Assembly: GCA_028817875.1 (NCBI GenBank)
Contig: JAPPOO010000060.1
Location: 1 to 38,206 of the forward strand
Direction of reading: 5' to 3'
DNA length: 38,206 nucleotides
Source: Alphaproteobacteria bacterium
GTDB lineage: Bacteria > Pseudomonadota > Alphaproteobacteria > UBA2136 > JAPPOO01
The stretch's first letter is position 1; every line of letters begins with the position of its first letter. The position numbers and the translations under genes are program-made. The notes beneath the pieces were generated by a model, which was given only the letters and a program-made list of their open reading frames with translations, was not told the DNA's origin and made no database searches. Shown here piece by piece: positions 1 through 38,206 of this stretch.

Positions 1-1
1 G

Positions 2-220
2 AATGGGGCTGGGTGGGGCTTATACCGGTACGATATTGAACGAAATAAATTAACATTTTGGAATGCTGATGCTCGTGAAATCAGTATCGATTCAAATACA
101 GGCGTTATTACAGTTAATTACGTGCGCCACACCCCCAACGGAATGGGGTACTTAGATGATAAGGTAAAATTTTACCACTGGCCAAACAATGCTGACCAAC
201 CAGTAGAGTTTCAGCCTTAG
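2..220 (+). CDS. 3' end of an unidentified gene (partial)
   Basis: An open frame enters from the left edge and runs 72 codons to a TAG at 218-220. The visible C-terminus is rich in aromatic and polar residues (ends H-W-P-N-N-A-D-Q-P-V-E-F-Q-P) and looks beta-strand-like, without membrane segments. A good intrinsic terminator follows 23 bases later, which supports a real gene end. I do not recognise the family; the missing N-terminus would be needed to name it. Confidence 0.6.
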   Translation, partial: NGAGWGLYRYDIERNKLTFWNADAREISIDSNTGVITVNYVRHTPNGMGYLDDKVKFYHWPNNADQPVEFQP

Positions 221-243
221 AAAACTATAAATACTACTTGTAC

Positions 244-264
244 GCTCCCAAAGGGAGCTTTTTT
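244..264 (+). terminator. Intrinsic terminator of the left-edge gene
   Basis: Perfect 6-bp stem GCTCCC / GGGAGC with loop AAA, followed directly by six T. The T run overlaps the stop codon of the convergent minus-strand gene. A related GCTCCC...GGGAGC terminator lies at 12121-12146. Confidence 0.85.
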
Positions 265-874
265 AATGAACAGGATGAGAGGTAGTAGTGCACTTACCAG
301 AACTGAAGCAAGCTTCAGTTTTACCTTGCTGAGGATGGACAGTAAGTTTTTGAATTTTTGGCCCTACACAGTTGGAGGTAAATTTTGACCATGCCCCCCA
401 AGACATACCATTAACAGATAGATCAAGCAGCTCTAAGTTGTTCAAATTACTGCACTGATCTTCACCTATTAATTTTATTCCGTCCTTACTGAAAATAAGT
501 GGATAGTTGGTGTAACGAAACTCCGCATCTAGCTTAAAGTCTGCCGTATGACAAGATGCTTTAATAGTCCCTCTATCTTCGTCAAAGGGCCCAACTTTTT
601 TGTAGTCGATGTAGATATTTTGCGCCTGAGCGGCAGCAAAAAACTGCCCCTGTTTTTTTGAGTTACTAGGTATAGAGCTGATATTAATAGGTTCAAAAAC
701 TACTTTATCAGCATGAGGAAGACAGGTTAGACGCACTGCGGGCGGATTAAGGAGGCGGATGTCATCCGCGCTAGATTGGGTGGATACCAAACGCATTTCT
801 TCCATCGTCATTCCTATGGATATGGATGGAGCAAAGAAAAGTAAGACACTTAATAACCTCACATTATGAAGCAT
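263..874 (-). CDS. Exported hypothetical protein, Cys-containing
   Basis: About 203 residues. The longest frame starts at a TTG (883); the ATG at 874 is preferred, giving a short hydrophobic Sec-type signal peptide (L-L-S-V-L-L-F-F-A then small residues). No strong Shine-Dalgarno motif precedes either start. The mature part has several cysteines, which would suit disulfides in the periplasm, and no other membrane segment. Its start lies only 34 bases from the divergent lysozyme-like gene, so the promoters must overlap. I recognise no family. Translation is likely; function is unknown. Confidence 0.6.
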   Translation of the reverse strand: MLHNVRLLSVLLFFAPSISIGMTMEEMRLVSTQSSADDIRLLNPPAVRLTCLPHADKVVFEPINISSIPSNSKKQGQFFAAAQAQNIYIDYKKVGPFDEDRGTIKASCHTADFKLDAEFRYTNYPLIFSKDGIKLIGEDQCSNLNNLELLDLSVNGMSWGAWSKFTSNCVGPKIQKLTVHPQQGKTEACFSSGKCTTTSHPVH

Positions 875-908
875 GAGGAACAATGATTAAAAAGTAAAGG
901 GAAACGAA

Positions 909-2525
909 ATGAAAAAACATTCTAAATATAATATTAAAAGCGTGTCAGAGTACCAAAAATCTGCGCAAAAACATATTATTAAGCAAGAGGATGTTGTGCG
1001 CCATGTATATGTAGACTTTGGCGGTATTCCAAGCACAGCGAACGGTAAAGCACTTGTTGTTTATGGCCGCGACCCAATCACCCGCGAGAAAAAATGGGTT
1101 ATTGACCCTGCAGCAGAAGAATTTTTAAAAGATGTAACAGGAAAAGGTTATACAAGCAAACAAAGGAAAAAGTTGATAGAAGCCGCCAGTACTCTGAATC
1201 GTACTAGACCAAATCTGAACAGTAGTCGAGAATCCATGGACGCCGCACGAAAGGAAAACGTACCTTTGTTTTATACACCAGATGTATCTGCAGATAATAC
1301 AAAAAAGGCATTTAATCAGCGTACATACCAACCAAGCAAAAGCACTTTTGGCATTTATTTAAATCAAACTCAAGTTGATAAGTATTCAGAAAAAGTTTTC
1401 CAAGATACTGAACGTCGGTTTACTGCTACACTACGTAAATACAATATTAGTATTCCACCTTCAACGGAACGTGAAGGATTGGTGTCAATTTACCATCAAA
1501 CTCCATCTATTTTTCATAAACCAGAGGTAGTTGAAGCTCTTAAAACAGGTAACCGCGCGCAGCTTATAGAGGTTTTGGAAAGCCCGCAAAATATGCCTAA
1601 AACTGGTTCTTTAAAACAACGACGGCAGGATGATATTGATATTATCAAGGATGCAATGCATGGTGATAAAGACTCTTTTAATGACCGTGGGTCTTATTTT
1701 GATGGCTTGCGTGAGGATGTTGCTGCGGTTGGTCGGGTTGCGTTTGAGACAGCGATGAGCCTGGGGAAAGATACGTTGGCGCAGGCAGTTGTTACAGCTG
1801 TGCAGGCAGGCGGTGCGGAGGATGCTCGGCAGGTTTTGGCAATGGCGGCCAAAGCGGCGACGGGGCAAATGCTTGTCCACATGCATGGGTTAGTGATGCA
1901 GGAAGTAACACGTCAGCAAGGTTTAGGGTTTAACGGCGGATGGGCTAGCGGTATTTCTCGGGGCGGCCACCCTTCCCCACCCGATGGGGACATAGGGCAA
2001 GCAATTGAAGACACGATGAACGACCCTCGCAATGCGGGGGTTTTTAATACGGTGGCAACGCGTGTGCGCGGGATTCTTGAAACTATGGATGATGCCGACC
2101 CTGCTGCGGTGCTTGCGGCAAAGGTTTTAGAAAGCTTGCGGGATGGCCAGATGCGCGTCCAACCACACATTTTTGTGCCTAATTTGTTGCCACAGGAGGA
2201 TGGTGCGGTTTCCCACCCACAGCAGGCTGGGCTGGGTGAGATTTTTCAACAGGGTGGCAAGCCAAGCAATTCTCACCGTTTTATTGAGGTTGCGGGGCTG
2301 CAGATTCCTGTTCGGTTACCTGAAATTGTGCCAGAGGATGTTATTATTGATGAGAGTGGTGCCGTTGGGCAAGCGCAGCATCCTGTAGGGGTGCGCCGTG
2401 GGGCGGATGGCAAGATTTACGTTCAGGCTTATACGCGGCGCGACGGGACCCGGGTAGCAAGCCATGCGCGCTCTACGCCTGATGACGATGTGACGAATAA
2501 TATCTCCTTTCGGCGGAAGGGTTAG
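909..2525 (+). CDS. GH24/T4-lysozyme-like domain protein with long unknown C-terminal region
   Basis: 538 residues, start supported by AAGGGA upstream. Residues about 20-250 follow the phage-type lysozyme (GH24) pattern. E27, Y34, D36, G39-I40-P41 and S42 match the family's E-x8-D-x5-T catalytic spacing (E11/D20/T26 in T4 lysozyme), with Ser in the Thr place. Later come a 'YLNQTQVD' segment and 'TEREGLVSIYHQTP...GNRAQL...GSLKQRR', which matches the helical C-terminal half of GH24 enzymes. Residues 250-538 are unlike any family I know: an Ala-rich helical part, then 'GKIYVQAYTRRDGTRVASH', a motif type seen near the ends of many phage and secreted proteins. No signal peptide is visible. The gene is AT-rich up to about 1680 and clearly GC-richer after, suggesting a joined gene. 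It overlaps the convergent PNPOx gene by 4 bases. Peptidoglycan hydrolysis is inferred, not shown. Confidence 0.6.
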   Translation: MKKHSKYNIKSVSEYQKSAQKHIIKQEDVVRHVYVDFGGIPSTANGKALVVYGRDPITREKKWVIDPAAEEFLKDVTGKGYTSKQRKKLIEAASTLNRTRPNLNSSRESMDAARKENVPLFYTPDVSADNTKKAFNQRTYQPSKSTFGIYLNQTQVDKYSEKVFQDTERRFTATLRKYNISIPPSTEREGLVSIYHQTPSIFHKPEVVEALKTGNRAQLIEVLESPQNMPKTGSLKQRRQDDIDIIKDAMHGDKDSFNDRGSYFDGLREDVAAVGRVAFETAMSLGKDTLAQAVVTAVQAGGAEDARQVLAMAAKAATGQMLVHMHGLVMQEVTRQQGLGFNGGWASGISRGGHPSPPDGDIGQAIEDTMNDPRNAGVFNTVATRVRGILETMDDADPAAVLAAKVLESLRDGQMRVQPHIFVPNLLPQEDGAVSHPQQAGLGEIFQQGGKPSNSHRFIEVAGLQIPVRLPEIVPEDVIIDESGAVGQAQHPVGVRRGADGKIYVQAYTRRDGTRVASHARSTPDDDVTNNISFRRKG

Positions 2526-3010
2526 CGAATGTCTATTTTTTCGCGGAAATCTACATAATCTTCAATATCGGGGTTTCTATCCGGCGCCAGCATGGAGAAT
2601 TCCGTTACTTCCATTTTGTACAGCTTGTACGGTGCGTTGTTACCGCGGAAGTAGTCCGCATTATCGTAAGGTAGGAATGGTTCTGTGGTTCGTTTCAGCA
2701 ATAGCTGCAACCCTTCTTCGTTTTGTTCATCTGGCACTTGCAAGGCATTACCCCGCATGTACACGCCATCGCCCGTGCCTTCCGGTGCTGTGGAATCATA
2801 CACAACAGCACCTACTTTGGGGTTTTGAGCAATATTGCGTGAATGGGCGCAGTTAGGTGAGGAAACCCAGTAGAAGTTGTATTTTTCGTCATACGCTGTG
2901 AACAACGGACTGCACCAAGGCTGACCATCCTGACCTACGGTTGCTAGGTCGAGGTAGGTAATATCCTTTAGAATTTGGACGGCTGTTGAGGCGCGTGTCG
3001 CTTCTGTCAT
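2522..3010 (-). CDS. Pyridoxamine 5'-phosphate oxidase-like FMN-binding protein
   Basis: 162 residues, near the usual length for the single-domain split-barrel PNPOx-like family (general stress protein 26 type). An N-terminal helix is followed by strands with 'YLDLATVGQDGQPWCSPLF', the typical first hairpin where 'G-x-P' precedes the flavin pocket, then 'FYWVSSPNCAHSRNI' and 'NPKVGAVVYDS', all characteristic of this fold. Such proteins bind FMN or F420 and reduce small molecules in the cytoplasm; the substrate cannot be told here. The start has a near-perfect AAGGAGG about 8 bases upstream. It is divergent from clpB, with the CIRCE-like element between, so its own promoter may also be affected by that operator. 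Family confident; role unknown. Confidence 0.82.
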   Translation of the reverse strand: MTEATRASTAVQILKDITYLDLATVGQDGQPWCSPLFTAYDEKYNFYWVSSPNCAHSRNIAQNPKVGAVVYDSTAPEGTGDGVYMRGNALQVPDEQNEEGLQLLLKRTTEPFLPYDNADYFRGNNAPYKLYKMEVTEFSMLAPDRNPDIEDYVDFREKIDIR

Positions 3011-3090
3011 TTCGGTTCCTCCTTAGTTTCTTCAAACTTAGCTTTTATAAACGTTTATGTATAGATTTTTAGAGTGCAAAATATCCGAAA

Positions 3091-3117
3091 TTATCACTCT
3101 TGACATGCGAGTGATAA
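3091..3117 (+). promoter_or_regulatory. CIRCE-like HrcA operator upstream of clpB
   Basis: Perfect dyad TTATCACTC - 9 bases - GAGTGATAA. The CIRCE consensus for the HrcA repressor is TTAGCACTC-N9-GAGTGCTAA, so arm length and spacer are identical and only one symmetric base pair differs. It lies 38 bases before the clpB start and its spacer holds the -35 hexamer, the expected place for a repressor of heat-shock genes. hrcA itself is not in the window. Confidence 0.85.
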
Positions 3118-3128
3118 AATCCAATACT
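3100..3128 (+). promoter_or_regulatory. Probable sigma70-type promoter of clpB
   Basis: TTGACA (3100-3105), a 17-base spacer, then AATACT (3123-3128, 4 of 6 to TATAAT). The -35 sits in the CIRCE spacer and the dyad's right arm covers the promoter spacer, so bound repressor would exclude RNA polymerase. I saw no clear sigma32-type promoter beside it. Confidence 0.65.
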
Positions 3129-3154
3129 TGTTTTAAAGGCAAGGAGGAATGCTG

Positions 3155-5737
3155 ATGAATACGGACAAATTTACAGAAAAGACTATTAATTTGCTGAATG
3201 CGGCGCAAACAAAAGCGTTGCAGGATGACCACCAGCGCATTACGGCGCTCCATTTGCTTTATGCATTTTTAGATGACCCCGAAGGTTATGCTGAGAGGCT
3301 TCTGCAAAAGGCTGGGACGAATACGCAAGACTTACTGAATAAAACCGAAGCAGCACTGGCGAAGATACCGAGTGTTTCCGGTGATAGTGCGCAGATTTAT
3401 GCAGATAAAGATTTTGCAAAAATTTTGGCTGTGGCAGAGAAAGAATCTACCAAATGGCAAGACCAATTTATTGCTGCGGATTGCCTGCTTTACTTGTTGG
3501 TGAAAGAGAAAACCGAGGCTCAGAAAATTTTGGCTGCTGGTGGTATTAAACCTGAGGAGCTTAAAAAGGTTATTGATACGGAGCGCGGCGAGCAAACGGT
3601 TTCCAGTAAGTCTGCTGAGGACAACCAAGGTGCTTTAGCCAAGTACACAACAGACATTACCGAACGCGCAAGAGATGGGAAAATTGACCCTATCATCGGG
3701 CGGGAGGCAGAAATACGGCGGGCGATTCAGGTTTTGTCTCGCCGTACAAAGAATAACCCTGTTCTTATTGGGGAAGCAGGTGTTGGTAAAACTGCTATTG
3801 TGGAAGGCCTCGCCCAGCGGATTGTCAACCAAGACGTGCCTGAATCCTTACAGGGGAAACGGTTGCTTTCTTTAGATATGGGTGGGTTGTTAGCTGGGGC
3901 GAAATTCCGCGGTGAATTTGAAGAGCGACTTAAAGCCTTGTTGAAAGAGGTTGAAGCAGCAGCTGGCGAGATTGTGCTGTTTATTGATGAGCTGCACACC
4001 CTTGTGGGTGCTGGTGCTACGGGTGAAGGCAGTATGGATGCCTCTAATTTGTTAAAACCTGCTTTGGCACGGGGCGAATTGCACTGTGTAGGTGCGACAA
4101 CACTAGATGAATACCGCAAACATATTGAGAAAGACCCTGCCCTCGCCCGTCGTTTTCAGAGCGTGTATGTGGGTGAGCCAAGCGTAGAAGAAACGATTTC
4201 TATTTTGCGCGGTATTAAAGAGAAGTACGAAGTTCACCACGGGGTGCGCATTGCTGATAATGCACTAGTTGCTGCGGCGCAGCTTTCTGACCGTTATATC
4301 AGCGGGCGTTTTTTACCTGATAAGGCTATTGATTTAGTTGATGAGGCTGCGGCGAACATCCGTATGGAAATTGATAGCAAACCCAAAGATTTGGATGCTT
4401 TAGACCGTAAACTTATGCAGCTCAAAATTGAGCAAACGGCTTTGAAAAAAGAACGCGACCAAGCTTCTAAAAAGCGGCTGAAAGAGATTACGGAAGACAT
4501 TAAAACGCTTCAAAAACAGAGTGATGACTTGAACAAACAGTGGGAAGAAGCGAAGCGGCTGATTCAAGGAAGTAATAAAATTAAAGAGGAGATTGAGGAA
4601 GCGCGCCGTGCGATGGAAATTGCCCAGCGTGAAGGTAACTTGAATGACGTCGCTAAATTGCAGTACGGGACGATTCCTGAACTAGAAAAACAGCTGGAAA
4701 AAGTAGAAGCTGCCGAGAAAAACGATAAAGCCAAAAGTATGCTGCGGGAAGAAGTTTTGACGGATGACATTGCCAAGGTTATTTCTGCATGGACGGGTGT
4801 ACCCGTTGATAAAATGCTGGAAGGCGAGCGCGAAAAACTTCTTAAAATGGAAGAGCTTTTAGGCAGCCGCGTGGTTGGGCAACCTGATGCAGTACAGGCT
4901 GTATCTGAGGCTATTCGCCGTGCTCGGGCTGGCTTGCAGGATGCCTCCCGCCCGATTGGTTCCTTCCTGTTTTTGGGGCCAACTGGGGTTGGTAAAACCG
5001 AGCTGACTAAAGCATTGGCGGAGTTCATTTTTGATGATGAGCAAGCCATGGTGCGAATTGACATGAGTGAGTACATGGAAAAGCACGCTGTGGCACGCCT
5101 GATTGGTGCGCCTCCTGGTTATGTGGGGTACGACCAAGGGGGTGTGTTGACTGAGGCTGTGCGCCGCCGCCCCTACGCTGTGATTCTGTTTGATGAAGTT
5201 GAAAAAGCGCACCCCGATGTTTTCAACGTTTTGTTACAGGTATTGGATGACGGGCGCTTGACAGATGGACAAGGCCGTACGGTTGATTTTACGAATAGCA
5301 TTATCATCCTCACCAGTAATTTAGGTGCCGAATTTTTGGCAAACCTAAAAGATGGCGAAGCTGCGGATTCTGTTCGGGATGATGTGATGCAGGTTGTGCG
5401 GCAGGCTTTTCGCCCTGAGTTTTTGAACCGTCTGGACGATATTATTCTGTTCAACCGTTTGGATAAAAATGTGATGACCGATATTGTAAAGGTTCAGTTA
5501 GAATTGCTTAAAAAGCTGCTGGCAGACCGCGATATTGAGCTTGAATTGACGGGCTCTGCGCTTCAATGGTTGGGTGATAAGGGGTACGACCCTATTTATG
5601 GCGCACGGCCGTTGAAACGGGTGATTCAAAAAGAGTTGCAAAACCGTTTGGCGGAGATGATTTTGAAAGAAGAACTTACCAACGATAGCTGTGTTAAGGC
5701 CGATGTAAAAAACGGAGAACTGCTACTTACCGCTTAA
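3155..5737 (+). CDS. clpB: ATP-dependent disaggregase ClpB
   Basis: 860 residues, the normal ClpB length. It works with DnaK/DnaJ to pull proteins out of aggregates in the cytoplasm as a hexamer. In order: Clp-N domain (about 1-145); first AAA+ module with Walker A 'GEAGVGKTA' near residue 206 and Walker B 'VLFIDELHT'; a long coiled-coil middle domain (about 400-525, '[19 protein letters not shown]'); second AAA+ module with 'GPTGVGKTE' near 608 and '[14 protein letters not shown]'; and the C-terminal D2-small domain. A middle domain this long separates ClpB from ClpA and ClpC. The ATG at 3149 directly abuts the AAGGAGGA; the ATG at 3155 has the right spacing and gives '[10 protein letters not shown]', the usual start. 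Control is likely by HrcA through the CIRCE-like dyad. Confidence 0.97.
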
Positions 5738-5745
5738 TGCACTTT

Positions 5746-5775
5746 CCCCGCCTTAGCTGTACTGCTAAGGCGGGG
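5746..5775 (+). terminator. Strong hairpin after clpB
   Basis: Perfect 12-bp GC-rich stem CCCCGCCTTAGC / GCTAAGGCGGGG with a 6-base loop, 8 bases after the clpB stop. It is not followed at once by a T run (the nearest, six T, begins about 14 bases later). It may terminate partially, or protect the 3' end, and let some transcription reach the small gene at 5831. Confidence 0.6.
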
Positions 5776-5830
5776 AGAATGTGTTATAGTTTTTTCAAAG
5801 ATTGTTTCTTACCGTTTGGGAGAACTTATA

Positions 5831-5977
5831 ATGGGTTCCGAAATTTACAGAGGCTTTATGTTGAGTTCTTCTTACGCTGCGATAGCGTTTTATTTTCGAC
5901 AAAAAAAGTTGCTCCGTAGCATGCAGCAACTGAAATTTTTACTAGATTGGAGTATTGAAGGAAAATTGCCGAATTGA
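5831..5977 (+). CDS. Small protein (48 aa) downstream of clpB
   Basis: An ATG at 5831 preceded by GGGAGA at 7-base spacing opens a 48-codon frame ending in two consecutive TGA stops; a clean terminator begins 4 bases after the first stop. The protein starts M-G-S-E-I-Y-R-G-F and has an aliphatic/aromatic middle (S-Y-A-A-I-A-F-Y-F), a basic patch (R-Q-K-K-L-L-R) and a Leu-rich amphipathic helix ending I-E-G-K-L-P-N. It has no signal peptide and no full membrane span. Ribosome binding site, terminator and position all argue for a real gene. It could be read through from clpB or have its own promoter. No family recognised. Confidence 0.55.
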   Translation: MGSEIYRGFMLSSSYAAIAFYFRQKKLLRSMQQLKFLLDWSIEGKLPN

Positions 5978-5980
5978 TGA

Positions 5981-6014
5981 AGGCTTTTGGGTATTTTACC
6001 CGAAAGCCTTTTTC
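5981..6014 (+). terminator. Intrinsic terminator after the 48-aa gene
   Basis: Stem AGGCTTT-t-GGGTA / TACCC-g-AAAGCCT (12 paired bases around one mismatch) with a 3-5 base loop, followed by TTTTCT. Oriented for plus-strand transcripts; the minus-strand flank has no T run. Confidence 0.8.
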
Positions 6015-6020
6015 TGTTGC

Positions 6021-6986
6021 CTATTGCCAGATTTTAAGGGGGGCGTTTTCCAATTTGGCAGTGCCGCTTGTTTGGAGTTTTAGTACAACGAACCATGGGC
6101 GATAGGGTGTGCGTTCCAAGTGGAATTTACCGCCTGTTTTGGTGATACGCGCAGCGGTGAGGGTTACGCTGTCTCCCACATTTCCACCAATGGCGAATAC
6201 GCGGTTATGCGCCCAATCCCGTTGGACAACGAGGTCACAATGCATGGGGCGCTGCGTGCCTAGCTCACGGTCTTTCAGGTGCGTATAAGTCTCTTCTTTT
6301 TTGCGGTCGGCACAGATGAGGTCACCCGGTTGGGGTACGCCTGCATCACGGTAGTCTACCGCTTTGTAAATAGCGTTTTGTTGGCCTGATTGGGTTATGG
6401 CGTGGTCAACGTATTCCCAATGTAGGCTGCTGCGTTTAAATTGCTCTTGCGTTAGCCCTGCCTCACACATGACCCAACTGATAAACGCGGCCGACCATGC
6501 ATCGACCCACCCTGCGTTGGAGGCCACTGCCCAAATTTGGTTTTGGCGGTTGGTGAAGAACTCGCCCTGCGGAGTTGTTGCCCAATAGCTGCCAATGTAG
6601 TCATCCGTTACGCGCTCGTCCTCTTTTGTGCCGAGGCGGAGCATCCTTTCCTGCACGCCGATAAATGTTGGATTTTTACGCGGCGGGACGATGTGAAAGG
6701 TGTTTCCCCCTGGGAAGAATGAGGGTAAACGGCTGGAGACATCATAAATTTGGAACCCGAATGCTTCCCACTGACTTGCGGCGGTGTTCACAAGGCGCTG
6801 GCGCAGTGTGGCATCGGCTTTTTGTGGTGTGCACACGCTGCCGCTTTTGCGGATTTTAACCTCTCGTTTGTGGGTGTTATCCGCTTGTTTTATGTACGTT
6901 GCAACAACCCGCGTGCGCGGGAGAGCCTCTTCTTCTGCGTTTAACACAAAAGGGAGAAGTAGGAAGATAACTAGTAACTTATTCAC
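6021..6986 (-). CDS. DUF2272 domain protein, exported
   Basis: 321 residues with a GTG start, required by the signal peptide (L-L-V-I-F-L-L-L-P-F-V-L-N-A then E-E-E). The core contains 'WVDAWSAAFISWVMCEAGL' and 'HWEYVDHAI', the signature of the DUF2272 family, then 'PQPGDLICA' and 'MHCDLVV', which resemble the Cys/His region of papain-like NlpC/CHAP hydrolases. A cell-wall or peptide hydrolase role is therefore possible but not established for the family. A TATACT -10-like hexamer (6994-6999) ends just 7 bases before the GTG, suggesting a leaderless message; there is no Shine-Dalgarno. Periplasmic or secreted location inferred. Confidence 0.75.
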   Translation of the reverse strand: MNKLLVIFLLLPFVLNAEEEALPRTRVVATYIKQADNTHKREVKIRKSGSVCTPQKADATLRQRLVNTAASQWEAFGFQIYDVSSRLPSFFPGGNTFHIVPPRKNPTFIGVQERMLRLGTKEDERVTDDYIGSYWATTPQGEFFTNRQNQIWAVASNAGWVDAWSAAFISWVMCEAGLTQEQFKRSSLHWEYVDHAITQSGQQNAIYKAVDYRDAGVPQPGDLICADRKKEETYTHLKDRELGTQRPMHCDLVVQRDWAHNRVFAIGGNVGDSVTLTAARITKTGGKFHLERTPYRPWFVVLKLQTSGTAKLENAPLKIWQ

Positions 6987-7027
6987 GAGGCTGAGTATAC
7001 ATAATTAGGGGCATGGGGGGAAGTAAA

Positions 7028-7450
7028 CTACCTCACTGCGCCGATAACTTTTTCAATTACTTGATTATCCTGCTCTGCGTCCCTCCGGTTATGGTATAGC
7101 CGGAGGTGACGTACTCTTGGCCAATCTTCCTTGTTATCCCAAACGAGACATGTTTCTTTGTCTATTTTATCTTCATTCAAAATAGCGTAGGGATAGATAA
7201 TCCAATCTCCTTGCTGGGGAAGTTTCAAGAGCGGCTGTACCTCTTTGTCTACTCTGTATTGATTCACAAAATAACCAGATAAAGGTTTCCAAACTTTAGA
7301 TTCCTGAAAATCAACTGCAATACTTTTCGACTTAAAGGCCTGTGCTGCTACAGCCTTTGGATTCGCGATAAATTTAGCTGATTTTTCAATGTTTTTTATC
7401 TGGTCTTCCATCAATTCTATTTCCGGAAATATACATTGAATGTTATTCAT
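7028..7450 (-). CDS. Hypothetical cytoplasmic protein
   Basis: 140 residues starting at an ATG preceded by AAGGGGAA at good spacing. It has no signal peptide or membrane segment. The N-terminal third is helical ('MEDQIKNIEKSAKFIANPKAVAAQAFKS' region), followed by a mixed aromatic part ('WKPLSGYFVNQYRV', 'GDWIIYPYAI'). I recognise no family. It is followed by DUF2272 on the same strand after a 41-base gap but need not be co-transcribed, since DUF2272 seems to have its own promoter. Confidence 0.55.
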   Translation of the reverse strand: MNNIQCIFPEIELMEDQIKNIEKSAKFIANPKAVAAQAFKSKSIAVDFQESKVWKPLSGYFVNQYRVDKEVQPLLKLPQQGDWIIYPYAILNEDKIDKETCLVWDNKEDWPRVRHLRLYHNRRDAEQDNQVIEKVIGAVR

Positions 7451-7510
7451 TTTGGTTCCCCTTCCAACTTATGCCGAGTTTATATGATTACGCTAGCCGA
7501 GGGAAGTAGG

Positions 7511-7538
7511 TTGACGAGCCAAACATAATATGTATACA
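7511..7538 (+). promoter_or_regulatory. Promoter of the small membrane gene at 7578
   Basis: TTGACG (7511-7516), 16-base spacer, TATACA (7533-7538). The start site would be near 7545, downstream of the ATG at 7530 that opens the longest frame, which supports the ATG at 7578. The -10 is part of a GTATAC palindrome. Confidence 0.6.
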
Positions 7539-7577
7539 TTTACTTACTTTTTCACTTTTTTTAGCACGGAGAATGCT

Positions 7578-7937
7578 ATGAAAAAATTTCTAACCCTTGG
7601 ATTCATCTTTATTAGAGAGAAGGCATCCCCTTTTTGGCTCACGGTTTACCTTTTGCTAGGATACTTTTTTGGAGCCATTTTTACTGTTGAGATACATATG
7701 TACCCATTTGAAACCCAGTGGTTAAGCTCAGAATGTTTTATTTGGGTCTTTGCTTGGCCAGTAATGCTCATTCTCACTATTGTTCAAGCAATTGCTTTTG
7801 TGATTGCTGCTTTTTTGGCGGTGTTTATTGCGCTTATCGCATTTGATATGGTGTGGGAACGTGTAAAAGGGAAGCCTTTTGTTAGGTTCTCCAAACAGGA
7901 CAATGATGAAGGAATTCAGATAAAAACAGTTAACTGA
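7578..7937 (+). CDS. Small integral membrane protein, hypothetical
   Basis: 119 residues from the ATG at 7578, preceded by CGGAGA. The frame opens further up at 7530, but the promoter's predicted start site lies between the two ATGs. Hydrophobic segments lie near residues 17-38 (F-W-L-T-V-Y-L-L-L-G-Y-F-F-G) and in a long stretch about 55-90 (W-V-F-A-W-P-V-M-L-I-L-T-I-V), then a basic, polar tail. Probably an inner-membrane protein with two or three spans. No family recognised. Confidence 0.55.
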   Translation: MKKFLTLGFIFIREKASPFWLTVYLLLGYFFGAIFTVEIHMYPFETQWLSSECFIWVFAWPVMLILTIVQAIAFVIAAFLAVFIALIAFDMVWERVKGKPFVRFSKQDNDEGIQIKTVN

Positions 7938-7962
7938 TAAAATTACTGTATTAAAAAACGTT

Positions 7963-7995
7963 AAGGCACTGGTTTTCCAGTGCCTTTGCGTTTTT
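7963..7995. terminator. Bidirectional intrinsic terminator
   Basis: Perfect 10-bp stem AAGGCACTGG / CCAGTGCCTT with loop TTTT. On the plus strand it is followed by TGCGTTTTT, on the minus strand by AACGTTTTTT, so it can end both the small membrane gene and the convergent dehydrogenase gene. It carries the TTGCGTTTTT tail found at three other terminators here. Confidence 0.88.
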
Positions 7996-8005
7996 GAGGT
8001 TATAT

Positions 8006-8896
8006 TTAAGCAGCTTTAAGAAGTTTACTGGGGACGGGGACTTCTGAGCTGTAGTCATAGAAGCCGCGGCCTGATTTACGGCCAAGCCAGCCTGCATCCA
8101 CATATTTTACCAGTAACGGGCACGGGCGGTATTTAGAATCGCCCAGTTCCGCGTGCAGTACGCGCATGATAGCCACGCAGGTATCCAACCCAATCATATC
8201 GGCCAGTGTTAGCGGCCCCATAGGGTGGCCTGCCCCTAATTTCATTGCAGTATCAAGGCTTTCAACATCCGCCACACCATTTTGTAGGCAGTAGGCAGCT
8301 TCGTTCAACATTGGTAGTAGTAAGCGATTAACGATAAAGCCTGGAACGTCTTCACTCGTCGCGACGATTTTACCCATTTTTTCGGCGGCTTTTTTAATGG
8401 ACTGATATGTTGCATCTGACGTTGCAAGGCCGCGGATGACTTCGACTAATTTCATCATTGGTACGGGGTTCATAAAGTGCATACCGATGAAATTTTCAGG
8501 CCGTGTTGTGCACGCTGCCAACCGTGTAATGGAAATGGATGATGTGTTGGAGGCAATGATGCCGCTTTTTTGTAAAATGCCGTCCAACTCTTTAAAGATA
8601 ATACGTTTAATGTCCTCATTTTCCGTTGCCGCTTCAATCACAAGGTCGCACTTGGCAAGGGCTTTCATCTTGTTGGTTGGTGTAATGTTTTTGAGGGTTT
8701 TCTTTTTCTCAGCTTCGGTGATTTTTCCCTTTTTCACCTGACGGTCTAAGTTTTTGGTCACTGTTGTTAGGGCTTTATCTAGCGCCTTATCATTTTTATC
8801 CATTAGGATAACGCTGTAGCCACTTTGGGCAGCTACGTGAGCAATGCCATTCCCCATTTGGCCTGAGCCAATAATTCCGATTGTTTTTATCGTCAT
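8006..8896 (-). CDS. 3-hydroxybutyryl-CoA dehydrogenase (short-chain 3-hydroxyacyl-CoA dehydrogenase)
   Basis: 296 residues, the size of stand-alone 3-hydroxyacyl-CoA dehydrogenases (Hbd/PaaH/FadB2 group). The N-terminal Rossmann domain has 'GIIGSGQMGNGIA' (G10-x-G12-x2-G15) for NAD(H). The catalytic-His region 'FIGMHFMNPVPMMKLVE' and 'GFIVNRLLLPMLNEA' mark the family, and the C-terminal helical domain has 'DTAMKLGAGHPMGPLTLADMIGLD'. It interconverts 3-hydroxyacyl-CoA and 3-ketoacyl-CoA, in fatty-acid breakdown, butyrate/PHB metabolism or phenylacetate degradation. No partner genes are beside it, so the pathway is open and I leave the symbol blank. Divergent from def; terminated at 7963-7995. 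Confidence 0.93.
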   Translation of the reverse strand: MTIKTIGIIGSGQMGNGIAHVAAQSGYSVILMDKNDKALDKALTTVTKNLDRQVKKGKITEAEKKKTLKNITPTNKMKALAKCDLVIEAATENEDIKRIIFKELDGILQKSGIIASNTSSISITRLAACTTRPENFIGMHFMNPVPMMKLVEVIRGLATSDATYQSIKKAAEKMGKIVATSEDVPGFIVNRLLLPMLNEAAYCLQNGVADVESLDTAMKLGAGHPMGPLTLADMIGLDTCVAIMRVLHAELGDSKYRPCPLLVKYVDAGWLGRKSGRGFYDYSSEVPVPSKLLKAA

Positions 8897-8982
8897 AATA
8901 CGCTGCCTTTTGTTATTCTTTTATTTGTGCTAAAAACGCGAGCACATTATAGGCAAAGAAACGAAACGAACGCAGCTAAATT

Positions 8983-9558
8983 ATGACTATTTTACCGATT
9001 TATTTACATCCGCACCCCGTATTGCGGCAGAAAGCTGAGCCTGTTACCGAGATTACGTCTGAAATCCGCCAAATATTAGATGATATGGTTGAGACACTGC
9101 TTAACCATGAAAACGGTGTTGGGCTTGCTGCAAATCAAATTGGGGTTTTGAAGCGCCTTGTGGTTCTAGATTTTACGGCAGACCGTTTGGAAGATGAACT
9201 TCCGACAGGTATTGGTACCGATGGTGTTGTGAGAATGATCAACCCTGAAGTTGTTTCCACAACTAAAGAAGTGGGAACTTTTGCTGAGGGATGTTTGAGT
9301 ATTCCGTTTGTTTACACGGACATTCAGCGCCCTGCCGCGCATATTAGGTACCTTGATGAAAACGGTGAGACGAAGGAACTTCATACAGAAATCAGTACGC
9401 TCTTGAACCATGTTATTCTGCATGAAATTGACCATTTAGACGGGATTGAATTCCCTGACCATCTTTCTCGTATTAAACGTGGCATGACGTGGAAAAAGTA
9501 CAAGAAGGTGCTCCCTGCTTTTAGAGAGCAAGAGCCTTACCCTTATATAGAGGAATAG
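8983..9558 (+). CDS. def: Peptide deformylase
   Basis: 191 residues. It removes the N-formyl group from nascent proteins at the ribosome. All three metal/active-site motifs are present: 'GVGLAANQ' (45-52), 'EGCLS' with ligand C105, and 'HEIDH' with H148, E149 and H152. A C-terminal extension (K-R-G-M-T-W-K-K-Y) is slightly longer than in E. coli. First gene of def-fmt-GNAT-truA; the fmt ATG is 6 bases after its stop. No clear Shine-Dalgarno precedes this start. The product reverses the modification made by the next gene's product after translation starts. Confidence 0.97.
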   Translation: MTILPIYLHPHPVLRQKAEPVTEITSEIRQILDDMVETLLNHENGVGLAANQIGVLKRLVVLDFTADRLEDELPTGIGTDGVVRMINPEVVSTTKEVGTFAEGCLSIPFVYTDIQRPAAHIRYLDENGETKELHTEISTLLNHVILHEIDHLDGIEFPDHLSRIKRGMTWKKYKKVLPAFREQEPYPYIEE

Positions 9559-9564
9559 AAATTT

Positions 9565-10488
9565 ATGCGCCTGATTTTTATGGGCAGTCCTGATTTTGCG
9601 GTACCGAGTTTGGAAGCTTTATTGGCTAGCCAGCATGAAGTTGTCTGTGTTTACACGCAGCCGCCCCGCCCAGCGGGACGCGGACACAAAATACAAAAAA
9701 CAGCCGTCCACCAGTTAGCTGAAAAACATAACCTTGCTATTCATACTCCTCAGCATCTTAAAGGAGAAGCTTTAGAGGAGCTGTTATCGACACCGTGCGA
9801 TGCTATTGTGGTTGTTGCTTATGGCATTCTTCTTCCTCAAGCGGTTATTGACCATGCCCCTTGTGTGAACGTGCACTTTTCTGCTCTGCCCCGTTGGCGC
9901 GGCGCAGCACCTGTTCAACACGCTATTTTTGCAGGCGATGTTACAACTGAAATCTGTATTGCCAAGTTAGAACTGAAGTTAGACAGTGGGCCTGTCTACC
10001 TTCGTAAATCTTTTCCACTCCCAGAAAATATAACAACAGGAGAAGGTTATACTTGGTTTTCTCAAGAAGCGGCTACTCCCCTTGTTCAGGTTATGGATGA
10101 CTTTGAAAACTTAACGCCTATTCCTCAATCTGAAAATGGTATTACGATTGCCCCTAAGGTTACCTCTGATATGCGGCCAATTGATTGGCGTAAACCTGCG
10201 CACGAGGTGCATAACCACATCCGTGGTATGAGCCCTTGGCCAGGAGCAACAACCGTTTGTGGTGATGAGATTTGGAAAATTCTACGCAGTGAAAAAGCTG
10301 ATAGACACGGTGCTGCAGGTGAAGTTTTAGATATTACTGAAACTGGCATTACCGTTGCTTGCGGTGCAGGTGCCGTGCGGCTTTTGGTGCTACAACGCCC
10401 CAGCAAAAAAGCCATGGATGTGGCGGACTTTGTAAAGGGTATCAATCTTTCTGTTGGAAATTGTTTTAATAGCCATGGCGACCTTTAG
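9565..10488 (+). CDS. fmt: Methionyl-tRNA formyltransferase
   Basis: 307 residues, the expected length. It transfers the formyl group of 10-formyl-tetrahydrofolate to Met-tRNA(fMet). 'MRLIFMGSPDFAVPSLEALL' starts the transferase domain; 'VNVHFSALPRWRGAAPVQHAI' carries the catalytic Asn and His and the folate-binding loop; 'LDSGPVY' holds the catalytic Asp. A C-terminal OB-like tRNA-binding domain begins near 'ENGITIAPKVTSDM'. GAGGA in the end of def gives the ribosome binding site. Its 3' end overlaps the next gene by 14 bases. Confidence 0.97.
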   Translation: MRLIFMGSPDFAVPSLEALLASQHEVVCVYTQPPRPAGRGHKIQKTAVHQLAEKHNLAIHTPQHLKGEALEELLSTPCDAIVVVAYGILLPQAVIDHAPCVNVHFSALPRWRGAAPVQHAIFAGDVTTEICIAKLELKLDSGPVYLRKSFPLPENITTGEGYTWFSQEAATPLVQVMDDFENLTPIPQSENGITIAPKVTSDMRPIDWRKPAHEVHNHIRGMSPWPGATTVCGDEIWKILRSEKADRHGAAGEVLDITETGITVACGAGAVRLLVLQRPSKKAMDVADFVKGINLSVGNCFNSHGDL

Positions 10489-10996
10489 TTTTACCCCCCT
10501 CGCTTCTTCTGATTTTGAACAACTAGCGCGTTGGCTTAATGCTCCTCATGTACGGGCAACTTACCAAAAAGAGCCTATTTCCTTAGAGGAAGTCACTCAA
10601 GAGTACACAAAAAAGATCGACGAGAATTCTTCCGTTAGGTGCCATATCGCTTGGCTTGATGGTGCGGCTGTCGGGTTTTTGCAGTGTTACCGCGTTGTTG
10701 ATTTTCCTGATTATGGCCAAGAGATTGGTAAAGATTCAGGTATTACCGTCGACTTTTTTATTGGCGAGGCAGCTTGCCTTGGCAAAGGTTACGGTAAGCA
10801 TATGCTGCAGTGCTATTTGCAGAACGTTGCCTTCCCTACTTTTAAAGCTGAAGATACCTGCTGGATTTGCCACGCCGAGGATAATAAGGCTGCTATACGT
10901 TGTTCTCAGGCTGTTGGGTTTTCTGTTTACGGGCATGTTGTAGAAGATGGCAAACCCTCTGTTTTGCTAGGTTTGAAAAAAGATGACTTAACATGA
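10475..10996 (+). CDS. GNAT acetyltransferase, AAC(6')-like
   Basis: 173 residues from the ATG at 10475; an in-frame TTG at 10454 would only extend it into fmt. The pattern 'LARWLNAPHVRATY' near the start, 'DFFIGEAACLGKGYGKHML' (acetyl-CoA loop L-G-K-G-Y-G at 102-107) and 'NKAAIRCSQAVGF' follow the aminoglycoside 6'-N-acetyltransferase-like branch of GNAT, which also includes proteins acting on siderophores or unknown amines. Resistance cannot be claimed from sequence. It is tightly placed: 14-base overlap with fmt and ATGA overlap with truA, so it is translated with the housekeeping operon. Confidence 0.82.
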   Translation: MATFSFTPLASSDFEQLARWLNAPHVRATYQKEPISLEEVTQEYTKKIDENSSVRCHIAWLDGAAVGFLQCYRVVDFPDYGQEIGKDSGITVDFFIGEAACLGKGYGKHMLQCYLQNVAFPTFKAEDTCWICHAEDNKAAIRCSQAVGFSVYGHVVEDGKPSVLLGLKKDDLT

Positions 10997-11760
10997 GACG
11001 TATTAAACTTACGGTAGAGTACAACGGCCAACCCTTTTGGGGTTGGCAGCGCATACAGGGTGGGCCATCTGTCCAGCAGGCATTAGAGGAGGCGTTGTTC
11101 AGCATTACGCACGAACGTATAGAGCTTTTTGCAGCAGGGCGTACAGACCGCGGTGTACACGCTACAGGGCAGGTTTGCCATTTTGATACGGAAAGTATGT
11201 TGCCCCTAATTAAGTTTTTGGATGGTGTTAACTTTTATGTGCGTCCGTATGTTGCTGTTACACGGGTTGAAGAGGTCGAGGCGGATTTTCATGCGCGTTT
11301 TACGGCGACTTGTCGGCATTATGAGTACCACTTGTTTAACCGCCGCCAGATGAACCCGCTATGGGACGGCAAAGCTGGCCTGTGGCGTACGGCTTTGGAT
11401 ATTGATGCGATGCTGAAAGCTGTTTCGTTTGTTCCTACTGGAGAAGCTGATTGGAGTAGTTTCCGTAGTAGCGAGTGCCAAAGCAGTACACCTATGGTGC
11501 ACTTAGAGGGTATTCGGTTAGAAATACGAGACGACAATTGGCTGGTTTTGCATATTTCTGGTAATCACTTTTTACACCATATGGTGCGGATTTTAATGGG
11601 TACATTGATTGATGTAGGTGATGGCAAGTTTAGGGCAGAGGATATCCCTACTATTTTTGCTGCGAAAGATAGAACCCGTGCGGGACAAACATTTATGCCG
11701 GATGGGTTAGTCCTCACGCGCGTCACATACCCTGAGTACAGGGTATGTAACTGCGTTTAG
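10993..11760 (+). CDS. truA: tRNA pseudouridine(38-40) synthase
   Basis: 255 residues, family-typical. It isomerises uridines 38-40 in the anticodon stem of many tRNAs. The catalytic Asp is D52 in 'AAGRTDRGVHATGQV'; other conserved stretches are 'FHARFTATCRHYEY' and 'FLHHMVRILMGTLIDVG'. The ATG overlaps the stop of the GNAT gene (ATGA), so translation is coupled. Last gene of the operon; the orphan at 11771 is convergent 10 bases away, and no strong terminator was seen between them. Confidence 0.97.
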   Translation: MRRIKLTVEYNGQPFWGWQRIQGGPSVQQALEEALFSITHERIELFAAGRTDRGVHATGQVCHFDTESMLPLIKFLDGVNFYVRPYVAVTRVEEVEADFHARFTATCRHYEYHLFNRRQMNPLWDGKAGLWRTALDIDAMLKAVSFVPTGEADWSSFRSSECQSSTPMVHLEGIRLEIRDDNWLVLHISGNHFLHHMVRILMGTLIDVGDGKFRAEDIPTIFAAKDRTRAGQTFMPDGLVLTRVTYPEYRVCNCV

Positions 11761-11770
11761 GCGGTTTTGC

Positions 11771-12034
11771 TTACATTTTTGCAATTTTTTCTCCAGCAGG
11801 AAATACAAAAACATGTTTTTCCGCAGCTGTTCGAAGTTCAAACGGTGTTTCCTCTCCTAGTGCTTGGTTTTGGACGCCCTGCGGTACAACACTTTCAGGA
11901 ATTAACACAAGCCGACCATCACTACGCTTAGCAGCGACATAATCTTTAAAGTTTGTGTCTTTTTTTATTCTAGCTGCATAAGCAAGCTGCTGGTCTGTTA
12001 CCTCAGCCAAGGTATACGTGAGTTTTTGAGTCAT
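11771..12034 (-). CDS. Small hypothetical protein
   Basis: 87 residues, cytoplasmic, without membrane or signal features. A helical N-terminus ('LAEVTDQQLAYAARIKKD') precedes a beta-like C-terminus ('SDGRLVLIPESVVPQG', 'HVFVFPAGEKIAKM'). A possible promoter on the minus strand is TTGCTA - 17 - TATAGG between about 12110 and 12080, with GAGGGTGAA before the ATG. A GTATAC palindrome lies in that promoter spacer. No family recognised. Confidence 0.5.
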   Translation of the reverse strand: MTQKLTYTLAEVTDQQLAYAARIKKDTNFKDYVAAKRSDGRLVLIPESVVPQGVQNQALGEETPFELRTAAEKHVFVFPAGEKIAKM

Positions 12035-12120
12035 TTCACCCTCTCAGATTTTATGGAAAATGTTTCAGTGTTACCTCCCCTATACCTTACCGTATACATA
12101 CTAGCAAGAACCAACGATTA

Positions 12121-12146
12121 AAAAAGCTCCCGTTTGGGAGCTTTTT
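12121..12146 (-). terminator. Intrinsic terminator of the mdh-sucCD block
   Basis: Perfect palindrome AAAAAGCTCCC - GTTT - GGGAGCTTTTT, 13 bases after the sucD stop on the minus strand. It is symmetric, so it could also work for plus-strand transcription. Confidence 0.9.
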
Positions 12147-12159
12147 AGTGAGGGTTGGT

Positions 12160-13047
12160 TTAGCCCATTAGAATTTTTTTAGCGGCTTCACCAAGTTCAG
12201 ATGGTGTGGCACATACAGTTACGCCTGCATCTTCTAGCGCAGCAATTTTGCTTTCTGCTGTGCCTTGTCCACCAGAGATAATGGCCCCTGCGTGCCCCAT
12301 ACGTTTCCCTTTTGGTGCTGTTGCCCCTGCAATAAAGGCAACTACCGGCTTGGTAACGCTGGATTTAATGAAGTCAGCTGCCTCTTCTTCCGCTGTTCCG
12401 CCAATTTCGCCAATCATAACGATAGCTTCTGTTTGCGGGTCGTTTTCAAACGCGCTGAGAACTTGAATAAAGTTTGTGCCCGGTACGGGGTCTCCACCTA
12501 TCCCTACACAAGTAGATTGGCCAAGGCCGACGGCTGTGGTTTGTGCCACGGCTTCGTACGTGAGAGTTCCTGAACGGGATACCACGCCAACAACACCTTT
12601 TTGGTGGATGTGCGCCGGCATAATACCGATTTTACAGCCTTTTTCATCACCTGGGGTAATAATGCCCGGACAGTTTGGGCCGATGAGACGCATACGGCAA
12701 TTTGGGTCTTTCAGGGCTTGTTTTACTTTCACCATATCCTGCACAGGAATTCCTTCGGTAATACAGATACAAATGGAAATGCCTGCGTCCTTGGCCTCTA
12801 GAATTGCATCAGCCGCAAAGGGAGGTGGTACGTAAATTACGCTGGCTTCGGCGCCTGTTTCTTTTACAGCTTCTGCCACTGTGTTAAAGATTGGTACGCC
12901 GAGGTGGGTTTCTCCCCCTTTGCCTGGGGTAACACCGCCCACATAGTTTGTGCCGTATTTTAGCCCCATTTCCGTGTGGAAGCTTCCGTGCTTACCAGTA
13001 ATTCCCTGCGTAATCACTTTTGTATTTTCATTAATGAAGATGGACAT
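12160..13047 (-). CDS. sucD: Succinyl-CoA synthetase alpha subunit
   Basis: 295 residues. With SucC it forms succinyl-CoA ligase (ADP- or GDP-forming), making ATP or GTP from succinyl-CoA in the TCA cycle. '[16 protein letters not shown]' is the CoA-binding Rossmann start, 'PGKGG' follows, and the phosphorylated His is H252 in '[17 protein letters not shown]'. '[14 protein letters not shown]'-type sequence is present (with D for E). Unusually a DUF2059 gene separates it from sucC. Only a weak purine-rich ribosome binding site precedes its start. Confidence 0.97.
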
Positions 13048-13109
13048 CGTTTCTTCTTTCTTTTTTTAGTTTTTGAACTTTAAGTGCGTACGTACCTAAA
13101 CGCTTTGCC

Positions 13110-13637
13110 TTAATTTATCTCTTCTAATTTCTCGTGAATTTTTTTATTGATTTTTTGTTTTACACGAACTGTCAGCTGTTGTTGCTTTGAAAGCATTTCG
13201 GGCATCATTTTTGCCATCAACGAAGGCATTTTCTCCATCATTGATATGGCGTGCTCATTTTGATAAAACTCGTACATAGCTTCTATCTCTTCGTAACTGA
13301 ATGTATCAGCATATATTTTATTAACTACAGGCAGCATTTCTTGCATAAATGCTACCATCTCTTCTTTAAAGACTTCTCCTGCTGCACTTGATATCACTTT
13401 TCTTTTTTCTGAAGAAATATTTTTATTTTTTTGAAGGTTTAGCTCAATCTGACGCTCCATAAGCTGAGAAATTGGTTGAAACATTTGTTTTCCAAGTACT
13501 GTGTCCTTCACCGCTGGTATTTCAAACAACTTTTCCAACATTTCCTGCTTAGCGACCGTTTGAGCATAAACTGCCGGTGGCAATGCTATGTACAAAGCGC
13601 TTAATAATAAAGCTAGTAGCGTGTATTTTCTTTTCAT
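13110..13637 (-). CDS. DUF2059-type exported protein between sucC and sucD
   Basis: 175 residues. Signal peptide M-K-R-K-Y-T-L-L-A-L-L-L-S-A-L-Y, cleavage likely after V-Y-A. The mature protein is helical; 'IYADTFSYEEIEAMYEFYQ' followed by 'MMEKMPSLMAKMM' matches the DUF2059 motif (Y-A-x2-F-t-x2-E-l-x-a-l-x-x-F-Y, then l-x-x-K-m-P). The function of that family is not known; it is periplasmic. The ATG is 3 bases after the sucC stop, so it is translationally coupled to a TCA-cycle gene with no evident link. Met-rich C-terminal part. Confidence 0.75.
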   Translation of the reverse strand: MKRKYTLLALLLSALYIALPPAVYAQTVAKQEMLEKLFEIPAVKDTVLGKQMFQPISQLMERQIELNLQKNKNISSEKRKVISSAAGEVFKEEMVAFMQEMLPVVNKIYADTFSYEEIEAMYEFYQNEHAISMMEKMPSLMAKMMPEMLSKQQQLTVRVKQKINKKIHEKLEEIN

Positions 13638-13640
13638 CGC

Positions 13641-14816
13641 TTAAGCAGCTTTCGATTTATTCACTTCGTTTACAATAGCTTGAGCGGCTTCGGCCAGTGT
13701 ATCCGCACTGGTGATTGGTAGGCCGGATTTTGCCATAATGTCCTTACCTAGTTGAACATTTGTTCCTTCCAAACGCACAACCAGTGGCACAGAAAGCTGA
13801 ACTTCCTTAGCGGCGGCGACAACGCCGTTTGCAATCACATCGCATTTCATAATACCTCCGAAGATATTAACTAAAATACCTTTTACCTGAGGGTCGGACA
13901 GGATGATTTTAAAGGCTGCCGTTACACGTTCTTCCGTTGCGGAACCGCCCACATCCAAAAAGTTTGCAGGGCTGCTGCCAAAGTGTTTGATGATGTCCAT
14001 TGTTGCCATAGCAAGGCCGGCACCATTTACCATACAGCCAATTTCACCATCCAGCGCAATATAGTTTAAATCCCATTTAGCGGCTTCAACCTCGCGGCTG
14101 TCCTGCTGGGTTGGGTCATCCAATTCGGCGATGTCAGGGTGACGGAATAGTGCATTGCTGTCGAAGTTCATTTTTCCGTCCAGCGCGACGATTTGGTCAT
14201 CCCCTGTTACCACAAGCGGGTTGATTTCTAGCATTGCGGCATCAGTATCAATGTACGCTTTGTAGAGGTTTAAAAAGAATTTGGTGGCGTGCTTAATTTG
14301 CTCACCTTTTAGACCCAAGCTAAATGCTAACTGGCGTGCTTGGTAGGGCATTAAACCTGTTAATGGGTCTACGGAAATCGTTGTGATTTTTTCGGGTGTT
14401 TTTTCCGCAACTTCTTCAATATCCATACCGCCCTCGGTACTGGCCATAACAATGTTTTTAGAGCTGGCGCGGTCTAACAACATAGAGACGTAAAGCTCCT
14501 GTGCGATGTCTGTCCCTGCTTCTACATACACGCGATTGATAGGTTGGCCGTTTGCATCTGTTTGATGCGTTACAAGGTTTGTTCCTAGTAAGCTTGCAGC
14601 CGTTGCTTTTGCTTCTTCTGCTGACTTACAGATTTTCACACCGCCTGCTTTACCACGCCCACCTGCGTGAACTTGAGCTTTAACTGCAACAACGGCTGTT
14701 CCTAACTGCTTTGTCGCTGCTTCAGCTTCTTCCGCTGTTTGGCAAATGACGCCTTCCGGCACGGCGACACCAAATTTTTTTAAGACTGCTTTTGCTTGAT
14801 ATTCATGGATATTCAT
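13641..14816 (-). CDS. sucC: Succinyl-CoA synthetase beta subunit
   Basis: 391 residues, normal length. N-terminal ATP-grasp domain: '[17 protein letters not shown]' start, '[17 protein letters not shown]' nucleotide-binding segment and '[10 protein letters not shown]' metal-binding segment. The C-terminal CoA-ligase domain has '[17 protein letters not shown]' and '[13 protein letters not shown]'. It gives nucleotide specificity and binds succinate. AAGGGA precedes the ATG. It is downstream of the VUT and FMN-reductase genes on the same strand, with 63 bases to the last of them. Confidence 0.97.
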
Positions 14817-14879
14817 GGGGTTTGTCCCTTATTCAGTATTGTTGGTTTTTGAAATTTCGAGGGTAGTGTAGCGCGGTTT

Positions 14880-15560
14880 TTACTTCATATCCAGTGGTGT
14901 TAATTTTTTTGCTAAATACATGAATGGTGTATCGCAAACAGCTACAATGGCTTTACCGACAAACCCTACGGCTATCATTTGAATAAGACTATCGTTTGGG
15001 ATTGTTCCGTAAAATGCCAAGGTTATAAAAATAACCGTGTCTAACAGTTGAGATGTCAATGTGCTGGCGTTGTTCCTCAGCCATAGGCGGTTTTCGCCCG
15101 TTCTTTCGTGAATCCAGTGGTAAAACCATATGTCAAAGCGTTGAGCTATAATATAGGCCACAAATCCAGCAGCAATAATACGCAAGGCTGCATCAAACAA
15201 CAGTGCCATGGCGTTATGAATTTCTTGCGCAAATGGCTCGGGCTTAAATAGCAATGCGGCTTGTGCGCACGTGGTAAATGTAATGCCCGCTGCTAAGCTA
15301 ATCCATATAACACGATACCCTGCTTGTTTGCCGTAACGTTCAGTTAACACATCTGTTGCTAAGAATATGCCTGCGTAGATGGGTATGCCGATTAGCGTGG
15401 TAAAGCCAAATATATCAATCATTTTTGCGTTTGTTGCGTATAAACAAATGTAGGATACAACAATAAATGTTTGTAGCCAGTCTCGCCCCATTTTGGCAGC
15501 CCCTAACCCCATAGAAAGCCACCAAAACATAAGTAAAAACATGAGTAATTCGTTACTCAT
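14880..15560 (-). CDS. VUT/YhhQ-family transporter (queuosine-precursor type), copy A
   Basis: 226 residues with about six membrane spans. YhhQ/VUT proteins import queuosine precursors (preQ0/preQ1), used for tRNA wobble modification. Family marks: 'FLATDVLTERYGKQAGYRV' (the E-x-Y-G-K loop), 'FDIWFYHWIHERTGENRLWLRNNAST' (read as two motifs) and the conserved 'SQLLDT' directly after. These polar residues are retained here, so this copy looks functional. It overlaps copy B by 4 bases (ATGA-type coupling) and ends with K-K-L-T-P-L-D-M-K, shared with copy B. The substrate is inferred from the family only. Confidence 0.85.
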   Translation of the reverse strand: MSNELLMFLLMFWWLSMGLGAAKMGRDWLQTFIVVSYICLYATNAKMIDIFGFTTLIGIPIYAGIFLATDVLTERYGKQAGYRVIWISLAAGITFTTCAQAALLFKPEPFAQEIHNAMALLFDAALRIIAAGFVAYIIAQRFDIWFYHWIHERTGENRLWLRNNASTLTSQLLDTVIFITLAFYGTIPNDSLIQMIAVGFVGKAIVAVCDTPFMYLAKKLTPLDMK

Positions 15561-16261
15561 CGTACTGTATCTCCTAGGTTATTCGGTTGTTTCATATCCA
15601 ACGGCGTGAGTTTTTTCGCTAAATATATAAAGGGTGTATCACAAATTGCGACGACAACTGTAACGGCATAAGCAGCTAAAGCTATTGCTAACCAATTATC
15701 TAGTACACTTCCAACAGCAAGTCCCCAAAAAGCAATGTTATTGAATAATGTTGTAAACAATGTACTTGCGTTATTTCTGAGCCACAAAAACTTTTCACCT
15801 GTTAGTTTATGAAGGTAGTCGTATATCCAAATATCTAAAAACTGGGACATGCCGTAAACTAGCGTTCCAATAACTGTTATTTTAATGGAGTACTGATACA
15901 CCTCGGAAATAGATTGGTGTATTTGGGTACTTCCAGAAGCTGGTGTAAAAAGTAATACACTATGGACAAGTAAAATGACTAAGTAAGGCGCCAACACATG
16001 AACCAAAACTCCGCCGTGCGCAGCTTTTTTGCCGTATTTTTCCGCTAATATATCCGTCGCTAAAAAATTTGGTGCCCATAGTAGGGTTGAAAGACTCACT
16101 GTATAGCCAAAAACTTCTGCCGTTAACGGCACAATTGGCAGCAATATACAGGTGCTCATTCCGATGTAAATGTACAACCACATTTTCCCGCCCTTTGAAA
16201 AAAGGACGGGTAGCGATAATGCTAAAAGCAAAAAGGCGATGAACAAAATTTCATTACTCAC
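15557..16261 (-). CDS. VUT/YhhQ-family transporter paralogue, copy B (altered core motif)
   Basis: 234 residues, about six spans, clearly a tandem paralogue of copy A: 'FLATDILAEKYGKKA', 'LWLRNNASTL', 'CDTPF-Y-LAKKLTPLDMK' align directly. The family's S-Q-x-x-D-T motif after 'LRNNASTL' has become T-T-L-F-N-N, so both the Gln and Asp are lost. An extra 10-residue polar tail follows the shared C-terminus. Options: changed substrate, a heteromeric partner for copy A, or decay. It is upstream of copy A in the same transcript with overlapping start and stop. Confidence 0.82.
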   Translation of the reverse strand: MSNEILFIAFLLLALSLPVLFSKGGKMWLYIYIGMSTCILLPIVPLTAEVFGYTVSLSTLLWAPNFLATDILAEKYGKKAAHGGVLVHVLAPYLVILLVHSVLLFTPASGSTQIHQSISEVYQYSIKITVIGTLVYGMSQFLDIWIYDYLHKLTGEKFLWLRNNASTLFTTLFNNIAFWGLAVGSVLDNWLAIALAAYAVTVVVAICDTPFIYLAKKLTPLDMKQPNNLGDTVR

Positions 16262-16275
16262 CGTACCTACTTTCT

Positions 16276-16893
16276 TTACATCCCGTATTTAAACTTTTCG
16301 GTTTCGACTTTACCGCTGCGGCGGACTTTTTGAAGCCCTTTGATGTATTCATAAAAGACGCCCAATGTGTAGTCGATGCGCTCTTGCAAAAATTCGTTCT
16401 CTTCTTGGAATTCTGCTTCTGTCTCTGTTTGCAGCATTTTGGCTGCGTTTCTGATAATGAGGTGGTCTGGAATATAACAAAGCTTATTGTTTTTGCTGCT
16501 GGTCATACGTAGCTCAGCTATTGGGTAGGCTCCGTTTTTACTGGCAGAGACCCCTACAATCAGCCCTGGTTTATGGGCTAGTTCAGCACCGCCTGCTAAT
16601 AAAAAGAAGTTTTTGAGTGCTGGTGAAACTAAGCCGCCGTATTCAGGCGAAATAATAACAACACCTTCCGCTTGCTGTAATTGCTCTGCCCAAGGTTGCC
16701 ACTTTTTACTCCATTTATCTGCCAAGCCATCTGCGCCCCACATTCCTTCATCCCACATAGGGAAGTCAACTTTTTGGAGGTCCAACATCACTGTATCGTA
16801 TCCATCTTTTTGGATGGCGTTTGCCAACCAGTGGCCAATACGTGTTGATTCCCCTTGCCGCTTATGAGAAGCCGTTACAATAGCGATTGTCAT
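16276..16893 (-). CDS. NAD(P)H-dependent FMN reductase-like flavoprotein
   Basis: 205 residues, flavodoxin-like fold. The first strand and phosphate-binding loop are 'IAIVTASHKRQGESTRIGHW' (S-x-R-x-x-S-x-type). 'GVVIISPEYGGLVSPALKNFF' is the P-E-Y-(G/N) motif that contacts the FMN ring, and 'KPGLIVGVSASKNGAYPIA' the second flavin loop. Such enzymes reduce FMN, quinones or azo compounds in the cytosol. The C-terminal basic tail (V-R-R-S-G-K-V-E-T-E-K-F-K) is an extension. Fourteen bases upstream of VUT copy B, so probably one transcript; no functional link is evident. Confidence 0.85.
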   Translation of the reverse strand: MTIAIVTASHKRQGESTRIGHWLANAIQKDGYDTVMLDLQKVDFPMWDEGMWGADGLADKWSKKWQPWAEQLQQAEGVVIISPEYGGLVSPALKNFFLLAGGAELAHKPGLIVGVSASKNGAYPIAELRMTSSKNNKLCYIPDHLIIRNAAKMLQTETEAEFQEENEFLQERIDYTLGVFYEYIKGLQKVRRSGKVETEKFKYGM

Positions 16894-16965
16894 ATACTGA
16901 AGTATCCTATTTTTCTATCTCGGGCTGATTTCTCGCTAAAAAATTCAACCTAAACCTGTGGAATA

Positions 16966-17409
16966 CTACAGCATAATTTTTGTTAAGTCATTTTCTAGTA
17001 TAATTGGCTGAAGACCGAGCAGTTCTTCCCTGTTTTCTTGGTAGGGAATAGCATTAAGCATAAAAATGGGTTTTTCTAATACAAATGCGACGCCCATTTC
17101 CAAAAATGCTTTAGGACCAACATAATTTATTAGACCATTCTTTTTTTCATTTACGATGAGGATGCACTCGCCCTGCCTAATTTTACTGAAATAGTATTCC
17201 AACATTTTGCTTTTGAGTTCGGCGATTTGCTCATCCGGCAATTTGCTGAAGTCCCAACTTATGTTGTCTGCACTTGTTAGGCTGTGCTGCATAATTTCTT
17301 CTTCTGTCATAATAGGCAGCGTTACTTGGTGCCCCAAGTTTTCTAGCTCTACGGATAGCTCTTTCATTGTATCTATAAAGTGCATCGACCCACAGAGAAC
17401 AACATGCAT
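16966..17409 (-). CDS. Nucleoside 2-deoxyribosyltransferase-like Rossmann protein
   Basis: 147 residues. 'MHVVLCGSMHFIDTMKELSVE' then 'LGHQVTLPIMTEEEI', 'GECILIVNEKKNGLINYVGPKAFLEMGVAFVLEKPIFML' (in parts) and a final helix resemble the nucleoside 2-deoxyribosyltransferase / DUF4406-type fold: first strand ending G-S, G-H-x-V second strand, a 'D/E-x-x-L-x-V-N' strand, and G-x-x-x-E-M-G-x-A helix with the catalytic-type Glu. It may process a nucleotide or only bind one. AAGGAG precedes the ATG. Between mdh and the FMN reductase on the same strand. Confidence 0.55.
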   Translation of the reverse strand: MHVVLCGSMHFIDTMKELSVELENLGHQVTLPIMTEEEIMQHSLTSADNISWDFSKLPDEQIAELKSKMLEYYFSKIRQGECILIVNEKKNGLINYVGPKAFLEMGVAFVLEKPIFMLNAIPYQENREELLGLQPIILENDLTKIML

Positions 17410-17492
17410 GAAAGAAAGCTCCTTTTCGTTTTAGTGCATAAAAAAGCTTAGCAAGATGGCTATGTGAGTAAAGTAATATAACTTACAAACAG

Positions 17493-17529
17493 TTAAGCCA
17501 CCTACGAAATATGCTTGCAGGTGGCTTAA
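17493..17529 (-). terminator. Hairpin after mdh
   Basis: Stem TTAAGCCACCT / AGGTGGCTTAA (11 bp perfect) with a 15-base loop, 21 bases after the mdh stop. On the minus strand it is followed by CTGTTTG, a weak T run, so termination may be partial, allowing readthrough to the deoxyribosyltransferase-like gene. Confidence 0.65.
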
Positions 17530-17550
17530 AAGATACACTTATTGGGTGTG

Positions 17551-18609
<1,059 letters not shown>

Positions 18610-18637
18610 CTAGTTTTGAGTTTGGCTGATTTATCCC

Positions 18638-18666
18638 TTGAAATAGTATACATGCAGTGCTATATG
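18638..18666 (+). promoter_or_regulatory. Probable promoter of the Nudix-like genes
   Basis: TTGAAA (18638-18643), 17-base spacer, TATATG (18661-18666). The spacer end plus -10 (18652-18665, ATGCAGTGCTATAT) is identical to the same part of the promoter of the outer-membrane barrel gene at 29350-29363. The start site would be about 105 bases before the ATG at 18779. Confidence 0.55.
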
Positions 18667-18778
18667 CCACCCATTAAGTATTGCGTAAATTACTAATCGT
18701 CAATCTGAACATCTTCTAACTTTTTTATTCTTAAACTTGTTTAGGGGTGTTTCTAATCTCTTTAAGGACAACTTTCTT

Positions 18779-19537
18779 ATGGTTAATCTTGTTGAGGCTG
18801 CTAAATTGGCAGCCGTTGAATTCCGTAACCGCTATAATACAACCTCTCCTTCTGGACTAATAAACCCAGAAGAAGATTGGTACAAGGCAGCATGTGCTTT
18901 TGCATCAGGACTGGCAAATATCCAGTTTCGCGATCAAGATGTTACTATCAAGTATCTGTCTGAATGGCCAGACAGGTTTGCCGCGGTTGCGGAGTTCTGC
19001 ATCGTAAATCCACAGGGGCAAATTTTGCTTACAGAAAGAGCCTCTAACGCACCTCCTCCTGGCTGGTGTTTTCCTGGAGGACATTCGGAGGGTGAAAATT
19101 TCGAATGGATGTCTTTTCTTGAAGACATCACAAAGGGCGAGCTTTTTGCAGAAACAGGCCTTCATTATACTGCTAATGAACTGGCTCGAGCAGTCCAGTT
19201 TACTAGTCAGCATCAGGACACCGTTCATGGTGAAGCTGGAAAGCGTTTCATTCGCACTATTTTCTACCTTTTCCCAGACGAGAAACGACTTGCAACTCTT
19301 GGGGAAAGTAAGGATGAAGTACAGAGTTTTGCTTTCCATAGTCCTGAAACTATCATAAATCAAGAAATACCTATGGCTTTTGGTACAAGTCAGCTTCATA
19401 TTGCTCAACATGCCCTGAGCATGGGTATTATCCGCAACAGAAAACTTGCCGATAGCGCTATTAAAAAGCTGAAAGCTGGTAACTTACCCTCTCCGCAAGA
19501 GCTGGAAGCTTTGAAGGTTCTTGCTATTACCCCTTGA
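18779..19537 (+). CDS. Nudix-like hydrolase homologue with incomplete Nudix box (first of pair)
   Basis: 252 residues from the ATG at 18779 with AAGGA about 10 bases before; the longer frame needs a TTG at 18737. After an N-terminal helical part (1-60), 'RFAAVAEFCIVNPQGQILLTERA' then 'PPPGWCFPGGHSEGE' are the entry strands of a Nudix domain. The box ends as G120-E-L-F-A-E-T-G-L128 where the consensus is R-E-U-x-E-E-x-G-U: the first Glu and last Glu are kept, Arg and middle Glu are changed, and the stretch between 'GG' and this helix is longer than normal. Activity is thus uncertain; it may hydrolyse a nucleotide-sugar or other diphosphate, or only bind. A second Nudix-like gene follows. Confidence 0.65.
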   Translation: MVNLVEAAKLAAVEFRNRYNTTSPSGLINPEEDWYKAACAFASGLANIQFRDQDVTIKYLSEWPDRFAAVAEFCIVNPQGQILLTERASNAPPPGWCFPGGHSEGENFEWMSFLEDITKGELFAETGLHYTANELARAVQFTSQHQDTVHGEAGKRFIRTIFYLFPDEKRLATLGESKDEVQSFAFHSPETIINQEIPMAFGTSQLHIAQHALSMGIIRNRKLADSAIKKLKAGNLPSPQELEALKVLAITP

Positions 19538-19639
19538 TGTTCGACTGGCTTGTTGCGTGCTTTATGTGCGTGACAGGCCTTTCGGCGTTTTTAAGCATTG
19601 TATACGTGACTTAGCTGTGTTATTTGGAAAGCCTATTAA

Positions 19640-19686
19640 CAGGCACATCTCTTTAATTTTTTTCTTATCGCACTTTGGTGTGCCTG
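19640..19686 (+). promoter_or_regulatory. Long-loop dyad in the leader of the second Nudix-like gene
   Basis: CAGGCACA / TGTGCCTG, 8-bp perfect arms with a 31-base T-rich loop, ending 20 bases before the ATG at 19706. The 168-base gap between the two Nudix-like genes also holds a weak GCC-TTTC-GGC stem followed by GTTTTT (near 19578-19591), possibly a partial terminator. Confidence 0.35.
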
Positions 19687-19705
19687 AACCTATGGAGACT
19701 CGATT

Positions 19706-20377
19706 ATGAGTGAACAACAAACTCTTTTACCCAATAGTCCCTTTCCTCCTGCTTGGAAAGCCAGCCCTACAGGGGTTGTTTTAGTAGCTAAGTACAACAG
19801 CAAACCCGTTATATGGCTTGGCCGCCGATCTGGCGGACGAAGAGGGCTTGGAACTTTTGGTATTGTTGCTAAGATTCCTAATGACTACGACTTTGAGCAA
19901 CAAAAAGTCGTTCCTTATGATGCTCAACCGTCCGAAGAAGCTGTCACTGTCCTGCGGGATAAGACTGGCATTTCTGGAGTTGAAGAAATGGGGCTTATTC
20001 CAACCCCTGGTTTTTACTACAAGTTCGATCAACACACTGGTCACCATGGGTTTATTTATGCTCCAACTGCCCAGCAAGTGGCTGCGATGCAGCTGAACGG
20101 TTTCAGCGAAGGGTTTTGGTTTACTAGAAAACAGTTTGATACACTGTTGAGAACAACCTTACAGTTTGAACAACAAGCTGAGGTAGATGGAAATCCAGCA
20201 AACGACCCTAATGTTGTAACGACTAACCTTTTTTTGGAGTTGGTTGAAGCACAAAATTCAGATGTACTGGTAACATCAGGGTACCAGCACCCTGTCAAGT
20301 ATGTTTTTGATAGGGCATTTGATGGCACTGTTATGCTCAGTGAACTTGAAAAAAGTGCTCCACTTTACCAAGGGTAA
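19706..20377 (+). CDS. Nudix-like protein with degenerate box (second of pair)
   Basis: 223 residues, GGAG before the ATG. 'PTGVVLVAKYNSKPVIWLGRR' is a Nudix-type strand pair; 'GLGTFGIVAKIPND' replaces the G-G-x6-G-E loop, and 'EEAVTVLRDKTGI' stands at the box helix, where T81-V-L-R-D-K-T-G-I89 replaces R-E-U-x-E-E-x-G-U. All three metal-binding Glu are missing, so catalysis by the usual mechanism is unlikely. The C-terminal half ('LNGFSEGFWFTRKQFDTLL', 'VTTNLFLELVEAQ') is specific to this protein. The fold call is by pattern only. Possibly a regulator or binding partner of the first. Confidence 0.5.
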   Translation: MSEQQTLLPNSPFPPAWKASPTGVVLVAKYNSKPVIWLGRRSGGRRGLGTFGIVAKIPNDYDFEQQKVVPYDAQPSEEAVTVLRDKTGISGVEEMGLIPTPGFYYKFDQHTGHHGFIYAPTAQQVAAMQLNGFSEGFWFTRKQFDTLLRTTLQFEQQAEVDGNPANDPNVVTTNLFLELVEAQNSDVLVTSGYQHPVKYVFDRAFDGTVMLSELEKSAPLYQG

Positions 20378-20407
20378 TCATCTGATTTTTTACTATCTAT
20401 CGGCTTT

Positions 20408-20442
20408 CAGGCAGGGTTTTACCCCTGCCTGATTGCGTTTTT
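20408..20442 (+). terminator. Intrinsic terminator of the Nudix-like pair
   Basis: Perfect 9-bp stem CAGGCAGGG / CCCTGCCTG with a 6-base loop, then ATTGCGTTTTT. Carries the recurrent TTGCGTTTTT tail. It overlaps the stop codon of the convergent M48 protease gene. Confidence 0.87.
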
Positions 20443-21988
20443 AGAGGGTGTTTTCGTTCACAACGAGTTTGACTTGCATACCAGAGATCAACGGTGTATT
20501 TTCGTCCACCCCGTTTATAGCCATAAACCACTGTTTTGGCACAACATTGGTGGCCATGCGGTTGGCAAGGCTGTCCAGCGTGTCGCCTTTTTTCACCGTT
20601 ACCGCCCGTAAGCGTAGCGGTTGGATTTTCTCCGCCTGCGTTAGTGTAAGGTACGTAAAGTGGTTGAGAGATGTGCGGATGTCGGCATCTTTCTCCGCCG
20701 TTGCTTCAAATGTGAGGACGATGAAGTGACGCCCTTTGGTTTTATCCTGCGCCGTTTTTCCACTGTGTAGCACTACAATACGGGTGCGTTCCTGCCCGCT
20801 GCCTGCTACGGCCGTGTAAGCTGTACGGCCACCTACGCTGGCTTTTTCAACATCTGTCGCCCGTGGGAAGAGTTGGCGCAACGCTTCTTCCGGGTCAAAG
20901 TCTGGGTCGTCTTTTTCCGCAGTAGCAAAGCCGATTTTTATTTTTGTTTTATCATGTATGTTTACGCCTTCCCAATTTTGACCTGTCCAGTCCAATGCTG
21001 TTCCTTTTGGTAGTTGCCATTTAAAACGGTGCTTTTCATGGTAGAAATGCGTGCGCGTTGCCACGCCGTTATCTGGCTTTGGCCCTACGGAAATCCCGTC
21101 TATTTGCTTCAAATAACGTGTACGACCTTGAGGGTCATTCTGCGGTGTTGCAGGCTGTACACCTGTCGGTAGCCGCACCGAACCGTCTGGCAGGCCAACG
21201 GTTTCTGCTACTTGTGCCATACGGTCTTTCGGTTCAGGGTGGCTTAGTAATAAGTGGTAAAAGGGGCTTTTTGGTGGTATTTTACCATCATTAAACAACG
21301 CATATTTTTGTTCGTAATAACTGTGGTATGCGGCCATACCACGGAATACGTTATGGGCTTCCCGTGCGTCGTATCCCATTTTGCCCATGTAACGCAGGGC
21401 TAGGTCATCGGCTTCGCGCTCGTAACTGCGGCTGTACCCTTGCATAGCCAACGTTGCCCCCACGCCTGCTACAACACCTGCAAGGTTGGCGACTTCGCTG
21501 GAGTCCGTTTGTGACCCCGCATAAATGGCAGCGCCCGTTACTAAAATTTGTGCCAACGTGCCTTTTGTTATTTGGCGAGCGGTATGGCGAGCGTTAATAT
21601 GCCCTGCTTCGTGCGCCATAACGGCGACAAGTTCAGCTTCGCTATTGAAATACGGTAAAATCCCGCGGTAGATGTTCACATACCCCGGTGTGGCCCACGC
21701 GTTATAAGTCGGGCTATCCAACATTAAAAATTCCAGTGGTTTTTCCTGCCGCTCGGTAACAGCTTCTAACTTCATGCCCAATACTTTGTAGTAGTCGTAA
21801 AGGGCTTCGTCCTCTTTGTAGAGACCTTCTTCCTTAATGGCAGACTGCACGGCTTTTGCACCTATGGCGTATTCTTGGTCTTCGCTTACGGTTGTGAACA
21901 TATGCCCGCCTGTAGCAGGGTTGGTGGAAACACATGCCGCTAGTATAAGTGCGGTTGATAAACCTAAGAGCCGATACGTTTTCTTCAA
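20441..21988 (-). CDS. M48 family metalloprotease lipoprotein with LysM-like C-terminus
   Basis: 515 residues, starting at TTG (21986-21988) with AAGGGGA 6 bases upstream. Signal peptide ends in a lipobox L-I-L-A-A-C19, so it is lipid-anchored. The protease domain has 'VAVMAHEAGHINARH' (H126, E127, H130 zinc site) and 'SYEREADDLALRYMGKMGYD' (third ligand Glu), as in M48 quality-control peptidases such as BepA and LoiP. A middle region of unknown role follows, and residues about 460-512 ('VTVKKGDTLDSLANRMATN') look like a LysM peptidoglycan-binding module. Probable role: turnover of misfolded outer-membrane or envelope proteins. Its ribosome binding site lies inside a start-adjacent hairpin. 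Confidence 0.88.
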   Translation of the reverse strand: MKKTYRLLGLSTALILAACVSTNPATGGHMFTTVSEDQEYAIGAKAVQSAIKEEGLYKEDEALYDYYKVLGMKLEAVTERQEKPLEFLMLDSPTYNAWATPGYVNIYRGILPYFNSEAELVAVMAHEAGHINARHTARQITKGTLAQILVTGAAIYAGSQTDSSEVANLAGVVAGVGATLAMQGYSRSYEREADDLALRYMGKMGYDAREAHNVFRGMAAYHSYYEQKYALFNDGKIPPKSPFYHLLLSHPEPKDRMAQVAETVGLPDGSVRLPTGVQPATPQNDPQGRTRYLKQIDGISVGPKPDNGVATRTHFYHEKHRFKWQLPKGTALDWTGQNWEGVNIHDKTKIKIGFATAEKDDPDFDPEEALRQLFPRATDVEKASVGGRTAYTAVAGSGQERTRIVVLHSGKTAQDKTKGRHFIVLTFEATAEKDADIRTSLNHFTYLTLTQAEKIQPLRLRAVTVKKGDTLDSLANRMATNVVPKQWFMAINGVDENTPLISGMQVKLVVNENTL

Positions 21989-21990
21989 AA

Positions 21991-22023
21991 AAAGTCCCCT
22001 TCTATTTTTATAAAGAGGACTTT
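21991..22023 (-). promoter_or_regulatory. Hairpin burying the ribosome binding site of the M48 gene
   Basis: On the minus strand AAAGTCC...GGACTTT (7 bp), extended inward by 3 more pairs after one mismatch, followed by four T and then the TTG start. The right arm contains the AAGGGGA ribosome binding site. It can act as a terminator for the small gene upstream and as a translational gate for the protease. Confidence 0.5.
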
Positions 22024-22053
22024 ACGGAATTACCAAGAGAACATCAAGGGGGG

Positions 22054-22269
22054 CTATTTTTTGCCGCCGCCACCTATAAGGTCCCGAATCGCACGGACAA
22101 ATTCGTCCAAAATATCGCCAATGAACTCAACCACCACGGCCAATACATCCCGTATAATCTCTAGAATGACGTCTTTTGTATCTTCAATCATTGGGACGTT
22201 TGGCTCTGCCAGTGCAGCCGTTGAAACCAAACATAAAATTGCGATTGTTAGAACTAACCAAGTTTTCAT
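22054..22269 (-). CDS. Short secreted amphipathic peptide
   Basis: 71 residues from the second ATG (22269), which has GGAG 6 bases upstream; the ATG 12 bases earlier has no spacing for one. Signal peptide M-K-T-W-L-V-L-T-I-A-I-L-C-L-V-S-T-A-A-L-A, cleavage before E-P-N-V. The mature 50 residues are nearly all one helix with hydrophobic residues every 3-4 positions (V-I-L-E-I-I-R-D-V-L-A-V-V-V-E-F-I-G-D-I-L) and a charged face of Asp, Glu and Arg, ending G-G-G-G-K-K. No cysteines. It would be periplasmic or secreted and could associate with membranes or self-assemble. Upstream of the M48 gene on the same strand. No family recognised. Confidence 0.6.
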   Translation of the reverse strand: MKTWLVLTIAILCLVSTAALAEPNVPMIEDTKDVILEIIRDVLAVVVEFIGDILDEFVRAIRDLIGGGGKK

Positions 22270-22320
22270 CGTTTTCTCCATTCCCCTTAAACATAGGGCA
22301 ACTCATACGCTGCTGCAAGT

Positions 22321-23232
22321 TTAACGAATTTCCACCTGATATTGCTTTAAGGCAGGGCGGATGTCCTGATGCAGTCTGTTCAGCCCCAGCGTTTTGCTAT
22401 CTATGCCCATGGCTGCGCCAATCAGTTGGGTAATATTCATTTCCGGTAGACCGATTTTTTCGCCCATTACTTTTTCTGCGCGGGATTGATAGGCACCAAT
22501 CGCCATATCGCACAGTGTGCATGGAGAAACCATTACATCCGCGCCGGCTTGCTTAGCCTCTTGGGCGTGTCCGCCGGACATGTGGAGGAAGTCTTTCTCG
22601 TTTTCCAACATGGTGTGGAAACCGCAACACTTGTCTTTTCCGAAGTAATCAACTTCTTCACCACCAATGGCTGCAATAAGTTTATCTAAGTACGCAGGGC
22701 CTGCAATGGTACCACCACGGCCGTTGAATATTTCATTTGGACGCAGAGAGTGGCACCCATAGAACGGCGCAACTTTCATACCGTTCAACGGTGTAGAAAC
22801 ATGCTTCTTCACTTTTTCTACGCCAATATCGTCTACCAGTACCCACACAAGGTGCTTAACGTCAATTGTACCTTCGTACGGGCGTACACCTGCTTTAATG
22901 AGGACGTTGTTGATTTTTTCCAGCAGTTCAGGCTCATTCTTTAACCGCTCATTTGCAAAAGCGAATGTTTGTAAGCAGGTATTGCAGATGGTCACAATGT
23001 CCATCCCCATTTCTTCCGCTTGGCTGAAAATACGGGCATTCACCGCCAAGGCGGCGGCAAGGTCATGCTCCTGCATTTTACCTGCTCCGCAACAAGTTGC
23101 GGCAGGCATATCATGCAGTTTAATGTCTAATTTGTCAGCAATGGCACGGGCTGACCAATCCGCCTCTTTTTGAATCTGTTTGGCGGCACACCCCGGGTAG
23201 TAAGCGTAATTTAAATTTTTACTGAGCCCCAT
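22321..23232 (-). CDS. HdrB/SdhE-like CCG-domain protein
   Basis: 303 residues with two complete cysteine-rich CCG domains: C15...C47-C48...C83-x2-C86 and C160...C202-C203...C238-x2-C241. This is the pattern of heterodisulfide reductase subunit B, where it holds unusual 4Fe-4S clusters, and of SdhE, the HdrB-like membrane-anchor subunit of class E succinate:quinone reductases. With no methanogen context the SdhE-like or another electron-transfer role is more likely. The sequence 'YYPGCAAKQIQKEADWSARA' is the usual start. AAGGAA before the ATG. No sdhA/sdhB or hdrA lies in the window, so its partner is unknown. Confidence 0.82.
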   Translation of the reverse strand: MGLSKNLNYAYYPGCAAKQIQKEADWSARAIADKLDIKLHDMPAATCCGAGKMQEHDLAAALAVNARIFSQAEEMGMDIVTICNTCLQTFAFANERLKNEPELLEKINNVLIKAGVRPYEGTIDVKHLVWVLVDDIGVEKVKKHVSTPLNGMKVAPFYGCHSLRPNEIFNGRGGTIAGPAYLDKLIAAIGGEEVDYFGKDKCCGFHTMLENEKDFLHMSGGHAQEAKQAGADVMVSPCTLCDMAIGAYQSRAEKVMGEKIGLPEMNITQLIGAAMGIDSKTLGLNRLHQDIRPALKQYQVEIR

Positions 23233-23271
23233 TCTGCTGTTCCTTTTTTGTTTGTTATTTTGCAGCGTTCG

Positions 23272-23394
23272 CTAGTATGAGTAGCTATCTTCCATTTTGT
23301 CCTCAGCGGGGGTAAGCGGTACACGCTGACCACACCCAGCCAGAACAATAGCAGTTAGCAATATCAAAATAAGTTGGTTTGCGTTACTTTTCAT
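23272..23394 (-). CDS. lptM: Tiny LptM-like lipoprotein (40 aa)
   Basis: 40 residues. Signal segment L-I-L-I-L-L-T-A-I-V, lipobox L-A-G-C, then C-G-Q-R-V-P-L-T-P-A-E-D-K. This matches the LptM/YifL pattern (lipobox C-G-x-(K/R)-G-P-L-x-x-P), the small lipoprotein that helps mature the LPS translocon LptDE; here V replaces the Gly before P-L. The protein is shorter than the E. coli one (about 67). No clear Shine-Dalgarno. It is 39 bases upstream of the HdrB-like gene and 22 bases from the divergent TlpA-like gene. In many alphaproteobacteria this gene sits between argH and lysA near a TlpA gene; those two are not here. Confidence 0.65.
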   Translation of the reverse strand: MKSNANQLILILLTAIVLAGCGQRVPLTPAEDKMEDSYSY

Positions 23395-23416
23395 AAGCGA
23401 ATAGTACAGAAAAAGA

Positions 23417-24046
23417 GTGTTTACGAGAATTGTGAATTTATTTTGTCAGGTATTTTTAGTATTAACTGTTGTTTTTGCGCCGCTATATTCAGGTTTAAGC
23501 CACGCTCAGGCATCACACCCGCTTACGCAATGGCAGATGTCTCCCGCGCCGCAAATGGCACCAGAGGCTATGTGGATTGGGCCAGACGGCGTGCCTCACC
23601 AATTATCCGAATACCGCGGTAACGTAGTTTTATTGAATGTGTGGGCAACATGGTGCCAACCTTGTTTGGCGGAAATGCCAACGTTAGACAAATTACAACG
23701 CCGTTATGAGCAAGCGGGGCTGCGCATTATTCCTGTTGCGTTGGATTCCAGCGGTTTTGCTAAAATGGATCTATTTTACCGACAAGCGCGTATTCGGCAC
23801 CTTCCGTTGGCGGCTGACCCAAGCGGGCGCTTGCTAGGCCCGTTGGTAGCGGATAGCAAGAGCATTCCCACCACCTATGTTATTGACCGCCAAGGCAAGC
23901 TGATTGGCAGCGTGGTTGGTGCGGAAGACTGGTTTAGCGACAATGTGAAAAAGCTGGTTGAAATGCTACTGCGGCAGGAAGTATTGACCCCGCAAGAACA
24001 ACAAACCATGGAACAAGCGCCGTTAATTTTAGACGTAAGGCCCTAG
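23417..24046 (+). CDS. TlpA-like thiol:disulfide oxidoreductase, exported
   Basis: 209 residues with a GTG start. A hydrophobic N-terminus (V-F-L-V-L-T-V-V-F-A-P-L) is a signal peptide or anchor ending S-H-A. The thioredoxin domain has 'VWATWCQPC' with C80 and C83 and the cis-Pro region 'SIPTTYVIDRQGKLIG', typical of TlpA/ResA proteins that reduce periplasmic thiols, e.g. in cytochrome c or cytochrome oxidase assembly. The insertion 'VALDSSGFAKMDLFYRQARI' between the second strand and helix is the usual TlpA extension. Divergent from the LptM-like gene; its 3' end converges on the Xre gene with a 4-base gap. Confidence 0.88.
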   Translation: MFTRIVNLFCQVFLVLTVVFAPLYSGLSHAQASHPLTQWQMSPAPQMAPEAMWIGPDGVPHQLSEYRGNVVLLNVWATWCQPCLAEMPTLDKLQRRYEQAGLRIIPVALDSSGFAKMDLFYRQARIRHLPLAADPSGRLLGPLVADSKSIPTTYVIDRQGKLIGSVVGAEDWFSDNVKKLVEMLLRQEVLTPQEQQTMEQAPLILDVRP

Positions 24047-24050
24047 TTTT

Positions 24051-24299
24051 TTATTCTAACTCAACCTCTACTCCCTCATAAAAAAACTGTACAGAAACGT
24101 GCAATATCTGTGCTGCCTCGTATAATTTGCTGGCACTTATACGGTTGGTAGCATTTTCGTATTTTTGAACTTGCTGGTACGTTATGTTGAGCTTTGTTGC
24201 TAACTTTTCCTGAGATAAACCAAGCATAATGCGTAATTGTTTTAAGCGCTGGCCAACGTGGATGTCTATTAAATGCAGGGATTTTTTGGGCATATCCAT
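24051..24299 (-). CDS. Xre-family HTH regulator
   Basis: 82 residues from the ATG at 24299; the frame is open further up to 24407, but a ribosome binding site (AGGTGA) and hairpin lie just before 24299. 'VGQRLKQLRIMLGLSQEKLATKLNITYQQVQKYENATNRIS' (two parts) is a full Cro/C1-type helix-turn-helix. The end 'ILHVSVQFFYEG' is typical of short alphaproteobacterial Xre proteins and recurs in the regulator at 35029. Likely autoregulated through the dyad at 24306-24328. Targets unknown; the neighbouring orphan genes are candidates. Confidence 0.85.
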   Translation of the reverse strand: MDMPKKSLHLIDIHVGQRLKQLRIMLGLSQEKLATKLNITYQQVQKYENATNRISASKLYEAAQILHVSVQFFYEGVEVELE

Positions 24300-24305
24300 A
24301 AAAAA

Positions 24306-24328
24306 GGTCACCTGAATAATCGGTGACC
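24306..24328 (-). promoter_or_regulatory. Dyad with T-run before the Xre start (operator or attenuator)
   Basis: GGTCACC - 9 bases - GGTGACC, followed on the minus strand by six T and the ATG at 24299. The right arm includes the AGGTGA ribosome binding site. It could be a repressor site, an RNA hairpin blocking translation, or a weak terminator. Same layout as at the M48 gene. Confidence 0.55.
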
Positions 24329-24515
24329 GGGGTTTCATCACTGCAGAAAACCGCAGCACAACACTTTTCAGCTTTTGCTTGGACATAATGTTGTACCCCG
24401 GTCGCATTAAAGACCTGAGTACATCTATGTCGGTGAATAATTTGATGCTTAATTAGTTTTCTAGAGTGATGAAGCTCCGAACACCTGATAATTATATTGA
24501 GACCTTTCTCCTCCT

Positions 24516-24542
24516 CTTCTTTATTAGTACTAAGTAAAGAAG
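24516..24542. repeat. Imperfect palindrome in the 24.3-24.7 kb spacer
   Basis: CTTCTTTATT / GGTAAAGAAG-type arms: 10 pairs (one G-T) around a 7-base loop. No T run on either side. The rest of 24330-24723 is AT-rich; besides a weak stem AACAAA-TTTGTT with AGTTTTTT (24568-24590) and the dyad at 24662, I see no gene. Confidence 0.35.
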
Positions 24543-24661
24543 GCTACACATAAATGGTGAGAGAGGCAACAAATCTACTTTGTTAGTTTTTTAACCATTC
24601 TACATACAAAATACAAAAAAGCTTGAAATCCGTAAAATTTAGCATTATTTAGTATACATAC

Positions 24662-24681
24662 GATGAGTATTTAGACTCATC
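24662..24681 (+). promoter_or_regulatory. Dyad in the leader of the 53-aa gene
   Basis: GATGAGT - 6 bases - ACTCATC, perfect 7-bp arms, 43 bases before the ATG at 24724 and just after a GTATAC block (24652-24657). Candidate operator or leader hairpin. Confidence 0.4.
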
Positions 24682-24723
24682 TTTCTTACAGTTTTCATAC
24701 AAAATCCTGATAGGGGAATCGAC

Positions 24724-24885
24724 ATGTTTAATGATATCAATGACTGCCATACTTGTTTTCTTACTGAATCGTTACTTGCAGGGCTCTTTGCTGGTCAAGA
24801 TAACTTTGACGAGCTGGTTGTACCTGTGAAAGCGCCAGGGTATAGAAAAACCAATAAAAAAAGAAAGCGAGTAACTAAACACTAA
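24724..24885 (+). CDS. Small protein with basic tail (53 aa)
   Basis: An ATG at 24724 with AGGGGAA upstream opens 53 codons to TAA. N-terminal part contains C8 and C11 (D-C-H-T-C-F), then 'LTESLLAGLFAGQDNFDEL' (mildly hydrophobic helix, acidic), and a strongly basic end R-K-T-N-K-K-R-K-R-V-T-K-H. A long composite terminator hairpin follows 36 bases later. Ribosome binding site, upstream dyad and terminator together make it credible. The Cys pair and basic tail might suit nucleic-acid or metal contact, but I recognise no family and assign no function. Confidence 0.55.
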   Translation: MFNDINDCHTCFLTESLLAGLFAGQDNFDELVVPVKAPGYRKTNKKRKRVTKH

Positions 24886-24920
24886 AAAAACTGCCCGAAA
24901 CTTAGTATATGAGTAGTAGG

Positions 24921-24967
24921 GCCACCTGAGGAGATGCGCGGCGTCTGTTCAGGTGGCTTTATTGTTT
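24921..24967 (+). terminator. Composite intrinsic terminator after the 53-aa gene
   Basis: Outer stem GCCACCTGA / TCAGGTGGC (9 bp), 2-base internal loop, inner stem AGATGC / GCGTCT (6 pairs, one G-T) with a 3-base loop, then TTTATTGTTTTTT. Confidence 0.8.
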
Positions 24968-25113
24968 TTTAGATAGCCCGTTTTCTGGCAAAGCCAGCAA
25001 ATGGCTACTGGAGAAACCCCAGCCCACACAACAACCAAATGCTTCTCGCATTTGGGATGTTGGGAACCGTTAAAACACCAACAGGCTTTACCACCCGTAA
25101 GGGTGTTTTTTTG
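24968..25113 (+). ncRNA. Candidate structured RNA between terminators
   Basis: No frame of note, but successive hairpins: CTGGC-AAA-GCCAG (24985-24997) competing with AGCCA-5-TGGCT (24992-25006); CTGG/CCAG (25008-25022); CCAAATGC-TTCTC-GCATTTGG (25035-25055) with outer ACAAC/GTT and CCCA/TGGG pairing; and finally CACCC-GTAA-GGGTG followed by seven T (25093-25113), a good terminator. A transcript here would be a small structured RNA. It does not match tmRNA, 6S, SRP or RNase P RNA as I know them, nor a cobalamin riboswitch. No promoter identified. Confidence 0.35.
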
Positions 25114-25169
25114 TGCTTAAAAATGCGAAGACGGGCGCTATGAAGCAACCCGTCAACACCGAAAAAAGC

Positions 25170-25430
25170 TTATAGGCCAACATGACCGCCAACACGACGG
25201 TGGCCGTGAGACCTCCTAATAATAGTTGGATACGGCGCACCAGTGGTACGTTGGTCTAGTTTCCACATATCAGTTAATCTTGAACTGTATATTGTTTTTG
25301 CTGATTCAACGCCTGCATCCGGCAATGCTGGACACTGCCTTCGAATTTCTTGATCAAGCAAATGACCAAGATCCTCAATGGAGGCCGCAGAAACAACAAT
25401 ATCGCTCAAGTTTACACTTAGCTTTCTCAT
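25170..25430 (-). CDS. Small hypothetical protein
   Basis: 86 residues from the ATG at 25430 with AAGG about 8 bases upstream; an upstream ATG at 25460 lacks one. Starts M-R-K-L-S-V-N-L-S-D-I-V-V-S, has a helical 'IEDLGHLLDQEIRRQC' and a Gly/His/Arg-rich end (S-H-G-H-R-R-V-G-G-H-V-G-L). Its leader holds a GTTCCC-6-GGGAAC dyad (25481-25498) and a GTATAC block (25540). No family recognised. Confidence 0.5.
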   Translation of the reverse strand: MRKLSVNLSDIVVSAASIEDLGHLLDQEIRRQCPALPDAGVESAKTIYSSRLTDMWKLDQRTTGAPYPTIIRRSHGHRRVGGHVGL

Positions 25431-25573
25431 AACTTTTACCTTTTCATAAAAAAGCCTCATCTTCTAATTTGTAGTTTTATGTTCCCTACTTGGGGAACTG
25501 AATAAACGGTACAACAAAAGATGAAGCATTAACTTCGATGTATACTTATCGTATTTAGCAGAAAAACGACTGA

Positions 25574-25620
25574 CAGGGCACAAAAAGGTAAAAAATCCTT
25601 CTGTGCCCTGTTAAATACAT
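25574..25620 (-). terminator. Terminator of the hypothetical gene at 25638
   Basis: Stem CAGGGCACA / TGTGCCCTG (9 bp perfect) with an AGG/CCT inner pairing and A-rich loop; on the minus strand it is followed by TCAGTCGTTTTT. Located 18 bases after the stop of the 25638 gene. Confidence 0.7.
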
Positions 25621-25637
25621 CGAAACTAGTTGAACAG

Positions 25638-26039
25638 TTAATGACGAACTGATGAATGTGCTCCACTAGATGGAATACTAAATGCTGCTTTTGCAGCATC
25701 TGCAATGACTCCATCTTCTTCATCACAATCATACATGCTACCTGAGTCAAGCTCAGGAATGTATAAAATGCAGAGTTTTATGGGCTCTTCATTAGGGTTA
25801 GTATCGTTATAGGCTCTTACAAACCACAGAAGTGATTCATAAAAACCTTCCATCCCCTTAAACCCTAGCCGAGCAGGCCATGCTACTGGCACAACAAGTT
25901 GGCAATCGTATTTTTCAATTCCTAAAGAAATTATTTCTGTAGCATTTTCTTCAGTAAGCTCACCTTTCAGGTTTTCAGCTAGCCAATTGTCTAAATCTTC
26001 TAAGTATTGAAAGCCTAGTGAAAGTTCATCGTATTCCAT
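25638..26039 (-). CDS. Hypothetical acidic protein
   Basis: 133 residues from the ATG at 26039 (GAGG 6 bases upstream); the frame is open to 26117 but that start lacks a site. Acidic helical N-terminus ('YLEDLDNWLAENLKGELTEE'), then hydrophobic strands ('LVVPVAWPARLGFKGMEGF', 'IKLCILYIPELDSGS') and an Asp/Glu cluster (Y-D-C-D-E-E-D-G). No signal peptide. A GTATAC lies 70 bases before the start. It and the next gene share strand, size class and 'orphan' character, suggesting a common origin. Unknown function. Confidence 0.55.
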   Translation of the reverse strand: MEYDELSLGFQYLEDLDNWLAENLKGELTEENATEIISLGIEKYDCQLVVPVAWPARLGFKGMEGFYESLLWFVRAYNDTNPNEEPIKLCILYIPELDSGSMYDCDEEDGVIADAAKAAFSIPSSGAHSSVRH

Positions 26040-26160
26040 CGCATACCTCGCTGTAGCGTTAAAAAGGAATTTGTGAAGATTTGTAATTTTGTAGCTATAT
26101 GCACCAAAGGTATACAAAATGCAAGGGGAAGCTTATTAAAAACTACCCCTTAGTCTATTT

Positions 26161-26508
26161 TTACCCTACAAGAATAATTTTGTGAGCTTTAAAAAAAGTG
26201 AAATATGGTGTTAAGCGACACGCTACCTTTTCTGGAAAAATTTCTTTCATTAGCACTGCTGAAAATATATAAAAGTTCTTTCTTCCAGCCGCAGATTCAA
26301 TATATGCAACTATTGCATCTTTTCCCTTAATATTGATAGGCCAGATAACTACTCTGCCCCACTTCGCGAATATTTTTGTATAGGGCTTGGTTATTAATAA
26401 CTGACCACCAAGCTCTGTAACTTTACGAATAACAATTTCTTCTGCGAGCTCTCCATCTTTCAACGCTTGGTTTAGTACATCGCACAGTTGTGTCAAAGGC
26501 CCTGTCAT
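26161..26508 (-). CDS. Hypothetical protein
   Basis: 115 residues; GAGGTCTCA before the ATG. N-terminal helix ('LCDVLNQALKDGELAEEIVIRKV'), then alternating strands ('GGQLLITKPYTKIFAKWGRVVIW' in parts, 'KDAIVAYIESAAGR') and a C-terminal hydrophobic strand (K-A-H-K-I-I-L-V-G). Cytoplasmic, alpha/beta. A GTATAC is 66 bases upstream. Convergent with nothing: it follows the GT4 gene on the same strand. No family recognised. Confidence 0.55.
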   Translation of the reverse strand: MTGPLTQLCDVLNQALKDGELAEEIVIRKVTELGGQLLITKPYTKIFAKWGRVVIWPINIKGKDAIVAYIESAAGRKNFYIFSAVLMKEIFPEKVACRLTPYFTFFKAHKIILVG

Positions 26509-26591
26509 TGAGACCTCCTCTTTCAGTGTTGAAACATTTATTTAGGTTGGTGTTTCTATTTATATCTTCAAAAGTATACAAAAACTATCGA

Positions 26592-27665
26592 TTAAAAACT
26601 ACTTTTTATTGCTTCAACAATGGCATCACCTGTTTTTTGCCATGTGTGGCGGCTTACTTGTTGTTTGCCGCGGGTGTGGAAAATCTCCCATGCTTTGTCG
26701 TCTGTTAGCAGACAATATAACGCCATGCCGTAGGCCGCTGCGTCGTTTTCCCCTGTTAAGGGCACAAATACCGCTGCATTGCCCGCCACTTCCCGCTGGC
26801 AGGGGACATCCGCTGCTACAACGGGTGTGCCGCAGCCCATGGCCTCTATGACGACCATACTGTAGGACTCCACTGTAGACGGCACAGCTGCGATTTTAGC
26901 CTGCGCCACCCATTGCAACGTTTCATCATGGGGAAGCGGCTCAGGAAGCTCTACGCTGTCTTCCAGTTTATATTTTTTGACGAGCTGTTTAATGCGTTGG
27001 CCTTCCGTTTCATCAACAACGCGACCAATCATTTTAAGTTTTATGGTTGGTGTATCTTTTTTGAGTTGTGCGAGGGCTTCAATAAGTAGCGGATAGTTTT
27101 TTTGGATATAAACATCCCCCACGGCAACAATCAGGTTTGGGTCGCGGGGTTGGTCCTTCACCACAATGGCATCTGCCCCTGGTGCGGCAAGGATGTTTTT
27201 CAGCCCCTCTTTAATGCCGTACATGGGTAATAAATAGTTAGCGACGGTCACTATTTTTCTGCAACGCAGGTAGCTTAAGTACGTCAAAATTTTTAAGACA
27301 AGCCAGTAGATTTTTACTTTGAGAGATTGGCTTTGCCGCCCAACCTGCGGATTATTATGAATGGTAAGGATTGGCCGTTTGCCCAACAGCGGTACATAAT
27401 TAGCGTTACACCATGTGGCGTCTACCTTCCATTTACGGCTGAAAAACGGCAGCAACAGTTGCTCGTACACATGGCTGTACCAAAAGCCCATGGGCTTTAC
27501 GGTGCGGATAGTAAAGGTATCGGGTGCAAGGATTTTATCCTGCACGTGCTCTTGGCACAGCAGCGTTACTTGCCAGCCCTGTTTGGCAAGGGTGGGAATC
27601 ACCTTGTTTAAGTAGGCAATACCAGCGCCTGTGGTGTTGTGCAGAGCGTTGATTAAGACATGCAT
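26592..27665 (-). CDS. Glycosyltransferase family 4 (GT-B fold)
   Basis: 357 residues. Transfers a sugar from a nucleotide-sugar to a lipid or glycan acceptor, probably for surface polysaccharide, at the inner face of the membrane. N-terminal acceptor domain begins 'MHVLINALHNTTGAGIAYLN' (G-x-G-x-A-x-Y loop typical of GT4). C-terminal donor domain 'LIVAVGDVYIQKNYPLLIEAL' and 'VPSTVESYSMVVIEAMGCGTP' with the E266-x7-E274 motif of retaining GT4 enzymes. Acceptor and sugar cannot be read. Only 34 bases separate its start from divergent trmD. No strong ribosome binding site. Isolated from other polysaccharide genes here. Confidence 0.88.
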   Translation of the reverse strand: MHVLINALHNTTGAGIAYLNKVIPTLAKQGWQVTLLCQEHVQDKILAPDTFTIRTVKPMGFWYSHVYEQLLLPFFSRKWKVDATWCNANYVPLLGKRPILTIHNNPQVGRQSQSLKVKIYWLVLKILTYLSYLRCRKIVTVANYLLPMYGIKEGLKNILAAPGADAIVVKDQPRDPNLIVAVGDVYIQKNYPLLIEALAQLKKDTPTIKLKMIGRVVDETEGQRIKQLVKKYKLEDSVELPEPLPHDETLQWVAQAKIAAVPSTVESYSMVVIEAMGCGTPVVAADVPCQREVAGNAAVFVPLTGENDAAAYGMALYCLLTDDKAWEIFHTRGKQQVSRHTWQKTGDAIVEAIKSSF

Positions 27666-27699
27666 GGCAAAACTGTACTGAATATGCTAAAGAAAAGCC

Positions 27700-28380
27700 A
27701 TGACATTTAACGCTCATATTTTAACGCTCTTCCCTGATATGTATCCGGGGCCGCTGGGGCATTCCATTACAGGGCGGGCGTTAGAGAAGAATTTATGGTC
27801 GTTGCACGCGCATGACATCCGTGACCACGCGACGGATAATCATAAGACAGTTGACGACATTCCTTACGGGGGCGGTGCAGGCATGTTGATGAAGCCCGAC
27901 GTGGTGGCAGCAAGCATCCGCCAAGCACGCCAACAGGCACCGCAGGGAAGCCCTGTGGTGTATTTAACCCCTGGGGGTGAGGTGTTTAACCAGAATATGG
28001 CGCGAGACTTTGCCGCCCTGCCCGGTTTGATTTTACTGTGTGGCCATTACGAAGGTATTGACCAGCGGGTGATTGATACGGATGTTGACCGCCAGATATC
28101 ATTGGGAAATTTTGTGCTGACAGGTGGAGAAATTGCTACCTTTACAGTGTTGGACGCCGTGGTGCGGCTACTGCCTGACGTACTGGGTAGCAACGCCAGC
28201 TTGCACGAGGAATCTTTTGATATTCTTGATGAGGACGGTACGCCGCTGGTGGAATACCCCCACTATACCCGCCCCGCAGAATGGGAAGGCTTGGCCGTGC
28301 CTGAAGTATTACGCTCTGGCCACCATGAAAACATCCGCCAATGGCGGCTGGACCAAGCAAAAAAACGTACTCGGAAATGA
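27700..28380 (+). CDS. trmD: tRNA (guanine-N1-)-methyltransferase
   Basis: 226 residues. Methylates G37 next to the anticodon with S-adenosylmethionine, preventing +1 frameshifts. SPOUT-class knot residues: 'PYGGGAGMLMKPDVV', 'VYLTPGGEVFNQ', 'LILLCGHYEGIDQRV' and 'ISLGNFVLTGGE' are all present; 'WRLDQAKKRT' ends the C-terminal helical domain. Normally it stands in rpsP-rimM-trmD-rplS; here rimM is absent upstream and the rplS side is split by an inverted membrane-protein gene. Weak purine-rich site before the ATG. Confidence 0.97.
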   Translation: MTFNAHILTLFPDMYPGPLGHSITGRALEKNLWSLHAHDIRDHATDNHKTVDDIPYGGGAGMLMKPDVVAASIRQARQQAPQGSPVVYLTPGGEVFNQNMARDFAALPGLILLCGHYEGIDQRVIDTDVDRQISLGNFVLTGGEIATFTVLDAVVRLLPDVLGSNASLHEESFDILDEDGTPLVEYPHYTRPAEWEGLAVPEVLRSGHHENIRQWRLDQAKKRTRK

Positions 28381-28381
28381 C

Positions 28382-28426
28382 GAAGGGCATGCTCAGGTAT
28401 AAAAATATACCTTTGCATGCCTTTCG
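28382..28426. terminator. Strong two-part hairpin between trmD and the barrel gene
   Basis: GGCATGC-2-AGGTATA-AAAA-TATACCT-2-GCATGCC with extra GAA/TTC pairing at the base. Followed on the plus strand by GCTTCTTTTGCG, a modest T-rich tail. Likely ends trmD and, on the other strand, the convergent gene. Confidence 0.65.
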
Positions 28427-28441
28427 CTTCTTTTGCGTAGT

Positions 28442-29254
28442 TTAAAATGTGACTTTGCCTTCCAGTCTGAAAGCGTCAAAGTCAGCTTTGTCGTCATCTT
28501 CAACTCCAAAGCCATACGTACCACTGGCAACAAACCAATCGTTAACTTGGTAGTTAACAGCAAGGTCTGCCCCCCAAAATTTACCCTTTGCAGAGTATTT
28601 TGGAAATCCAGTGTACTTAAGCTCTGTAGTTGCCCATGTGCGTGTTACCGCAGCATCGACAGACCAGTTTGAATCAAGTTGAGTTCTGACACCCAAAGCA
28701 ACAGCTTTCGCTGAAAGCTTTACATCCAGATTGGATTTGTCTGTTCCGCTCCACCCACTGTCAAAGTAGGTACCGCCAATAAAAGGGTTAAACCTTTTAC
28801 CAGATTTGTTGGAGTACAACAGAGCTTTACCTGTAATAGTAAAACCATCCAGAGTGACGTCATACCAGGCAGTGTTCTTCCAAACACGTCCCCAGCCGCC
28901 ACCAAGCTCAAAATGATCGCCATCATCCCCATGGTAAACAGGAACTAAAATGTCTTTTACGCTACCGCCGCATTTCATGCATTCAGGAGCTTTATAGCGC
29001 CTGACCTGCCGCTTTGGCTTGCAGTATCTGTTCCATGCGGCTTTCGCCTTAGGATCATACCGATTTGTACGGCAGACATCTGCTCTATCCCATGAGGAAC
29101 ATTTACCCCCAGCGAGAAACACTGCTTTAATGTTTCCGCCAGTGCAAACGTTTCCGCCAGCCATAGAGCTGGTTGAAAGCGAAACAGTAAAAAACGAAAA
29201 GACCGCACAGAATGCAGCAGCAATGCAAAGCATTGAAAGTTTAGAAAGTTTCAT
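28442..29254 (-). CDS. Outer-membrane beta-barrel protein with Cys-rich N-terminal segment
   Basis: 270 residues. Long signal peptide (M-L-C-I-A-A-A-F-C-A-V-F-S-F-F-T-V) ending S-M-A. Residues about 32-100 hold six cysteines ('GGNVC', 'GGKCSSWDRADVC', 'RYCKPKRQ', 'APECMKC'), suggesting a disulfide-bonded periplasmic or surface piece. The rest alternates polar and hydrophobic residues in amphipathic strands ('HFELGGGWGRVWKNTAWYDV', 'WSVDAAVTRTWATTELKYTG', 'WFVASGTYGFGVEDDDKADF') and ends F-R-L-E-G-K-V-T-F, a C-terminal Phe as required by the BAM machinery. AGGGGGAA before the ATG. About 8 strands estimated. Its leader holds a run of nine G. Family not recognised. Confidence 0.75.
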   Translation of the reverse strand: MKLSKLSMLCIAAAFCAVFSFFTVSLSTSSMAGGNVCTGGNIKAVFLAGGKCSSWDRADVCRTNRYDPKAKAAWNRYCKPKRQVRRYKAPECMKCGGSVKDILVPVYHGDDGDHFELGGGWGRVWKNTAWYDVTLDGFTITGKALLYSNKSGKRFNPFIGGTYFDSGWSGTDKSNLDVKLSAKAVALGVRTQLDSNWSVDAAVTRTWATTELKYTGFPKYSAKGKFWGADLAVNYQVNDWFVASGTYGFGVEDDDKADFDAFRLEGKVTF

Positions 29255-29306
29255 ATTGGGTTCCCCCTATGAGAGTTGCAAAAGAAAAGTTTCGGTAGTT
29301 CTCTTA

Positions 29307-29315
29307 CCCCCCCCC
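29307..29315 (-). repeat. Homopolymeric C9/G9 tract in the leader of the barrel gene
   Basis: Nine C on the plus strand (nine G in the minus-strand transcript), 53-61 bases before the barrel gene's ATG and about 28-36 bases after its predicted transcription start. The only such long C/G run I noticed in the window. Confidence 0.9.
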
Positions 29316-29348
29316 GAAGGAAAGGATAAGTACGCTTACGTAACACAC

Positions 29349-29377
29349 TATATAGCACTGCATACAATGCGATACAA
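29349..29377 (-). promoter_or_regulatory. Promoter of the barrel gene
   Basis: On the minus strand TTGTAT (29377-29372), 17-base spacer, TATATA (29354-29349), giving a leader of about 90 bases. The spacer end and -10 share ATGCAGTGCTATAT with the promoter at 18638-18666. Confidence 0.6.
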
Positions 29378-29449
29378 CTCCCCCTGTGCGAAAAAATATA
29401 TTTTTATGCTTTCTTTTTTGTAAAAAATCGTGTACACACCCCATCACGT

Positions 29450-29463
29450 GCGTTTTAAAACGC
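29450..29463 (+). promoter_or_regulatory. Perfect palindrome upstream of rplS
   Basis: GCGTTTTAAAACGC, 41 bases before the rplS start at 29504. It could be an operator or a leader hairpin too short to fold well. Between this and the barrel promoter the sequence is T-rich, and I saw no clear rplS promoter. Confidence 0.4.
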
Positions 29464-29503
29464 TTAAGTTGAAAATTCAGTAACGAAAATGGTGGATATG
29501 GGC

Positions 29504-29872
29504 ATGAACGTCATCCAACAGATTGAACAGGAAACAATTACAGCCTTGGGCAAGGAAATCCCTGAGTTTCAGGCTGGTGATACTTTACGTGTACACGTAA
29601 AAGTAACCGAGGGTAGCCGCGAGCGGATTCAGGTTTTTGAAGGCGTTTGCCTTGGCCGTCATAATGAGGGCATTGGCTCTAGCTTTACCGTACGCAAGCT
29701 TTCCTTTGGTGAAGGTGTTGAGCGGGTTTTCCCACTTTACTCACCTGTTATCAGCAAAATTGATGTGGTACGCCGTGGTGATGTACGCCGCGCCAAGTTG
29801 TACTACCTACGTGGCCGCACAGGTAAAGCTGCCCGTATTAAAGAAAAGCAAGATTTTTCTAAAGCTAACTAG
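29504..29872 (+). CDS. rplS: 50S ribosomal protein L19
   Basis: 122 residues from the ATG at 29504 (GGTGGA 7 bases upstream); ATGs at 29489 and 29498 are in frame, but the family starts M-N-x-I-Q-Q-I-E. '[28 protein letters not shown]' (two parts), '[22 protein letters not shown]' and '[27 protein letters not shown]' are the full L19 pattern. It sits at the 30S-50S interface. Usually follows trmD; here separated from it by about 1.1 kb holding the inverted barrel gene. Confidence 0.97.
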
Positions 29873-29922
29873 TTAGCGTCAGAAAATCCGCAGGACCCCC
29901 ATCCTGCATTCCTCCTAGCAGC

Positions 29923-29947
29923 ACCGCCTTCGGGTGGTTTTGCTTTT
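29923..29947 (+). terminator. Terminator after rplS
   Basis: ACCGCC-TTCG-GGTGGT (6 pairs, one G-T) followed by TTTGCTTTT, with a further upstream hairpin GCAGGA/TCCTGC at about 29890-29907. Confidence 0.75.
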
Positions 29948-29967
29948 GGTGGTAATTATATTTTTTA

Positions 29968-30948
29968 TTATTGCCCCAGAATAACAGGGCGTTCGGCACC
30001 GTAGGCTAGTAGTAAATTGGCGATACCAAGGTATTTTTTATCCAGCGCGATGTCCATCGCTGAGATACCACTCTTTGCCTTTGCCGTTGCGTTGGCGCCG
30101 TTTTCCAATAATAGCTTGGCCATGGCGTAGTTATTCCGCTGCGTTGCTAGTATTAACGGTGTATTTCCGGCGATATCCCGTATATTCACCTGAGCGCCCA
30201 AATCCATTAAATGCTTAGCTGTGCTGGTTGCGCCTACTCGTACTGCCATCATCAATGGTGTACTGCCAAAGCGGTCTGCATGGTTGACCCGTGCACCTCG
30301 TTTAGTAAAAACATCAATAAGATACTTGTTATTATTTACAACAGCATGAAACAGTGGCGTCCAACCTTCTATGTTTGTATCCGTTGCATTTACTCCATGT
30401 TCTAACAGCAGCTCCACCAGCCCTACATCATTATTGCGGGCAGCTATGTGCAGCATGTTTTCATCTTTGGCTGTTTTTACGCTTAGGTCAGCGCCTTTCT
30501 CTAGCAGCAACTCTGCTACTGGCAAGTGGTTCCCCTGCACAGCAACAACCAGCACTGTGGAGCCAAACGCATTAGAGGTATCAACACTCATACCTGCGTC
30601 TAAAAATAGCTGAACGGCGTCTTTATCCCCTTGCCGTGCGGCGTTCATAAACCCTGCAATTGTAAAAGGGTACCCCATGTGTTCTATACGAAGCTGCGGG
30701 GAATCTGTTAGAAATTTTTCTTCCTTAACTGTAATGCTGCCCAGCACATCGCCTAAACGTAAGTCTTTCGCACCGCTGTAAATAACCCGCCGCCCAGGTG
30801 AGGTAACTGTAAATTTTAGGTTGGGATATTTAGGCACAACCATAACTGTTTCCACCGTTTTTGGTGGCATTTCATACGGTTGCGCGTATGCAGATGTAGC
30901 CGCACATGCAGCAAAAATAGTTACATAAGGGGTCAAACGACACAACAT
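29968..30948 (-). CDS. Exported ankyrin-repeat protein
   Basis: 326 residues from the ATG at 30948, which begins a signal peptide ([22 protein letters not shown]); the frame opens earlier but has no signal there. Residues about 25-95 are a beta-like domain of unknown type. From about 100 on there are some six ankyrin repeats, e.g. '[26 protein letters not shown]', '[20 protein letters not shown]', '[20 protein letters not shown]', '[21 protein letters not shown]'. Periplasmic ankyrin proteins usually bind a partner, such as a catalase or inhibitor target; none is evident. Divergent from aspS with 115 bases between. Confidence 0.82.
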
Positions 30949-31063
30949 TGTGCTTATTTGTACCTGTTTATCCTTGACAATCCAAGCCCAAACGCGCGAA
31001 ATTCCGAACGAATTTATCAGTGATAGTGATTTTATAGCCATTAACGTAAGGGAAGAATACCAC

Positions 31064-32893
31064 ATGTTACCGCTTAACCCAGCATACCGAACACATACCT
31101 GCGGCCAGCTTCGTGCCGAACAGGAAGGGGAAACCGTTACCCTAGCAGGTTGGATTTACCGCCAACGCGACCACGGCGGCCTTGCTTTTATTGATTTGCG
31201 GGATAACTACGGTATTACTCAATTGGTTTTTGACCCTGACCATGCTGGCGTACAGATGATTGACCGTGTGACACACTTAAGCTTGGAAAGCGTGATTAAG
31301 GTAACAGGGAAAGTTGTTCACCGCGCTAAAGGACAAATGAACCCCAACATGCCCACAGGTGATATTGAAGTAGATGTAACTGAGCTAGAAGTTCTCTCTG
31401 AGATTGATCAGATTCCTTACAATATTACAGATGATACCGTGCCAGAAGAGATGCGTTTGAAATACCGCTTTATGGACTTACGGACAGAGGGGATGCACGC
31501 CAATATTCACCTGCGGAGCGATGTTATTTCATCTATCCGTGCCCGTATGTGGAAAGAAGGCTTTCGCGAATTTCAAACGCCAATTCTTACGGCTAGCAGC
31601 CCTGAAGGCGCGCGGGACTATTTGGTTCCTAGCCGTAACCACCCCGGTATGTTTTACGCTCTGCCACAGGCGCCTCAACAATTTAAACAGCTGCTGATGA
31701 TTAGCGGCTTTGATAAATACTTCCAAATAGCCCCTTGTTTTAGAGATGAAGACGGGCGTGCCGACCGTACACCAGGGGATTTCTACCAGCTGGATATGGA
31801 AATGAGTTTTGTGACTCAAGAAGATGTTTTTAACCTGAATGAACACGTTGTTGGCGGTGTTTTTGAAGAATTTTTAAATTGGAACGGTAAAAAACGCACT
31901 ATGGACGCAACACCATGGGTACGTATTCCATTTGAAGACTCCATGTTGAAGTACAGCAGCGACAAGCCTGACTTACGGTGCCCGTTAGAAATTATGGATG
32001 TTTCTGACGCCTTCCGTGCATCGGACTTCACTGTGTTCAAAAACATCGTTGAAAACGGTGGCCATGTACGCGCTATTCCCGCCCCTAAAGCGACGGAACA
32101 ATCTCGTAAGTGGTTTGATGACCTTGGCAAATGGGCTCAGAAAGAACTCGGCGCTCCTGCCGCCCCTGGTTATATCAGCTGGACAAAAGAAGGCTACAAA
32201 GGGCCTTTGGCCAAATTCCTTGAGGAAGAGCAACTGCAAACTATGTTTGAGCGAGCAGGCCTTAAACAAGGCGATGTTTTGTTCTTTGTAGCTGCTAAAG
32301 GGAATGATCTTCACAAATTGGCAGGGCCGCTACGTGTTCGCATTGGGGAAGAACTTGGCCTGAACGAAAAAGATGTATTCCGTTTTTGTTGGATTGTTGA
32401 CTTCCCGATGTACGAACTGGACGAAGAGACTGGCAAGATAGACTTTGGTCATAACCCGTTTTCTATGCCGCAAGGAGGTATGGAAGCTTTGGAAAACGAA
32501 GATCCCCTCAAAATTAAGGCATGGCAGTATGACCTTGTGTGTAATGGTTTTGAGCTTTCTTCCGGCGCTATCCGTAACCACAAGCCTGAAATTATGTACA
32601 AAGCATTTGAAATTGCCGGCTACAGCCAAGCTGGCGTTGATGCACGTTTTGGCGGTATGGTACGTGCACTTAAACACGGTGCGCCACCGCACGGCGGTTT
32701 TGCACCGGGAATTGAGAGAATTGTTATGCTTTTGGCAGATGTTCCCAATATTCGTGAAGTGATTGCCTTTCCTGTTACTCAAAAAGGATCAGACCTGATG
32801 ATGGGCGCGCCTGCTCCAGCTACAGACACTCAACTGAAAGAACTTTACCTCACTCACAAAAACCTACCTGTGAAAGAAGAAGACGCGGCGTAA
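31064..32893 (+). CDS. aspS: Aspartyl-tRNA synthetase (bacterial type)
   Basis: 609 residues from the ATG at 31064 (GGAAGA upstream; the longer frame from 30950 has no family match). N-terminal OB-fold anticodon domain ('[24 protein letters not shown]'), class II core with motif 2 '[20 protein letters not shown]' and motif 3 '[13 protein letters not shown]', and the bacterial GAD insert between ('[18 protein letters not shown]'). It charges tRNA(Asp), and in organisms without AsnRS also tRNA(Asn); which applies cannot be told from this window. First gene of aspS-DHFR-TauE on the plus strand. Confidence 0.97.
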
Positions 32894-32908
32894 AAAAGGA
32901 TATATAAA

Positions 32909-33427
32909 ATGAAATCAACACTATACATAGCTAGTTCTATCAATGGATTTATGACTCGCGGCGAAAGCGATTCTGGTTGGGTATCCGATAAAGATGAGGC
33001 TATTTTTGCCGAAACTTGTCAAAAGGTTGGCTGTTTACTGGTTGGCCGCAAAACTTTTGACCAATATCAAGGTGTTGTTTACCCTGTTCCAAATGCTGTA
33101 CATGTTGTTTTGTCTTCTCAAGAAAGAACATCCGACAACCCGAACGTTCATTTTGTTAAAAACCTCGATGAAGCTTTAGCCAAATTTGCAGAACTTGGTT
33201 TTGACCGTTTTGTTGCTGTTGGTGGTGCTCATGTTATTGGTATGTGCATGGAAGCACAGTTGATTGATGAAATCTATTTGAGCATCCACCCGTATGTTTT
33301 TGGTGAGGGTCTTCCTATCTTTAAAGGCTACACTGGGGAAGCCGAGCTTTCCTTTGATGGTATTGAACAGCAACATAAAGAACTTATTTTGCTTAAATAC
33401 ACCGTTACAAACCATAAGGCTGAGTAA
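32909..33427 (+). CDS. Dihydrofolate-reductase-fold protein (RibD C-terminal type)
   Basis: 172 residues. 'MKSTLYIASSINGFMTRGES' (S-x-D/N-G start), 'LLVGRKTFDQY' (V-G-R-x-T-x-x), 'VVLSSQERTSDNPNVHF', 'FVAVGGAHVIG' (G-G nucleotide loop) and 'DEIYLSIHPYVFGEGLPIF' fit the RibD-C/DHFR-like family, stand-alone proteins of about 170-180 residues often annotated as dihydrofolate reductase family. They are NADPH-binding; the substrate of this clade is not known. Fifteen bases after aspS, 7 bases before the permease gene. Confidence 0.85.
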   Translation: MKSTLYIASSINGFMTRGESDSGWVSDKDEAIFAETCQKVGCLLVGRKTFDQYQGVVYPVPNAVHVVLSSQERTSDNPNVHFVKNLDEALAKFAELGFDRFVAVGGAHVIGMCMEAQLIDEIYLSIHPYVFGEGLPIFKGYTGEAELSFDGIEQQHKELILLKYTVTNHKAE

Positions 33428-33434
33428 CTAATTC

Positions 33435-34160
33435 TTGGATATTCTTTCAACTTCCGCTTTATTGATTTATACGGTTGTTGGCTTTACCGCTTGGTTTTCC
33501 GGTATTTTTGGTATGGGTGGTGGCATTATCTTGCTGGCCTTGATGACGCTGTTTGTCCCTGCTGGAGACTTGGTGCCGCTGCACGGTTTGCTTGTTCTTA
33601 CCAGTATTGGTACGCGTGGTGTTATTAATTGGAAACATATCCAGTGGCATTTAGTATGGCAGTGTAGTATTGGGCTGGTTTTTGGCGTTGTTCTTGGTGC
33701 TTCTATTGGCGTTTCCTTGCCTGAATCCGTCTTTTTCATCCTTTTGGGGATGGTTCTTACCTTCGTTGTGTGGTCACCAAAAAACAAGAAGACCAAACTC
33801 CCTCTGCTACCTGCGGGATTTTTGCACGGTATTGTTTCGTCTATGTTTGGTACGGGCGGTGTTCTTCAGGCAATTTTTTCCCGCTTACACCTTACGCGCC
33901 ACCAACTTATTGCAACGTTTGCGGCTGTGATGTGCATGTTGAATATCGGCAAGTTAGCTGCTTTTAGCTTTTACGGCTTTGGCCTTTTGGCTTATATGCC
34001 TGTTTTTGTCATTTCAATCATCCCTGCCCTTATCGGTTCTTACCTTGGTAAATTGTGCCTTGATTGCATCTCTGAGGACACTTTCCGCCTTATTTTTAAA
34101 GGCATTATCACCCTACTCGCCTTACGTCTTATTGTTGTTGGCTTGTGGCAGTTGTTTTAA
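33435..34160 (+). CDS. Sulfite exporter TauE/SafE family permease
   Basis: 241 residues, seven or eight membrane spans. The TauE motif 'GIFGMGGGIILLALMTLFVP' appears in the first span region and again in the second half as 'GIVSSMFGTGGVLQAIF', the internal duplication typical of the family. Members move sulfite, sulfoacetate or other organic anions; no sulfur gene is near. It begins with TTG and no good ribosome binding site, but the preceding gene ends 7 bases before, so reinitiation is likely. Confidence 0.85.
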   Translation: MDILSTSALLIYTVVGFTAWFSGIFGMGGGIILLALMTLFVPAGDLVPLHGLLVLTSIGTRGVINWKHIQWHLVWQCSIGLVFGVVLGASIGVSLPESVFFILLGMVLTFVVWSPKNKKTKLPLLPAGFLHGIVSSMFGTGGVLQAIFSRLHLTRHQLIATFAAVMCMLNIGKLAAFSFYGFGLLAYMPVFVISIIPALIGSYLGKLCLDCISEDTFRLIFKGIITLLALRLIVVGLWQLF

Positions 34161-34161
34161 A

Positions 34162-34614
34162 CTAGAAAATATCGTGTAGGTACATACTATGGGGAAATAC
34201 GAAAATATGTAGATACAGCCATGTTATTGACATGATACGGGCTGGCCATACAATCAGAGGGTAACGCATACCTAAAAAGTAACCGAATAAAATAGCTATG
34301 TTATCGCTGAGTATTCGATTAGACCAATGTTCTACTCCCTGAAACCAATACTCTACACCTTCTCCTGCAAGGCCTGTTTCTAGGTAATGTTCTAACATCT
34401 CCCAGCTGAATGCCAACATAAGTAGTATAGTTATGTGTAATGTGACGACGCTCTTTTTAAAATCACCATTTTGAATATGCAGCGGAGACTGTAAATGCTC
34501 CAGCAAATATCTACTAAAGTAAATTGATAGCATACCTACAGATACTCCACTGAGTATATGTTCTAGCGTCCAAAAATCTAAAAAAGCTATTGTTTTATGT
34601 CCCCATAAAACCAT
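34162..34614 (-). CDS. Hypothetical multi-span membrane protein
   Basis: 150 residues, about four spans ('LEHILSGVSVGMLSIYFSRYL', 'VTLHITILLMLAFSWEMLEHY', 'NRILSDNIAILFGYFLGMRY', 'IMSITWLYLHIFVF'). Several His and Glu residues lie within or at the edges of spans (H-I-L-S-G, E-M-L-E-H-Y-L-E, E-H-W), which could bind metal or protons; this is inference. Convergent to the TauE gene with one base between stops. No family recognised. The spacer 34615-34792 is AT-rich with only a ribosome binding site for the next gene. Confidence 0.6.
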   Translation of the reverse strand: MVLWGHKTIAFLDFWTLEHILSGVSVGMLSIYFSRYLLEHLQSPLHIQNGDFKKSVVTLHITILLMLAFSWEMLEHYLETGLAGEGVEYWFQGVEHWSNRILSDNIAILFGYFLGMRYPLIVWPARIMSITWLYLHIFVFPHSMYLHDIF

Positions 34615-34792
34615 TAAAAAAAATCTTTCAACTTAATTATTAATTTTGCGAAGTCTATATAGATCTCCGTGATGACTCAAGTAAAATAGCTTTTCACAGG
34701 CTCCTTCATACCCCCTACCCTTGTAATTTTGCTCTTTCATCCCATATTTGAAGCAAATTAATCGGAAACATTTTGTTCAATAGGAGTAAATC

Positions 34793-34978
34793 ATGGGCAA
34801 AATTCTTTTTACTGCTGCCATTTTTATGGCAAGCACCAGCCAAGCTATGGCTGACGCTGGTGAATACGATATTGAGTCTTTCTCCTTTAGTGAGACTCAA
34901 CTTATTGTAGCTACTTTGGTTCTATTTTTTGCTGCAATTTTTTACTATCGTTTTTTGCATCCACATCCAGCTGAATAG
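34793..34978 (+). CDS. Small exported membrane protein
   Basis: 61 residues; AGGAG is 8 bases before the ATG. Signal peptide or first span 'ILFTAAIFMASTSQAMADA' is followed by an acidic link (D-A-G-E-Y-D-I-E-S) and a second hydrophobic helix 'LIVATLVLFFAAIFYYRFL' near the C-terminus, ending H-P-H-P-A-E. Likely a single-pass inner-membrane protein with the N-terminus processed. Own terminator follows. Function unknown. Confidence 0.7.
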   Translation: MGKILFTAAIFMASTSQAMADAGEYDIESFSFSETQLIVATLVLFFAAIFYYRFLHPHPAE

Positions 34979-34990
34979 CTGGTTTGCACC

Positions 34991-35029
34991 AAAAGCTCCC
35001 TTGCTTACGCGGGGGGTTTTTGCGTTTTT
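34991..35029 (+). terminator. Terminator after the small membrane protein gene
   Basis: AAAAGCTCCC / GGGGGGTTTT (9 pairs including one G-T, one mismatch) with a 10-base loop, then TTGCGTTTTT, the recurrent tail. The end touches the stop codon of the convergent Xre gene. Confidence 0.75.
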
Positions 35030-35247
35030 CAACTCACGCCTTCATAAAACCACTTTAGTGGTACATCAAATATATGGGCGCAGACGGCAATGGTTTCCGC
35101 GCGCAGCATTTTCTTTTCATTCTCAAAATTATGAAGCTCTGCCGCGCTGACGCCCAAAATACGCGCCAATTGAAACACACTCAAATTGTGCTTTTCCCGC
35201 ATGTACCGCAGGCGTTTACCGGCATGTGGTGGTTTTACTATTTTCAT
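35029..35247 (-). CDS. Small Xre/Cro-type regulator (left of divergent pair)
   Basis: 72 residues from the ATG at 35247. 'AGKRLRYMREKHNLSVFQLARILGVSAAELHNFENEKK' (two parts) is a complete helix-turn-helix; the end 'HIFDVPLKWFYEGVS' echoes the regulator at 24051. A -10-like TATAAA (35262-35257 on the minus strand) with TTACTA 17 bases before would start the message about 3 bases before the ATG, so it is probably leaderless, in line with the missing Shine-Dalgarno. Divergent from another small HTH protein across a 70-base operator-like spacer. Confidence 0.85.
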   Translation of the reverse strand: MKIVKPPHAGKRLRYMREKHNLSVFQLARILGVSAAELHNFENEKKMLRAETIAVCAHIFDVPLKWFYEGVS

Positions 35248-35255
35248 ATTAATCA

Positions 35256-35297
35256 ATTTATAATTGCACACTTATAAGTTAGTAACACATTATAAAT
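35256..35297. promoter_or_regulatory. Operator array between the divergent Xre genes
   Basis: ATTTATAAT (35256-35264) and its exact inverse ATTATAAAT (35289-35297) flank a perfect palindrome ACTTATAAGT (35270-35279). Each carries TTATAA, spaced 14 and 19 bases, so three related sites lie where the two promoters must be. TTGCAC-18-CATTAT (35264-35293) is a possible rightward promoter. Confidence 0.6.
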
Positions 35298-35317
35298 GCA
35301 TAAGTCAATATGGGTAC

Positions 35318-35551
35318 ATGGATAGGAAATGTGCCTATGAAGAAGAAGCGAAGGTTATTGATGCCATTATCGCTGCAATGGAATCTCAAAAGATGAGGCC
35401 CTACAGGCTAGCCATTAAGGCAGGCTTGACCGATACAGGTACGCGCCATGTTCTCAAAAAAACAAACCACCCCACCCTTGCCACCTGCATCATGCTGGCC
35501 GATGCGCTGGATGTGAAGCTGTCCGACCTGTTGAGAGACGTTGGGCTGTAG
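35318..35551 (+). CDS. Small HTH regulator (right of divergent pair)
   Basis: 77 residues from the ATG at 35318; the frame is open to 35264 but that part lies in the operator array. Start 'MDRKCAYEEEAKVIDAIIAAM', then 'RPYRLAIKAGLTDTGTRHVLKKTNHPTLATCIMLADALDVKLSDLL', a Cro/C1-type fold in which the recognition region G-T-R-H-V-L-K-K is unusual. It is a different subgroup from its divergent neighbour. Its TAG overlaps the GTG of the GNAT gene, so the two are coupled. Confidence 0.8.
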   Translation: MDRKCAYEEEAKVIDAIIAAMESQKMRPYRLAIKAGLTDTGTRHVLKKTNHPTLATCIMLADALDVKLSDLLRDVGL

Positions 35552-35859
35552 TGTCGCTTTTAAACTGGCAGCAAGATGACGCTGTGCTTACCGTTCAGGT
35601 TGCAGGGGATGTGGCGGATATTGTGGATATTACCGTGCCTGAAAGTTTACGCCGCCAAGGCGTGGCCACCCACCTGTTACAACAAGCCATGGCTGAGTTG
35701 GTACAGCAGAGTGTGAAGGAACTGTTTTTAGAAGTCCGCACCAGCAACACCCCTGCTATTGGGCTGTACCAAAAACTAGGCGCGATTCACGTTGGCCACC
35801 GCCCCACCTACTACACCAACCCCACAGAAGATGCCGACGTGTATAAAATCACCCTCTAA
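35551..35859 (+). CDS. Short RimI-like GNAT acetyltransferase
   Basis: 102 residues, GTG start overlapping the regulator's stop by one base. 'VDITVPESLRRQGVATHLLQQAM' is the acetyl-CoA loop (R-R-Q-G-V-A), 'LFLEVRTSNTPAIGLYQKLGAIHVG' the second half, as in RimI-type N-acetyltransferases of about 150 residues. The first strands are shortened, so this is a minimal form. Substrate unknown: a ribosomal protein N-terminus, a toxin-type target, or the adjacent regulators are all possible. Ends before the promoter of the next gene. Confidence 0.78.
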   Translation: MSLLNWQQDDAVLTVQVAGDVADIVDITVPESLRRQGVATHLLQQAMAELVQQSVKELFLEVRTSNTPAIGLYQKLGAIHVGHRPTYYTNPTEDADVYKITL

Positions 35860-35871
35860 TACCACTCCCGC

Positions 35872-35900
35872 TTGATTTTTCAACGCATTTAACGTATACA
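35872..35900 (+). promoter_or_regulatory. Promoter of the AP2/HNH-like gene
   Basis: TTGATT (35872-35877), 17-base spacer, TATACA (35895-35900) forming part of GTATAC. Start near 35907, about 49 bases before the ATG. Confidence 0.6.
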
Positions 35901-35955
35901 AAACCAAATACATTCAACTTTTACAACTCCTTAGATCATAAGGAAGGAAAAGCTT

Positions 35956-36585
35956 ATGAAATCTAAACTTTCTCGTGGCTTTAAGCCGCTTATTAACCCA
36001 AAGGATCTTTCTGGCCACAACCACTACCATATTACAGGTAAAGGTGGCGTACGATATACTTGGGTTAAAATATCTGGAAAAAGTCCTCTTGCTGGACATT
36101 ATTTTTTGGTTAGCAGAGATGACTACCGTACGATCATCTCGCAAAGTTCTGCTTGGTGGGCTTCCTATAGCGATACTAAAAAGGTTACTGTTTACGGTAA
36201 TATAGATGACGAAAGGCTCATACTGACTCAACTTATTTGGCAGAAACACCACCCAGATTATCCAACAAACAAAGTTTTTAAAAAAGGGCATGTCTTAGAT
36301 TTCAGACTTCAAAACTTGACCTCTAACCTGCATGCACTACACCAGCAAAAGGATTATGACTCTGGTTATTTTGGCGTTTTCAAAAACGGTACCAAGTGGA
36401 TTGTTAAAGTACCTGTTCAACCAGGTGGTTATAAAGAATTTGGTCCATTTGACGATCCTATAAAAGCCGCTGATAAATATAATAGTTATGTTCGTTTCCT
36501 AAAGCTAATAAATAATAGAAAGGAAAGCCCTGATCCTTACATTAGGGATATTCCTACCAACGAAATACTTAAAGCCGTCGCGTAG
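35956..36585 (+). CDS. AP2-domain protein with HNH-like remnant
   Basis: 209 residues; AAGGAAGGAAAAG precedes the ATG. Residues 136-182, 'SGYFGVFKNGTKWIVKV' then 'FGPFDDPIKAADKYNSYVRFL', follow the AP2 DNA-binding pattern (S-x-Y-x-G-V...W-x-x-x-x-x, then G-x-F-x-x-x-x-x-A-A-x-x-Y). Just before, 'GHVLDFRLQNLTSNLHAL' (111-128) resembles the HNH block of AP2-HNH homing endonucleases (D-H-x-N-G-D-x-x-D-N-R-x-x-N-L), with N120 and N124-L kept but the D-H-x-N part lost. So it is likely a non-cleaving DNA-binding descendant of a homing nuclease, or a phage/mobile remnant. It has its own promoter and a hairpin at its stop codon. AT-rich compared with the housekeeping genes. Confidence 0.65.
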   Translation: MKSKLSRGFKPLINPKDLSGHNHYHITGKGGVRYTWVKISGKSPLAGHYFLVSRDDYRTIISQSSAWWASYSDTKKVTVYGNIDDERLILTQLIWQKHHPDYPTNKVFKKGHVLDFRLQNLTSNLHALHQQKDYDSGYFGVFKNGTKWIVKVPVQPGGYKEFGPFDDPIKAADKYNSYVRFLKLINNRKESPDPYIRDIPTNEILKAVA

Positions 36586-36593
36586 ACGGCTTT
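36571..36593 (+). terminator. Hairpin over the stop codon of the AP2/HNH-like gene
   Basis: AAAGCCGTC-GCGTA-GACGGCTTT, perfect 9-bp stem that includes the TAG stop. No T run beyond the TTT of the stem, so it may be a partial terminator or mRNA-end protector before the next gene at 36644. Confidence 0.55.
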
Positions 36594-36643
36594 AGGCTCT
36601 CAATTCACTTTAATTCAACCGCCCTTTTGGGCAGGAAGGTTTT

Positions 36644-37129
36644 ATGATGACTCAAAACCAAAAGCCTCCTAACTTTGATGACCACATGTGTCTAACGGTA
36701 CCAATTATACCGCCAGCAAAACGACAAGGTATTGTGCACCTTCATACATACACGCATTTGTCGGTTTCTTTTCAGGAAGACAGCCTTGTTTTTGCTCTGA
36801 CTGGTAAGAGTAAGCTACCACCTTTTATTCAGTTGGAAACAAAAGTGGATAAGTTTGCATCCTTTCTATTGGAAGGACTTGCCCCCGATCAGGCTGCTCT
36901 TCTTAGTAGAGAAGAACAGCAAACACCTCCTTCTAGTAAAGGTCAGCAGGCTATTTACTTTGGCTATTATGAAAATGCTGGCAATTCTTTTATTACTTTT
37001 AGTCGTAATAAGCAAAATCTGTTTATAGTTCAAAGGGTATTTATTGTTCGAATCTATAATAGCCTTGTTGTTAACTACTTTCAGGATGGCAAATATCCAT
37101 TACTGCCATTAGATAGTTTATTAATGTGA
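36644..37129 (+). CDS. Hypothetical protein
   Basis: 161 residues; AGGAAGG lies 5-6 bases before the first of two adjacent ATGs. No signal peptide. Mixed alpha/beta: 'GIVHLHTYTHLSVSFQEDSLVFALTG' (strands, in parts), a helical middle ('KVDKFASFLLEGLAPDQAALLS') and a final strand cluster ('LFIVQRVFIVRIYNSLVVNYF'). I recognise no family. Ten bases before the next small gene, so one transcript with it. Confidence 0.55.
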   Translation: MMTQNQKPPNFDDHMCLTVPIIPPAKRQGIVHLHTYTHLSVSFQEDSLVFALTGKSKLPPFIQLETKVDKFASFLLEGLAPDQAALLSREEQQTPPSSKGQQAIYFGYYENAGNSFITFSRNKQNLFIVQRVFIVRIYNSLVVNYFQDGKYPLLPLDSLLM

Positions 37130-37139
37130 GGAGAGGCAT

Positions 37140-37331
37140 ATGTGGTTACTCCTACAAGCTTGTATAGCTTTAGCAATTCTCATATCTGCTAATTTTTTAG
37201 GCAGATACATTATTGCTCTTACTTGGCGTCATTGTATGACTGAGAAACAACGTAAAAACTTTATTGCTTTTATGAGCCTGCGTAAGGAAATGAAGAGAAA
37301 AAGAGACGAACAAAAAAAGAAGAGGCAGTGA
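37140..37331 (+). CDS. Small single-span membrane protein with basic tail
   Basis: 63 residues; GAGGAGAGG before the ATG. N-terminal membrane helix 'WLLLQACIALAILISANFLG', then a basic cytoplasmic tail with R/K-rich end (K-E-M-K-R-K-R-D-E-Q-K-K-K-R-Q). By the positive-inside rule the C-terminus is cytoplasmic. The terminator stem includes its stop codon. Function unknown; co-transcribed with the preceding gene. Confidence 0.6.
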   Translation: MWLLLQACIALAILISANFLGRYIIALTWRHCMTEKQRKNFIAFMSLRKEMKRKRDEQKKKRQ

Positions 37332-37353
37332 CATGCCTCTTTTTTGCGTTTTT
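37321..37353 (+). terminator. Intrinsic terminator after the small membrane gene
   Basis: AGAGGCA-GTGACA-TGCCTCT followed by TTTTTGCGTTTTT. Strong stem, long T tail, recurrent TTGCGTTTTT motif. Confidence 0.92.
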
Positions 37354-37389
37354 TTTACTTTTTTGCGCCAAAATTTACACTTTTTTAAC

Positions 37390-37415
37390 TTCGGATATCA
37401 CTTTTTGATACCGAA
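37390..37415. repeat. Bulged inverted repeat in AT-rich spacer
   Basis: TTCGG-a-TATCA / TGATA-CCGAA with a CTTTT loop. The spacer 37354-37529 is T-rich and otherwise holds only CCTTATTTT / AAAATAAGG inverted copies (37421 and 37485 areas). No gene seen. Confidence 0.45.
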
Positions 37416-37529
37416 TTATTCCTTATTTTGCCTCGTTTATCACTGTTTTTGATGTTTTTTACGTCGAAATTTTTTTGTGGGGAAAAATAAGGATTTTCCA
37501 AAAAACTGCTAACAAATTTTTATGCTATT

Positions 37530-38099
37530 CTAAAACGGCTTAGGAATAATACCGCTCATATTCTGCATAGGCCCTAATGGCGTGTTTTGCTTTTCCATCT
37601 TCTGAATCCGCGGCGTGCCGTTCCACATCTTGTAAACCACTATATTATCTACTAAAACCATCGTGGCCTGAAACGTCCAGCCCTCGGTTTTAGTCTGCTT
37701 TCGGAAACCGAATAAATCCGCGGCGACGCTGCCTGTCCGCTCTTGTCGGATATCTTCTACGTGGGCCACAAGCCCTGTACATTGTTCACGCACCTTCATA
37801 CACTGTTGCACCCCTTCAGGTAAATCTGCTCTGTCAAAAACAGTCCCAAAGCCGCGTACAATATCAACATAGTTTAAAATGCTCACGTTAGGTAACGCCT
37901 GAGGATCAAACCCAAGTTTGTGTAATTCTTCATCCGTCGTAACGCCTGTTTCAACAGAATCATAAGCATTCTTTACCTCTCCGAAGCTTTCCCATTGGGA
38001 TAAGCTGTCACTCACTGTTGTAGGTAAAACTCCTGAACAGCCTGATAAAATAAGCCCCAGACCAATGCCATAAATATAAAAGTGTCTTCGTATTCTCAT
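37530..38099 (-). CDS. Hypothetical lipoprotein
   Basis: 189 residues. Signal peptide 'FYIYGIGLGLILSGC' with lipobox L-S-G-C, so lipid-anchored; S-G follows, giving no Asp retention signal, so outer membrane is likely. 'VKNAYDSVETGVTTDEELHKLGFDP' then 'PNVSILNYVDIVRGF' looks like the G-x-T-x-x-E-(L/V)-x-x-L-G opening of BamE-like (SmpA/OmlA) small lipoproteins, but the rest ('GWTFQATMVLVDNIVVYKMW') is longer and I cannot place the family firmly. It has two cysteines in 'GVQQCMKVREQC'. No terminator seen on its 3' side. Confidence 0.65.
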   Translation of the reverse strand: MRIRRHFYIYGIGLGLILSGCSGVLPTTVSDSLSQWESFGEVKNAYDSVETGVTTDEELHKLGFDPQALPNVSILNYVDIVRGFGTVFDRADLPEGVQQCMKVREQCTGLVAHVEDIRQERTGSVAADLFGFRKQTKTEGWTFQATMVLVDNIVVYKMWNGTPRIQKMEKQNTPLGPMQNMSGIIPKPF

Positions 38100-38206
38100 G
38101 TCATACCCCTCTTTCTACTTATTTATGGCTAAAAACAAGAGCTAGCAGCGGTTTTTCACCAATTTTTACGAAAAAATAAGATTTTACCCTAAAAGAAGCT
38201 TATTTG

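Follow-up and report, generated by a model that had tools for sequence, protein, structure and literature searches.

In most proteobacteria, clpB is a sigma-32 gene. For the repressor HrcA and its palindromic operator CIRCE, several regulons have been described. In Caulobacter, CIRCE was found in the groESL promoter (PMC8119881, PMC3989490), and in Rhizobium hrcA may have a restricted role, as in Agrobacterium (PMC3557214). Among delta-proteobacteria, groESL is reported as the sole constant HrcA target, which hrcA-grpE-dnaKJ and rpoH have joined in some members (PMC545781). Geobacter and Desulfuromonas carry CIRCE before hrcA-grpE-dnaK-dnaJ, as the genome studied here does before hrcA-grpE-dnaK, and Geobacter sulfurreducens carries it also before rpoH (PMC545781, Table 8). 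However, clpB is absent from the text of that article as available to us, and position 4 is G in each of the 9 sites listed in its Table 8. For Spiroplasma melliferum, the promoters of dnaK, clpB, and lon were described as controlled by HrcA, those of dnaK and clpB with two CIRCE copies; several copies are decayed and groESL has no CIRCE (PMC5138195). The Mollicutes are, however, a distant phylum, and rpoH coexists with HrcA in the genome studied here. Mollicutes are not known to have rpoH. A literature search over titles, abstract beginnings, and text passages, mostly outside subscription journals, returned no report of clpB under HrcA in Alphaproteobacteria.

The window, that is, the whole stretch of 38,206 nucleotides that was analyzed, corresponds to contig C4 in a 95-contig genome of 1.58 Mb. 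This genome shares an HrcA repressor and a CIRCE-type palindrome with Caulobacter and the rhizobia, where the described target is groESL. Here, in contrast, good predicted operators stand at clpB and hrcA-grpE-dnaK, and the groESL site is degenerate. The clpB gene lies on the forward strand and ends at 5737 (Pfam Clp_N, AAA_2, AAA_lid_9, ClpB_D2-small), and the best named matches of its product were mostly alphaproteobacterial. The ATG at 3155, 7 nt after a Shine-Dalgarno-like AAGGAGG (3141–3147, forward strand), is a likelier start than the listed ORF start at 3149. Upstream, positions 3091–3117 of the forward strand read TTATCACTC-TTGACATGC-GAGTGATAA. Compared with canonical CIRCE, TTAGCACTC-N9-GAGTGCTAA (form taken from PMC545781), the sole difference is the symmetric pair 4/24, which is T/A in place of the canonical G/C, a typical rather than essential pair. 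The arms are perfectly complementary and agree with the CIRCE consensus at 16 of 18 positions. The variant TTATCACTC-N9-GAGTGATAA scored 35.3 bits in our operator model, to whose training set it belongs. A scan of 2990–3180 for sigma-70-type promoters gave three sites (mean of 0.4 in shuffles), the best being TTGACA-17-AATACT, with 10 of 12 positions matched. The predicted −35 TTGACA (3100–3105, forward strand) fills the operator spacer, and the predicted −10 AATACT (3123–3128, forward strand) follows 17 nt on. Thus, both the CIRCE-like palindrome with one changed symmetric pair and its placement over the clpB −35, as given in the first-pass annotation, were borne out. A pyridoxamine-phosphate-oxidase-like gene (PF01243; 2522–3010, reverse strand) diverges from clpB, and the operator might in principle also touch its promoter.

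When the CIRCE model was left free at pair 4/24 and up to three mismatches were allowed, 3091–3117 was the sole match in the window, with 0 mismatches, against a mean of 0.10 matches at the same threshold in shuffled windows. The exact operator pattern occurred at two places in the genome, and its reversed control at none. A chance palindrome is therefore rejected by the shuffle counts, the exact-copy search, and the conservation of the site at clpB across the order described below, and its probability is negligible.

The second exact copy, C61:7199–7225, lies upstream of hrcA-grpE-dnaK. The first-pass annotation had tied its reading to the presence of hrcA and to further copies of the operator, and the two were found together: the single hrcA of the genome (PF01628 match at C61:6162–6824, 196.3 bits, above the cut-off) carries the identical operator. 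The E. coli genome used as a control gave no HrcA match. One solved structure was found among the sequence relatives of this HrcA, 1stz (E 4.9e-17), which we take to be Thermotoga HrcA. Downstream of the exact copy, at an offset of 34 bp, a weaker G-type operator with three mismatches was present, and paired hrcA operators 34–35 bp apart were also seen in G002, G003, G004, G005, and G007. We also considered a different reader of the variant palindrome, either an HspR-like repressor or a paralogue of HrcA. The changed symmetric pair could mark another protein, and HspR targets clpB in Campylobacter (PMC8533110). Against this stand the one HrcA match in the genome, the identical palindrome at hrcA itself, the CIRCE spacing and core (CACTC-N9-GAGTG), and the T- and G-type arms found side by side in other genomes of the order, so that such a repressor appears very unlikely and HrcA remains the preferred reader of the site.

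The regions upstream of clpB, hrcA, and groES were compared between the order (18 genomes) and other families of the class (up to 78 genomes). The set consists of related and in many cases incomplete genomes, and the comparison covered the regions that were retrievable. The clpB operator was present at two or fewer mismatches in all 11 readable order genomes, whereas 1 of 59 genomes outside carried it (G023). The order set came from 14 clpB matches after G003 (weak, E 5.7e-4), G015 (a C-terminal piece), and G005 were dropped; the contig of G005 starts inside the operator, so that TTGACA and a single arm remain. Of the 73 genomes with a match outside the order, 14 were dropped since the match was incomplete, lay at a contig edge, or did not look like ClpB; some of these had fetchable upstream sequence (e.g., G024, G081, and G085); the second clpB copy of G077 was left out of the counts. 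Mononucleotide-shuffled clpB upstream regions gave no site at three or fewer mismatches in 1420 trials, and none was present at that threshold in the 500 nt upstream of 80 named ClpB genes, most of them proteobacterial. The departure claimed by the first-pass annotation, clpB with an HrcA operator, is thus a conserved one in this order. In G023, the only case seen outside it, TTGACG overlaps the left arm (L217, G023:C25:11898–11924); its hrcA has no operator, and the clpB operator is possibly an independent gain.

The hrcA operator behaved similarly, being found at three or fewer mismatches in 18/18 order genomes versus 0/51 others (58 had a match, and the partial G041, G063, and G091 were excluded). 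A scan of the whole hrcA locus at two or fewer mismatches gave 16/18 versus 0/55, with G047, G070, G084, and G088, which are outside the former count, included. The groES operator, on the other hand, was present at two or fewer mismatches in 15 of the 17 order genomes with groES, the exceptions being the present genome and G016, versus 44 of 69 others (of 71 with a match). These distribution counts indicate that groESL is the class-wide target, and clpB and hrcA are additions typical of the order. Summed over the 18 genomes, the real pattern gave 73 sites at two or fewer mismatches and the reversed pattern 9, so chance may account for roughly one in eight of the 73. The reversed sites concentrate in G003, G004, G005, G008, G014, and G015. 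In G004 (3 reversed vs 3 real) and G005 (2 vs 3), the control nearly equals the real count, and genome-wide matches alone therefore prove little there.

The overlap of operator and promoter was examined in the same clpB regions. In all 12 complete operators TTGAC was present, within the spacer in the 11 order genomes and across the arm edge in G023, and it was also found in the truncated operator of G005. At spacings of 16–18, the best clpB −10 stood at 17 in 11 of the 12 promoters; it was weak, with 3/6 matches to TATAAT, in G001, G011, G013, and G016. It could be argued that sigma-32 is the main driver of clpB here, as elsewhere in the proteobacteria, and that the CIRCE-like site adds little. 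The rpoH match of the present genome (327.8 bits) is slightly above the curated cut-off (323.1), and most order members have one at 300 bits or more: 8 of 18 are above the cut-off, and 7 more score 300 to 323 bits. Of the rest, G011 has a fragment, and the incomplete G003 and G016 gave only matches that score no higher than the housekeeping sigma factor. However, the best promoter-like match is of the sigma-70 type, in a scan limited to sigma-70 promoters, and this promoter lies within an operator that has kept both arms across divergent genomes. We therefore regard a mainly sigma-32-driven clpB as unlikely. Because of the rpoH distribution, a dual HrcA and rpoH system is likely in most members of the order, and clpB could have a second, undetected control, rpoH being present.

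The best overall explanation, which we hold to be very probably correct on the sequence comparisons given here, is that the HrcA operator controls clpB within an HrcA regulon that has been enlarged in this lineage, with relaxed position 4. The single HrcA of this genome would use 3091–3117 as a working operator. At normal temperature, HrcA would sit on the −35 and spacer of the clpB promoter, and sigma-70 polymerase would be kept off. Heat or unfolded protein would inactivate HrcA, and clpB would be released along with hrcA-grpE-dnaK, which has the same operator. In Campylobacter, HrcA is reported to be inactivated by heat and GroE to promote its DNA binding (PMC8533110), and an effect of GroESL on HrcA was also described for Caulobacter (PMC8119881). 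The regulon would have been enlarged in one order of small-genome alphaproteobacteria, and the base preference at position 4 of the half-site would have relaxed or shifted (G or T). The mechanism would be an ordinary one in an unusual, conserved place, clpB standing under a predicted HrcA operator.

Half-sites of operators near clpB, groES, and hrcA were counted, with two or fewer mismatches allowed elsewhere in the site. T at position 4 was found in 47 of 94 half-sites in the order versus 1 of 102 in other families, and within the order in 45 of 68 half-sites of families f1, f2, and f4 versus 2 of 26 of f3, f5, and f6; these half-sites are not independent, and a Fisher value is not a proper probability for them. 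The present genome entered with two sites, and all four half-sites were T. In sister genomes T and G were mixed, even inside a single palindrome, which rules out a strict symmetric operator switch. A midpoint-rooted HrcA tree was built from all 18 order sequences and a hand-chosen 14 of 55 others. In this tree f1 (the present genome), f2, and f4 formed a clade with support of 100/97, and f1 fell inside f2; the support of the sister group of f3, f5, and f6 was only 91/94. T at position 4 is thus, as far as these sequences go, restricted to a lineage, in the manner of relaxed or drifting specificity with no clean switch. The first-pass annotation had suggested that the symmetric change may mark a lineage-specific HrcA. 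Its lineage restriction held, but not a uniform change, since T and G are mixed and the weaker hrcA and groES sites of this very genome are G-type.

We also looked for a recognition-helix residue that could account for the T preference, and no clean correlate was found. The DNA-binding region of HrcA in the order departs from that in the class at many columns, e.g., GSRTLSRR versus GSK[AV]LVES in helix 2. Q at column 47 of the aligned fragment was rejected as a candidate: it is common in the T-using families, but it occurs in 5 G-only genomes and is absent in G012, which has T-type sites. Column 77, one of 144 in the fragment, was the sole column without a residue shared between the groups, with N, H, R, or K in 13/13 T-using genomes and G, S, or A in 56/56 others. 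It lies just after the GRIPT wing and is the N of ATN in this genome. Because the 13 T-using genomes form one clade, column 77 is a candidate only and not evidence of cause, and the difference may be clade drift.

The first-pass annotation had assumed an operator before groESL, but no good copy of either the canonical or the variant form precedes groESL in this genome. The best site upstream of groES, C82:44745–44771, lies about 113 nt before the start codon and combines a perfect canonical (G-type) left arm with three mismatches in the right arm. Its score in the operator model was noise-like (12 bits, E 2 in 65.6 kb). None of the shuffled regions, derived from clpB, equalled it by mismatch count. 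Functional CIRCE in Mycoplasma gallisepticum is reported with at most two mutations (PMC5138195). The groES site may thus be a relic or a weak site, and groESL may have escaped HrcA control or be under weak control; this is the least certain part of our reading. In f2, two operator-like sites abut before groES with a 27 bp period in 8 of 11 genomes (L280, L325, L353, L367, L368, L382, L289, and L348), and in at least six cases the upstream one has fewer mismatches than its neighbor (four or fewer mismatches).

Further predicted targets were seen in relatives. An operator preceded lon in 9 of 11 f2 genomes (lon being identified there by its N-terminus, one of them checked with Pfam), dnaJ in G001, G006, and G017 (in G001 by the operator model alone, overlapping the start codon), grpE-dnaK in G017, and hsp20 in G003 and G010. 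In f2, TTGAC also lay in the hrcA operator spacer in 10 of 11 genomes (not in G017). In the present genome, a third operator place was found at C12:4332–4358, 70 nt upstream of a BI-1/YccA-like gene (PF01027); this site was not used to train the operator model, and its genome-wide E of 0.004 is a rough value. Its spacer holds TATAAT, 17 nt after TTGAAA. Operators before relatives of this gene also occur in G013 and G017; in all, three genomes of two families have them (L428 1833–1859, L433 188–214, and L440 110–136), and as the loci were chosen for motif matches, the evidence is the common gene family, not a rate. The genome-wide search of the present genome with the operator model, up to E 5, returned clpB, the two hrcA sites, and the BI-1 site only; it scored 150 of 451 first-look candidates, and weak sites may thus be missed. 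The other predicted targets of relatives were not found by the model in this genome, where lon and hsp20 genes were not located, and no operator at three or fewer mismatches preceded dnaJ on 7.7 kb. The departure from the usual HrcA targets therefore stands at clpB, but it is not limited to clpB, since lon, dnaJ, grpE-dnaK, hsp20, and BI-1-like genes also carry operators in some relatives.

A wider reading, which we offer tentatively and would not yet favor, is that HrcA rather than sigma-32 acts as the principal heat-shock switch of the order. HrcA would have taken clpB and hrcA-grpE-dnaK and, variously, lon, dnaJ, hsp20, and BI-1/YccA-like genes. Position 4 would have been relaxed, perhaps via the post-wing residue, which changed from G/S/A to N/H/R/K in the clade that uses T. 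The ancestral target groESL would have been lost from the regulon in the line leading to this genome, where GroE might still modulate HrcA while no longer being controlled by it. The order offers a natural series in which a repressor regulon grew, its operator drifted at one pair, the usual target weakened, and rpoH is mostly still present. Such a series opens two questions to testing: how control of heat-shock genes passes from sigma factor to repressor, and which residues of HrcA recognize base pair 4 of CIRCE.

The rpoH loci were also searched for CIRCE. No such site preceded rpoH in the present genome, where the best site had six mismatches. In five alphaproteobacterial genomes outside the order, CIRCE with one or two mismatches to the canonical form lay 73 to 180 nt upstream of rpoH (G083:C1:4406258–4406284, G049:C182:1236–1262, G063:C127:3491–3517, G027:C6:59221–59247, and L413 of G044), a placement also reported for Geobacter sulfurreducens. 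Two of these (G083 and G044) came from 30 scanned loci, and the other three from pairing motif matches with rpoH matches. HrcA may control sigma-32 in these five genomes.
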